Shown piece by piece: positions 1 to 53,790 of a stretch of 53,790 bases of DNA. Under the pieces are notes generated by a model. The model was not told the origin of the DNA. It saw only the letters and a program-made list of their open reading frames with translations, and did not search any database. Position 1 is the first letter of the stretch. Every line of letters begins with the position of its first letter. The DNA is from Gemmatimonadota bacterium (lineage in GTDB: Bacteria; Gemmatimonadota; Gemmatimonadetes; Longimicrobiales; Gaopeijiaceae). The DNA is taken from the NCBI GenBank assembly GCA_022822425.1, contig JAJEBS010000144.1, positions 1-53,790 on the forward strand, written 5' to 3'. The position numbers and the translations under genes are program-made.

Positions 1-208
1 ACCCCGGCAGCAGCCGCCGAGGGGATGCTGTGCTCCCCTTCGCACCCTTGGGCAAGGTTGGCGCCGACCGTGGACGCGAGCACTTCCTCGCCCTTCCCGG
101 TGCGATGCTCGGCCGACATCCACCAGCACGCCCGGCGACACGCTGCCCAGCCCGTCCGGCTCCCCGATGCGGGGTTACAGCCCCGCCCTTAACACCGTTG
201 ACAAAAGG

Positions 209-229
209 TGGGGAGTCCCCGGGGCCACG
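209..229 (-). terminator. weak candidate terminator hairpin downstream of the HExxH gene
   Basis: Read on the minus strand, a GC-rich inverted repeat (GTGG...CCAC enclosing GGGGACTCCCC) lies about 60 nt after the stop codon of the HExxH protein and is followed by only four T residues. It could end the left operon. The T tract is short, so this is a weak call. The rest of 1-289 shows no gene I can support. Confidence 0.25.
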
Positions 230-289
230 CTTCGCTTGGTCCCGGCAGGAAGCTGACGAAGGGGCTTCGCCGCCTCGACTCCCAAAATC

Positions 290-985
290 CTAGTTCGACT
301 TTCCTTCGGCGTCAGGGCAGTCGGGCCAGGAAGTTTCGTCGTCGTAATCGCAAACGACCGTGATCTCGCCGAGTTCGGCGCTGCCGCTGGAGGATCTGGG
401 AACATACACAATGACCCAAACGCTGGGGATGTTTCCGTGCGGTACCTTGCTGACGATTCTGGGGCTGCCGCCGCCACCGCCGCTGCTATTTCCGTCGTTC
501 CCGTCTTCGTCGTCCTCTTTCCCGTCCTCCCGCCCCTGCGTGAAGCAGGAGATGAAGTCGTCATTGTTATCGGGCCCGCTGTTGCCGTAGCCCGCATGGT
601 GCATGGCTTCGTGAATGACGGTCCCCAACTGCAGATCGATGGACAAGGAGGAGTCCACCACAACTTCATGCTGGGGAGTGTAATGGGTTCCCAGCCGGTT
701 GCTCACCTTGTCCACCCCGACGTACCAAGTGTCGCCGCCGTTCAGCGCTCGCATCACCTCCGTCTTCACATTCCCGCACGATATCGTCGAGTCCGTGGGA
801 TGGGCGGCCAGCCAGTAAGCTGAGTTCCCGATGTCCCGCTTCCAAGTGGAAACCGGCGCAGGGCCAAGACCTGTCCACCTAGCCAGAAGCGATGACGATG
901 TCTGCGGGCGTGCCAGCGCGGGAATGAGAACCAGAGCGAGGGGGATGCCGAGCCAAAGCAGGCGTATTCTTCGGTTCATCGTCAT
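290..985 (-). CDS. secreted HExxH zinc-metallopeptidase-like protein
   Basis: This 231-residue protein begins with an N-terminal signal peptide (MTMNRRIRLL, then a hydrophobic run to about residue 26). The central motif is HEAMHH, with H125, E126 and H129 fitting the HExxH zinc-binding and catalytic signature. An acidic stretch (about 145-160) and a glycine-rich linker lead into a short C-terminal segment. The third zinc ligand is not obvious, so the peptidase family cannot be named. I chose the ATG at 985 rather than the upstream start because it precedes a clear signal peptide and overlaps the stop of the upstream lipoprotein gene as ATGA, which suggests translational coupling. The protein is probably exported to the periplasm or surface. 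Regulation probably comes from the boxed promoter upstream of the lipoprotein gene. Catalytic activity is inferred from the motif alone. Confidence 0.7.
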   Translation of the reverse strand: MTMNRRIRLLWLGIPLALVLIPALARPQTSSSLLARWTGLGPAPVSTWKRDIGNSAYWLAAHPTDSTISCGNVKTEVMRALNGGDTWYVGVDKVSNRLGTHYTPQHEVVVDSSLSIDLQLGTVIHEAMHHAGYGNSGPDNNDDFISCFTQGREDGKEDDEDGNDGNSSGGGGGSPRIVSKVPHGNIPSVWVIVYVPRSSSGSAELGEITVVCDYDDETSWPDCPDAEGKSN

Positions 986-1437
986 AGCCCTAGTCCGAAA
1001 ACGCCAAAGTACTCGTCGAGTGCCCCGGCAAGCTGCTCGGGCGGAGCCGTGCGCCCTTCCGTGCGCGCTCGTATTGCCCCTATGATGGCGGCGATTGCAT
1101 CCTCCGACACCCGCCCATTCCCGCAACGTGAACGCCGGGCGGGCGGTTCCCATGTCCGGAAGAACTCCGAGGGTCCCTCGTTCTCGTCGAACCAAGGCTC
1201 TTCGTTCTCATCGAACCAGGAGCGGTGAAGTTGCAGGACATCGGGGTTCTCGGCGAGCAAACGGTTGTACTCCGCCTCCCACCGCTCCGGGGACTCCGGG
1301 TCCAGCGCCGCCACGACCAACGCATTGTACGGATCACCCGGCGGGGCCAGAAACCCCCCGTCATCGCATCCGGCGGACAGCAGGGCGACAGCAGACGCGA
1401 CCAAGATCGCGGTTGCGCCGTTCTGATTCTTGCTCAT
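982..1437 (-). CDS. small lipoprotein of unknown function
   Basis: This 151-residue protein has a textbook lipobox (LLSAGC) after a hydrophobic signal, so it should be lipid-anchored. The start at 1437 is preceded by AGGAGG at good spacing. The mature part is acidic and has no domain I recognise. It contains a tandem duplication, WFDENEEP followed by WFDENEGP, that is also visible in the DNA at about 1175-1220. It is the first gene of a two-gene operon, and its stop overlaps the start of the HExxH protein by four bases. The two proteins may act together, for example as anchor or inhibitor and enzyme, but that is inference. A promoter region with three palindromic boxes lies 115-200 bp upstream. 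Confidence 0.75.
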   Translation of the reverse strand: MSKNQNGATAILVASAVALLSAGCDDGGFLAPPGDPYNALVVAALDPESPERWEAEYNRLLAENPDVLQLHRSWFDENEEPWFDENEGPSEFFRTWEPPARRSRCGNGRVSEDAIAAIIGAIRARTEGRTAPPEQLAGALDEYFGVFGLGL

Positions 1438-1825
1438 TGGATTCCTCCTCGTTTCGGCAACTTGGGGTTGCGCCTCTAAAAACGGTTTTTGCGTCAATCT
1501 CTTCCTTCCCGTTTCGTGCCTCTCGGGGGCCGAGGAGACGAACGCACTCCAATCATAGACAACGCGTGGTATCCCCAAGAGAGGGAAAACCCTGAATTCA
1601 TGAGGGGGAAATCCCCTGACGCCACCCCGGGAAATCCCCCCAAAGTCATCAGGGCAACGCCCTTCTCTGGGACCCCGATACCCCGGCCCAATCGCACTGT
1701 GTAGCGCCGGGGCCCCGAAGCTTGTTTTGCCGAAACTGGAGGCACGCGGACCTTCAGTCCTGCGGTTTCGCCACCCTAGAACCGACCGCCAAATGGCTCG
1801 CTGGAGTTGCGAATGGTTGGGGTGC
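1438..1825. other. 388-bp gap holding the left boxed promoter
   Basis: There is no supported gene between the lipoprotein start (1437) and the propeller stop (1826). The gap holds the promoter of the lipoprotein/HExxH operon with its repeated GGGAAATCCC boxes (1552-1662). The rest, 1690-1825, shows nothing recognisable. Confidence 0.7.
1552..1662 (-). promoter_or_regulatory. promoter with repeated GGGATTTCCC boxes (left operon)
   Basis: Plus-strand coordinates of three near-palindromic boxes are GGGAAAACCC 1583-1592, GGGAAATCCC 1606-1615 and GGGAAATCCC 1629-1638, a pitch of exactly 23 bp. A more degenerate GGGCAACGCCC at 1652-1662 continues the 23-bp pitch. Toward the gene, seven bases after the last box, the minus strand reads GGGGATACCAC (1576-1566) and then a -10-like TATGAT (1557-1552). 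The layout matches the right operon promoter at 5646-5756. Periodic boxes next to a core promoter are typical of cooperative activator binding. The likely ligand is the NarL-type regulator encoded at 4738-5391, which is inference. Confidence 0.6.
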
Positions 1826-3106
1826 TTATCGGGAATGTCTACGAAAGTTGCGGATCGCCGCCGGGCTTTGCCTTACCGTAACGACCGGAACATCGAACTC
1901 GTCGGTTTCGACGAAAGCGACCAGTCCGCCCGGACCGAAGGCGTCCGGCATCCTAGGTTGCCCTGATGGCAGCGTGCCGACGTATTCCCAGTGCGGCGCG
2001 ACTACATCGATGGGACCCGGCGCTTCCGTCCCCGGATCCGCGCTGCGTTCGATCCACAAGACCCCGCTCCAACTGGTGCGCACGGCCGCGACCACCGGCA
2101 CTTCGGCGAAAAACTGCATGTTCTCGACAGCCGCCGCGTAGCCCGCCTGCGCCCGGTTGAACATCTCCAAGACCTGCGGAGGCGGTTCTCTCCCGCTCAT
2201 GGTGGTGACCCGTCGGTTCCGCTGCTCTTCGAGGCGGCGCTCACGCTCCGCGCTTCTCATCGCCTCCGTGACTCGCATCGGCCGTATGGGTCGGCGGAGG
2301 ACATGCGATACCTCGCCGGATGGATCGCTGATCTTGATCGCATAGGCCGAGGAATCCGAAAACACGACCCCGCCCGACGCGAGCACGTCAAACACAACGT
2401 CGGGTTCGAATCCCCACTCCTCGTCGATCAGTTCCTCGATTTCGCCGGTCCTCAGACCATGGTCCTCTCGCCCCGGCGGCGTCCATGGTTCCACCAAAGT
2501 GCGCTCCGTCACCTCTTCCGACGACATGTCAACGCTGATGATCGAGCGACCGTTCCGACCGATCACCGTATGGTGTTGTCCGATCCGAACCGGTCGGAGG
2601 CCGGGGCGACGTGAGATGCCGAAACCCGCGTCCGCGCCCGCTTCCCTCACCATCCGCTCGAACTCGCCGCGGGCGTCGAAGACGTGATGGGCCTGATGCA
2701 GCATGTCCTCGACTAGAGTGTGTCCGTCGGCCCACACCACGAGTTGCATCGCCGATCGGAACTCGCCCGGACCCTCGCCAGCGCGACCGAATTCGTGCAG
2801 GTATTGGCCTGAAGGATCGACCACTACGATGCGGGTGGCGCTCTCCACGCCTCCACCATCCATGAGGTAGAGGTTCCCAGCCGCATCGAAGCCCAGGTCC
2901 CGGATGGACGAGAACTGCTCCCATTCGGCCTCCGCCGCAACTGATCCGATGCGGTAGACGAGCTCAAAGTCCCCCGAAACGGGACGATCCTCGCCGGGGA
3001 GGTCTACCACCTCCTGAGCTTCAAGGACGATGGTTCCCATCGCCACCACGAGCACTGCGGCTAGACAAGTGCCCCCGATAGCAACGAATCGTGGTTTCCA
3101 GAGCAT
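1826..3106 (-). CDS. 6-bladed beta-propeller (NHL-like) exported protein
   Basis: The protein has 426 residues. It starts with a signal or anchor segment (MLWKPRFVAIGG, then a hydrophobic run ending near VLEAQ) and continues with propeller-type repeats. The pattern is clear in phrases such as DLGFDAAGNLYLMD, VVVDPSGQYLHEFGRAGEGPGEF and VVWADGHTLV, which are typical of the 6-bladed beta-propeller proteins common in Gemmatimonadota. I chose the ATG at 3106 because AGGAGG lies about nine bases upstream and the signal sequence follows. An in-frame extension to 3253 looks non-coding. The function is unknown; such proteins are thought to bind ligands or partners in the periplasm or outside the cell. 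The gene is divergent from the kinase/regulator pair, and I see no GGGATTTCCC boxes in its upstream region. Confidence 0.8.
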   Translation of the reverse strand: MLWKPRFVAIGGTCLAAVLVVAMGTIVLEAQEVVDLPGEDRPVSGDFELVYRIGSVAAEAEWEQFSSIRDLGFDAAGNLYLMDGGGVESATRIVVVDPSGQYLHEFGRAGEGPGEFRSAMQLVVWADGHTLVEDMLHQAHHVFDARGEFERMVREAGADAGFGISRRPGLRPVRIGQHHTVIGRNGRSIISVDMSSEEVTERTLVEPWTPPGREDHGLRTGEIEELIDEEWGFEPDVVFDVLASGGVVFSDSSAYAIKISDPSGEVSHVLRRPIRPMRVTEAMRSAERERRLEEQRNRRVTTMSGREPPPQVLEMFNRAQAGYAAAVENMQFFAEVPVVAAVRTSWSGVLWIERSADPGTEAPGPIDVVAPHWEYVGTLPSGQPRMPDAFGPGGLVAFVETDEFDVPVVTVRQSPAAIRNFRRHSR

Positions 3107-3400
3107 CCCGACATCTCCTCCTTGGTTTGGGTCGTCCGTCGCAAGACCCCACCCGAAGCCATCTACAATGAAACCAACAGGTACGATGCGCCATCGCTCT
3201 CTGCTTTCCCCCACGGCCCAGAGGAGTTTCTCGAAAGGGCCTGCCGGGGGCAAGACCGGCTTGACAGGCCGGCCTCGTTCCCCGAGTGACTTGGCTCGGC
3301 GGTTGCAGCCTTATCCGGAACATTGGGCCATGGAGGGGTTCTAGGAAAGGAGTTCGGTTCCGACAGTGAGCGGCTTGCGTCCAGCCCGAGTCCGAAGGAA

Positions 3401-3432
3401 GCCGCCGCACGCGGAGCGAGTCGTGCGGCGGC
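3401..3432. repeat. perfect 11-bp inverted repeat (hairpin)
   Basis: GCCGCCGCACG (3401-3411) and its exact reverse complement CGTGCGGCGGC (3422-3432) flank a 10-nt loop. There is no T tract on either side, so it is not a standard intrinsic terminator. It sits about 300 bp from the propeller start and 160 bp before the kinase promoter. Its role is unknown. Confidence 0.7.
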
Positions 3433-3591
3433 GGCGAACGGCGCTGTAATCCGCGTAGGATGCGTTGGCGAAAGCGCTTGCCTCGCCGACCCCCGACCGG
3501 ACGATCCGGCTCCTGGACGAAGCCGCCTTCGACTCCTACCTCCCGGATCGGGCTACGGCGGGCTTGATGACATCTTGCGTTCAGACGCCCG

Positions 3592-3622
3592 TTGACATTC
3601 TCCGGCCATGTGTCCGTATGAT
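3592..3622 (+). promoter_or_regulatory. sigma70-type promoter for the two-component genes
   Basis: A perfect -35 TTGACA (3592-3597) is followed after 19 bp by TATGAT (3617-3622). The spacing is slightly long. The predicted transcript would start near 3629, leaving a leader of about 65 nt before the TTG start at 3695. Confidence 0.5.
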
Positions 3623-3694
3623 TGAACGGACACCGGCGTGGTTGTTGGCGATGGGTTACCAACCCGCTTGGACGCAGGAAAGGAGGCAACCGGA

Positions 3695-4744
3695 TTGCTG
3701 ACCGATAGGGACTACAGGGCCGTGTTCGAGGCCTCGCCGGACGCGATGCTCGTCGTGGACTCCGACGGCGTCATCCGGGACTTAAACCGACAGGCGTCGT
3801 CGATGTTTGGATGGAGCCGCGAAGAGATCGAGGGCTCCGGCGTGGACCGGCTGGTTCCTGCCGGTGTCCGCAGTCGGCACGGGCAGCACCGTCGGCGCCA
3901 GGCCGAAGCGCCGCGAGCGCGACCGATGGGGCAGGGAGTGGAGTTACAGGCTCTGCGCAAGGATGGCACGACCTTCCCGGTGGAGATCAGTCTGAGCCCC
4001 GGCGAACTGGCATCGGGGCCGGAACACGTGATCTGCACCATCCGTGAAACCTCGGCTTGGAAGCGGATGCGGTGGCTCTCCCGAACGAAGCTGGAAGCGG
4101 CCGAGAACGAGCGAAAGCACCTTTCCCGCGAGCTGCATGACGAGTTCCTCCAGTTCCTGGTCGCGTTCAAGATCAGGGGAAGGCTTTTGGTGGACGAAAC
4201 GGATCGGGAGAAGAGGGAACGTGCGTGGGCAGTGATCGCCGACGAGATCCTTACCGCAATCCGAGGGGTAAAGCGGATGATTCGCGGGCTCAGGTCGCCG
4301 AAACTCGAACAACAGGGGCTTGTTTCCGCGCTCGCCACCCTGTTTCGCGATGCCCGGAAGGTGCACGGAGTCACGATCCGCGCCAGCGTCAACCTCGACT
4401 GGGTGGCCGACGAATTGGATCCGTTGACGGTCCTGGCCGTGTACCGGATCGTGCAGGAGGCCGTGACCAACGCCGCGACGCATGCAAGGGTGAGCGAGGC
4501 TGCCGTGACCCTCAGATCGGCGGACGGGATGATCTTCGCGGAGATCCGAGACGAAGGATGCGGGTTCGAGTTGTCCGACCCCGGAGTGGCACTCGAAGAT
4601 GGCCACGTCGGCGTCGGCCTCGTCGGGATGCGTGAGAGAGCGGAAGCAGTCGGGGGGAGCCTCACCATACAGACATCGCCGGGGTCGGGAACCACGGTTC
4701 GGGCCGAAGTGCCGATGGTGGGTCCGGAGCGCGAGCAATGGTGA
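3695..4744 (+). CDS. cytoplasmic PAS sensor histidine kinase (HisKA_3 type)
   Basis: This is the sensor kinase of a two-component pair. With the TTG start it has 349 residues. Order of parts: a PAS domain (about residues 6-120, beginning RAVFEASPDAMLVVDSDG), a short helical linker, a HisKA_3 dimerisation domain with the phospho-acceptor in LSRELHDEF (H148), and an HATPase_c domain with an N-box (IVQEAVTNAATHA) and G-boxes (DEGCGFE, VGLVGMRERA). No transmembrane segment is visible, so the signal is probably intracellular, for example a redox state, a small ligand or a cofactor bound by the PAS domain. I chose the TTG at 3695 because AGGAGG (3681-3686) sits eight bases upstream; a GTG at 3638 is the alternative and lacks a ribosome site. 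The gene overlaps the regulator gene by seven bases, so the pair is surely co-expressed. Confidence 0.85.
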   Translation: MLTDRDYRAVFEASPDAMLVVDSDGVIRDLNRQASSMFGWSREEIEGSGVDRLVPAGVRSRHGQHRRRQAEAPRARPMGQGVELQALRKDGTTFPVEISLSPGELASGPEHVICTIRETSAWKRMRWLSRTKLEAAENERKHLSRELHDEFLQFLVAFKIRGRLLVDETDREKRERAWAVIADEILTAIRGVKRMIRGLRSPKLEQQGLVSALATLFRDARKVHGVTIRASVNLDWVADELDPLTVLAVYRIVQEAVTNAATHARVSEAAVTLRSADGMIFAEIRDEGCGFELSDPGVALEDGHVGVGLVGMRERAEAVGGSLTIQTSPGSGTTVRAEVPMVGPEREQW

Positions 4745-5391
4745 GGGTACTGCTGGTCGACGACCACAACGTCATGCGAGCCGGTTTGAAGGCACTGCTC
4801 GAATCGACAGGGCGGATCGACGTCGTGGGCGAAGCATCGTCGGGGAAGGAAGCTGTGGACAAGGCACGGATGCTGGAACCCGACATCATCATCATGGACT
4901 TGGCGATGCCCGGGATGGGCGGGGTCGAGGCGACACGCCGGATCACCTCACTCGGCTTCGACACGAAGGTCTTGATACTCACGATTCACGACGAGGACGA
5001 GTTCCTCGTGCCGGTCCTCAACGCCGGGGCCGCGGGCTTCCTGAACAAGTCCGTCGCCGACACCGACCTCATGGGCGCCATCGAAGCGGTCATGCGCGGA
5101 CGCTCCTTTCTGACGCGCCGCGCAGCGGCCCTGCTCGCGCGCCAAGGGGCACAGGGCACCTCTGACGAGGAACCGGGACCCGAGGTGCTTTCCGCGCGAG
5201 AGCGCCTCGCGGTGGCGATGTACGCGAACGGCTATTCGGCCAGAGAGGCGGCGGAAGAGATGCTTCTGAGTCCCAAGACCGTCGAGGGCTACCTCGCCCG
5301 CGCCAAGACGAAGCTGGGTCTGCACACCCGGCGAGACATCGTGCGCTTTGCCCTCAGGGCCGGGCTCCTGGAGGCCAACAGCGAGCGGTAG
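4738..5391 (+). CDS. NarL/FixJ-family response regulator
   Basis: This 217-residue regulator partners the kinase just upstream. The receiver domain (about 1-120) has the acidic pair DD (8-9), the phospho-acceptor D54 in IIMDLAMPG, a conserved T in LILTIHD and K near 105 in GFLNKS. The C-terminal LuxR-type helix-turn-helix (about 148-210) reads LSARERLAVAMYANGYSAREAAEEM, then LSPKTVEGYLARAKTKLG. Such proteins usually dimerise on DNA after phosphorylation. Candidate targets are the periodic GGGATTTCCC boxes before the lipoprotein genes on either side (1552-1662 and 5646-5756); this link is inferred from position and symmetry only. Confidence 0.92.
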   Translation: MVRVLLVDDHNVMRAGLKALLESTGRIDVVGEASSGKEAVDKARMLEPDIIIMDLAMPGMGGVEATRRITSLGFDTKVLILTIHDEDEFLVPVLNAGAAGFLNKSVADTDLMGAIEAVMRGRSFLTRRAAALLARQGAQGTSDEEPGPEVLSARERLAVAMYANGYSAREAAEEMLLSPKTVEGYLARAKTKLGLHTRRDIVRFALRAGLLEANSER

Positions 5392-5801
5392 GGGCTGCGG
5401 GCCGCACCTGGCGGTTGGAATCGTCGAGGGGCTTCCCAAGTCGGCAGGTGCGGCCTTCATGAACGAGAATCCGGATCCGGCGGTACTGGCTTCCAAGGGG
5501 TCACGAGGCTCAGCGCATCACGGCAAGGAGGTTGCCCGCAACTACCCGGCGAATTGTTCCGGCGGGAGCTGGATCGACACGTCAGCGGCAGACGCCAAGG
5601 CTGAGCGGGACCGCGGTATTCGATTGCGCATCAGCACGACCCGCCGGAAGGCCCTAAGCGTCGATGGAGGGATTTTCCCGTCGTGAAGCCGGTGGTTTTC
5701 CCGTCACCGGTACAGGGATTTCCCGCTGCCGGGGTGTACCCACAACATCGCATCTTGGTTGCATCGGCGCTTCAGCCCTCAGTCCCAAAGGAGATGCAAC
5801 G
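5392..5801. other. 410-bp gap holding the right boxed promoter
   Basis: No gene is supported between the regulator stop and the lipoprotein start. The last 160 bp hold the promoter with the GGGATTTCCC boxes. A short frame at about 5459-5686 has no recognisable features and runs through the boxes, so I do not call it. Confidence 0.6.
5646..5756 (+). promoter_or_regulatory. promoter with repeated GGGATTTCCC boxes (right operon)
   Basis: Three boxes are visible: GGGATTTTCCC 5669-5679, TGGTTTTCCC 5693-5702 and GGGATTTCCC 5715-5724. Their CCC ends lie 23 and 22 bp apart, and a poor fourth copy (GGAAGGCCC 5646-5654) continues the pitch. Seven bases after the last box comes GGGGTGTACCC (5731-5741), and CATCTT at 5751-5756 sits where the left operon promoter has its -10 TATGAT. 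From the last box to the TTGG after the -10, the two promoters are the same length (44 bp) and agree at about 24 positions without gaps. The predicted leader is about 45 nt. Confidence 0.6.
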
Positions 5802-6941
5802 ATGAGAAAAGAGAGCCTTCCCCTGCTTTCTGCCGCTGTGATGTTGTTGGCTTGCAACGACATAACGCCATCCGACACGACTCGGTTCTCGCCAACCCTC
5901 GGTGAGAGCGAGGACGAACTCTCGACCGTGGCTGCCGCGATTGCGCATTCCATGGCGACCGCGAATGTGCGGATGTCTGTACTGGAGGCCATGAGAGCGT
6001 CCGTAGGGGTCGAGCACCGCTTGATGCTCGCCGGTTTTCTCCGCGCGAGCGAAAGCACCTCGTTCCTTCGCGAGAGCGCGAACGCGCTGGGTATGTCGAG
6101 TTCCGACTTCATCGCCCAAGTCGAGGCACTCGGGGAGATCGAGATGGTCGTCCCACTTCGGGAACACCGCCTTGGCTGGACGGGGACCTCCCGAATCGGC
6201 GTGGCAGGCATGTGGGACTCCGAACTGCCCGAACTCATCGTCTACGAACCCTCGGGCGCGAGTCGTGAGATCGTCGTGAGCGAAGCACTTGCCGGGTATG
6301 ATGCACTCTTCCTCGTACGCCCGATGGAAACAATCGGAACCCGAATCGGTCGGCAAGCGGACGTGCCGGGTGCGGTTATTCAAGATCCGGACGATGGCGA
6401 GATCGCAGTGATCTGGACGCTGAGGACCGGGGAAGAGGAGGCGAAGTCTGTCGACTTCGGCAGCTTCGATTCCGACGAAGCACTGCGGGACTACTTGAGA
6501 GCCGAATTTGGCACGGGCGCCACCGGGCTTGCGCAAGGTGGCTGCGCCGATTCCCTGAGCTACGCTTGCGATGCTCCCGGTACCGGAGGGGGCGGTGGCG
6601 GCACAGTATCCAACTCCCCGACGACGCTGGATGCGTTCGCCCTGAACGTAGCGACCGAGATCGGAACGGAGGAAGTCGAGATCACCGTTGGATACGCCAA
6701 CGCAGATGGCATCTGGATCAGTGGGACCGCCCGCTACGAGGGGGTCGACCCCTTCAAGGGCTACGCGGTGGGGGATGAGATATTGCCCGTTTCGCCCGCC
6801 CGGGGAGGGGCGACATTTGAGGTGAGCGCGGTCGAAACGGATATCCTGTTCGATGACGACCTCGGCTGGGACTCGTTCGACTACCATACAGGCCCGGGGA
6901 GTTACGTCCTCGCCCGCATCGTCGTCGACCTGTCCTGGTAG
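5802..6941 (+). CDS. lipoprotein of unknown function, first gene of TonB-receptor operon
   Basis: This 379-residue protein begins MRKESLPLLSAAVMLLAC, a signal peptide with a lipobox. An AAAGGAG site sits about seven bases before the ATG; an in-frame extension to 5664 would run through the promoter boxes and is rejected. The N-terminal two thirds is helical at first (about 35-110) and then beta-rich. A glycine linker (about residue 265, GTGGGGGG) separates a C-terminal domain of roughly 110 residues that is acidic and beta-rich and ends in IVVDLSW. I cannot assign a family. The TonB-dependent receptor starts 72 bp downstream. A surface or periplasmic partner role for that receptor is plausible but unproven. 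Expression is probably driven by the boxed promoter. Confidence 0.75.
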   Translation: MRKESLPLLSAAVMLLACNDITPSDTTRFSPTLGESEDELSTVAAAIAHSMATANVRMSVLEAMRASVGVEHRLMLAGFLRASESTSFLRESANALGMSSSDFIAQVEALGEIEMVVPLREHRLGWTGTSRIGVAGMWDSELPELIVYEPSGASREIVVSEALAGYDALFLVRPMETIGTRIGRQADVPGAVIQDPDDGEIAVIWTLRTGEEEAKSVDFGSFDSDEALRDYLRAEFGTGATGLAQGGCADSLSYACDAPGTGGGGGGTVSNSPTTLDAFALNVATEIGTEEVEITVGYANADGIWISGTARYEGVDPFKGYAVGDEILPVSPARGGATFEVSAVETDILFDDDLGWDSFDYHTGPGSYVLARIVVDLSW

Positions 6942-7013
6942 GCGAGGGACCATGATTCGCCTCTCGGCAATCGACTGTGCCGGCCCTCGCTTCGTGGTGG
7001 AAGGTGGACACAC

Positions 7014-9332
7014 GTGATCAGCGCACTACTGCTTGTGACTCTCCAGCAGGTCACCCTCGCAGGCGTCGTCCGCGACAGCGTCGACCTGGAGCCGGTCGCG
7101 TTTGCGCACGTCGCGGTTATGGCCAAGGATGCGGAAGCCGAGGTGATGGCAGGCACCTCCGACCGCTTCGGAGCGTTCGTCATACCGGATACTCGCGCAG
7201 TCGGGGGGTTCCGCGTGGAGGTGAGCGCCCTCGGTTACGCGCCGTGGACGCGGAGCTACGACGAGCTTCCCGCTGCACCCATCAGGGTTCTTTTGCAACC
7301 GGCCCCGATCAGACTCGAAGGGGTCGAAGTGAACGTCCGTGGTCGTGCTGGCGACCCGCTTTCGATGTCGCGGGACGCCTTCGTCGTGGACTCGGCGCTG
7401 ATGCGGACGCTACCAACCATCCTTGAGACGGACGTACTGAGGGCGACCGCGATCTCGCCGGCCGCGTCGGCACCCTCCGACTACGCCTCCATCCCCTACG
7501 TCCGTGGCGGGACAAGTGAAGGAACTCCCGTGCTGCTCGACGGCGTACGGCTGTTCAACGCCTTCCACCTCGGAGGGTTCCTGTCGGCGGTTAACGCGGA
7601 GGTGGTCGAGCGGGCGACTCTCTTGGCGGGCTCGGGTGCCGAGGCGCTACAGGTCGGATCGATCTCCGGCGCGATCGATATCGCCACCCGGGACGGTGCC
7701 CGCGACCGGCGGCGGGTGGCGGGTTCGTTGGGACTGGCCTCGTCCCGGCTTTCAATGGAGGGACCCATCGGACAAAGTGTATCTTACCTGCTCGACGGGC
7801 GCCGCACCTATATCGACGGGATCACCCGCCTGCTGGAGGAGACTGGGGTGATCGAGCAGCACGCGCCCTATTTCTTCCAGGATGGCCACGCCAAGGTTAC
7901 GAAGGACTTCGGGGGTCTCCGCCGCCTCTCCGTGAGTGGGTACGTCAACTCCGAAGCGCTGCGGAACTTCGACTCCCGGGATGCCAAGACGCTTGAGCTT
8001 CAGTGGGGCAATGCGGCGTTGTCGATGCACTACCGCGATCGGCTGGGCGCGACCGGGATACTAGATGTGACCATCGGTCGCAGCCGATTCGCGAGCGACC
8101 TGCTGGGGTTGGGCGGGGGCCGCGCGTCGTACCTGAACGGCGTGCCGCGCGATTACGAGCCGCCAAGCGACACCTTGTTGTCCGGTAGCGGATCGATGAG
8201 CGAGGATCGCGCAGACCTGAAGCTCACGTGGCACTTGGGCCGTGCTACGGTCACGACCGGTGCGCAGGCGACGAGCTTCTCGGGCGATCACGCATACGAT
8301 CTCGACGAAGATTTCGAGGCGGACGATGGCTACTTCTTCTCGCCTCTGGACCTCCGGGAGCGCCGGTGGCGGTTCGCGGGCTATTCGAGCGCCAACGTGG
8401 GGCTTGCTAAAGGCCTTTCGGCGCTGACGGGCGTGCGCGTCGATCACTTCCAGGGATTGACGACCGCCGTTTCGCCCTTTGTCGAGATGAGCTACGCGGC
8501 TTCGTGGTGGGATGTGCGATTGTCGGCCTCCCGGTCCCATCAGGCACTATCTTCCGTGCGCAACGAGGAAGCGCTGGGAGCGAGCTTCCTCGCGTACGAC
8601 CTGCTCGTGCCCGTCGACTCGGAACCCATTCCTCGCAACACCCAGCTTTCGGTCGGCTGGGAGGGATCCCGGGGAGGGCTTCGTCTACGTCTTGACGCGT
8701 ATGCGCGGACACTTGAGCGTCTCAGGCTGCCCGCGCTAGGCGAGAAGCCCATCACAGCCGCCGCCCTCGGCGATCCGTCGTTGTGGGAGGTGGCAAGCGG
8801 GACGGCGCGTGGGATCGAGGCGTCGTGGAGCTGGAAGGCCGACCTGGGGATGTCAGTGCTGGGGAGCTACCGGTGGGCGAAGGTGTCGCGAACGGTTGGG
8901 GCCACTACCTACACGCCACGCTTCCACCGGGAGCACGAGTTCGAGTTGGGCATTTCATACGATAAGGGTGCCTCTTCCTGGTCTGCGCGTGTCTCACTGC
9001 GGTCGGGCCAGCCGACGACACCGCTGGAGGCGATTGTGCCCGTCGAGCGGTCTCCGTTTGGAGTGGTTCAGGTCGTGCCTCTGGGCGGAACGTACAATTC
9101 GGGGACACTGCCCTACTATGCGCGCATCGACGTGGGGTGGCGCCGTCCCCAGCAAGTCTCGTGGTTCGGCGGTGGGTCCATCGTCCCCTACCTGTCGGTC
9201 GCCAATCTCTTCAGCCTGCCCAATGTCGTCGGCTTGAGGGTTGAGAGGCAGGGTGCCGACGAGGAAGTCAAGAGAGTGTATCTGCCACAGCTTCCAATGA
9301 TTCCGTTCTTCGGCGTGGAGTTTCGGTTTTGA
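7014..9332 (+). CDS. TonB-dependent outer-membrane receptor with carboxypeptidase-like N-domain
   Basis: The 772-residue protein has a short signal-like start (MISALLLVTLQQVTLAG), a carboxypeptidase-regulatory-like beta-sandwich (about 14-100, GVVRDSVDLEPVAFAHV, then DRFGAFVIP), a plug domain (about 110-230; IPYVRGGTSEGTPVLLDGVRLFN, then GSISGAIDIATRDG) and a 22-strand-type beta-barrel ending in an aromatic residue (PFFGVEFRF), as outer-membrane proteins do. It should import a ligand using TonB energy; the substrate cannot be read from sequence. The GTG at 7014 is preceded by GAAGGTGG. The next gene starts within its stop codon. It is shorter than SusC-type receptors, and no SusD gene is present. 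Confidence 0.88.
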   Translation: MISALLLVTLQQVTLAGVVRDSVDLEPVAFAHVAVMAKDAEAEVMAGTSDRFGAFVIPDTRAVGGFRVEVSALGYAPWTRSYDELPAAPIRVLLQPAPIRLEGVEVNVRGRAGDPLSMSRDAFVVDSALMRTLPTILETDVLRATAISPAASAPSDYASIPYVRGGTSEGTPVLLDGVRLFNAFHLGGFLSAVNAEVVERATLLAGSGAEALQVGSISGAIDIATRDGARDRRRVAGSLGLASSRLSMEGPIGQSVSYLLDGRRTYIDGITRLLEETGVIEQHAPYFFQDGHAKVTKDFGGLRRLSVSGYVNSEALRNFDSRDAKTLELQWGNAALSMHYRDRLGATGILDVTIGRSRFASDLLGLGGGRASYLNGVPRDYEPPSDTLLSGSGSMSEDRADLKLTWHLGRATVTTGAQATSFSGDHAYDLDEDFEADDGYFFSPLDLRERRWRFAGYSSANVGLAKGLSALTGVRVDHFQGLTTAVSPFVEMSYAASWWDVRLSASRSHQALSSVRNEEALGASFLAYDLLVPVDSEPIPRNTQLSVGWEGSRGGLRLRLDAYARTLERLRLPALGEKPITAAALGDPSLWEVASGTARGIEASWSWKADLGMSVLGSYRWAKVSRTVGATTYTPRFHREHEFELGISYDKGASSWSARVSLRSGQPTTPLEAIVPVERSPFGVVQVVPLGGTYNSGTLPYYARIDVGWRRPQQVSWFGGGSIVPYLSVANLFSLPNVVGLRVERQGADEEVKRVYLPQLPMIPFFGVEFRF

Positions 9333-10168
9333 GGGGGTACGCGCTTCTCGCTCTGCCGGTCGTCCTGGTGTTTTCGGCGGTCTGCGACGGTCTCACCCGT
9401 CCGGCCGATCCGCTTGAGACGGACCCCGACGTGGTCACGGTTGGCATCGTGCTCATCGCTGGCGAGGAGGTCGCCCGCATGCTCGCAGCGCACCCGCACC
9501 GCCCCCGCACCGGTTCCCCGCCGCAGATGGAGGCGGTCTTGAAAGGACCTGGATGGATGGCCTCGTTCTCAGAAACCGTGCCGTTGGAGTCATGCACGCT
9601 CGCCGGTCCGGACATGTGGCCAGGCCCGACAACCTGCCTCCAAGCAGCGCTTCCAGAACCGATCCGGTCACGGGTCCGATACGATATTGCGGGGACCGCG
9701 CTGCCGGGCAGGTTCACCGGCACGGTGGTCGTGCCCGTGGCGGCCGAGCTGATGGAGCCGGGAGACACTCTGGTGCTCCCTGCTCCCTCCGGTGGGAACA
9801 GGGTCGAGGTCGCGGTTCGTTACCGGGTCGAGTCCGATGTGGGCACGGTGCGAGCCGAGGTCTCGGAAGCGTCCGAGACGTCGAGCAACGGAACCGAGGT
9901 GCAGGTGGGCTTGGGTCTGCTTGGCGTTATACCAGCAACGCTCGAACGCGCTGGCGCGGACACGCTCTCCGTTCGGTACAGAGGCAGGCCGATGCGTTTC
10001 TCTCTACGACTGCTTGCGCTGGGATGGAACTACACCAACTTCGTGGCGCATACGAGCAGTTTTCCGCTGCCTGAGCCGTGGCCCAACTTCGGCATTGAAG
10101 GCGAAGGCGCGTACGGCTATTTTGCCGCCGCCGCCCCATCACGGGTTGCGGAGATCCGGGTGAGATAG
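9329..10168 (+). CDS. exported receptor-associated protein (possibly DUF4249-like)
   Basis: The 279-residue protein starts at TTG 9329, overlapping the receptor stop as TTGA, which implies translational coupling. The N-terminus is a signal peptide with a possible lipobox (VFSAVC). The body looks beta-rich, with phrases such as VEAVLKGPGW-like and YDIAGTALPGRFTG segments and paired cysteines near residues 89 and 104. DUF4249 lipoproteins often follow TonB-dependent receptors in FCB bacteria, and the size, position and fold pattern are compatible, but I cannot confirm membership. A role in ligand capture beside the receptor is inferred. It is the last gene of the operon; the next gene is convergent. 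Confidence 0.65.
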   Translation: MRGYALLALPVVLVFSAVCDGLTRPADPLETDPDVVTVGIVLIAGEEVARMLAAHPHRPRTGSPPQMEAVLKGPGWMASFSETVPLESCTLAGPDMWPGPTTCLQAALPEPIRSRVRYDIAGTALPGRFTGTVVVPVAAELMEPGDTLVLPAPSGGNRVEVAVRYRVESDVGTVRAEVSEASETSSNGTEVQVGLGLLGVIPATLERAGADTLSVRYRGRPMRFSLRLLALGWNYTNFVAHTSSFPLPEPWPNFGIEGEGAYGYFAAAAPSRVAEIRVR

Positions 10169-10385
10169 TTGGGCTCAATCCAAGTCCAAGGGTCTCGCCA
10201 ATTGACTCCGGTTTTCCCGCTCTCGCGACCCGATTCGACAGAACGTGGTCCAATGGCAAGGATGGCAGATCGTGCAGTCCCAGTTTGACTTACGTGATCT
10301 CTTGCCGTGATTCGCGTCCCCAGAATTCTGTCGTTACGTCAGGGTTTGGAAGGATGGGGTCCCGGCGATAATCCCGGCCCTCCCC

Positions 10386-13300
10386 TCACCGCCGCAGCCG
10401 CACCGCCTCCCTGAGCCCGCGCGTCATGCTCACTTCCAGGTCGGCCTCGTCCCTGAGCGCGTCCGGCAGCGCCCCTTCCCAGTCCCGCAGAATTGCGCGC
10501 AGGCGTCCCGTCCCTGGCTCGGTGACCACCGTTACGCGGCGCTCGTCGGTCTGGTCCACGAATGCCTCACCCTCCGGCCCCGTCAGCGTGATGCTTTCGA
10601 GCGCGTTCTCCCAATCGGCCTCGATCGGCACCGTGAAGAAGAAGTGCCTGCCGCCGTGTCCGTCGTCGCTGGGCCAGAAGTCCAGCGAGAACACCGTACC
10701 GCCGTCCGAGGTGGTCCCGCGAATGCGGTAGGGACCCGGCGTCCCGGGCAGTCTGGCCCCCGCGCGCATCGAAAATGCCGGATCGATCCACAGCTCTCCG
10801 TCCACCATTCCGCCCCGGAGCACGAGCATGTCGGAGGGCGAGTTCGCCGCGGCCAATTGTGCGCTGCCGGTGTCCGCGTCCAACTGCGCCCGATGGTCGA
10901 TCACCTTCTCGAAGTAGTAGTCGCTGAGCCAGGGCAGCGTCCGGCAGTAGGTCATGATGTCCTTGCCCCGGTCGGGAGGAACGGTCGATCCATTGCGGAA
11001 GTCATAGCCCCACACGCCGATGCTCCCGTCCTCGTAGGGGAAGTTCGGATCAACGCCGCTGGGATCGCCGCACGGCGCGTGCCTGAGCGAGAGGTTGTGC
11101 CCTACTTCGTGCGCCAGCGTGGTCGATCTCGCCACGCCCACGCTCACCCGGCCGGGAAGCTGCCCCCGACCGGCGACGGACCCCAGGTTGGCGGCGACCC
11201 CGTAGTAGTAGCCCGTTCCGCCTTCCGATGCCCGCAGCGCCTCGAGCTCTCCAAACAGCGACACCTGCCCGGCCGAGGTGGTGAGATCCAGCGAGGTGTG
11301 ATAGGCCTCGTGCGGCCTGACGCTGAACTCGGCAAACGGGAATGCGTGCCTGAGCAGTCCCACCTCGGGGCTGTCGTCGGAGATGCCGCGGACCCACTCC
11401 ACAACCGACGAGTCGGGCTCCGCGGCGTCCATCACCGGAACCAGCGTGAGGAGCATCGAGGGCACATCCACCACGTTCAGCGCGTCCGATCCCTCCTCCG
11501 GGAAACGGGTCTTGCTTTCGTCGGTGAGAGGCAGGGTTCCCTCGGGGTCGACCTCGACGACCATCTCGACGCCCGGGACGAGGATCTCGGCGGGGATCAC
11601 CGCGTTGTACGACAGTTCGAGGTCGCCCTCGTCCGCCTCCGCGGGGATCCGGTTGGCATCGCGGGTCATGATCGCGCTGTGAACCTCCTCCCCGTCCGGC
11701 CCCGTGAATACCGCCACGACCTCGGGCTCGAAGAACCCGCGCGGCTCCTCGGCTGTGACGAATGCCCTGAGAAGCGCGTCACGGTCGGCCACCAGACGTA
11801 CGCTCCCGGACGGGGCCTGGACCGACTGCGTGAGGTAGACCATCGGCAGGGCCACCGTCACCTGATCGGGATTGTCGCAGACGGCGCCGGCGGTCTGCTC
11901 GATCGCGCCGTACCACGCCTGGAAGTCCGGCGCGGGCGAGGCGCACAGGCCGGTGTCCTCGTGGAGCAGCACGCGAACCCGTTCCAGCCCCCGGAGCCCG
12001 AACGGCAGCGCACCCTCCAGCCCCGGATTCCGGCCCAGCCGCAACTCGGCAAGCTCATGCAACCCGGCGAAGGAGCCCGGGAACGAACCGGAGAGTTCGT
12101 TTTCGGCCAGGTCCACCACCCTGAGCTCAAGTAGGTTGGCGATCTCCGCCGGGAGCGGACCGGACAGGCCGTTGGCGGACAGCGCCAATCCCACGACACG
12201 CCCGTCCTCGGTGGACACTCCGTGCCAGTCGTCCACAGGAGCGTCGGTCCCCCATGCCGCCCGGTTCGCCCAGGATGCTCCTCCGGTCACCTCGTGCAGG
12301 TCCGTGAGAGCAAGTCGTTCGACCTGCGCGACATCGCAATCCGTCCTGCTGCCCTCGGGAATCGTCCGCAACCACTCCTGGAACACTTCGTCGATCTGGG
12401 CGCACAGATCGGTCTCCCCGTACGACAACACCTGCAGGAAATCGAGACCGATCATGCTCCGCGGCAGCAGGCCGGCCAGGTTCTGGTTCCCCTCGAGCTC
12501 GAGTCGGGCCAGGGCCCGGGGTCTGCCCAGATTGCGGGGCAGCTCGCCGCTGAGCTGGTTGTCCGCGGCTCGCAGGTCCTCGAGCGCCGCGAGGTTGCCG
12601 AGTTCCTCGATCAATGGACCCGAAAGCCCGTTGTCGTGAATCCAGAGTGTCTGCAGTTCCGACAGGTTGCCCAGCGAGACCGGAATTTCGCCGGTGAGCT
12701 GGTTCTGGTAGAGATACAGCCCTTCCAGGGTGGTCAGGTTGCCCAGCTCGGGCGGAATCGTCCCGGTGAGGTTGTTGCGCGAAACCGACAGAATCCGGAT
12801 CGAGCTCAGCTTCGCCAGTTCGACCGGAATCGTGCCCGTCAGCTGGTTACGGCTGAGGCTCATGTAGGTGAGGTTCGCGAGGTTGCCCAGTGCCGGCGGC
12901 ACCGGACCCGTCAGTTGATTCAACGCCAGGAGCAGCCTCCGCAGCGAGGAGAGATTCCCCAGTTCGGCGGGAATGGGGCCGGTCAGTTCGTTGCGGTGCA
13001 GCAGCAGGGAGTCGAGCCGCGGCAGGGATCCGAGTTCAGAGGGGATCGTCCCGGTCAGGCCGTTGACGCCCAGATCCAGCATGGTCAGCTGGCTCAGACC
13101 GGCCAATCCCGCCGGGATCGAACCCGTCAGCTCGTTGTCGCCCAGAACCAGACGTCTCAGTTCGGGCAGATTGCCGAGTTCCGGCGGGATCGGACCCGTC
13201 AACCGGTTCTCCTCCAGAACCAGTTGTCTCAGGTGCGTCAGATTCCCGAGTTCGGGCGGGAGGGCACCGGACAGGTTGTTGTCCGTCAGCGTCAGCTCGG

Positions 13301-13565
13301 TGACGAAGCCGGCCGAATTGGTCGACACCCCCTGCCAGTCGCGGATACTCCCGACGGTGGTCCAGTTCCTGTCCCGATGCCAGTGGGTCCCGTTCGTCGC
13401 GTTGTAGAGGGCGATGAGCGCGGCTCGCTCGACCGCATAGGGCTCCTGAGGGGGAGGCGGTGGGGGAGGAGCGGGTGGGGTGGTGGTGGCCGGGTCGTCC
13501 GAGCAGACGGCCAGCAGGATCGCGCCGAAGGCCGTTGCCAGGACGCGTGATCTCGGACGTGCCAT
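10386..13565 (-). CDS. lipoprotein with two LRR blocks fused to a metzincin-type protease
   Basis: The 1059-residue protein has a signal with lipobox (AILLAVC), a proline-rich linker and an LRR cap (ALIALYNATNGTHWH, then DWQGV). About a dozen 24-residue leucine-rich repeats of the plant-like type follow (LGNLxxLxxLxLxxNxLTGxIP, about 85-370). A cysteine-bearing cap leads to a second, shorter LRR block with its own cap (about 415-560), and then a beta-rich linker. The protease module carries HEVGHNLSLRH, with H819, E820, H823 and H829 fitting HExxHxxxxxH, and a Met-turn-like DIMTYC (M871), both metzincin hallmarks. It probably sits on the cell surface, binds a protein or glycan through the LRRs and cuts it. 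A GGAGG site precedes the ATG. Confidence 0.85.
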   Translation of the reverse strand: MARPRSRVLATAFGAILLAVCSDDPATTTPPAPPPPPPPQEPYAVERAALIALYNATNGTHWHRDRNWTTVGSIRDWQGVSTNSAGFVTELTLTDNNLSGALPPELGNLTHLRQLVLEENRLTGPIPPELGNLPELRRLVLGDNELTGSIPAGLAGLSQLTMLDLGVNGLTGTIPSELGSLPRLDSLLLHRNELTGPIPAELGNLSSLRRLLLALNQLTGPVPPALGNLANLTYMSLSRNQLTGTIPVELAKLSSIRILSVSRNNLTGTIPPELGNLTTLEGLYLYQNQLTGEIPVSLGNLSELQTLWIHDNGLSGPLIEELGNLAALEDLRAADNQLSGELPRNLGRPRALARLELEGNQNLAGLLPRSMIGLDFLQVLSYGETDLCAQIDEVFQEWLRTIPEGSRTDCDVAQVERLALTDLHEVTGGASWANRAAWGTDAPVDDWHGVSTEDGRVVGLALSANGLSGPLPAEIANLLELRVVDLAENELSGSFPGSFAGLHELAELRLGRNPGLEGALPFGLRGLERVRVLLHEDTGLCASPAPDFQAWYGAIEQTAGAVCDNPDQVTVALPMVYLTQSVQAPSGSVRLVADRDALLRAFVTAEEPRGFFEPEVVAVFTGPDGEEVHSAIMTRDANRIPAEADEGDLELSYNAVIPAEILVPGVEMVVEVDPEGTLPLTDESKTRFPEEGSDALNVVDVPSMLLTLVPVMDAAEPDSSVVEWVRGISDDSPEVGLLRHAFPFAEFSVRPHEAYHTSLDLTTSAGQVSLFGELEALRASEGGTGYYYGVAANLGSVAGRGQLPGRVSVGVARSTTLAHEVGHNLSLRHAPCGDPSGVDPNFPYEDGSIGVWGYDFRNGSTVPPDRGKDIMTYCRTLPWLSDYYFEKVIDHRAQLDADTGSAQLAAANSPSDMLVLRGGMVDGELWIDPAFSMRAGARLPGTPGPYRIRGTTSDGGTVFSLDFWPSDDGHGGRHFFFTVPIEADWENALESITLTGPEGEAFVDQTDERRVTVVTEPGTGRLRAILRDWEGALPDALRDEADLEVSMTRGLREAVRLRR

Positions 13566-13738
13566 GCAGCCTCCGTGAGGTGGGGTCCATCGTCCGGATG
13601 CTGAAGATCTTCAGCCGTTTTCCTAATACTCCGTCCGCCATCCGGGGTCCCGGGACGCGCCATGGCCGCACTGTCGCTAGCTTTATCCGCGTGGAGGAAA
13701 GGTGAGCCCACGGTGGCACCGGAGCCCGGACGCATGAC

Positions 13739-14638
13739 ATGCTGGATGATCGCCTGACCGAACAGCGCAATCCACGTTCGCGCCGGGTCGACCGACTGTC
13801 GCCCGCGGAGATCGTCGCGCTGATCAATGACGAGGACCGCACCGTGGCGGTGGCCGTCGGAGAGGAGGCTGCCTCCATCGCGCGGGCCATGGAGCTGGCG
13901 CGCGATGCGTTCGGGCGCGGCGGCCGGCTGATCTACGTCGGCGCGGGGACCTCCGGACGACTGGGCGTGCTCGATGCGGCGGAGATGCCCCCGACCTACC
14001 GGACCGACCCTTCGATGGTGGTCGGCGTGATCGCGGGTGGGCACGGTGCGCTGGTGCGCGCGCGCGAAGGCGCCGAGGACGACTCGCGCGACGGCGGCCG
14101 CGAGATGGACCGCCTCTCGGTCGGCGTCGACGACTTCGTCCTCGGCATCGCCACTTCCGGCACCACGCCCTTCGTGCACGGCGCATTGGAGCGCGCGCGC
14201 GCGAGAGGCGCCCGCACCGGCTTCCTGCTGTGCACCCCTCCCTCCGCGGAACTCCGCGCCACCCACGACGTGGTCATCGCCCCCCTGGTCGGTCCCGAGG
14301 TGATCACCGGCTCAACGCGCATGAAGGCGGGCACCGCCACCAAGCTGGTTCTGAACACCATCACGACCGGCGCCATGGTTCTCATGGGCAAGGTCCACGG
14401 CAACCTCATGGTGGATCTGCAGGTGACCTGCCGGAAGCTCCAGGATCGGGGAGAGCGCATCCTGATGACCACTGCGGGGCTGGAGCGGGAGCCGGCCCGG
14501 GAGCTGCTCGGCGAGGCCGGCGGCCACGTCAAGACGGCGATCGTGATGGCGCGGCGCGGGGTCGGCGCGGAGGAGGCGCGCGCCCTGCTCGAGGAGAGCG
14601 GAGGCCGGGTGGCCGATGTTCCGGGCGCAACCGAATGA
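13739..14638 (+). CDS. murQ: N-acetylmuramic acid 6-phosphate etherase
   Basis: MurQ cleaves the D-lactyl ether of MurNAc-6-phosphate to give GlcNAc-6-phosphate and lactate, a cytoplasmic step of peptidoglycan recycling. The protein has 299 residues, the normal family length. It has the N-terminal LTEQRNPRS signature, the SIS-domain sugar-phosphate loop (YVGAGTSGRLG), the AAEMPPT motif with the likely catalytic E82, and EGAED with E113 matching the second catalytic glutamate. The GxSTRMKAGTATK segment is also conserved. The gene is followed 72 bp later by anmK, which supplies its substrate. Confidence 0.96.
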   Translation: MLDDRLTEQRNPRSRRVDRLSPAEIVALINDEDRTVAVAVGEEAASIARAMELARDAFGRGGRLIYVGAGTSGRLGVLDAAEMPPTYRTDPSMVVGVIAGGHGALVRAREGAEDDSRDGGREMDRLSVGVDDFVLGIATSGTTPFVHGALERARARGARTGFLLCTPPSAELRATHDVVIAPLVGPEVITGSTRMKAGTATKLVLNTITTGAMVLMGKVHGNLMVDLQVTCRKLQDRGERILMTTAGLEREPARELLGEAGGHVKTAIVMARRGVGAEEARALLEESGGRVADVPGATE

Positions 14639-14710
14639 CCGCGCCGGGGCCGGGGAACAGGCGCAGCCGGACGCCTTCGAGGCCGTGCTCCGGCGCGTGA
14701 TGCCCCGGTC

Positions 14711-15859
14711 ATGAGGGTCCTGGGGATGATGTCGGGCACGTCGCTGGACGGTGTCGACGCCGCGCTGCTCGAGGTGGACGGGACGACCCCCGGGACCTTC
14801 TCGTGGCGGCTGCTGGGGTTCCACAGCGAGAGCTATCTCCCGGAGGAGCGGGACTCGATTCGCCGCGCGATCGAGGGCGGTGGGCCGGCCGAGCTGGCCC
14901 GCCTGCACGCGGTTCTGGGCGAGCGTTTCGCGCGTTGCGCGCTCGCCGGGTGTGCGCGCGCGGGGGTGGATCCGGGATCGGTCGCGGCGATCGGCTCGCA
15001 CGGGCAGACGGTGTGGCACGACCCGCCGTCCGGGGGCGCCCGCGGGGCCACCCTCCAGCTGGGCGATCCCGCGACCATCGCGGAGATCACCGGCATCCCG
15101 GTGGTGAGCGACTTCCGCACGCGCGACGTGGCGGCCGGGGGCCACGGGGCGCCGCTGGTTCCCTGGCCGGACCGGCTGCTCTTCTCGGCGCCCGCCCGAC
15201 CGCGCGCCCTCCAGAACCTGGGAGGGATGGCCAACGTCACCTGGCTGCCCGCGGCTTCGGGCACCGAACCCGTGCTGGCCTTCGACACGGGCCCGGGGGT
15301 CGCGCTCATCGACACCGCCGCGGAACTCGCCACGGGCGGACGCCGGACCTTCGACGCGGACGGTGAGTTGGCAGCGGCTGGCCGGGTCGATGAAGACCTG
15401 TTGGAGCAGCTCCTGCAGCACCCGTTCCTGCGCCGCCGTCCGCCCAGGTCGACCGGCCGCGAGGTCTTCGGCTCCGCGTTCGTCGCAGGGCTCATAGAGG
15501 ACCGGGCGCCACGCTCGCACCGCGACTGGGCCGACCTGGTCGCGACTTTGACGGCCTTCACCGCCGCTTCCGTCGCCGATGCCTATCGCCGCTGGGTGCT
15601 CCCACGGGGCGTGAGCGAGGTGCTGCTGGCGGGCGGCGGCGCGCTGAATCCGGTTCTGGCGGGGATGATCGCGGAGCGGCTCGCCCCCGTGCCGGTCCGC
15701 GATCTGTCGGTACTGGGTCTCGATCCGGAGGCGCGCGAAGCCGCCTGCTTCGCCGTGCTGGCGTGGGCGCACCTGCATGGCCTGCCGGCCAATGCGCCGG
15801 ACTCCACCGGAGCTTCGGGGGGCCGGGTTCTGGGTTCCCTGACGCCGGGTCGCGGTTGA
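14711..15859 (+). CDS. anmK: anhydro-N-acetylmuramic acid kinase
   Basis: AnmK hydrolyses the 1,6-anhydro ring of anhydroMurNAc and phosphorylates it to MurNAc-6-phosphate, the substrate of MurQ. The 382-residue protein shows the family motifs in order: MMSGTSLDGVD at the N-terminus (ATP loop and catalytic Asp), GSHGQTVWHDP, RDVAAGGHGAPLVP, FDTGPG and LAGGGALNP near the C-terminus. It belongs to the ASKHA kinase fold. With murQ next to it, the cell can recycle anhydro-muropeptides released by lytic transglycosylases. I see no nagZ, ampG or murK in the window. Confidence 0.96.
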   Translation: MRVLGMMSGTSLDGVDAALLEVDGTTPGTFSWRLLGFHSESYLPEERDSIRRAIEGGGPAELARLHAVLGERFARCALAGCARAGVDPGSVAAIGSHGQTVWHDPPSGGARGATLQLGDPATIAEITGIPVVSDFRTRDVAAGGHGAPLVPWPDRLLFSAPARPRALQNLGGMANVTWLPAASGTEPVLAFDTGPGVALIDTAAELATGGRRTFDADGELAAAGRVDEDLLEQLLQHPFLRRRPPRSTGREVFGSAFVAGLIEDRAPRSHRDWADLVATLTAFTAASVADAYRRWVLPRGVSEVLLAGGGALNPVLAGMIAERLAPVPVRDLSVLGLDPEAREAACFAVLAWAHLHGLPANAPDSTGASGGRVLGSLTPGRG

Positions 15860-15889
15860 AGGCGTCGAGCCGTCGCCGACCGTGGTCCG

Positions 15890-16537
15890 TCAGGCGGATC
15901 CGCGAGTCCGCCGCCCGTAGAGCAGCACAAACGCGGCCGCGAACGCCGCGTGCTCGAGCAATCCGCCATGTCGACCGCTCGCGGGCGCCAGCGCGGAGAG
16001 GGTGCGGACCGTCGCGGGCGCGATGGGGCGGATGACGCGCGGGAGCCCTCCGCGGGGAGCGGCGGCGTATCTCGCGGCGCCGCACAGCCCGATCCGCAGC
16101 AGGCGGCCGCTCGGGAGATGGCGGCTGAGGACGGCCAGAGCCAGCCCCTCCGCCGCGCCTCGCACGAGTTCGACGCCAAGCCCGGCTTCCGCTTCCCCCT
16201 CCGGTGTCGCCTCGCGTGCGAGCAGACCTGCGAGCGAGCGCGCCGCGAGCGCCGCTCCGGCACCCGCGAGCGCCGCCCGCGGAAGATGCCGGTGCGCCAG
16301 CGGGCGATTCGCCCGTCCGGCCACCACCCGCCGGGTGAGCCCGCCGGCTTCATCCAGCAGGTTTCTCCATGGGGGTGGAGGGGCCATCTTGCGCATGGCG
16401 GAAGGGACGCTCCCATTTCCGGACCGGGAGGACGGACGTTCCCGGCCGGCTCCCCCGCCGTTTCCGGCCACCGGACCCGGACGTGCCTTCTCCCAGGCGT
16501 AGCCCAGCCGGTACCAGATACTCGCCTTGGTTTCCAT
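15890..16537 (-). CDS. alanine/arginine-rich hypothetical protein
   Basis: The 215-residue frame begins METKASIWYRLGYAWEKAR, which looks like a true protein start. It continues with a proline/glycine-rich low-complexity stretch, several alanine/leucine-rich helices (about 85-110 and 130-145), and ends in a hydrophobic segment (EHAAFAAAFVLLYGRR) that could insert in a membrane. I recognise no family. Plus-strand frames over the same DNA are arginine-rich and look like shadows, which favours this strand. The gene is divergent from the protease/propeller/barrel gene, with start codons only six bases apart. There is little room for a promoter, so one of the starts may lie further in. Confidence 0.55.
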   Translation of the reverse strand: METKASIWYRLGYAWEKARPGPVAGNGGGAGRERPSSRSGNGSVPSAMRKMAPPPPWRNLLDEAGGLTRRVVAGRANRPLAHRHLPRAALAGAGAALAARSLAGLLAREATPEGEAEAGLGVELVRGAAEGLALAVLSRHLPSGRLLRIGLCGAARYAAAPRGGLPRVIRPIAPATVRTLSALAPASGRHGGLLEHAAFAAAFVLLYGRRTRGSA

Positions 16538-16543
16538 GATGCG

Positions 16544-19500
16544 ATGACAATCCTCTCATGCCGTATTCCGGACAAGAGTGACGCCCGCGGCAGCGGCCTG
16601 ACAAGGCTCATCCTGCCGTTGCTGCTTCTGGCCGGAACGCTCTCGACCGCCACCCCCGCCTCCGGTCAGGTGCCGCCCGACGAGAACTGGCGGACGCTCG
16701 ACACCGAACACTTCCGGATCACCTTTCCCGAGGCCATCTATCCGCTCGCAACACGGCTGGCCGACCGGGCCGAGCGGGCGTACGGGCAACTGGCCTCCTC
16801 CTTCAGCGCCCCTCCGCCGGGCACCATCGACATCGTCCTCACCGACCACGCCGACTACTCCAACGGGTTCGCCAACGTGGTTCCCGGCAACCGCATCACG
16901 ATCTTCGCGCGCCCGCCCGCGGACGGAGGTTCGCTCAACTACTTCGACGACTGGATGGAGCTCGTGGTCACGCACGAGCTGGTGCACATCTTCCACCTGG
17001 ATCCCGCGGGCGGACTCGGCGCCACCCTTCGCGCCCTGCTGGGCCGCTACCCCGCCACCTGGCCCTTCTTCCCCGGGCGCGCCACCCCCACCTGGCTGAC
17101 CGAGGGGATCGCCACCTACTACGAGTCGACGCTCACCGACGCGGGCCGCGTCCATGGCACGTGGCAGGACATGGTCCTGCGCACCGGCGTTCTGGAGGGC
17201 GGCCTGGAGCCGTTGTCCGTGGTCTCGGGCAGGAGTCCGGTGTGGCCGGCCGGACTTCGCCCCTACGTCTACGGCTCCGAGTTCTTCGAATACCTGATGA
17301 CACGCACGGACACTCTGGGGATGCGGCAGCTCGTCGAGGAGGTGGCGGGTCAGCTGGTGCCCTATCGGATCGATGCCGCGGCGCGTTCGGCCTTCGGCAT
17401 CTCCTTCTCGCAGGCGTGGGAGGAGTGGCGCGTGGCCCTCTCCTTCCGGTACCGCACCCTCGCCGACGCTCTCGCCGCCCGGCAGCCGCTCACCACCGGC
17501 GAAGCGCTAACCCGCGGGGCGCGCCAGGCGCTCTACCCGCAGGTCTCGCGGGACGGCACGCGCCTCGCCTTCGCCCTCGCCGACGGCCGCTCGGACGCGC
17601 ATCTCCGTCTGCGCGACCTCGACGGCGGCGCGGATCGCCGCTTCGTCCGCACCAACGGCCTGTCCACCTTCTCGTGGGCGCCCGACGGCGGGATGGTCTT
17701 CGCCCAGTTCGAGCTGGCGGACCGCTACCGCCTGCACTCCGACCTCTACCGGACCGACGCGGACGGCCGCGTGACCCGGCTCACCCGGGGTGGGCGGCTG
17801 ACCTTCCCGGACGTGCATCCGGGCGGCGACCGGGTCGTGGCGGTCCAGGAGGGGGGCGGCACCAACCGGTTGGTCCTGGTGGAACTGGCGACCGGCGAGG
17901 TCCACCCGTTGACGGAGGCCGATCCCGCCGTGCACTGGGCCTTTCCGCGCTGGTCGCCGGACGGCGCCCGCATCGCCGTATCCCAGTGGCGCTCCGGCGG
18001 CCGCTTCGATGTCGTGATCCTCGACGCCGGCGGCGGGCTGGTCGCAAGGGTGACCGACGACCGCGCCGTCGACGCCAGTCCCGTCTGGTCCCCCGACGGA
18101 CGCACCCTGCTGTGGTCCTCCGACCGCACCGGCATCCCCAACCTCTTCGCGGCCGCCATCGACGGGGACGGGCGTCCAGGGGCGGTCCGGCAGGTCACCA
18201 ACATGCTCACCGGGGCCGCCCATCCGGCCATCGACCCGGCGGGCGAATGGATCTACTACTCCGCCTACCACCATGACGGCTGGGACGTCGAGCGCATCCC
18301 CTACGCCCCGGAGGAGTGGTTCGAACCCTTCGCGGACGACCCGCGCTTCCTGGCGGGCGCCGATCGTCCGCCCGACCGCTTCCAGGCCGCGATCGAAGCC
18401 GAAAGCAGGCCCTACCGGGCGTTTCGCTCACTCCTCCCGACCTACTGGCAGCCGCTCTACGCGCCGCCGCGCAGGATCCGCGATCGGGACGTCATCGGCG
18501 ACGGCTTCGGTTTCTCGACTTCCGGCCGGGACCTGGTCGACCGGCACCGGTTCTGGGCCTGGGGCCGCCTGATCCCGGAGAAGGGTCGTGGGGAGGGCCG
18601 CTTCGGATACACCGCCGCGGGGCTTGGGAACCCGGTGGTGACGGTCTCGGCCGGCCAGCTCTACGATCCCGCGGGTCTCACCCTGGGAGAGCGCGAGAAC
18701 GGGGACGTGGACACCCTCTACGTGGTGGACAGGGAACGGCGCGTGCAGATGAGCGTGGACCTCCAGCGGGCGCGCTTCCGCAACCGCGTCGGCCTCACCC
18801 TGGAGGCCAGCCACAACTGGGTGTCCTCCGAGCTTCTGGACGCGACCCTCGAACCCTCCACCGACTTCCGGCTCACCCGTCCGACGCGGCGGGTCGGGGA
18901 GTTGTCGGCAACTCTGGGCTTCAACACGTCCCGCTCCCACGCCATGTCCATGACGCTCTCGGACGGCGTCTCGGGGGCCGTTCGAGGTCGCGTCGCGCGC
19001 GTGCTCGATCTCCCGGAGGAACTGGCCGGAGACCGCGTGGCCGACCGGGGCTTCGAGGAGCTCACCGGCCGCCTGTCGCTCTACCGGACGTTCGGCACCT
19101 TCGGATTCGCCCGGCAGGTACTGGCCCTGCGGGCGAGCGGCGGCGTGGCGCGCGGACCGGGCGCCGACGGTTTTCATTTCGAAGTGGGAGATGCCGCCGG
19201 AACCCGCGAGCGGATCACCGGCTTCGGCCTTTTCGGCGGCTCGCCGCTCCTCTTTCCGGTACGAGGCTATTCCTCCGCCTCGCGACGCGGGCGCATCGCC
19301 TGGTCGGCGTCGGCCGAATACCGTTTTCCGCTCTCGCTCATTCGCCGGGGTCTCGGGGCCTGGCCCCTGTACTTCGACCGCGCCGGCGCAAGCCTGTTTG
19401 CGGACGCGGGCAACGCCTGGGGCCCGGAGCGCGAAGCCGAACCCTCCGCGAGCCCGAAGCGTGCCGCCCTCGCTTCCTTCGGACTCGAGGTCACCGTGAA

Positions 19501-19639
19501 CGCGCTGCCGTTCTGGACCCTCTCGACGGACGTGCGCGTGGGCGTGGCCTTTCCTCTCAGGGCGGAAGACGATCCTTCCGGGGCAGGGCTCCGGGTGCGC
19601 CCGGGACGGCTTTATCTTCGCCTGGGATCGGCATTCTAG
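16544..19639 (+). CDS. gluzincin + PD40 propeller + outer-membrane beta-barrel fusion
   Basis: The 1031-residue protein has three parts after a signal peptide (hydrophobic run ending ATPASGQ, about residue 41). The first is a peptidase-MA-like domain (about 45-300) with VVTHELVHIFHLD (H144, E145, H148) and the downstream glutamate of TWLTEGIATYYES (E187), a full gluzincin zinc site. The second is a TolB-like PD40 propeller (about 320-600) with repeats such as PRWSPDGARIAVS and PVWSPDGRTLLWSSDRTG. The third is a C-terminal BamA-like surface-antigen barrel (about 650-1031) with SRSHAMSMTLSDG, FGGSPLLFPVRGYSS and a terminal YLRLGSAF. It is probably an outer-membrane protein displaying a protease and propeller in the periplasm. 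The start is the first in-frame ATG clear of the divergent gene. Confidence 0.85.
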   Translation: MTILSCRIPDKSDARGSGLTRLILPLLLLAGTLSTATPASGQVPPDENWRTLDTEHFRITFPEAIYPLATRLADRAERAYGQLASSFSAPPPGTIDIVLTDHADYSNGFANVVPGNRITIFARPPADGGSLNYFDDWMELVVTHELVHIFHLDPAGGLGATLRALLGRYPATWPFFPGRATPTWLTEGIATYYESTLTDAGRVHGTWQDMVLRTGVLEGGLEPLSVVSGRSPVWPAGLRPYVYGSEFFEYLMTRTDTLGMRQLVEEVAGQLVPYRIDAAARSAFGISFSQAWEEWRVALSFRYRTLADALAARQPLTTGEALTRGARQALYPQVSRDGTRLAFALADGRSDAHLRLRDLDGGADRRFVRTNGLSTFSWAPDGGMVFAQFELADRYRLHSDLYRTDADGRVTRLTRGGRLTFPDVHPGGDRVVAVQEGGGTNRLVLVELATGEVHPLTEADPAVHWAFPRWSPDGARIAVSQWRSGGRFDVVILDAGGGLVARVTDDRAVDASPVWSPDGRTLLWSSDRTGIPNLFAAAIDGDGRPGAVRQVTNMLTGAAHPAIDPAGEWIYYSAYHHDGWDVERIPYAPEEWFEPFADDPRFLAGADRPPDRFQAAIEAESRPYRAFRSLLPTYWQPLYAPPRRIRDRDVIGDGFGFSTSGRDLVDRHRFWAWGRLIPEKGRGEGRFGYTAAGLGNPVVTVSAGQLYDPAGLTLGERENGDVDTLYVVDRERRVQMSVDLQRARFRNRVGLTLEASHNWVSSELLDATLEPSTDFRLTRPTRRVGELSATLGFNTSRSHAMSMTLSDGVSGAVRGRVARVLDLPEELAGDRVADRGFEELTGRLSLYRTFGTFGFARQVLALRASGGVARGPGADGFHFEVGDAAGTRERITGFGLFGGSPLLFPVRGYSSASRRGRIAWSASAEYRFPLSLIRRGLGAWPLYFDRAGASLFADAGNAWGPEREAEPSASPKRAALASFGLEVTVNALPFWTLSTDVRVGVAFPLRAEDDPSGAGLRVRPGRLYLRLGSAF

Positions 19640-19968
19640 AACGCGGAACGCCGGACAGGGTGCCGATCTTCGCCCGACCGGAAGGCGGAACGGAACGGCT
19701 GCTGGGCAACACCCGATTCGTGGTCCGTCCGGGCACTGGAGCCACCCGCGATTCGTACTTGCGCCAGGCATTCAAGGTGCATATTGTTTCCAGCACACCC
19801 GACATACGGCACCCCGGAGACAGCAACGCCACTAGATACGGTGGTTTTCGGGTTGCCAAGTGGTTTCCACAAGCCCACACCTTGGCTGGCGTGCTTTCCG
19901 TTTGTTTTGCACAAAGGTGGGGGCTGTTTCCACTCGTTTTTCCACATTCTACCTCGATGGAAGGCAGC
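19640..19968 (+). promoter_or_regulatory. 329-bp leader upstream of nrdJ with inverted repeats
   Basis: No gene is supported here. A promoter candidate lies at 19759-19787. Downstream are possible RNA stems: GCCAAG 19855-19860 with CTTGGC 19881-19886, and the small GTGG-TTT-CCAC 19860-19870. TTTCC-containing words recur several times (about 19841, 19860, 19924 and 19948). Because nrdJ needs coenzyme B12, I looked for the cobalamin riboswitch B12 box and did not find it. NrdR-box pairs are also not clear. Confidence 0.35.
19759..19787 (+). promoter_or_regulatory. sigma70-like promoter for nrdJ
   Basis: TTGCGC (19759-19764) and TATTGT (19782-19787) are separated by 17 bp. Each matches the consensus at about four of six positions. 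It would give a leader of about 175 nt ahead of nrdJ. Confidence 0.35.
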
Positions 19969-22509
19969 ATGTCCGCCCAACGACCCGCATCTCCAGACGC
20001 TCTGCCGGCGCACGACGTGCCGCCCGGCGATCTGCCGCGTGCGACGCTCACGGAGAACGCCCGCATCGTTCTCGGGCTCCGCTATCTCAAGAAGAACGAA
20101 GAGGGCGAGCCCGTCGAAGAGCCCGAGACCATGTTCTGGCGGGTCGCGCGCGTGATCGCCGAGGAGGACCGCCGCCATGGCGCAACCGATGCGGCGATCG
20201 ACGAGGTCGCGCGCCAGTTCTACGACCTCATGGCGACGGGCACGTTCGAACCCAATTCCCCCACGCTGATGAACGCGGGACGGCCGCTCGGACAGCTCTC
20301 CGCGTGCTTCGTGCTGCCCGTCGATGATGCCCTCTCCAACGGCGAATGCGGCATCTACGACACCCTCAAGAGCATGGCGCTGGTCCACCAGTCCGGAGGG
20401 GGCACCGGGTTCTCGTTCTCGCGCCTGCGCACCGAGGGCGACACGGTGCGCTCCACCATGGGGGTGGCCTCGGGCCCGGTGTCCTTCATGCGTCTCTACG
20501 ACTCCTCCACGGAGGTCGTGAAGCAGGGCGGAACGCGGCGGGGCGCGAACATGGGCATCCTGCGGGTGGACCATCCCGACATCCGCGCCTTCATCACCTG
20601 CAAGGACGACACCTCCCAGATCACCAACTTCAACATCTCGGTCGCCATCACCGACGCCTTCATGCAGGCGGTCGCGAAGGGCGAGGACTACGACCTCGTC
20701 AGCCCGCGCACCGGCGACATCGTGGGTCGCGAGAACGCGAGCGAGATCTTCGACATGATCGTCGAGGGCGCGTGGAAGACCGGCGAACCGGGCGTCTTCT
20801 TCATCGACCGGGCCAACGAATTCAACCCGGTGCCGACGCTGGGCGAATACGAGGCCACCAATCCGTGCGGGGAGCAGCCGCTCCTGCCGTACGACGTATG
20901 CAACCTGGGGAGCCTCAATCTCGGCCCGTTCGTGCGCAAGGGAAGCTCGTGGGGCGGGGATCCGGGGAATGCAATCGACTGGGGCGGGCTCCGCCGGGTC
21001 GTCCACCTGTCCGTGCACTTCCTGGACAACGTGATCGACGCCAACCGCTATCCGCTGCCGCAGATCACCGAGCTGGCGGAGAACATCCGGCGCATCGGGC
21101 TGGGCGTGATGGGATGGGCGGACATGCTGGTGCGGCTGGGAGTCCCCTACAACTCCGACGCCGCCGTGAAGCTCGCCGAGACCGTCATGCGCTTCATCGA
21201 CGAGGAAGCCAAGGTCGCGTCCGCGAGGCTGGCCGAGAGCCGGGGCGTGTTCCCGGCCTGGGCGGAGTCCATCTGGGGTCCCGAGGAGAGCTGCGCCCGC
21301 CGCCCCGACGGAAGCCGCGTTCGCCCGATGCGTCCGCTGCGCAACTGCAACCTCGACACGGTCGCCCCGACGGGCACGATCTCAATCTTCGCCGGCTGCT
21401 CGGGAGGCATCGAACCCCTGTTCGCGGTGGCGTTCATGCGCAACCAGGCCGGCGTGCTGATGCCGGACGTCAACGAGGACTTCGTACGCATCGCCAGGGA
21501 GGGCGGCTGGTACTCGGAGGAGCTCATGGAGCGGGTGGCGGAGAGCGGCCACATCCACCACGAGGAGGTGCCCGAGGACGTGCAGCGGGTGTTCGTGACC
21601 GCGCACGACATCACCCCGGAGTGGCACGTGCGCATGCAGGCGGCCTTCCAGAAGTACACCGACGCCGCCATTTCCAAGACGACCAACTTCGCCCATGAAG
21701 CGACACCCGAGGATGTCCGCGAGATCTACGAGCTGGCCTTTTCCCTGGGGTGCAAGGGCGTGACCGTGTACCGCGACGGGTCCCGGCCCATGCAGGTGCT
21801 CTCGACCGGCAAGACCGGGAAGGAGCCGGAAACGACCGGCGAGGAGGCGCCATCGACCAGTGAGATCGAGCAGGAGCTCGCGGATGCGCGCGAGGAGTGT
21901 CACCGGCTTCGCGGCGAGATCGAAAAGTACCAGCAGCGCGACCAGGACCGCGACCGCCTGGCCGGGGCCGGCCGCCACAAGCGCAAGCGCCCGGCGCTGC
22001 TGAAGGGGCGCACCGTGAAGATGGACTGTCCGCTCGGCGACCTCTACGTCACCATCAACGAAGACGAGACCGGACGGCCCTTCGAGGTCTTCTGTACGCT
22101 GGGCAAGGCGGGCGGCGCCGCCATGGCGGACGCCGAGGCGATCGGGCGGCTGATCTCCCTCGCGCTGCGGTCGGGGATTCCCATCACGGCGGTGCGCGAT
22201 CAGCTTCGCGGCATCTCCTGCGATCGCGCGGTCGGGTTCGGGCTCCGCAAGGTCCTTTCCGCCCCCGACGCCATCGGCCAGGCGATCGAGTACTACCTGC
22301 AGGAAAAGGACGGAGTCCAGGGAGAACTCATCCTCACCGCCCCCGTGACGTCAGCCACGCGTGCGGCCTCTCCGAGCCTCGCGCCTTCGGACGGCGGCTC
22401 CTCCAGGTCGGGCTACCTGGGCAGCTGTCCGGACTGCGGCACCGGTCAGCTCTCCTTCGAGGAAGGGTGCGTGAAGTGCCACGTGTGCGGCTTCAGCGAG
22501 TGCAGCTGA
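19969..22509 (+). CDS. nrdJ: adenosylcobalamin-dependent ribonucleotide reductase (class II)
   Basis: This enzyme reduces ribonucleotides to deoxyribonucleotides using adenosylcobalamin to make the thiyl radical, with no need for oxygen. With the ATG at 19969, preceded by GGAAGG, it has 846 residues. Motifs in order: NSPTLMNAG and SACFVLPVDD (first redox cysteine region), GGGTGFSFSRLR, NPCGEQPLLPYDVCNLGSLNL (radical cysteine loop) and APTGTISIFAGCSGGIEP. A TSCPD domain follows (about 680-780). The C-terminus is a zinc-ribbon-like tail CPDCG...CVKCHVCGFSEC that also holds the cysteines expected to re-reduce the active site. In-frame sequence upstream of 19957 is a shadow of the preceding gene. 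Confidence 0.96.
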   Translation: MSAQRPASPDALPAHDVPPGDLPRATLTENARIVLGLRYLKKNEEGEPVEEPETMFWRVARVIAEEDRRHGATDAAIDEVARQFYDLMATGTFEPNSPTLMNAGRPLGQLSACFVLPVDDALSNGECGIYDTLKSMALVHQSGGGTGFSFSRLRTEGDTVRSTMGVASGPVSFMRLYDSSTEVVKQGGTRRGANMGILRVDHPDIRAFITCKDDTSQITNFNISVAITDAFMQAVAKGEDYDLVSPRTGDIVGRENASEIFDMIVEGAWKTGEPGVFFIDRANEFNPVPTLGEYEATNPCGEQPLLPYDVCNLGSLNLGPFVRKGSSWGGDPGNAIDWGGLRRVVHLSVHFLDNVIDANRYPLPQITELAENIRRIGLGVMGWADMLVRLGVPYNSDAAVKLAETVMRFIDEEAKVASARLAESRGVFPAWAESIWGPEESCARRPDGSRVRPMRPLRNCNLDTVAPTGTISIFAGCSGGIEPLFAVAFMRNQAGVLMPDVNEDFVRIAREGGWYSEELMERVAESGHIHHEEVPEDVQRVFVTAHDITPEWHVRMQAAFQKYTDAAISKTTNFAHEATPEDVREIYELAFSLGCKGVTVYRDGSRPMQVLSTGKTGKEPETTGEEAPSTSEIEQELADAREECHRLRGEIEKYQQRDQDRDRLAGAGRHKRKRPALLKGRTVKMDCPLGDLYVTINEDETGRPFEVFCTLGKAGGAAMADAEAIGRLISLALRSGIPITAVRDQLRGISCDRAVGFGLRKVLSAPDAIGQAIEYYLQEKDGVQGELILTAPVTSATRAASPSLAPSDGGSSRSGYLGSCPDCGTGQLSFEEGCVKCHVCGFSECS

Positions 22510-22530
22510 GCCGACGGCCGGGATGCCTGC

Positions 22531-23466
22531 ATGACGCGCCTCTCCGGGTACTCGGCGTTTCTGCTTGCGGCAGCGGTGGCGTGCGGAGGGGAGCCGCCGG
22601 GTAGCGAGCCTGCGCAGCGAGTCGAACGCCCGGCCTTCCCGGGCGCACGTGCCTTCGAGCTGATCGAGGCACAGCTCGCGTTCGGGCCCCGGGTGCCTGG
22701 CACGCCCGGCCACGCGGCGCAGCTGGATTGGATGGTCGAGTTGCTGGCGGCCGCCGCCGACACCGTCATCGTCGACCGCTTCCGCTACACCACCACCGCC
22801 GGCGACACCCTGCCGCTGGCAAACGTCCTCGCCCGCTTCAACGCCGCCGACCCCGACCGGCTGCTCTTCCTGGCCCACTGGGACACCCGACCCATCTCCG
22901 ACCAGAGCACCGATCCGGAGGAGCGCGACACGCCGGTCCCGGGGGCCAACGACGGCGCTTCCGGGGTGGCCGTGCTCCTGGCTCTGAGCGAGCTCTTTTC
23001 GGTTCAGCCGCCGCCTGTCGGCGTCGACCTGCTCATGGTGGACGGCGAGGACTACGGCCCCACCACCGCGGACATGTTCATCGGTTCCGAGCGCTACGCC
23101 GAGCAACCCCTGGGCGGCCAGCCGCGCTATGCGGTCCTCCTCGACATGGTCGGCGACCGCGATCCCGGCTTCCCCGTGGAAGGGTACTCCTCCCGCTACG
23201 CGCCCCGCGTGGTGCAACGCGTCTGGGGGATCGCGCGCGAGCTGGGATACGGCCGCCTCTTTCCCATGACCGTGCGTCCTCCCATCCAGGACGACCATGT
23301 GCCGCTGAACGAAGCCGGCATCCCGACCGTCAACATCATCGACTTCGACTACGGGCCGGGAAACTCGCTCTGGCACACCCCGAACGACGTCGCCGCCAAC
23401 GTGAGTCCGGCAACGCTCGAGGTCGTGGGCGAGGTGGTTGCGGAGATCGCGTATCGAGGAGGCTGA
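22531..23466 (+). CDS. M28-family zinc peptidase lipoprotein (glutaminyl-cyclase-like)
   Basis: The 311-residue protein starts with a signal peptide and lipobox (AAAVAC), so it is probably anchored in the cell envelope. M28 zinc ligands are visible in order: H in FLAHWDTRP, the bridging D in GANDGASG, the acidic pair in VDGEDYG, D in LLDMVGDRD, and the last H in IQDDHVPLNEAGIP. The length and single-domain layout resemble bacterial glutaminyl cyclases as well as aminopeptidases, and the two cannot be told apart here. It lies 21 bp after nrdJ and may be read through from it. Confidence 0.88.
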   Translation: MTRLSGYSAFLLAAAVACGGEPPGSEPAQRVERPAFPGARAFELIEAQLAFGPRVPGTPGHAAQLDWMVELLAAAADTVIVDRFRYTTTAGDTLPLANVLARFNAADPDRLLFLAHWDTRPISDQSTDPEERDTPVPGANDGASGVAVLLALSELFSVQPPPVGVDLLMVDGEDYGPTTADMFIGSERYAEQPLGGQPRYAVLLDMVGDRDPGFPVEGYSSRYAPRVVQRVWGIARELGYGRLFPMTVRPPIQDDHVPLNEAGIPTVNIIDFDYGPGNSLWHTPNDVAANVSPATLEVVGEVVAEIAYRGG

Positions 23467-23607
23467 CGCCGCGCCGGGCTCTGTCGCGCGAAGCATATCC
23501 TTGATGCATTATTCCACGCAGGAGACGGAAGCCACGGGTACGCAACCTGCCAGCGAGGCCGGGGTCCCCGGAAGTCTTCCGAACCGACGCTTTGGACGAG
23601 GACGTAG

Positions 23608-24579
23608 ATGAACGACAACGAGGGCATCGGCGTCGCGGTGGTGCAGGGGGCCGGCGTCCCCTTCGACCTGGAGGCGGCGATCGGGAAGGTGCATGCGCTC
23701 ACCGCCGAAGCCGCCGCGGGGGGAGCGCAGCTGGTGCTCTTTCCGGAGGCCTATGTGGGCGGGTACCCCTGGGGGCTCGCGTTCGGCACATCGGTGGGCG
23801 GGCGTTCGCCGGCGGGCCGCCGAACCTGGGACCGATACCTGAAGGGGGCCGTGGAAGTCCCGGGCGCGGCCACCGACCGCATCGGCGAAGCCGCCGCGGC
23901 CCACGGCGTCTATCTGGCCGTCGGAGTCGTGGAGCGGGATGCCGACTACAGCGGCGGCACGCTCTTCTGCACGCTTCTCTACTTCGGCCCCGACGGCGCG
24001 CTCCTGGGGAAGCATCGAAAGCTCAAGCCGACCGCGGCCGAGCGCTTCATCTGGGGTGAGGGCGACGGCAGCACGCTCACGGTCGTGGACACGCCTCTGG
24101 GCCGGGTCGGCGGCCTCATCTGCTGGGAGAACTACATGCCGCTGGCCCGCACGGCGATGTACGCGAAGGGCGTGGAGATCTACCTCGCACCCACCGCCGA
24201 CGGGCGCGAGCGCTGGCAGGCGACGCTCCGGCACATCGCCCTCGAGGGAAGGTGCTTCGTCCTGGGCTGCAATCAATACGCCACCCGCGCCCAGTACCCC
24301 GCCGACCTGGAGATCGCAGGCGAGCTCGAGGGCTGGCCGGAACGACTGTGCGCGGGTGGAAGCGCGATCTATTCCCCGTCCGGGGCGTGCCTGGCGGGAC
24401 CCCTCTGGGACCAGGAGGGGATTCTCTTCGCCCGCCTCGATCCCGACGCGGTCACGCGCGGGAAGTTCGACTTCGACGTGGTGGGCCACTACGCCCGCCC
24501 CGACGTCTTTCAGCTCAGCGTCAACGAGAACCCGTTTCCGCCGGTGACCTTTCGCGGCGGCTCCGCATCGACAAGCTGA
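23608..24579 (+). CDS. nitrilase (carbon-nitrogen hydrolase)
   Basis: The 323-residue protein has the nitrilase catalytic triad: E47 in LFPEAYVGGYPWG, K138 in GKHRKLKPT and C172 in GLICWENYMPL. The GGYP-G and CWENYMPL wording is typical of true nitrilases, which convert nitriles to acid plus ammonia, rather than amidases or carbamoylases. The protein should be cytoplasmic. The substrate cannot be deduced; aliphatic or aryl nitriles are possible. It is followed by rocD 39 bp downstream on the same strand, and the pair may serve nitrogen scavenging, though that is only context. Confidence 0.9.
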   Translation: MNDNEGIGVAVVQGAGVPFDLEAAIGKVHALTAEAAAGGAQLVLFPEAYVGGYPWGLAFGTSVGGRSPAGRRTWDRYLKGAVEVPGAATDRIGEAAAAHGVYLAVGVVERDADYSGGTLFCTLLYFGPDGALLGKHRKLKPTAAERFIWGEGDGSTLTVVDTPLGRVGGLICWENYMPLARTAMYAKGVEIYLAPTADGRERWQATLRHIALEGRCFVLGCNQYATRAQYPADLEIAGELEGWPERLCAGGSAIYSPSGACLAGPLWDQEGILFARLDPDAVTRGKFDFDVVGHYARPDVFQLSVNENPFPPVTFRGGSASTS

Positions 24580-24618
24580 CGCGACCCCCCGCGGGATCCG
24601 CGTCGGGAGGCCGACACC

Positions 24619-25839
24619 ATGCAAGACACGGCAACGCAGGCGATCACGTCATCCTACCTCGATGAAGCCGACCGTTTCGGCGCCCACCACTACCATCCGC
24701 TCCCGGTCGTGCTCGAACGGGGCGAGGGCGTCTGGGTCTGGGATGTGGAGGGACGACGCTATCTCGACATGTTGAGCGCGTACTCCGCGCTCAACCAGGG
24801 GCACCGGCATCCGCGCATCATCGGCGCCGCGCGCGATCAGATGCAGCGCCTGACTCTCACCTCGCGCGCGTTCCACAACGACCAGATGGGCCCGTTCCAG
24901 CGCGAGCTGTGTGAACTCACCGGCTTCGAGCGCGTCCTGCTCATGAACACCGGCGCGGAAGGCGTGGAGACCGCGATCAAGATGGTCCGCAAGTGGGGCT
25001 ACCAGGTGAAGGGGATCCCGGACGACCAGGCGGAGATCATCGTCTGCGACAACAACTTCCACGGCAGAACGACCACCATCGTAGGCTTTTCCTCGGAGTT
25101 CGAGTACCGGAGGGGCTTCGGTCCGTTCACGCCCGGCTTCCGCAGGATCCCCTACGGGGACATCGACGCCCTGCGCGACGCCATCAATGAGCGTACTGCG
25201 GGCTTCATGGTGGAGCCCATCCAGGGCGAGGGAGGGGTTATCGTGCCGCCGGACGGCTACCTGCGCGCCGCTCGCGATCTGTGCTCGCAGCACCAGGTGG
25301 CCCTGGTCGCCGACGAGATCCAGACCGGACTGGGGCGCACCGGTCGACTCCTGTGCTGCGACTGGGAGGACGTGCGGCCCGATGTGCTCATCCTGGGCAA
25401 GGCCCTGGGGGGCGGCGTCTACCCGGTCTCGGCGGCGATCGCGGACTCGGAGTTCATGGATGTGTTCCGCCCTGGCGACCACGGCTCCACCTTCGGCGGC
25501 AATCCGCTGGCGGCCGCGGTCGCGCGCGCATCGCTCGCGGTCCTCGTCGAGGAAGGGCTGGTCGAGCGGTCGGCCCGGCTGGGCGATTGGTTCATGCGGC
25601 GGCTGCGCGCCATCGACTCACGGCACGTCGAGGAAGTGCGCGGCCGCGGGTTGATGATCGGTCTGGTCATCAGAAAGTCGTCGGGTCCGGCGCGTCCCTT
25701 CTGCGAGGCCCTCTGGCACCGGGGCATCCTGGCCAAGGAAACGCACCGGCAGGTCATTCGCTTCGCGCCCCCCCTTGTGATCGGGCGTGAGGAACTCGAA
25801 GGGGCTCTGGCTCAGGTGGAGGCGGTGCTCTCGGCCTGA
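24619..25839 (+). CDS. rocD: ornithine-oxo-acid aminotransferase
   Basis: This PLP enzyme of class III moves the delta-amino group of ornithine to 2-oxoglutarate, giving glutamate semialdehyde on the route to proline or glutamate. The 406-residue protein shows [22 protein letters not shown] and [15 protein letters not shown] at the N-terminus, [26 protein letters not shown], the PLP-binding [11 protein letters not shown], and K261 in [16 protein letters not shown] as the Schiff-base lysine. These are closer to ornithine aminotransferase than to acetylornithine aminotransferase. It belongs to arginine/ornithine catabolism; no other gene of that pathway is nearby. Confidence 0.93.
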
Positions 25840-25885
25840 ACCGGATGGGGCGGCGCGCCGGGTGCGGCGCACTCCCGCCGCCCGC

Positions 25886-26203
25886 TCACCAGTCGATTTT
25901 GCCTTGCCGGGAAGTGTCCACCTGCTCGGCCTCACCGTCGCCGAGCAGCACCTGCTCGATCTGCTCGTAGAGGAATTTCTTCGAGCTGGCTTCGCGTGGA
26001 TCCAGACCGTAGTGGTTGATCAGCAGCGTCTGGTGCTGCAGCCAGTCGGTCCAGCACAGCCGGCAGATGCGGCGCAGCAGCCGCTCGCCCAGTTCCGTGC
26101 GGAAGGGGGCTTTCTCCAGCGAAGCCGACTCCCTGCCGCAGCGTCTGCAGTCGATCGTGTCCACGGAACTCGTCGTTTGGGGGACCGAGAGCCTGGGGCT
26201 CAT
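25886..26203 (-). CDS. YggX-like Fe(2+)-trafficking protein with added cysteine pairs
   Basis: The 105-residue protein matches the YggX family core: LGERLLRRICRLCWTDWLQHQ, then TLLINHYGLDP and KFLYEQIEQVLL resemble the W-x-x-W, HQTMLINE and C-terminal helix of the E. coli protein. YggX is linked to iron handling and protection of iron-sulfur clusters. Unlike the E. coli protein, this one has CRRC near residue 19 and CRLC near residue 47, which could form a four-cysteine metal site. The start may be the ATG at 26203 or a GTG at 26163 just before DTIDCRRC. The gene is convergent with rocD. Confidence 0.75.
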   Translation of the reverse strand: MSPRLSVPQTTSSVDTIDCRRCGRESASLEKAPFRTELGERLLRRICRLCWTDWLQHQTLLINHYGLDPREASSKKFLYEQIEQVLLGDGEAEQVDTSRQGKIDW

Positions 26204-26368
26204 GTGTGAAGGCGATGCGCCGACCGACGGCAGAGTCCGGAATCAGGAACCCCGGCACGTTGGAAACCCCGTCGGATTATTGTAATTTCCTCGCGCGCGG
26301 CCGAAAGGCGTTCCGGCTTCGGCATCCCGGTAGCGACAGCCGCACAACCGTCTACCAAGGTACAGACC

Positions 26369-26758
26369 GTGGCGATTCTCACCAAGGAGCAACTGGCCCA
26401 CATCGAGAGCCGCCTCCTGGAGGAGCGTGCTCGCTCGCTCAGATCCCTGGGTCTCTTCGACCGGATGGCGAAGGAGGACAGGGAGTCGGGTGACTCCACC
26501 CTGGCCGCCTACACCGACCACATGGCCGACCAGGGCACCGAGGCGATGGAGCGCGAAAAGGCCGCGCTCTTCGCAACCAAGGAAGGCCGCTATCTCTACC
26601 GGATCGAAGACGCGCTTCGCCGACTCTACTCGGATCCGGAGAACTTCGGTCGCTGTCAGGCCACAGGCAAGCCGATCAACTTCCGGCGTCTGGACGCACT
26701 GCCGCACGCCCGGTACTGCATCGAGTACAAGCGCGAACTGGAGGCGCGGGGCGAATAG
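26369..26758 (+). CDS. DksA/TraR-family protein with a two-cysteine finger
   Basis: The 129-residue protein has a coiled-coil region (about 5-80) with the ADQGTE-type tip (DHMADQGTEAMEREKA) and the C-terminal finger motif FGRCQATGKPINFRRLDALPHA. DksA proteins enter the RNA polymerase secondary channel and change promoter choice with ppGpp. Here only two of the usual four zinc cysteines remain (RCQATG and RYCIEY); the second is replaced by threonine and the fourth by tyrosine, so zinc binding is doubtful. The start is a GTG at 26369. It may be a stress-response regulator; DNA binding is not expected. Confidence 0.85.
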   Translation: MAILTKEQLAHIESRLLEERARSLRSLGLFDRMAKEDRESGDSTLAAYTDHMADQGTEAMEREKAALFATKEGRYLYRIEDALRRLYSDPENFGRCQATGKPINFRRLDALPHARYCIEYKRELEARGE

Positions 26759-26785
26759 CGAACGCCGAATCCCGGCCGCCCGCCC

Positions 26786-27157
26786 TCAGGAGGAGCCCTC
26801 TTCCTCTTCCGTGTCGTGAATCGGGCTGGTGATTCGCCAGAGCCGCTCGATCTCGCTCCGGATCTCCCGGATGCGACCTTCCAGGGGCTGGTCACTCAGG
26901 TGATATCTGGCTGCGCTGAGAGACCGGTAACAGCGCCACAGAGCGGACGATGCGGGGGTCTGCTCGTGACTGCGACGCCTCTTCCCCTTGAGACGCGCCA
27001 GGAGCCATTCCGTCATGTTCTCGTCGAGAAGCATGAGGTTGCCCTCGCCGGACGATTCCTCGCTCAGGTACTTGGCGAGTTTCTTCTTGAAGCTCTTGGG
27101 TACTCCGGCAACCACGTAGACGGAGAGATCGTTCCTTTCGAGCAATTCCGACGTCAT
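26786..27157 (-). CDS. conserved-looking small hypothetical protein
   Basis: With the ATG at 27157 the protein has 123 residues; a TTG at 27181 would add eight. The N-terminal half is soluble and alpha/beta in character (DLSVYVVAGVPKSFKKKLAKYL), the middle is basic (KGKRRRSH), and the last part is helical and acidic. It has no signal peptide and no family I recognise. It lies between a DksA-like gene (convergent) and RNase D (same strand, 133 bp away). The basic patch makes nucleic-acid binding possible, but that is speculation. Confidence 0.55.
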   Translation of the reverse strand: MTSELLERNDLSVYVVAGVPKSFKKKLAKYLSEESSGEGNLMLLDENMTEWLLARLKGKRRRSHEQTPASSALWRCYRSLSAARYHLSDQPLEGRIREIRSEIERLWRITSPIHDTEEEEGSS

Positions 27158-27290
27158 CACATCCCCGGTAGAACGAAGCAACCGTTGGGAAGCACCCGTG
27201 CCTCCGGAAGCCCCGAAGCTTGCGATTATGAGCCATCAGTATAGCCGGAATCAGGCGCTTTTCGCCAGTGTGGTCCCACAAATCGGCTCC

Positions 27291-28427
27291 TCAGGCACGC
27301 AGAATATCGAGGGTCAGTTGTCCGAGTACGTCGACTTGCCAGGCACGCACCTGGGGTACCCGGGCGAGTTCCTCGGGTGAGCCCGGATTGGCGCGTATGA
27401 TCTCCATGATGGTCTTGTTGGGAAGCAGAAGACCCGGGTCCAGTCCGAGTTCGCGGGCCGTTCGGACACGGGCGGCGCGGAGCTCCCGGGCGCGTTCTTC
27501 GCCTTCCGGCGAGAGCCGCGGGAACGCTCTCGCGCGGCGTCGGCGCCCCGGGGCGATGCGCGCCTCCGGGATGGAGTCCGCCCGATCCAGGTGCTCGAAG
27601 AGTCTCCCGCCGTCGGTGCGGGCCAGGACGGGCGACAGACCGGGCCGGCGACCGAGTTCCCCGATCGAACGGGGCGGGGTCTCGGCCAGCTTCAGCAGGA
27701 CATCGTCCGCGGCCACCCGGAAGGGCGCCCTGTCCTTGCGGCGGGCGACCTCGTCCCTCCAGGTCCACAGCGCGCGCAGCCGCTGAAGTGCACGCGGGGC
27801 CAGATGGCGCGCGTTCTTCATGGCGGTCGCCGGATCGGGGTCGGGATCCTCTCTGTTGGAGGCGGTTCGCTCGAGCCGGCGGAACTCCTCGCTTGCCCAC
27901 GCGAAACGGCCCTCTTCCTCCAGCCGGCCTCGCAGGATGTCCGCCAGGGCCGCCAGGTGGCGCGTGTCGGCCGCGGCGTACTCGAGCATCTCCGCCGGGA
28001 GCGGCCGCATCGCCCAGTCGGCCCGCTGGAATTTCTTGGGCAGGTGCACGCCGAGGAGGCGTTCGAGGAGCGCGGACAGTCCCAGCGCGGACTCCCCCAG
28101 CAGCGCGGCCGCTACCTGCGTGTCGAAAACGCCCCGCACCCGGATGCCCAGATCCCGCGACAGCAGGCGCAGATCGTAGCTGGCTCCATGCATGATGATC
28201 TCGCGACCCGGGTCTTCCAGCGGCGACCGCAGCATCCCGCCGGCATCGAGGGCGAGGGTATCGATGAGCCACGTATCCCCCGGCGCGGAGAGCTGGACAA
28301 GGCAGAGCCGGTCGGAATAGCGGTGATAGCCGGCCGCCTCGCAGTCGAGGGCGAGCGGCGAGCGGGAAGCCAGTTCCTCCGCCAGGGAGCGCGCTGCGTG
28401 CGCATCGGCGATGTGGTGTACGTTCAT
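27291..28427 (-). CDS. rnd: ribonuclease D-like 3'-5' exonuclease
   Basis: The 378-residue protein carries the DEDD exonuclease fold: LALDCEAAGYHRYSD (first Asp and Glu), IIMHGASYDLRLLSRDLG (second Asp) and the DEDDy motif YAAADTRHLAALAD with Tyr and Asp. HRDC-like helical domains follow (about 205-290 and 300-378; APRALQRLRALWTWRDEVARRKDRAPFRV is typical of RNase D). It should trim 3' ends of tRNA precursors and other small RNAs in the cytoplasm. The C-terminus ends LGQLTLDILRA. It points away from pyk. Confidence 0.92.
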   Translation of the reverse strand: MNVHHIADAHAARSLAEELASRSPLALDCEAAGYHRYSDRLCLVQLSAPGDTWLIDTLALDAGGMLRSPLEDPGREIIMHGASYDLRLLSRDLGIRVRGVFDTQVAAALLGESALGLSALLERLLGVHLPKKFQRADWAMRPLPAEMLEYAAADTRHLAALADILRGRLEEEGRFAWASEEFRRLERTASNREDPDPDPATAMKNARHLAPRALQRLRALWTWRDEVARRKDRAPFRVAADDVLLKLAETPPRSIGELGRRPGLSPVLARTDGGRLFEHLDRADSIPEARIAPGRRRRARAFPRLSPEGEERARELRAARVRTARELGLDPGLLLPNKTIMEIIRANPGSPEELARVPQVRAWQVDVLGQLTLDILRA

Positions 28428-28513
28428 GGGCGCGAAAGGTGGTCCATCGTCCGGGCCTGCGCGAGAGTCCGGCTCGTGAGGCCCCGCGGCGTGCGCGAAC
28501 AGGGGAGCGGTCG

Positions 28514-28542
28514 CTGTGATTTCGGCCGAACCAGACTAGAAT
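28514..28542 (+). promoter_or_regulatory. candidate promoter for pyk
   Basis: A good -10 TAGAAT (28537-28542) has a poor -35 CTGTGA (28514-28519) at 17 bp. It precedes pyk by about 70 bp in the divergent gap between rnd and pyk. Confidence 0.35.
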
Positions 28543-28610
28543 AACGACGCTCATGACATTGAACACGGCTGCGGGGTCGGATCACGCGCCAAGGGGGGAG
28601 TGGTAAACCG

Positions 28611-30029
28611 ATGCTGAGAACCAAGCTGGTGTGCACACTGGGCCCGGCGACGTTTTCGCCCGAGATGGTCCGCCAACTGGTGGACTCGGGCATGACGATG
28701 GCGCGCCTGAACATGTCCCATGGCTTGCGCGAGGATCACCTGGAGGCGGTGGCCCTGATCCGGCGCGCGGCCGAGGCGGCAGGCACGCCGGTTTCGATTC
28801 TCGTGGACCTGGGCGGACCCAAGATCCGTGTCGGCAAACTGGACGCTCCCCTCTTTCTGGCCGAGGGCCAGGAGGTGGTGATCGCCCCCCAGGAAACCGT
28901 TCTCGCCGGGGAGATCCCGACGACCTACCGGCACCTCGCGAACGACGTGGTCGTCGGGGACCGGGTACTCCTCGACGATGGTCTCATCGAAATGCGCTGT
29001 GTGGGCACGGACGGGGGCAAGGCCCGCTTCGTCGTGGAGTGCGGTGGCCAGCTGAAGAGCTTCAAGGGCATGAACGTGCCCGGCGCCAACCTCAGCACTC
29101 CCTCGCTCACCGATCGGGATCTGGACGACCTCGACTTCGCCCTGGAGGCCGGCGTCGAATACGTGGGCCTGTCCTTCGTCCGGCGAAGTGCGGACATCGA
29201 GGAGTTGAAGGAGAGAGTCGCCGGGCGCGCGCTCGTGGTGGCGAAGGTCGAACTGGTTCGCGCTCTGGCGTCGATCGAGGAGATCGTCAAGGCGACCGAC
29301 GCGGTCATGGTCGCGCGCGGCGACCTCGGGGTGGAGGTTCCCTTCGAGCAGGTGCCGCTGGCACAGAAGCGCATCGTCCAGCTGGCCAACTACTCGGGCC
29401 GCCCCGTCATCATCGCGACCCAGATGCTTGATTCGATGATCCAGAGCCCGCGCCCGACGCGAGCCGAAGCCTCCGACGTCGCCAACGCGGTCCTGGACGG
29501 CACCGACGCCGTGATGCTCTCCGGCGAAACCGCGGTTGGAGAGTACCCGCTGCACGCAGCGCAGGCGATGGTGCGAATCATCCGCGAGATCGAGGGTTCC
29601 GGCGTGCTGGCCCAGGGCCCCCGATACCTCCCGCGTCCCGACAACTGGCAGCGCGGCGGCGCGACCCGCCGCGAACACGCGGTTGCGTCGTGTACGGTGG
29701 ACGCGGCCCGCCAGCTGGGTTCGCCCGCCGTGCTGGTCATCACCAGCAGCGGCTTCTCCGCGCGTCTGGTGTCGTCCTACCGGCCCCCGGTACCGATCTT
29801 CGCCGTGTGCACCGAGCCGCGCACCTTCCGCCAGCTCGCGCCCGTCTGGGGCGTGTGGCCGACGCTCGCAACCGGCGTGCCGGTCAACTACTCCGCGCTC
29901 TCGGACTACGGCAGGGAAGCGGTCGTGCGTGCGGGAGTCGGCAGGCGGGGGGATTCGGTCGTGGTGACCGCGGGATATCCCTTCCATGAGAGGGGGTCGA
30001 CCAACACCATGCGCGTGGAACAGCTCTAG
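28611..30029 (+). CDS. pyk: pyruvate kinase
   Basis: The enzyme transfers phosphate from phosphoenolpyruvate to ADP, the last step of glycolysis. The 472-residue length is normal. Motifs in order: TKLVCTLGPA at the N-terminus, ARLNMSHG (active-site Arg/Asn), VDLGGPKIRVG, VARGDLGVEVPFEQVPLAQK (metal and substrate loop), ATQMLDSMI and LSGETAVGEYP. The C-terminal regulatory domain (about 355-472) is present. It is the first gene of a long co-directional run; an MBL-fold hydrolase starts seven bases downstream, and pgi of the same pathway follows. Confidence 0.96.
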   Translation: MLRTKLVCTLGPATFSPEMVRQLVDSGMTMARLNMSHGLREDHLEAVALIRRAAEAAGTPVSILVDLGGPKIRVGKLDAPLFLAEGQEVVIAPQETVLAGEIPTTYRHLANDVVVGDRVLLDDGLIEMRCVGTDGGKARFVVECGGQLKSFKGMNVPGANLSTPSLTDRDLDDLDFALEAGVEYVGLSFVRRSADIEELKERVAGRALVVAKVELVRALASIEEIVKATDAVMVARGDLGVEVPFEQVPLAQKRIVQLANYSGRPVIIATQMLDSMIQSPRPTRAEASDVANAVLDGTDAVMLSGETAVGEYPLHAAQAMVRIIREIEGSGVLAQGPRYLPRPDNWQRGGATRREHAVASCTVDAARQLGSPAVLVITSSGFSARLVSSYRPPVPIFAVCTEPRTFRQLAPVWGVWPTLATGVPVNYSALSDYGREAVVRAGVGRRGDSVVVTAGYPFHERGSTNTMRVEQL

Positions 30030-30036
30030 AAGCCCC

Positions 30037-30870
30037 ATGTCGTTCTCGCTGACCTTCCTGGGCACCGGCACCTCCTACGGCGTCCCGGTCATCGGATGTC
30101 GGTGCGACACCTGTACTTCGACCGACCCCCGCGACAAGCGCACGCGGCACGGCGCCCTCCTTCGCTTCGGCAATCGCCGCCTCCTCGTCGACACGCCGCC
30201 GGAACTCAGACTCCAACTGCTCGGCGAGGGTGTCTCCTCGCTGGACGCGGTGTGGTTCACGCACGCGCACGCCGACCACATCCACGGCATCGACGACCTG
30301 CGCGTGTTCACGGCGCTCTACGGTGGAAGGATCAGCGCGTGGATGCACCGGTCGGTTGCCCGCCAGCTGCGGCGCCGTTTTCCGTACATCTTCGAGGCCC
30401 GACCCCGGGCTTCGCACGGGATCCTCGTCCCGGAGCTCGATGTCTTCACCTTCCGGGAGGGACGGCCGGTGGACATCGTCGACCACGTGTTTCTGCCGCT
30501 CGGGGTGCCCCATGGCGGGATCCGCTCCTACGGCTTCCGCGTCGGGGGCCTCGGGTATGTGACCGATGCCAAACGACTTCCGAGGGCGGCGCTGGAGGGA
30601 CTCAGGGGCGCGGATCTGCTGGTGCTCAACGCGCTGTGGTACGGGGATCCCCATCCCACCCATTTCAACATCGAGGAAGCCGTAGCCGCGGCGCGGGCGG
30701 TCGGTGCCCGGAGGACCTATCTCACCCACCTCACCCACCGCGTGCGGCACGACGATCTGTGCCGGCGTCTCCCGGAAGACATCCGGCCCGCTTTCGACGG
30801 CCTCACCGTGACGGTGGAAGACGCGTGCATGGCGCCTCCACAGTCTCCGTCGGCGGCGGGCAGCGCATGA
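30037..30870 (+). CDS. MBL-fold metallo-hydrolase (PhnP-like)
   Basis: The 277-residue protein has the beta-lactamase-fold metal motif THAHADHIHGIDDLR near residue 75 and the PhnP-type start LGTGTSYGVPVIGCRCDTC with DPRDKRTRHG, which in this family binds a structural metal. Members hydrolyse phosphodiesters such as cyclic phosphates, but the substrate here is unknown. The start at 30037 is seven bases after the pyk stop, and its own stop overlaps the pgi start as ATGA. It is cytoplasmic and probably co-translated with pgi. Confidence 0.88.
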   Translation: MSFSLTFLGTGTSYGVPVIGCRCDTCTSTDPRDKRTRHGALLRFGNRRLLVDTPPELRLQLLGEGVSSLDAVWFTHAHADHIHGIDDLRVFTALYGGRISAWMHRSVARQLRRRFPYIFEARPRASHGILVPELDVFTFREGRPVDIVDHVFLPLGVPHGGIRSYGFRVGGLGYVTDAKRLPRAALEGLRGADLLVLNALWYGDPHPTHFNIEEAVAAARAVGARRTYLTHLTHRVRHDDLCRRLPEDIRPAFDGLTVTVEDACMAPPQSPSAAGSA

Positions 30871-32258
30871 GCGCCACCACCGTCGACTACCGCAACCTCC
30901 TCGCCATCGGCGAAGGGGAGGAGGGCGTCGATCCGCAACGGCTCACCGGTGACCTGGCTTCACGCTTCCGCGTGGCGCACGAGGAAGTCGAACGGGCGCG
31001 ACGGGACGGGTGCATGGGCTTCTTCGACCTGCCGCGCGCCGCGGAGGCCGCGGCCCGCGTCCGTCGCGCGGCCGCCGGGCTGCGGGGACGCTTCGACGAC
31101 CTCGTGGTTCTCGGAATCGGTGGATCGGCGCTGGGGACCCGCACGCTGCGGGACGCGCTCGGAGCCGGGGACCCCGTCCGCGGCCCGGGCGCCGCCGCCG
31201 GCCCCCACCCCCGCCTCCACGTGGCGGACAACATCGATCCGCACTCGATCGGCACCCTGCTGGACGGCCTCGACATGCGCAGGACGTTCTTCAACGTGGT
31301 CAGCAAATCGGGCTCGACGACCGAGACGCTGGCCCAGTATGTGGTAGTTGCCGAGCGTCTCGCTGGCGAAGTCGGCCCCGATCAGGTGCGGAAGCATCTC
31401 CTCTTCACCACGGACCCCGAACGAGGACCGCTCCGCGCCCTGGCCGAGGCGGCCGGCATTCCCACCCTGCCGGTGCCGCGCAACGTGGCGGGGCGTTTCT
31501 CGGTTCTGTCGGCGGTCGGCCTGTTCCCGGCAGCGGCGGCCGGGCTTGACGTGACGGCGGTGCTTCGGGGCGCCGCCCGCATGGAGAGACGCTGCCGCAC
31601 GGACGAGCTGACCCTGAATCCCGCGGGCGTGGTGGCGACCCTTCTGTACCGCGCCGATGTCGAGTGCGGACAGCGCGTGCACGTGTTCATGCCCTACTGC
31701 GACCGCCTCCGCTCCTTCGCCCTCTGGGTGCAGCAGCTGTGGGGCGAGTCGCTCGGCAAGGCCACGGGGCTCGACGGCCGCCCAGCGGCGACCGGCCCCA
31801 CCCCGCTCCCGGCAGCCGGGGCAACCGACCAGCACTCGCTGCTGCAGCTCTTCATGGAGGGGCCGGCGGACAAGGTGGTTTGCTTCGTCACCGTCGACGC
31901 GGCCGACGATCCGGTCCCGATCGGCAACGCGCCCGCTTCGTGGCCCGCCTTCGAGTTCCCCGAGGGTCACACGCTCAATCATCTGATCACCCTCGAGCAC
32001 GCCGCGACCGCGGCCGCGCTTCGAACGGGCGGAAGGCCCAACCTGACCGTGCGGCTGGCCAGGCTCGATGCCGAGGCGCTGGGCGAACTCATCCTGCTCT
32101 TCCAGGCCGCCACCGCGTACGCCGGATTCCTCTACGGGGTGGACCCCCTCACCCAGCCGGGCGTGGAGTTGGGCAAACGCTATGTGCACGGGTTGCTGGG
32201 CCGTTCGGGCTACCATCCGCCCCCCCTGGAGGAAGCCAATCACCCCTGGCAGGTGTAG
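30867..32258 (+). CDS. pgi: glucose-6-phosphate isomerase
   Basis: The enzyme interconverts glucose-6-phosphate and fructose-6-phosphate. The 463-residue protein, shorter than the E. coli form, has the double SIS sugar-phosphate fold: VLGIGGSALGTRTLRDAL, NVVSKSGSTTETLAQY, then GRFSVLSAVGLFPAAAAG and, further on, QLWGESLGKATGLDG and TDQHSLLQLFMEG. The conserved glutamate is in LWGESLGK and the histidine in TDQHS. I chose the ATG at 30867, which overlaps the stop of the MBL gene. The in-frame upstream stretch is a shadow. This shorter form resembles the one in Firmicutes and other deep lineages. Confidence 0.93.
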   Translation: MSATTVDYRNLLAIGEGEEGVDPQRLTGDLASRFRVAHEEVERARRDGCMGFFDLPRAAEAAARVRRAAAGLRGRFDDLVVLGIGGSALGTRTLRDALGAGDPVRGPGAAAGPHPRLHVADNIDPHSIGTLLDGLDMRRTFFNVVSKSGSTTETLAQYVVVAERLAGEVGPDQVRKHLLFTTDPERGPLRALAEAAGIPTLPVPRNVAGRFSVLSAVGLFPAAAAGLDVTAVLRGAARMERRCRTDELTLNPAGVVATLLYRADVECGQRVHVFMPYCDRLRSFALWVQQLWGESLGKATGLDGRPAATGPTPLPAAGATDQHSLLQLFMEGPADKVVCFVTVDAADDPVPIGNAPASWPAFEFPEGHTLNHLITLEHAATAAALRTGGRPNLTVRLARLDAEALGELILLFQAATAYAGFLYGVDPLTQPGVELGKRYVHGLLGRSGYHPPPLEEANHPWQV

Positions 32259-32390
32259 GAGGACAGGGGATCGCGGAGGGACGCCGGTTCGCAGGGTAGG
32301 CATCCCCCTCGGGAAACCCTAGATTTGTATCAGGAGGAAACGGCTGCGGTCGCCTGCGGCTGCGGCGGCGCATTTCATGGGAGGAGCGGG

Positions 32391-32852
32391 ATGGCTCAGG
32401 GAGAAGACGGACCACTCGTCGTAATCGAGCGCGACGGCGGTTCGAGCACGGGCGCCTTTCTGCTCGGCGCCGTTGTCGGTGCCGGACTCGCGCTGCTCTT
32501 CGCGCCCCGCTCCGGCAAGGAGACCCAGGAGCAGTTGAAGGCCCGGGCGCGTGAGTTCCGGGATGTCGCCCAGGAGCGGGTGCGCGCGGCCCAGGAGGGT
32601 CTCGATGAGAGGCTGGGGCGAGCCGGCGAGCAAGTCCGGGAACAGATCGAGTCGGTGAAGGGAGCGGTGGACGCGGGTCGCCAGGCGGCGCTGGATGCGC
32701 GCGCAGAGCTTCAGGAGAGAATCGAAACCTCCAAGGCTGCCTATCGGGCTGCGAGTGATGCCGCGCGACAGGTCGTCCACGACGGCGGGGCGCAGGACAA
32801 CGGGACACGCGAGGACGATGCCGGGGACGAGCTGGCGCCAGCAGTGGACTGA
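32391..32852 (+). CDS. YtxH-domain-like membrane-anchored protein
   Basis: The 153-residue protein has one hydrophobic segment (GAFLLGAVVGAGLALLFAPRSGKETQ, about 18-45), the hallmark of YtxH-like proteins, followed by a long charged coiled-coil-like helix rich in Ala, Arg, Glu and Gln (about 45-130) and an acidic tail. The start at 32391 has GGGAGGAGCGG before it; an in-frame ATG at 32325 lacks this. YtxH proteins are linked to general stress in Bacillus, but no precise function is known. It overlaps the next gene by 35 bases. Confidence 0.75.
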   Translation: MAQGEDGPLVVIERDGGSSTGAFLLGAVVGAGLALLFAPRSGKETQEQLKARAREFRDVAQERVRAAQEGLDERLGRAGEQVREQIESVKGAVDAGRQAALDARAELQERIETSKAAYRAASDAARQVVHDGGAQDNGTREDDAGDELAPAVD

Positions 32853-33468
32853 GGGCGCCGCGGCGGCGTGGCTGCGAGGAGCGGTGCTGCTGGTCGGCAT
32901 TCTCTCGCCCGCAGCGATGCGGGCCCAGGGACTCGACGGCGACCCGCTGGTTACGGACCGCACGAGGATGCTGGCGCGCGACGTGGCCGTGGGAACGTCG
33001 TTCCTTCCCGCCCATGAGCGGTACGTCGTCGTTCACCTTGTCGAGAATCGGCTCTTCGTCATGGAGGGCGAGCGCGCCATCTGGTCGGCGCCCGTCGGCA
33101 CCGGGACGGGGTTCAACCTGAACGGAGCCGGCCAGAAGTGGCACTTCTCCACGCCCCGCGGGATCATGAGGGTCCGGTACAAGGAAAAAGACCCGGTCTG
33201 GATCGCTCCCGACTGGCACTTCGTCGAGAGAGGAGTTCCGGTTCCCCCGCGCCAGCATCCGTCCCGTTCGATCCCGGGGGCGCTCGGCACCACTGCGATC
33301 TATCTGGGTGACGGCATCGCGATTCACGGCACCCACCGGCCCGAGCTGGTGCTCGACCCCGACCCGGAGCGGCGGCGCATCTCCCACGGGTGCATTCGCC
33401 TGACCAACGAGGCGGCCCGCGAACTCTACTATCTGATCGACGTGGGCACGCCGGTCCTCATCTATTAG
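32818..33468 (+). CDS. L,D-transpeptidase (YkuD family)
   Basis: The 216-residue exported protein has a hydrophobic signal (about 18-36, ending MRAQG) and one YkuD catalytic domain. The active-site motif is IAIHGTHRPE, then RISHGCIRLTNEAA, where the cysteine in SHGCIR is the nucleophile and the histidines assist. Such enzymes make 3-3 cross-links in peptidoglycan or attach proteins to it in the periplasm. The N-terminal part lacks a LysM domain. The gene starts inside the end of the YtxH-like gene and ends 15 bp before smpB. Confidence 0.88.
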   Translation: MPGTSWRQQWTEGAAAAWLRGAVLLVGILSPAAMRAQGLDGDPLVTDRTRMLARDVAVGTSFLPAHERYVVVHLVENRLFVMEGERAIWSAPVGTGTGFNLNGAGQKWHFSTPRGIMRVRYKEKDPVWIAPDWHFVERGVPVPPRQHPSRSIPGALGTTAIYLGDGIAIHGTHRPELVLDPDPERRRISHGCIRLTNEAARELYYLIDVGTPVLIY

Positions 33469-33483
33469 CCCGGCGCGCAATAC

Positions 33484-33963
33484 GTGGTGGGGGCAAGCGA
33501 CGCGGGGCCTCCGGGCCGACTGCTCATCTCCCGCAACCGGAAGGCGCGGCACGAATACGAGGTGATCGAGACGCTCGAAGCGGGGTTGGTGCTCAAGGGA
33601 CCGGAAGTGAAATCCGTGCGCGCGGGCAAGGTGGGGTTCAAGGATGCCTTTGCCCGCCTGGAGGGCACCGAAGTGTGGCTCCACAACCTGCACATCAGCC
33701 CGTACGAGCCGGCAACGCACTGGAATGCCGACCCGGAGCGCCCCCGCAAGCTCCTCCTGAAGCGCGCCGAGATCCGGCGTCTGATCGGCAGGGTCGAGGA
33801 GAAGGGGCTGACGCTGATTCCCCTGGACCTCTACATGCGGCGGGGGTACGCGAAGCTGACGCTGGCCCTCGCGCGGGGCCGCAAGTTGTACGACAAGAGG
33901 GAGAAGCTGCGCCGCCGGACCCAGGAGCGGGAAGCTCAGCGCGCGATGAGGCGTGGCCGGTGA
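33484..33963 (+). CDS. smpB: SsrA-binding protein
   Basis: SmpB binds tmRNA and helps rescue stalled ribosomes. The 159-residue protein has the OB-fold signature NRKARHEYEVIETLEAGLVLKGPEVKSVRAGKV, then LHNLHISPYE and the basic C-terminal tail (GRKLYDKREKLRRRT), which folds in the mRNA channel. Its length is typical. The GTG at 33484 is used. Its stop overlaps the GTG start of the TPR lipoprotein as GTGA. The tmRNA gene itself is not in this window. Confidence 0.96.
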   Translation: MVGASDAGPPGRLLISRNRKARHEYEVIETLEAGLVLKGPEVKSVRAGKVGFKDAFARLEGTEVWLHNLHISPYEPATHWNADPERPRKLLLKRAEIRRLIGRVEEKGLTLIPLDLYMRRGYAKLTLALARGRKLYDKREKLRRRTQEREAQRAMRRGR

Positions 33964-35672
33964 GGGCGGGCAGGCTCCGGAACAGGTCGGCCGCGGCCGC
34001 CGCGGCTCTGTGCGCGTGCCTGGCAGCCGGCTGCGCGTATTTCAACGCGCTCTACAATGCGCGGCGCGCCTTCGAGGATGCCCAGGCCGCCCGCCTGCGG
34101 GACCAGCCGCTCGAGGCTGCTTCGGCGTATCAGGAGGCCATCGACAAGGCCGCCCGCAGCTATCGGTCGGACGAATCCGGACGCTGGGCCGACGACGCGC
34201 TCTACATCATGGGCCGCGCCTACTTCCACAGCGGCGACTGGGCGCGGTCGCAGGCGGCGCTGGAGCGCCTGCTGGCAACCTCGAGCGATTCGAGCCTGCA
34301 CGCGGGTGCCCGCGTGTACCTCGGCGGCGTGGCGCTGGCCACGGGGCGGCGCGACCTCGGAATGCGACTTCTCGACGATGCCCTCGAAGAGGTCCCGGAC
34401 GCGATGCTGCGCGCGGAGGCGCATCTCTGGCGGGCCCGGGCCGCATTCGACGCCGGACGTACGCAGGAGGGATGGGCGGGCCTGGACCGGTCGGAGGCGA
34501 TCTCACGGGAGCTGGAGGTTCCGGTTGCCCTGGAGCGCCTGGTGCGCGGGCTCGACAACGACCGCTTCGAGAACGCGCGGGCGGGTGCGACAACCGTGCT
34601 CGAGCAGCCGTCCGGGGAGGTCTGGGCCGATACCGTTCTCGCAGGCGCGGAGCGAGCCTCCCTCCTCTGGGGGGCGGGATCCGCGGCGGCCATGTTGGCC
34701 GCGGCCGAAGGCAGCGAGTGGGCGCCTGCCGCACGCAGCCGGATCCGCTTCGAGCGGGCAAGGCTGCTCGCTCGCGCCGGGGATTCGGCCGCGGCCGCTG
34801 AAATGGCCCGGGAACTGGCCCGCGGTGACGACAGAACCGCGCGCGAGGCGCGCATCGCCCTCGCGCGGTGGCGGCTGAACTCCGTCGATCGTCTCGAGGA
34901 GCTGGAGGAAGTCCGGGCGATCCTGCTCCCGGCCATCGCCCTCTCCGAAGCAGTGCGGCTCATCGATTACATGGAGCACGTTGGGCTGTTCGTCGAAAGA
35001 GCGGCGATGGCGGGGGACCACCTCGCGCTTTTCGCCGGGGCCGAGCTCGCGCGCGACAGCCTCGGATCGCCGCGCCTGGCCTTCCGGCTCTTTACCCTGT
35101 ACGCCGACCGGGATCGCGGCTCCACCTGGGAGGCCAAGGCGTTGATGGCGGCGCTCGAACTGACCGACGATGCGGGGGAGCGGCAACCGCTCGCCGCCCG
35201 CCTGACTCAGCTGGACGACAATATCTACGTTCAGGCGTCCGCCGGAGCGGAGGCGCGGCCTGCGGACTATGCCATGGTGGAGGGCCGGCTCGGCACTTCC
35301 CTGGCGATCCTGCATCAGCGCGTTGCCGCGGAGGCTGCCAACCGGGATGTCGCCGTCCGGGAAACCGCACGCACGCTCGACAGCATCCGGGCCGCCGAGG
35401 AGCTGGTGCGGCGAATCGCCGCGGGGGACACGCTGCTGCTGGATTCCCTGAGGCTGGACTCGTTGCGGCTGGACTCGCTGAGGGCGGACTCGATTCGCAG
35501 GAGCGCCCCGGGCGCTACCTCGGCCGACGCATTCTTCGCCCCCGACACCGTCCTGCCGGCCGACTCGATCGTCCCGGGCGACTCCGTCCCGCGCAGGGAC
35601 ACCCTGGAACGCGCGCACCCATCGCCCGGACCGGGGCCGTCCCCATCGGAGAGCGAAACCGGTGCAGCTTGA
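33960..35672 (+). CDS. TPR-repeat lipoprotein
   Basis: The protein has 570 residues, with a signal and lipobox (CLAAGC, about residue 22) and then YFNALYNARRAFEDAQ, a motif seen in TPR lipoproteins of FCB bacteria. About six or more tetratricopeptide-like helix pairs cover residues 35-430 (for example ADDALYIMGRAYFHSGDWARSQAALERLL). Near residue 500 lies a short tandem repeat DSLRL-DSLRL-DSLRA encoded by a 15-nt unit, followed by a Pro/Asp/Ser-rich tail. It probably serves as a periplasmic scaffold on the outer membrane. The GTG start at 33960 overlaps the smpB stop; in-frame DNA upstream is a shadow. Confidence 0.8.
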   Translation: MRAGRLRNRSAAAAAALCACLAAGCAYFNALYNARRAFEDAQAARLRDQPLEAASAYQEAIDKAARSYRSDESGRWADDALYIMGRAYFHSGDWARSQAALERLLATSSDSSLHAGARVYLGGVALATGRRDLGMRLLDDALEEVPDAMLRAEAHLWRARAAFDAGRTQEGWAGLDRSEAISRELEVPVALERLVRGLDNDRFENARAGATTVLEQPSGEVWADTVLAGAERASLLWGAGSAAAMLAAAEGSEWAPAARSRIRFERARLLARAGDSAAAAEMARELARGDDRTAREARIALARWRLNSVDRLEELEEVRAILLPAIALSEAVRLIDYMEHVGLFVERAAMAGDHLALFAGAELARDSLGSPRLAFRLFTLYADRDRGSTWEAKALMAALELTDDAGERQPLAARLTQLDDNIYVQASAGAEARPADYAMVEGRLGTSLAILHQRVAAEAANRDVAVRETARTLDSIRAAEELVRRIAAGDTLLLDSLRLDSLRLDSLRADSIRRSAPGATSADAFFAPDTVLPADSIVPGDSVPRRDTLERAHPSPGPGPSPSESETGAA

Positions 35673-36621
35673 GCAGGAGCTGTTCGGGACGAGGTTCCAG
35701 AACCCGGTGTTGCTTGCGGCCGGCACCTGCGGCTTTGGCAGGGAACTGGCGGAGGTCATGGAACTCGACCGGCTGGGTGGGCTGGTCACCAAGTCCGTGA
35801 CCCTGGAACCGCGCGCGGGAAACCCGAAGCCCAGGGTCAGCGAGGGCGGTGGCGTGATGGTCAACTCCATCGGACTCGCCAATCCCGGGGTGGAGCGGGT
35901 CAAGGCCGAGAAGCTGCCCTGGCTCGCCTCGCGACTGAGGCGCGCGCAGGTCTTCGTCAGCGTGGCGGGACACGCGGTGCGGGAATACTGCGAGATCGTC
36001 GAACATCTCGAACCGGAGGGCGGATTCCTGGGATTCGAACTGAATCTCTCATGCCCCAACGTGCCGTTGGACGGCGTCCCCTTCGCGCTCGACACCGAAA
36101 TGCTGGCGACGGTGGTTGGCCGTGTGCGGGGGGTCACCGCCCGCCCGCTCCTGGTAAAACTGGCCCCCAATTCGCCCGATGTCGGCGCGGCCGCTGAAGC
36201 CGCGGTGGCTGCCGGCGGCGACGGGGTCACTCTCGTGAACACCATGCCGGCAATGGTGATCGATCCGGAGACGCGGCGCCCCCGGCTCGGGGCCGGTGGC
36301 GGGGGGCTCAGCGGTCCGGCGCTGCTCCCGGTCGGGGTGCACGCCGTGTGGCAGGCCAGTCGTCGCGTCCGCGCCCCGCTGGTCGGAGTCGGAGGTGTCC
36401 GCGGGCACCGCGATTGCCTACAGTATCTGCTCGCCGGGGCGTCGCTGGTTCAGGTGGGCACCGCCACCTTCGCCGATCCGCGCACCGCGCAGCGCGTCGT
36501 GCACGGATTGAGTGCCTACGGCCGCCGGAGGAACATCGGCGCGGTCGCGGAGCTGGTGGGCGCGGTCGGGTCGCCCGAGGGACCAGCGCCCTTCGCGAGC
36601 CGCGAGGCGTGCGCGCCGTGA
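35662..36621 (+). CDS. pyrD: dihydroorotate dehydrogenase (class 1B-like)
   Basis: The enzyme oxidises dihydroorotate to orotate in pyrimidine synthesis. The 319-residue protein is an FMN TIM barrel with LLAAGTCGFG, NSIGLANPGVE, FELNLSCPNV, LLVKLAPN, TLVNTMPAM and VGVGGVRG. These residues and the lack of a membrane helix point to class 1 type B, which normally uses a PyrK partner with FAD and an iron-sulfur cluster; no pyrK is next to it. The start is the GTG at 35662, overlapping the TPR gene end, and the stop overlaps pyrF as GTGA. Confidence 0.92.
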   Translation: MQLEQELFGTRFQNPVLLAAGTCGFGRELAEVMELDRLGGLVTKSVTLEPRAGNPKPRVSEGGGVMVNSIGLANPGVERVKAEKLPWLASRLRRAQVFVSVAGHAVREYCEIVEHLEPEGGFLGFELNLSCPNVPLDGVPFALDTEMLATVVGRVRGVTARPLLVKLAPNSPDVGAAAEAAVAAGGDGVTLVNTMPAMVIDPETRRPRLGAGGGGLSGPALLPVGVHAVWQASRRVRAPLVGVGGVRGHRDCLQYLLAGASLVQVGTATFADPRTAQRVVHGLSAYGRRRNIGAVAELVGAVGSPEGPAPFASREACAP

Positions 36622-37322
36622 GCGGCATCATCCTTGCCTTGGACTATCCGTCGGCCGGCCGGGCGCTGGAACTGGTCGATCTGCTGGCGGAGCGAGTCAA
36701 CTTCTACAAGGTCGGGCTGGAACTCTTCGCACGCGAAGGTCCCGCCGTCGTCCATCATCTCCGTAAACGAAAAAAACAAGTGTTCCTGGACCTCAAGCTG
36801 CACGACATTCCGCGCACCGTGGCGGGCGCCGTGGCCGCCGCCTCGGAAATCGGGGCGCGCCTGGTGACCGTGCACACTGCGGGGGGAGCGCACATGATGG
36901 AGGCTGCGGCCGAGGCCGTGAAGGACGGGACCCGCCTTCTGGGGGTGACCATGCTTACCTCCCTGGGGACATCGTCGCTTCCGCGCCGAGCCGATGGCGC
37001 GCGCGTGACGCTCGAAGACCATGTCCTCCAGCTCGCCGGCGAGGCGAGCGCGGCCGGTCTCCACGGCGTGGTGGCGTCGCCGCTGGAGGCCGCGGCACTG
37101 AGACGCCGCTTCGGGGACGGACTCCTCGTCGTCACTCCGGGGATCCGCCTGCCGCAGCAGTCTCGTCACGACCAGCGCCGCGTCGCGACGCCCCGCCGCG
37201 CCTGCGAGGCCGGAGCCGACTACCTGGTCATCGGGCGGGCTGTGACCGGTGCCCCGGATCCCTGCGCCGCTCTCGATGCCGTCGAGCGCGACCTGGCCCC
37301 CGCCATCCGCGACTCATGCTGA
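36618..37322 (+). CDS. pyrF: orotidine 5'-phosphate decarboxylase
   Basis: PyrF turns OMP into UMP, the last step of de novo pyrimidine synthesis. The 234-residue protein has IILALDYPSAGRALELVD at the N-terminus, YKVGLELF, the catalytic FLDLKLHDIPRTV with the Lys/Asp array, VVTPGIRL and YLVIGRAVTGAPDP, which binds phosphate. The length is typical of the short bacterial type. The GTG at 36618 overlaps the pyrD stop, so the two are coupled. The following small gene overlaps its end by seven bases. Confidence 0.95.
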   Translation: MSGIILALDYPSAGRALELVDLLAERVNFYKVGLELFAREGPAVVHHLRKRKKQVFLDLKLHDIPRTVAGAVAAASEIGARLVTVHTAGGAHMMEAAAEAVKDGTRLLGVTMLTSLGTSSLPRRADGARVTLEDHVLQLAGEASAAGLHGVVASPLEAAALRRRFGDGLLVVTPGIRLPQQSRHDQRRVATPRRACEAGADYLVIGRAVTGAPDPCAALDAVERDLAPAIRDSC

Positions 37323-37786
37323 AGGCCGGGGGGTTGAAGCGCGCGTACCCGACGGGCGTTTTCGTCGTGCTGGTCGTGCTCGGTGCCTCAACCCCCGGGC
37401 CGTCGCCGACCCCGGCGTCCCAGGCGTCCCTGGAGGGGGCCGCAACCAATCTCGCGCGCATGTGGGAGCGCGGCTCCATCGATGTCTTCGTGCAGGTTCT
37501 GGTGGCTACCGGCATCCGTCTGCGGGTGGGAGGCGAAGACCACGTTTCGCTTTCGAGACGTCAGGCGGTCGCCGTGCTGCGCGACTATCTGGCCGGGCAC
37601 CGAACCGAGTCGACGCAACTGGAGCGGGTCGCCGAAGTCGGGGGATCTCCGCTTCAGGGGTACGCGGCGCTCCGCTGGACGGTCGTCCACGAAGGAGCCT
37701 CCCGGTTGGTCGAACACAGTATCTACGTCGGCTTCGTGCGCGAGGACGAGGCCTGGCGCGTCTTTGAAGTCCGCGTACTCCAGTGA
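37316..37786 (+). CDS. small exported protein, possibly DUF4783-like
   Basis: The 156-residue protein has a signal or anchor helix (GVFVVLVVLGAS) and then a domain of about 115 residues with the flow helix (LARMWERGSIDVFVQVLV), strand, helix (SRRQAVAVLRDYLAGH), strands, ending FVREDEAWRVFEVRVLQ. This resembles NTF2/SnoaL-like and DUF4783 proteins, which are common in FCB bacteria as small periplasmic proteins. The function is unknown. It overlaps pyrF by seven bases and precedes cysS by 58 bp. Confidence 0.75.
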   Translation: MLKAGGLKRAYPTGVFVVLVVLGASTPGPSPTPASQASLEGAATNLARMWERGSIDVFVQVLVATGIRLRVGGEDHVSLSRRQAVAVLRDYLAGHRTESTQLERVAEVGGSPLQGYAALRWTVVHEGASRLVEHSIYVGFVREDEAWRVFEVRVLQ

Positions 37787-37844
37787 GCGCCGGCAATCCC
37801 GTGCGCGATCCTTCCGCGATTCCGTTCCTCTCACGCAACCCGGC

Positions 37845-39305
37845 ATGAGCCTTCACCTCCATGATACGCTGACGCGCTCACTGCGTCCCTTCGCACCGCT
37901 CCGACCGGGGCGGGTGGGCATCTACGGCTGTGGCCCCACGGTGTACGGGCGTGCGCACATCGGCAATTTCCGCGCCTTTGTCGTCTACGATCTGCTCCAT
38001 CGCTACCTGGAGTGGCTGGGGTACGAAGTCCGTTTCGTCGTGAACCTCACCGACGTCGACGACCGCATCGTCGAACTCGCCGCCGAAACGGGGCAGTCGA
38101 TCGCCGAGTTCGCCGCTCCGCATGTGCGGTCGTTTCTCACCGACGCCGACACCCTCGGCATGCGGCCCTTCGACAGCCATCCCCGGGCCACGGAATACGT
38201 TCGCGAGATGACCGCGTTCGTGTCCCGGCTGGTGGAGCGGGGGCTCGCCTACGCCACTTCCGACGGCTCCGTCTACTTTCGGATTTCGGGGTTCCCGGAA
38301 TACGGCCGGCTCTCGCGCATCGACCCGGATGCCCTGCGTCCCGGGGAGCGCGTTGCGGACGACAAGTACGAGAAGGACGACATCCGCGACTTCGCGCTCT
38401 GGAAGGTGGCCAGGCCGGAGGACGAGTACGCGGACGCCGCCTGGGAGTCCCCCTGGGGCCGGGGCCGGCCCGGATGGCACCTCGAGTGTTCGGTCATGGC
38501 GCTGAGCGAGATCGGCGACACCCTGGACATTCACCTGGGCGGCGAAGACCTGATGTTCCCGCATCACGAAGACGAGATCGCCCAGTCGGAGGGCGCGACC
38601 GGCAAGACGTTCGCGCGCCACTGGATTCACGTGAAGCATCTCATGGTGGAGGGCCGGAAGATGTCGAAGTCGCTCGGCAACACCTACACCGTCCCGCAGT
38701 TGACCGAGAGATCCGAGCCCGCCGCGATTCGGCACCTGCTGCTGTCCGCCCAGTACCGCAGCGAACTCAACTTCACCTTCACGGGACTGGAGGCGTCGCG
38801 CCGGGCCGTGCAGCGCCTGCTCGACTTCCGTGACCGCCTCGCGCGCACGCCGACCCGTCCCGGTGCTCCGCCCGCGGGAATCGACGCACTCGCCGGCGAA
38901 GCCCTGGCGCGCTTCCGCGAGGCGATGGACGACGATCTGAACACCGCCGGCGCCCTGGCCGCGCTGTTCGTATTCGTCAAGGAGGCCAACACCGCCCTGG
39001 ACGGGGCGGGGGGTGCGGTCAGCGCGAGCGACCGGGAATCGGCGGAAGCGGCTCTGGCCTCCATGGACGAGGTGCTCGGGGTGCTCGAGCTGGCGCTGGC
39101 CGGGCGCGAGGTGGACGAGCCGGAGCGGGAGCGCATCGAGGTCCTGGTCGCGAAGCGCGACCTCGCCCGGTCGCGCCGCGACTTCGCGCAGGCGGACGCC
39201 ATCCGCGACCAGTTGGCCGGCGAGGGAATCGTGCTCGAGGACTCGCCTGACGGAACCCGCTGGAAGCACGCGAGGTCGAGAGCCGGGTCCGCGGCGGCCC
39301 GCTGA
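37845..39305 (+). CDS. cysS: cysteinyl-tRNA synthetase
   Basis: CysS charges tRNA-Cys. The 486-residue protein has class I motifs: YGCGPTVYGRAHIGNFR (HIGH-type HIGN and a zinc-binding Cys), GWHLECSVM (second zinc cysteine), HLGGEDLMFPHHEDEIAQSE (two more zinc ligands) and KMSKSLGN. The C-terminal helical domain is present (about 370-470). The ATG at 37845 starts the domain correctly; in-frame sequence upstream is a shadow of the previous gene. It is the last gene before the tRNA cluster. Confidence 0.96.
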   Translation: MSLHLHDTLTRSLRPFAPLRPGRVGIYGCGPTVYGRAHIGNFRAFVVYDLLHRYLEWLGYEVRFVVNLTDVDDRIVELAAETGQSIAEFAAPHVRSFLTDADTLGMRPFDSHPRATEYVREMTAFVSRLVERGLAYATSDGSVYFRISGFPEYGRLSRIDPDALRPGERVADDKYEKDDIRDFALWKVARPEDEYADAAWESPWGRGRPGWHLECSVMALSEIGDTLDIHLGGEDLMFPHHEDEIAQSEGATGKTFARHWIHVKHLMVEGRKMSKSLGNTYTVPQLTERSEPAAIRHLLLSAQYRSELNFTFTGLEASRRAVQRLLDFRDRLARTPTRPGAPPAGIDALAGEALARFREAMDDDLNTAGALAALFVFVKEANTALDGAGGAVSASDRESAEAALASMDEVLGVLELALAGREVDEPERERIEVLVAKRDLARSRRDFAQADAIRDQLAGEGIVLEDSPDGTRWKHARSRAGSAAAR

Positions 39306-39308
39306 CCG

Positions 39309-39337
39309 TTGACTTCCGCGGCGAAGCCGGGTAGCAG
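39309..39337 (+). promoter_or_regulatory. candidate promoter for the tRNA-tuf cluster
   Basis: TTGACT (39309-39314) and TAGCAG (39332-39337) are spaced by 17 bp, ending 10 bp before the first tRNA base. The -10 is poor, but the distance is right for a tRNA operon. Confidence 0.4.
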
Positions 39338-39346
39338 TAGTCGCGC

Positions 39347-39419
39347 GCTGGCGTAGCTCAACAGGTAGAGCAGCTGATTTGTAATCAGCAGGTTGGGGGT
39401 TCGAGTCCCTTCGCCAGCT
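39347..39419 (+). tRNA. tRNA-Thr (anticodon UGU)
   Basis: A full 73-nt cloverleaf is visible: acceptor GCTGGCG/CGCCAGC, D-stem GCTC/GAGC, anticodon stem GCTGA/TCAGC with loop TTTGTAA, and a T-arm with TTCGAGT. The anticodon is TGT. The 3' CCA is not encoded. It is the first of four tRNAs before tuf, as in thrU-tyrU-glyT-thrT of E. coli. Confidence 0.95.
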
Positions 39420-39650
39420 TGCCGGCTGACGATGCGGAGTTTCCCTGGTCGTGCGGTCCGGGCGGCCCTCGGCGGCGCCACCCGCGGTCGTCAAGACCGT
39501 CTGGGTATCACCCTTTACCTTTCCTCAACGAGAAGTTACCTTTCGGGGCTTGATCGTAAAGGCCCGCCTCAGGTGCCCGAGGGCATCCTTGCTCCGCAGC
39601 CGGAGGCGCGAAGGGGCGCTCCGAACACAGGAGTTTCGAGAGAAATGCTC
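39420..39650 (+). other. 231-bp spacer between tRNA-Thr and tRNA-Tyr
   Basis: This is unusually long for a tRNA operon. It holds a 9-bp direct repeat TTACCTTTC (39515-39523 and 39536-39544) with a 21-bp pitch. No gene or clear terminator is seen. Confidence 0.4.
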
Positions 39651-39732
39651 GGTGGGGTACCGAAGCGGTCAAACGGGGCAGACTGTAAATCTGCTGGCAA
39701 TGCCTTCGGAGGTTCGAATCCTCCCCCCACCA
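39651..39732 (+). tRNA. tRNA-Tyr (anticodon GUA)
   Basis: An 82-nt class II tRNA with acceptor GGTGGGG/CCCCACC and discriminator A, anticodon stem GCAGA/TCTGC with loop CTGTAAA, and a long variable arm, as expected for bacterial tRNA-Tyr. No encoded CCA. Confidence 0.95.
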
Positions 39733-39773
39733 TTGGGCGCGTCGCCGTTCCAGGTTGCGAAATGAAAATTCCA

Positions 39774-39847
39774 GCGGGAGTAGCTCAGTTGGCTAGAGCA
39801 TCAGCCTTCCAAGCTGAGGGTCGCGGGTTCGAGTCCCGTCTCCCGCT
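39774..39847 (+). tRNA. tRNA-Gly (anticodon UCC)
   Basis: A 74-nt cloverleaf with acceptor GCGGGAG/CTCCCGC, D-stem GCTC/GAGC, anticodon stem TCAGC/GCTGA with loop CTTCCAA, and T-stem GCGGG/CCCGT. The anticodon is TCC. No encoded CCA. Confidence 0.95.
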
Positions 39848-39874
39848 CTTGATCCCGAAGCGGAAGGGAGCAGC

Positions 39875-39946
39875 GCTCTGGTAGCTCAGGGGTAGAGCGC
39901 TTCCTTGGTAAGGAAGAGGTCCCGGGTTCAAATCCCGGCCAGAGCT
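39875..39946 (+). tRNA. tRNA-Thr (anticodon GGU)
   Basis: A 72-nt cloverleaf with acceptor GCTCTGG/CCAGAGC, anticodon stem CTTCC/GGAAG with loop TTGGTAA, and T-stem CCGGG/CCCGG. The anticodon is GGT. It precedes tuf by 66 bp, and the tRNA and tuf are probably on one transcript. No encoded CCA. Confidence 0.95.
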
Positions 39947-40012
39947 TGCCCGGGCCTCCGGGGCCCTGAAACCACGATTCACCTGAACCGAACGGAGTGA
40001 GGTAGCGGAGAA

Positions 40013-41203
40013 ATGGCAAAGGAGAAGTTCGACCGGACAAAGCCGCACGTGAACGTCGGCACCATCGGGCACGTTGACCACGGGAAGACGACGCTCACCG
40101 CAGCGATCACCTTCACGCAGGCCAAGAAACACGGTGGCGACGCGATTGCTTTCGACGAGATCGACAAGGCTCCGGAGGAGCGCGAACGCGGCATCACGAT
40201 CGCCACGGCGCACGTCGAGTACGAGACGGCGAACCGTCACTACGCCCACGTGGACTGCCCGGGCCACGCCGACTACGTGAAGAACATGATCACCGGCGCC
40301 GCCCAGATGGACGGAGCGATCCTGGTCGTGTCCGCGGCGGACGGGCCCATGCCGCAGACCCGGGAGCACATCCTGCTCGCCCGCCAGGTCAACGTGCCCT
40401 ACATCGTCGTCTTCCTCAACAAGGTGGACATGGTCGACGACGAGGAACTGCTCGAGCTGGTCGAGCTGGAGGTGCGCGAACTGCTCTCCGAGTACGACTT
40501 CCCCGGCGACGACATCCCCGTGGTGATGGGGAGCGCGCTCAAGGCCATGGAGGCCGCGGGAGAGGGGCCCGATGTCGATTGCATCCAGGAACTCATGGAC
40601 GCGATCGACTCCTACATCCCGCAGCCGGAGAGGGACATCGACAAGCCCTTCCTGATGCCGGTCGAGGACGTGTTCAGCATCACCGGGCGGGGCACGGTGG
40701 CCACCGGACGCATCGAGAGCGGCATAGTGAAGGTCGGCGATCAGGCGGAAATCGTTGGAATGGACCGGGACCGCAAGACGGTCGTGACCGGCGTCGAGAT
40801 GTTTCGCAAGCTGCTCGATCAGGGCCAGGCGGGAGACAACGCCGGGCTCCTGCTTCGTGGTGTCGGCAAGACCGAGATCCAGCGCGGCCAGGTGCTCGCA
40901 CAGCCGGGCTCGATCACTCCGCACACTCACTTCAAGGCCGAGGTGTACGTCCTGACCAAGGGTGAGGGCGGCAGGCACACGCCGTTCTTCAACGGCTACC
41001 GGCCCCAGTTCTACTTCCGCACCACGGACGTCACGGGCGCGACCAGCCTCCCCGAAGGTGTCGAGATGGTCATGCCGGGCGACAACGTGCAGATGGAGGT
41101 CGAGCTCATCACGCCCATCGCCATGGACAAGGAGCTTCGCTTCGCGATCCGCGAGGGTGGGCGCACGGTCGGCGCCGGCGTCGTCACCGAGGTCATCGCG
41201 TAG
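40013..41203 (+). CDS. tuf: elongation factor Tu
   Basis: EF-Tu carries aminoacyl-tRNA to the ribosome using GTP. The 396-residue protein shows the P-loop [15 protein letters not shown], the switch I region [24 protein letters not shown], the NKVDMVDD guanine motif and GSALKA. Domains II and III follow with [11 protein letters not shown] and [24 protein letters not shown]. It begins [20 protein letters not shown] after a good upstream purine tract. It is followed by rpmG after four bases. No other copy lies in this window. Confidence 0.97.
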
Positions 41204-41207
41204 TCCC

Positions 41208-41360
41208 ATGGCCAGAGATCGCGTGATCCTCGCGTGCGTGGAGTGCAAGGACCGCAACTACACCACGAAAAAGAACAAGCGTCTGCACCCCGGACGGGTG
41301 CATTTCCGCAAGTACTGCCCGCGCTGCCGCAGGCACGTCGGGCACAAGGAAACCAAGTAG
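41208..41360 (+). CDS. rpmG: 50S ribosomal protein L33 (zinc-binding form)
   Basis: The 50-residue protein begins MARDRVILACVECKDRNY and ends with CPRCRRHVGHKETK. Two CxxC pairs show the C+ zinc-ribbon form. It lies between tuf and secE in the standard order. Confidence 0.95.
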   Translation: MARDRVILACVECKDRNYTTKKNKRLHPGRVHFRKYCPRCRRHVGHKETK

Positions 41361-41379
41361 CGAGACCCCGAGGCGCAGG

Positions 41380-41586
41380 ATGCCCAACATTATCGAGACT
41401 TCGGCGGGGTTCGCGCGCGAGTCGTGGACGGAGTTGCAGCGCGTGACCTGGCCCGACTCGGGTCAGCTGCGCAACGCGACCTGGGTGGTGATCCTCTTCG
41501 TGATCGCCATCTCGCTCGTCATCTTCGCCATGGACGGCGTCGTGCGCTTCGTCGTCGACTTCGTCATGGGCATCTTCGGCGCGTGA
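41380..41586 (+). CDS. secE: preprotein translocase subunit SecE
   Basis: SecE clamps SecY in the Sec channel. The 68-residue protein is the short one-helix form: a conserved amphipathic region (SWTELQRVTWPDSGQ) and one membrane helix (ATWVVILFVIAISLVIFAM). It lies 19 bp after rpmG and 7 bp before nusG. Confidence 0.96.
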   Translation: MPNIIETSAGFARESWTELQRVTWPDSGQLRNATWVVILFVIAISLVIFAMDGVVRFVVDFVMGIFGA

Positions 41587-41593
41587 GGACTCG

Positions 41594-42142
41594 ATGAGCG
41601 GGTCCAGATGGTACGTGGTCCAGAGCTATTCGGGGCACGAGAAGAAGGTGAAACGGTTTATCGACCGCAAGATCGAGGAAGGCTACAACCCCGAGATCCT
41701 GGAGACCCTGGTGCCGACCCAGGAAGTCATGGAGATCCGCAACGGGAAGCGGGTCCAGGTCGAACGCCGCCTCTATCCCGGCTACGTCCTGGTGCACATC
41801 GAGGTCGGCGAAGATCTGACGCTCGACTCGCGTACCATGCACGCCATCAACGACATCAAGGGCGTCATCAAGTTCGTGGGGGGAGGCAGGAAGCCCCAAC
41901 CCCTGAGCGAGGACGAGGTGCGCAAGCTCCTCGGCATCGAGACCGAGGAAGAAAAGGAGGCTCGAGCGGAAGTCCCCTTCCACATCGGTCAGGCCGTGGA
42001 AGTGACCCAGGGCCCGTTCACGGACTTTTCGGGAACGGTCCAGTCCGTGGATGCCGACAAGGGAAAGGTGAAGGTGGAAGTCTCCCTCTTCGGGCGTCCG
42101 ACTTCCGTGGAACTCGATTTCGCTCAGCTCAAGGGATACTGA
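41594..42142 (+). CDS. nusG: transcription termination/antitermination factor NusG
   Basis: NusG binds RNA polymerase and links it to ribosomes or Rho. The 182-residue protein has the NGN domain (RWYVVQSYSGHEKKVKRFI, LYPGYVLVHIE, GVIKFVGGG) and a C-terminal KOW domain with GQAVEVTQGPFTDFSGTVQSVD. No insertion is seen. It is followed by rplK after 93 bp. Confidence 0.97.
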   Translation: MSGSRWYVVQSYSGHEKKVKRFIDRKIEEGYNPEILETLVPTQEVMEIRNGKRVQVERRLYPGYVLVHIEVGEDLTLDSRTMHAINDIKGVIKFVGGGRKPQPLSEDEVRKLLGIETEEEKEARAEVPFHIGQAVEVTQGPFTDFSGTVQSVDADKGKVKVEVSLFGRPTSVELDFAQLKGY

Positions 42143-42235
42143 ACGGCGGACTCGGAGCCGAAGGTGGAACTGCGGCTCCCGAAGGCGTCCGAACGGCTGT
42201 CGGGCGCGTGCCGGCTTATCGACCAGGTAACGTAA

Positions 42236-42661
42236 ATGGCGAAGAAGGTCATCGGATTCATCAAGCTGCACGTGCCCGGAGGGCAGGCTAATCCGGCACC
42301 CCCGGTCGGGCCCGCGCTGGGCCAGCACGGCGTGAACATCATGGAGTTCTGCAAGCAGTTCAACGCCAGAACCCAGCAGCAGCAGGGCACGACGATACCG
42401 GTCGAAATCACCGTCTTCGCCGACCGGTCGTTCAGCTTCATCACCAAGACGCCGCCGGCATCGGTCCTGCTCAGGAAGGCAGCCGGACTGGAAAAGGGAT
42501 CCGGCGAACCGAACCGCACCAAGGTCGCCCGTGTGACCGCCGCCCAGTTGAAGGAGATCGCGGAAACCAAGATGCCCGACCTGAACGCAGGCGACGTGGA
42601 CTCGGCCGTGCGCATGATCGCCGGGACCGCGCGCTCGATGGGCATCGAGGTGGACTGGTAG
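42236..42661 (+). CDS. rplK: 50S ribosomal protein L11
   Basis: The 141-residue protein shows [37 protein letters not shown] and a C-terminal rRNA-binding domain ending SMGIEVDW. It forms the GTPase-associated region with L10-L12. It starts the L11-L1 part of the block. Confidence 0.97.
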
Positions 42662-42728
42662 ACCCGACGAACCACTCCATGCCAGCCGCCAGGGGTGGGA
42701 GGGTGTCACAAGCCGGCTCAATTCCATA

Positions 42729-43424
42729 ATGCCAAGACGCGGAAAGAACATCCGGGCCGCCAGGGCGCGGATACCGGTGGGAGCCACGCATACCGTGGCG
42801 GAGGGCGTGACCCTGGTGAAGACGCTCTCCTTCGCCAGGTTCGACGAATCGATCGAGGTCGCGGCCAAGCTGGGTGTCGACCCTCGCCGGGCCGACCAGA
42901 TCGTGCGCGGCACGGTTGTGCTTCCCCACGGAACCGGCAAGCAGATGCGCGTGCTGGCGGTCGCGCAGGGAGAAAAGGAGCAGGAGGCTCGGGACGCGGG
43001 CGCGGACTACGTCGGAACCGAGTATCTGGAGCGCATCAAGCAGGGATGGCTCGAGTTCGATGCGGTGGTCGCGACGCCCAACATGATGGGCCAGGTGGGT
43101 CCACTGGGTCGCATCCTGGGTCCGCGCGGCCTCATGCCGAATCCCAAGGCGGGCACGGTGACGTTCGATGTCGCGGGCGCCATCTCCGAGATCAAGGCCG
43201 GGAAAATCGAGTACCGAGTGGACCGCACCGGCAATCTGCACGCCCCCATCGGGCGGGTTTCGTTCGAGGACAGCAAGCTCTCGGAAAACCTGGGCGCCTT
43301 CATGGACTCGGTGTTGCGCTCGCGGCCGGCCGCTGCGAAGGGCGCATACGTACGGAGCGTGACGCTCTCCAGCACCATGGGGCCGGGCGTGCCGCTCGAC
43401 CCCAACCAGTTCGGGCGGAGCTAA
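42729..43424 (+). CDS. rplA: 50S ribosomal protein L1
   Basis: The 231-residue protein has [20 protein letters not shown], the LPHGTGK loop, [15 protein letters not shown] and the C-terminal SSTMGPGV. L1 forms the stalk near the E site and often represses the L11-L1 operon. rplJ starts three bases after its stop. Confidence 0.97.
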
Positions 43425-43427
43425 CCG

Positions 43428-43952
43428 ATGAACAGAGCCGAGAAACAGGCGTTCACCGAGGACTTCAGGAGCGAGGCGGAGAACGCCGGCGCACTCTACC
43501 TGACCGACTTCACGGGGCTCGACGTCAAGTTGATGACGTTGCTCCGCCGCCGGATCCGCGAGAGCGGGGGCCGTTACCGGGTCGTAAAGAACCGGCTCGC
43601 GAAGCGGGCGTTCGACGACCTCGACCTTGCCGGGTTGGAATCCCACCTCTCGGGGCCGACCGGCATCGTGTTCGGCACGACCGATGCCGTGGAGCCCGCC
43701 AGGGTTCTGGTTGATTTTGCGAAAGAGAACGCCCAGCGCCCTGCGTTCAAGGTGGGTGTGGTCGAAGGCAGGATCATCGGAGAGGAACAGTTCCTCAAGG
43801 TAGCGGCGCTCCCGGCGCGCGACGTGCTCATGGCGCAGCTGGCCGGCGCGTTCGAGGGTCCCATGGCGGCCTTCGTGGGCGCGCTCGAGGGCAAGCTGCA
43901 GGAACTCGCCGGCCTTCTGGACGCACTGAGGGAGAAAACAGGGGAAGACTGA
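43428..43952 (+). CDS. rplJ: 50S ribosomal protein L10
   Basis: The 174-residue protein has the typical N-terminal domain (DFTGLDVKLMTLLRRRIRESGG, KNRLAKRAF) and a helical tail that holds L7/L12 dimers. With only three bases between rplA and rplJ, the usual L10 leader site is absent here; a 113-bp gap lies instead between rplJ and rplL. Confidence 0.95.
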   Translation: MNRAEKQAFTEDFRSEAENAGALYLTDFTGLDVKLMTLLRRRIRESGGRYRVVKNRLAKRAFDDLDLAGLESHLSGPTGIVFGTTDAVEPARVLVDFAKENAQRPAFKVGVVEGRIIGEEQFLKVAALPARDVLMAQLAGAFEGPMAAFVGALEGKLQELAGLLDALREKTGED

Positions 43953-44065
43953 GTCCGCGATGGCCGCGCTCGCCCGATTGCAGCGGAAACGCGGGCGCGG
44001 ACACGTGGGGAGTCGGGTAACCAACCCCCGGCGAAGGCCGGGACCAATCAGGAGAAAGCAGCGAG

Positions 44066-44443
44066 ATGGCGATCAATCAGCAGGAACTCCTCGATAACAT
44101 CGGCAACATGACGGTTCTCGAACTCTCCGAGTTCGTGGATGCGTTCAAGGAGAAGTTCAACGTCACGGCCGCGGTGGCGGTCGGGCCGGCGACGGCGGGC
44201 CCGGCGGAGGCCGAGGCCGAGGTGGAGGAACAGACCGAGTTCGACGTCGTTCTCGACAACTTCGGCGCCAAGAAGATTCAGGTCATCAAGGTTGTTCGCG
44301 AAGTGACCAGTCTGGGGCTGAAGGAAGCCAAGGCGCTCGTCGACGGGGTTCCCAACGCGGTGAAGGAAGCCGTTTCCAGGGACGAGGCGGAGCAGGTCAA
44401 GGCAAAGCTGGAGCAGGTGGGCGCGACGGTCACCGTCAAGTAG
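44066..44443 (+). CDS. rplL: 50S ribosomal protein L7/L12
   Basis: The 125-residue protein has an N-terminal dimer domain ([23 protein letters not shown]), an Ala/Glu hinge and a C-terminal domain with [42 protein letters not shown]. It forms the stalk that recruits translation factors. An AGGAG site precedes it. Confidence 0.97.
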
Positions 44444-44641
44444 GTGCGGTTCGTTTCAACTCCTGGGCAGACACGGGGTACGGTCGCGGCAAGCCGCTCC
44501 CGGCGCCGCGCCGCCTGCCCTTCCCTCAGCACGCGTACCGGCCGTCCCTCCGGGGGGACTTCCGGACGTCGTCAAGGTGTTTCTCGTTCGACCTGCCGCA
44601 ACCGCCCTCCGGACAGAGTGCGGCCCAAAGGGGGAGTCTAG
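44444..44641 (+). other. 198-bp rplL-rpoB gap
   Basis: A GC-rich possible hairpin (GTCCCTCCGGGGGGAC, about 44543-44558) lies in it, which could work as the partial terminator known between rplL and rpoB in other bacteria. No T tract follows directly. No gene seen. Confidence 0.3.
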
Positions 44642-48847
<4,206 letters not shown>

Positions 48848-48894
48848 GTCTTGAGCATCGCACTGACACCCTCAACCGATGGGGTGCACGCCAT

Positions 48895-53196
<4,302 letters not shown>

Positions 53197-53221
53197 CCAC
53201 GGGCGCGGAGTGTGTCCGGCG

Positions 53222-53251
53222 TTGACACGGGCGGGAACGCTTTCGTATCTT
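53222..53251 (+). promoter_or_regulatory. promoter for rpsL
   Basis: A perfect -35 TTGACA (53222-53227) and a -10 TATCTT (53246-53251) are spaced by 18 bp in the 180-bp gap after rpoC. GTGTC...GACAC (about 53211-53227) makes a small inverted repeat over the -35. The transcript would start near 53258, about 120 nt before rpsL. Confidence 0.55.
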
Positions 53252-53376
53252 TGAAAGCTGCACAGGATATGCCTGATGTCTCTGAGGGAATCCTCCCGGA
53301 CGTCTACGGGCGAGCCGTGTGGCGCGAAGCAAAGCGCTCGTCGTGATGTGAACGCCTTACTGCTGAAACCAATCGT

Positions 53377-53748
53377 ATGCCGACCATCAACCAGCTCGTG
53401 CGCAAGGGCCGCCGGTCCGTCCGCAAGAAGAACAAGTCGCCGGCGCTCCAGAAGAACCCCCAGAAACGGGGCGTTTGCACCCGTGTGTACACCACGACCC
53501 CCAAGAAGCCCAATTCGGCGTTGCGCAAGGTCGCACGCGTCCGGCTGACCAGCGGGTACGAGGTGACTTCGTACATCGGCGGCGAGGGACACAACCTCCA
53601 GGAGCACTCCATCGTGCTCATTCGGGGAGGCCGGGTGAGGGACCTGCCCGGCGTGCGCTATCACGTCGTGCGCGGCACGCTGGACACCTCGGGAGTGGGC
53701 GACCGCCGCCGGGGTCGGTCGAAGTACGGAACCAAGGAACCCAGGTAG
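53377..53748 (+). CDS. rpsL: 30S ribosomal protein S12
   Basis: The 123-residue protein has [52 protein letters not shown] and [15 protein letters not shown]. The lysines linked to streptomycin resistance when changed (in TTPKKPNS and the [10 protein letters not shown] region) appear wild type. rpsG, fusA and others usually follow; the window ends 42 bp later before any of them can be called. Confidence 0.97.
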
Positions 53749-53790
53749 TGGCGGATTCAACGATGCACATTCCGACTCCGGGCCGCGCAC

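Follow-up and report, generated by a model that had tools for sequence, protein, structure and literature searches.

Dimers of the response regulator BvgA are spaced 22 bp centre to centre at the Bordetella promoters Pfha and Pptx, with the most promoter-proximal dimer abutting the −35 element and three dimers described for Pfha (PMC7250471). In the DosR/DevR regulon of mycobacteria (DosS-DosT/DosR), DosR binds cooperatively at a neighbouring site and contacts DNA through Lys179, Lys182, and Asn183 (PMC4082495). In the FixL-FixJ system, His200 of BjFixL is the haem ligand, and Arg220 of FixL bonds the bound ligand (PMC10765370).

Here we analyzed a window of 53,790 nucleotides from a Gemmatimonadota bacterium (contig JAJEBS010000144.1, assembly GCA_022822425.1), in which a kinase/regulator pair lies between two arrays of GGGNTTTCCC boxes. 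The locus resembles the BvgA promoters in its NarL/FixJ-type regulator, its tandem sites, and the position of the last site at the −35 region. BvgS is a large membrane hybrid kinase, whereas the kinase here is a short, single, soluble PAS kinase. The box also differs from the inverted BvgA heptad, such as TAAGAAATTTCCTA; the upstream pitch is mostly 24–25 bp here, and the targets and the phylum are different. BvgAS itself was excluded because neither a BvgA heptad nor a BvgS-type kinase is present; the likeness is one of working principle. The regulator probably binds the GGGNTTTCCC boxes, and the arrays would be activator-dependent promoters of a single regulon. This regulon would be new but of a known kind; among the matches listed in a search of largely open-access literature, and in passages of a survey of the phylum (PMC10581226), no published motif or regulon like it appeared.

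Box arrays and promoter layout in the window

We computed directly the arrays, the distance from the last box to the −10 element, conservation, co-occurrence and co-location with the regulator clade, and the helix signature. The left array comprises, on the minus strand, GGGATTTCCC (1629-1638), GGGATTTCCC (1606-1615), and GGGTTTTCCC (1583-1592) at pitches of 23 and 23 bp, with a fourth, weaker box, GGGCGTTGCC (1653-1662, minus strand), located 24 bp further upstream. On the plus strand, the right array comprises GGGATTTTCCC (5669-5679), TGGTTTTCCC (5693-5702), and GGGATTTCCC (5715-5724), with box ends 23 and 22 bp apart. The scores below refer to the array model R1, built from 17 aligned arrays that include both window arrays, 7 of the 17 coming from loci beside the regulator.

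Left array, three boxes and a weaker fourth: 1583..1638, minus strand (sequence; R1 72 bits, E 1.1e-19)
Left −10 element, TATGAT: 1552-1557, minus strand (sequence), 25–30 bases past the last box
Right array, three boxes: 5669..5724, plus strand (sequence; R1 53.7 bits, E 5.2e-14)
Right −10-like element, CATCTT: 5751-5756, plus strand (sequence), offset from the last box near that of other arrays

Single boxes are ordinary in the window (91 with at most one mismatch versus 82.8 expected). Three-box chains in register occur only at the left and right array sites and appeared in none of 150 simulated sequences with the dinucleotide frequencies of the window. A preliminary description of this DNA had proposed three boxes on each side at a pitch of 22–23 bp, each array being followed at the same distance by a −10-like region (TATGAT on the left, CATCTT on the right); both points proved correct, and its estimate of about 24 identities over 44 ungapped bases became 26/47 between the left and right promoters when recomputed. 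The GGGG element that it had included does begin at the seventh base past the last box on both sides, but it is not conserved in related arrays and was dropped as a promoter part.

Across the aligned arrays, 25 bases separate the end of the last box from the conserved −10 hexamer, and the centre of this box lies about 42 bp before the expected start site; the last site would abut the −35 position as at BvgA-type promoters. The left TATGAT coincides with a conserved A at +26 (42/73) and T at +30 (58/73) of the aligned arrays, in which no conserved −35 element was found. The absence of a sigma-70 consensus promoter from positions 1400-6000 carries little weight, since only 0.4 would be expected there by chance.

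Genes around the arrays

The genes at the locus are arranged as follows.

Second gene of the left operon, predicted secreted protein with an HEAMH motif: 290..985, minus strand (ORF)
First gene of the left operon, small predicted lipoprotein with N-terminus MSKNQNGATAILV...SAGCDD: 982..1437, minus strand (ORF)
Beta-propeller-like protein between the left array and the kinase, co-directional with the left operon: 1826..3253, minus strand (start codon uncertain)
Sensor histidine kinase, PAS, HisKA_3, and HATPase_c domains: 3638..4744, plus strand (Pfam), overlapping the regulator start
NarL/FixJ-type response regulator, receiver and GerE HTH: 4738..5391, plus strand (PF00072 98.3 bits, PF00196 49 bits)
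First gene behind the right array, predicted lipoprotein: 5802..6941, plus strand (ORF)
TonB-dependent-receptor-like outer membrane protein (CarboxypepD_reg, Plug, barrel): 7014..9332, plus strand (Pfam)
Third gene of the right operon: 9329..10168, plus strand (ORF), adjoining the TonB gene in L055 and L058

The pair had been described as encoded exactly between the two operons. It does lie between the arrays, but the beta-propeller-like gene, whose PF17170 match of 21.8 bits falls below the curated cut-off of 22.9, separates the left array from the kinase. Both left-operon proteins have orthologs in L068 (71% for the lipoprotein, whose ortholog lies behind an array, and 75% for the secreted protein); the former has no NCBIfam match and the latter neither a Pfam nor an NCBIfam match. 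Read from its HExxH motif by itself, the secreted protein may be metallopeptidase-like. The first protein behind the right array, which has no family match, likewise has an ortholog (68%) behind an array in L058, and the third protein of the right operon has no family match either. As the preliminary description had anticipated for a genuine regulon, boxes are kept upstream of orthologous genes elsewhere: L058 and L183/L055 have them before relatives of right-operon genes, and L068 and L222 before relatives from either the left or the right operon, all in other genomes. Over bases 1-10350, the window is 99.87% identical to a genome from a different genus, which makes a chimeric contig possible.

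Arrays in other genomes

In the genome that carries the window, a strict double-box pattern found only the left array, was judged too strict, and was replaced. In a model search of a phylum sample, 36 of 395 Gemmatimonadota genomes carried arrays at E<=1e-4, and eight further genomes from other genera gave one weak match each at E<=0.01 (E 9e-4 to 0.0099). Among 96 distinct arrays, 57 had three or four boxes and 23 only one box by strict score. Compared with the constant 22 bp of BvgA, the last pitch was 22 or 23 bp in 66 of the 73 arrays with at least two boxes, whereas 42 of 59 upstream pitches measured 24 or 25 bp. Of the 57 arrays that have at least three boxes, just 11 kept every pitch within 21–23 bp. 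One-sided binding along the helix had been suggested from the 22–23 bp pitches, which hold in the window; given the longer upstream pitch of related arrays, however, equal one-face spacing fails as a general rule.

An exact-pattern scan of named species genomes returned 28 stretches, against about six chance matches estimated by hand for even base composition: 16 titled Gemmatimonadota or Gemmatimonadetes, 1 from the BD2-11 clade, 2 from one bin, and 9 single matches in other groups. Model scores were 26–72 bits for the Gemmatimonadota and BD2-11 stretches, 18–19 for the bin, and 16–32 for the nine from other groups, the best of which (L157, Flavobacteriaceae) reached 32 bits. When the box strings were looked up in the literature, several papers on NF-kappa-B were among the matches listed, as was one on Streptococcus pyogenes LiaFSR (PMC10679467); the box fits a eukaryotic kappa-B site. 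We set this identity aside given the constant, bacterial promoter spacing at which the boxes occur.

The regulator clade and its kinase

The regulator has a receiver followed by a GerE/LuxR-type HTH, as in the NarL/FixJ family, and an adjoining HisKA_3 kinase gene, an arrangement that is common but not universal for such regulators. Its best solved-structure match was DevR/DosR (E 3.2e-33), and the DosR box has the form GGG...CCC, as the boxes here do, but differs in length and spacing; DosS-type sensors use GAF domains. The recognition helix is KTVEGYLARA, that is, KTVEGY where DosR has KTVKNY, and positions 180, 183, and 184 align with Lys179, Lys182, and Asn183 of DosR. Membership of the DosR regulon was rejected since these contact residues are Lys, Glu, and Gly here. 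Within the clade, Gly184 occurs in 46/46 and Glu183 in 45/46 members, whereas less similar regulators have Thr or Asn at 184 in 8/8 cases.

No clear transmembrane segment was found in the kinase (highest 19-residue mean hydropathy, 0.93). The nearest solved structures of its PAS domain were those of FixL (E 7.3e-16) and DosP. His81 aligns with the proximal haem ligand His200 of BjFixL, a position occupied by His in 47 of the 48 aligned kinases with a letter there. The FixL-like PAS domain makes haem a candidate cofactor. Unlike FixL, the window kinase lacks the distal Arg220 and has Val101 instead, this position being Leu in 41/48 and Arg in 3 kinases. The PAS His is not special to the clade because less similar kinases have it as well; such a His is common also in PAS domains without known haem binding.

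Arrays follow the regulator clade

The preliminary description had named the NarL-type regulator as the obvious candidate for the boxes. Arrays were detected in all 28 genomes with the helix pattern and in only 8 of the 367 without it, so that arrays are rare outside the clade. In two of the eight (G026 and G294), the regulator is present but was missed by the exact helix pattern, and in G209 it is truncated by a contig end; G193 has its array at a contig end with no regulator found, and G378 gave a half-length model match. At the family level, with arrays to E ~1e-7, the counts were 28/28 with the clade versus 3/93 without. The three exceptions are G003 (87% complete), G010, in which a contig end lies about 1 kb downstream, and G033. 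This last genome (one contig, 99% complete, one array, no clade regulator) is a real exception. The association also held within g1 and g2 (27/27 versus 3/7, p 0.0008; 26/26 without G000, p 0.0009) and within the distant genus g85 (4/4 versus 3/12, p 0.02), although these p-values overstate independence since the genomes are related and the same DNA is present in both G000 and G023.

Arrays and regulators are also co-located. Of the 124 arrays listed, 42 lie no farther than 3 kb from a clade regulator gene (0.45 expected), and an array occurs at such a distance from 33 of the 56 regulator genes. Without G000 and with one double match merged, these counts were 40/120 and 31/54. Regulator and array numbers per genome were correlated in g1 and g2 (Spearman 0.72). 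Up to five regulators were counted per genome, or six in another count, one of them with an internal stop; a paralog 67% identical to the window regulator is encoded at G000:C162. Together, co-occurrence and co-location support the regulator as the candidate, and its binding to the boxes is inferred.

Discussion

A different regulator of the same lineages, either LuxR-type or an alternative sigma factor, might bind the arrays, with the pair as a mere target. The other 82 of the 124 arrays have no clade regulator within 3 kb on the same contig, which is compatible with this, as is G033, and arrays upstream of the kinase would look identical if the pair were only a target. We nevertheless consider it unlikely: regulator genes have arrays nearby even where the array drives a gene past the regulator and not the pair, and the clade recognition helix was seen only in array-bearing genomes among the 395 sampled. 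For an alternative sigma factor, moreover, boxes 40–90 bp upstream would be needless, and the −10 is ordinary-looking. Repression by the same regulator, or a silencing array, is quite improbable, even if geometry alone does not prove the sign and NarL-family members can repress; the placement of the last box, immediately ahead of the −35 position and clear of both the −10 and the start site, together with the lack of a conserved −35, fits an activator.

That the boxes are chance or structural features (palindromes, a family of dispersed repeats, or remnants of intergenic duplication) could draw on near-copy arrays within G020 and G021, with equal scores and copied downstream genes. A triple TTTCC pattern, used only to find candidates, also matched 36/154 genomes, many through simple repeats (e.g., G152 and G050:C275), and its reversed control matched 10/154. 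Boxes and −10 nevertheless stay while flanks and downstream genes differ, and a chance or repeat origin, which we regard as exceedingly improbable, was rejected on the box statistics and the simulations.

In the activator reading, which we prefer, the PAS kinase would phosphorylate the regulator encoded beside it, whose dimers would then line up side by side, one per GGGNTTTCCC box and the last just upstream of the −35 position. We infer that this binding is cooperative and activating; the bound dimers would recruit RNA polymerase to a promoter with a −10 but without a recognisable −35. Many of the predicted targets encode proteins that are secreted or belong to the envelope; in several genomes, the operon of the kinase and regulator is itself a predicted target. 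Quite tentatively, and with only a modest chance of being right, the system may be a modular cassette of uncultured, partly marine or sponge-associated Gemmatimonadota, spread between genera, in which several paralogous pairs per genome, placed near box promoters of their own, switch sets of surface lipoproteins, TonB-type receptors, wall hydrolases, and cysteine-rich secreted peptides by oxygen or redox state via a haem PAS domain. The habitat is suggested by record titles and by what a survey of the phylum reports (PMC10581226).

The arrangement suggests that filling adjacent sites with dimers as far as the −35 position, as at BvgA promoters, may be a mechanism used by NarL-family regulators well outside the Proteobacteria. 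For the Gemmatimonadota, of which that survey counts six cultured species (PMC10581226), it would provide a regulon whose named regulator, DNA box, and promoter geometry can all be read from sequence. Since an array marks its targets directly, genome sequences by themselves would be enough to compile the regulon of uncultured bacteria, which could then be put to the test in laboratory strains.

Two operons of the window are preceded by box arrays

The window carries two arrays, promoters with near-palindromic boxes upstream of a -10, among the following features:

290-985, minus strand: HEAMH protein gene, two-gene left operon
982-1437, minus strand: lipoprotein gene, two-gene left operon, behind the left array
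1583-1638, minus strand: left array, preceding the two-gene operon
1826-3253, minus strand: beta-propeller-like gene
3638-4744, plus strand: PAS/HisKA_3 kinase gene
4738-5391, plus strand: NarL-type regulator gene
5669-5724, plus strand: right array, preceding the three-gene operon
5802-10168, plus strand: three-gene right operon (lipoprotein, TonB-receptor-like protein and unknown protein)

The box positions given in the preliminary description were confirmed in the sequence, as was its claim that the left and right promoters are alike (26 of 47 bases identical, ungapped). Single boxes with at most one mismatch were not in excess in the window (91 versus 82.8 expected, sd 9.9). Chains of three boxes at 21-24 bp occurred only at the left and right arrays, and none was found in 150 simulated windows. 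A weaker fourth box was detected in the left array at 1653-1662.

Arrays are concentrated in a few genera

A triple TTTCC pattern run over 154 genomes of the order matched 36 genomes, the matches including clear GGGTTTTCCC arrays with differing flanks as well as simple repeats, while its reversed control matched 10 genomes of the same set. We also built a sequence-only model of 105 positions from 17 aligned arrays, 7 of which adjoin the clade regulator (a NarL/FixJ-type response regulator similar to that of the window, encoded beside a PAS/HisKA_3 kinase). Within the order, matches at an E-value of about 1e-7 or lower were found only in genera g1 (at least 9 of 11 genomes) and g2 (at least 21 of 23) and in one g38 genome, these array counts being lower bounds because the number of candidates scored in each genome was limited; eight further genomes gave one weak match each (E 9e-4 to 0.0099). 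In the phylum sample, 36 of 395 genomes had a match at E≤1e-4, namely genomes from g1, g2 and g38, seven genomes of g85, a genus of another family, and G378, whose match was half-length. An exact-pattern search of named species genomes returned 28 stretches, 17 of them in Gemmatimonadota metagenome genomes, with one of these 17 titled BD2-11 clade.

Arrays co-occur with the clade regulator

Across the family (121 genomes), where the clade regulator was counted at ≥59% identity to that of the window, arrays were present in all 28 genomes with the regulator versus 3 of the 93 without it (G003, G010 and G033). For g1 and g2 alone, the figures were 27/27 versus 3/7 (Fisher p 0.0008), and 26/26 (p 0.0009) when the window's own genome, G000, was left out because its copies are those of the g2 genome G023. 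Five of the seven array-bearing g85 genomes had the regulator at 64-71% identity, and a sixth, G209, encoded the kinase and the first 63 regulator residues before its contig ended.

The recognition helix of the clade, approximately KTVEGY(L/I)AR, had Gly184 in 46/46 and Glu183 in 45/46 regulators, whereas less similar regulators had Thr or Asn at position 184 (8/8). A DNA pattern for this helix matched 28 of the 395 genomes, all 28 of which had arrays. Among the 16 sampled g85 genomes, arrays were found in 4/4 with the helix pattern versus 3/12 others (p 0.02). Eight genomes had arrays without the pattern (G003, G010, G026, G033, G193, G209, G294 and G378); in G026 and G294, clade regulators were present but lay outside the exact pattern.

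By location, too, 42 of the 124 listed arrays were no more than 3 kb away from a clade regulator, where chance would give 0.45, and an array lay within that distance of 33 of the 56 regulator genes (40/120 and 31/54, respectively, with G000 excluded and one double hit merged). Some arrays stood before the kinase/regulator operon, some after the regulator gene, where they drive the operon that follows (the arrangement seen in the window), and some divergent from the kinase. We conclude that the regulon is real, with a strongly conserved promoter architecture, and that the NarL-type protein encoded between the two operons is very probably its regulator.

There are exceptions. In G010, the contig with the array is 3.9 kb long and stops about 1 kb downstream of it. 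Loci L070 and L186 share the first gene of the G010 array, and there the kinase starts about 2.4 kb downstream; the G010 kinase/regulator pair may therefore lie beyond the contig end. The G003 genome comprises 500 contigs and has a completeness of 87%, and in G193 a contig end lies 307 bases from the array. A real exception is G033: this one-contig genome has one array (41 bits), and the clade regulator was not found on its single contig. In G002, only fragments of the pair were present, 110 residues of a clade regulator and 63 of a kinase, the helix pattern was not matched and no array was found, which fits a joint loss of regulator and array. Neither arrays nor the clade regulator were found in G005, G017 and G032.

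Origin of the window's DNA

Positions 1-10350 were 99.87% identical to G023:C42, and the DNA from about 10,325 onward resembled g1 genomes (91% identity to G006). The junction near 10350 is the edge of a short dispersed repeat of about 95-155 bp (about 10192-10345); among the matches listed, at least 14 of 24 genomes have copies of it, with identities of 77-88%. Close to its two ends the repeat contains CGACAGAAC and GAATTCTGTCG, respectively, which look like short inverted ends, though no pairing of the two was reported by the repeat finder. Another G000 contig, C162, was 99.96% identical to G023:C75 across its full 7.9 kb, and all four G000 array matches are on C162 and the window's contig. 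A chimeric contig plus a mis-binned contig is the simpler reading of the G000/G023 identity, which a recent transfer between genera could also explain. The regulon is independent of this question because it is found in many other genomes. Beyond the junction, positions 10386-13565 (minus strand) encode a 1059-residue protein with many leucine-rich repeats, and the searched genomes contain several stretches of similar DNA.

Predicted array targets include many putative exported proteins

Our own crude test for signal peptides and lipoboxes was positive for 45 of 83 first genes (start ≤250 bp from an array) and for 132 of the 650 control ORFs taken from these loci, a rough comparison in that control ORFs were ≥100 residues and first genes ≥45. 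A domain scan of 72 proteins, most of them first genes, identified six lytic transglycosylases with LysM, two proteins with a TonB plug and single proteins with a thioredoxin-type or beta-sandwich domain. At L209:6640-6894 and in nine relatives, the first called gene behind the array (10/10 cases) encodes a conserved protein about 85 residues long (MIVTIRVQPS...HRATAW...GKVLATVGVSP); an NCBIfam search with the L209 protein gave no match. Other targets are small cysteine-rich secreted peptides, and four further small proteins share a tail of approximately DPLxRLRRAGLI in otherwise different sequences:

L070:6734-6955, L186:2732-2950 and L192:820-1035: CC-pair-rich secreted peptides (71-73 residues), encoded immediately downstream of arrays
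L227:5734-5982, L053:413-697, L065:2751-3020 and L185:9087-9371: small proteins with the shared tail

The L070 CC-rich peptide had no match in an NCBIfam search. At all three peptide loci, a thioredoxin-like gene follows, with one more gene beyond it in L070 and L186, that of L070 grouping with propellers. In L178 (G020:C87) and L179 (G021:C96), serial short lipoprotein genes (MKTALTRLAT...), each with one array, extend up to the kinase/regulator operon.

A candidate signal for the kinase

The kinase lacks any clear transmembrane segment, and the nearest solved structures to its PAS domain were FixL, a haem PAS kinase, and DosP. His81 aligns with His200, given as the haem-ligand histidine in an account of FixL (PMC10765370), and of the 48 aligned kinases that have a residue at this position, 47 have His, less similar kinases among them. 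FixL Arg220, which contacts the ligand, is mostly replaced by Leu in the aligned kinases. Oxygen sensing by the kinase would be a guess from this alignment.

Promoter geometry partly resembles that of a BvgA-activated promoter

Scored strictly for boxes, the 96 distinct arrays comprised 2 with four boxes, 55 with three, 16 with two and 23 with one. Of the 73 arrays that had two or more boxes, 66 showed a last pitch of 22 or 23 bp; the upstream pitch was longer, at 24 or 25 bp in 42 of 59 cases. Since every pitch was 21-23 bp in only 11 of the 57 arrays with at least three boxes, the window's arrays, with pitches of 23 and 23 bp (left) and 23 and 22 bp (right), are among the more regular ones. 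In relatives' arrays such as L060 and L066, the first two boxes are typically 24-25 bp apart and the last two 22-23 bp.

In the alignment anchored on the last box, TCTA was favored after the box, followed by no strong conservation until +26; A stood at +26 in 42 and T at +30 in 58 of the 73 aligned arrays, and no conserved -35 was found. The predicted -10 hexamer is at +25 to +30, as read from this base conservation, which would place the center of the last box near -42 if transcription starts seven bases past the -10.

At Pfha, a promoter activated by the NarL/FixJ-type regulator BvgA of Bordetella, head-to-head BvgA dimers are described at three locations, 22 bp on center, the last abutting the -35 (PMC7250471). 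The last two boxes of the Gemmatimonadota arrays copy this arrangement, but in most relatives' arrays the first box stands 2-3 bp farther away, which argues against a simple same-face stacking of the three boxes. This pitch asymmetry is systematic, and equal dimer stacking does not explain it.

Because BvgA offers a close published analogue of the proposed mechanism, the regulon is of an already known type; new with respect to BvgA are the box, the lineage, the target set and the distinct upstream pitch.
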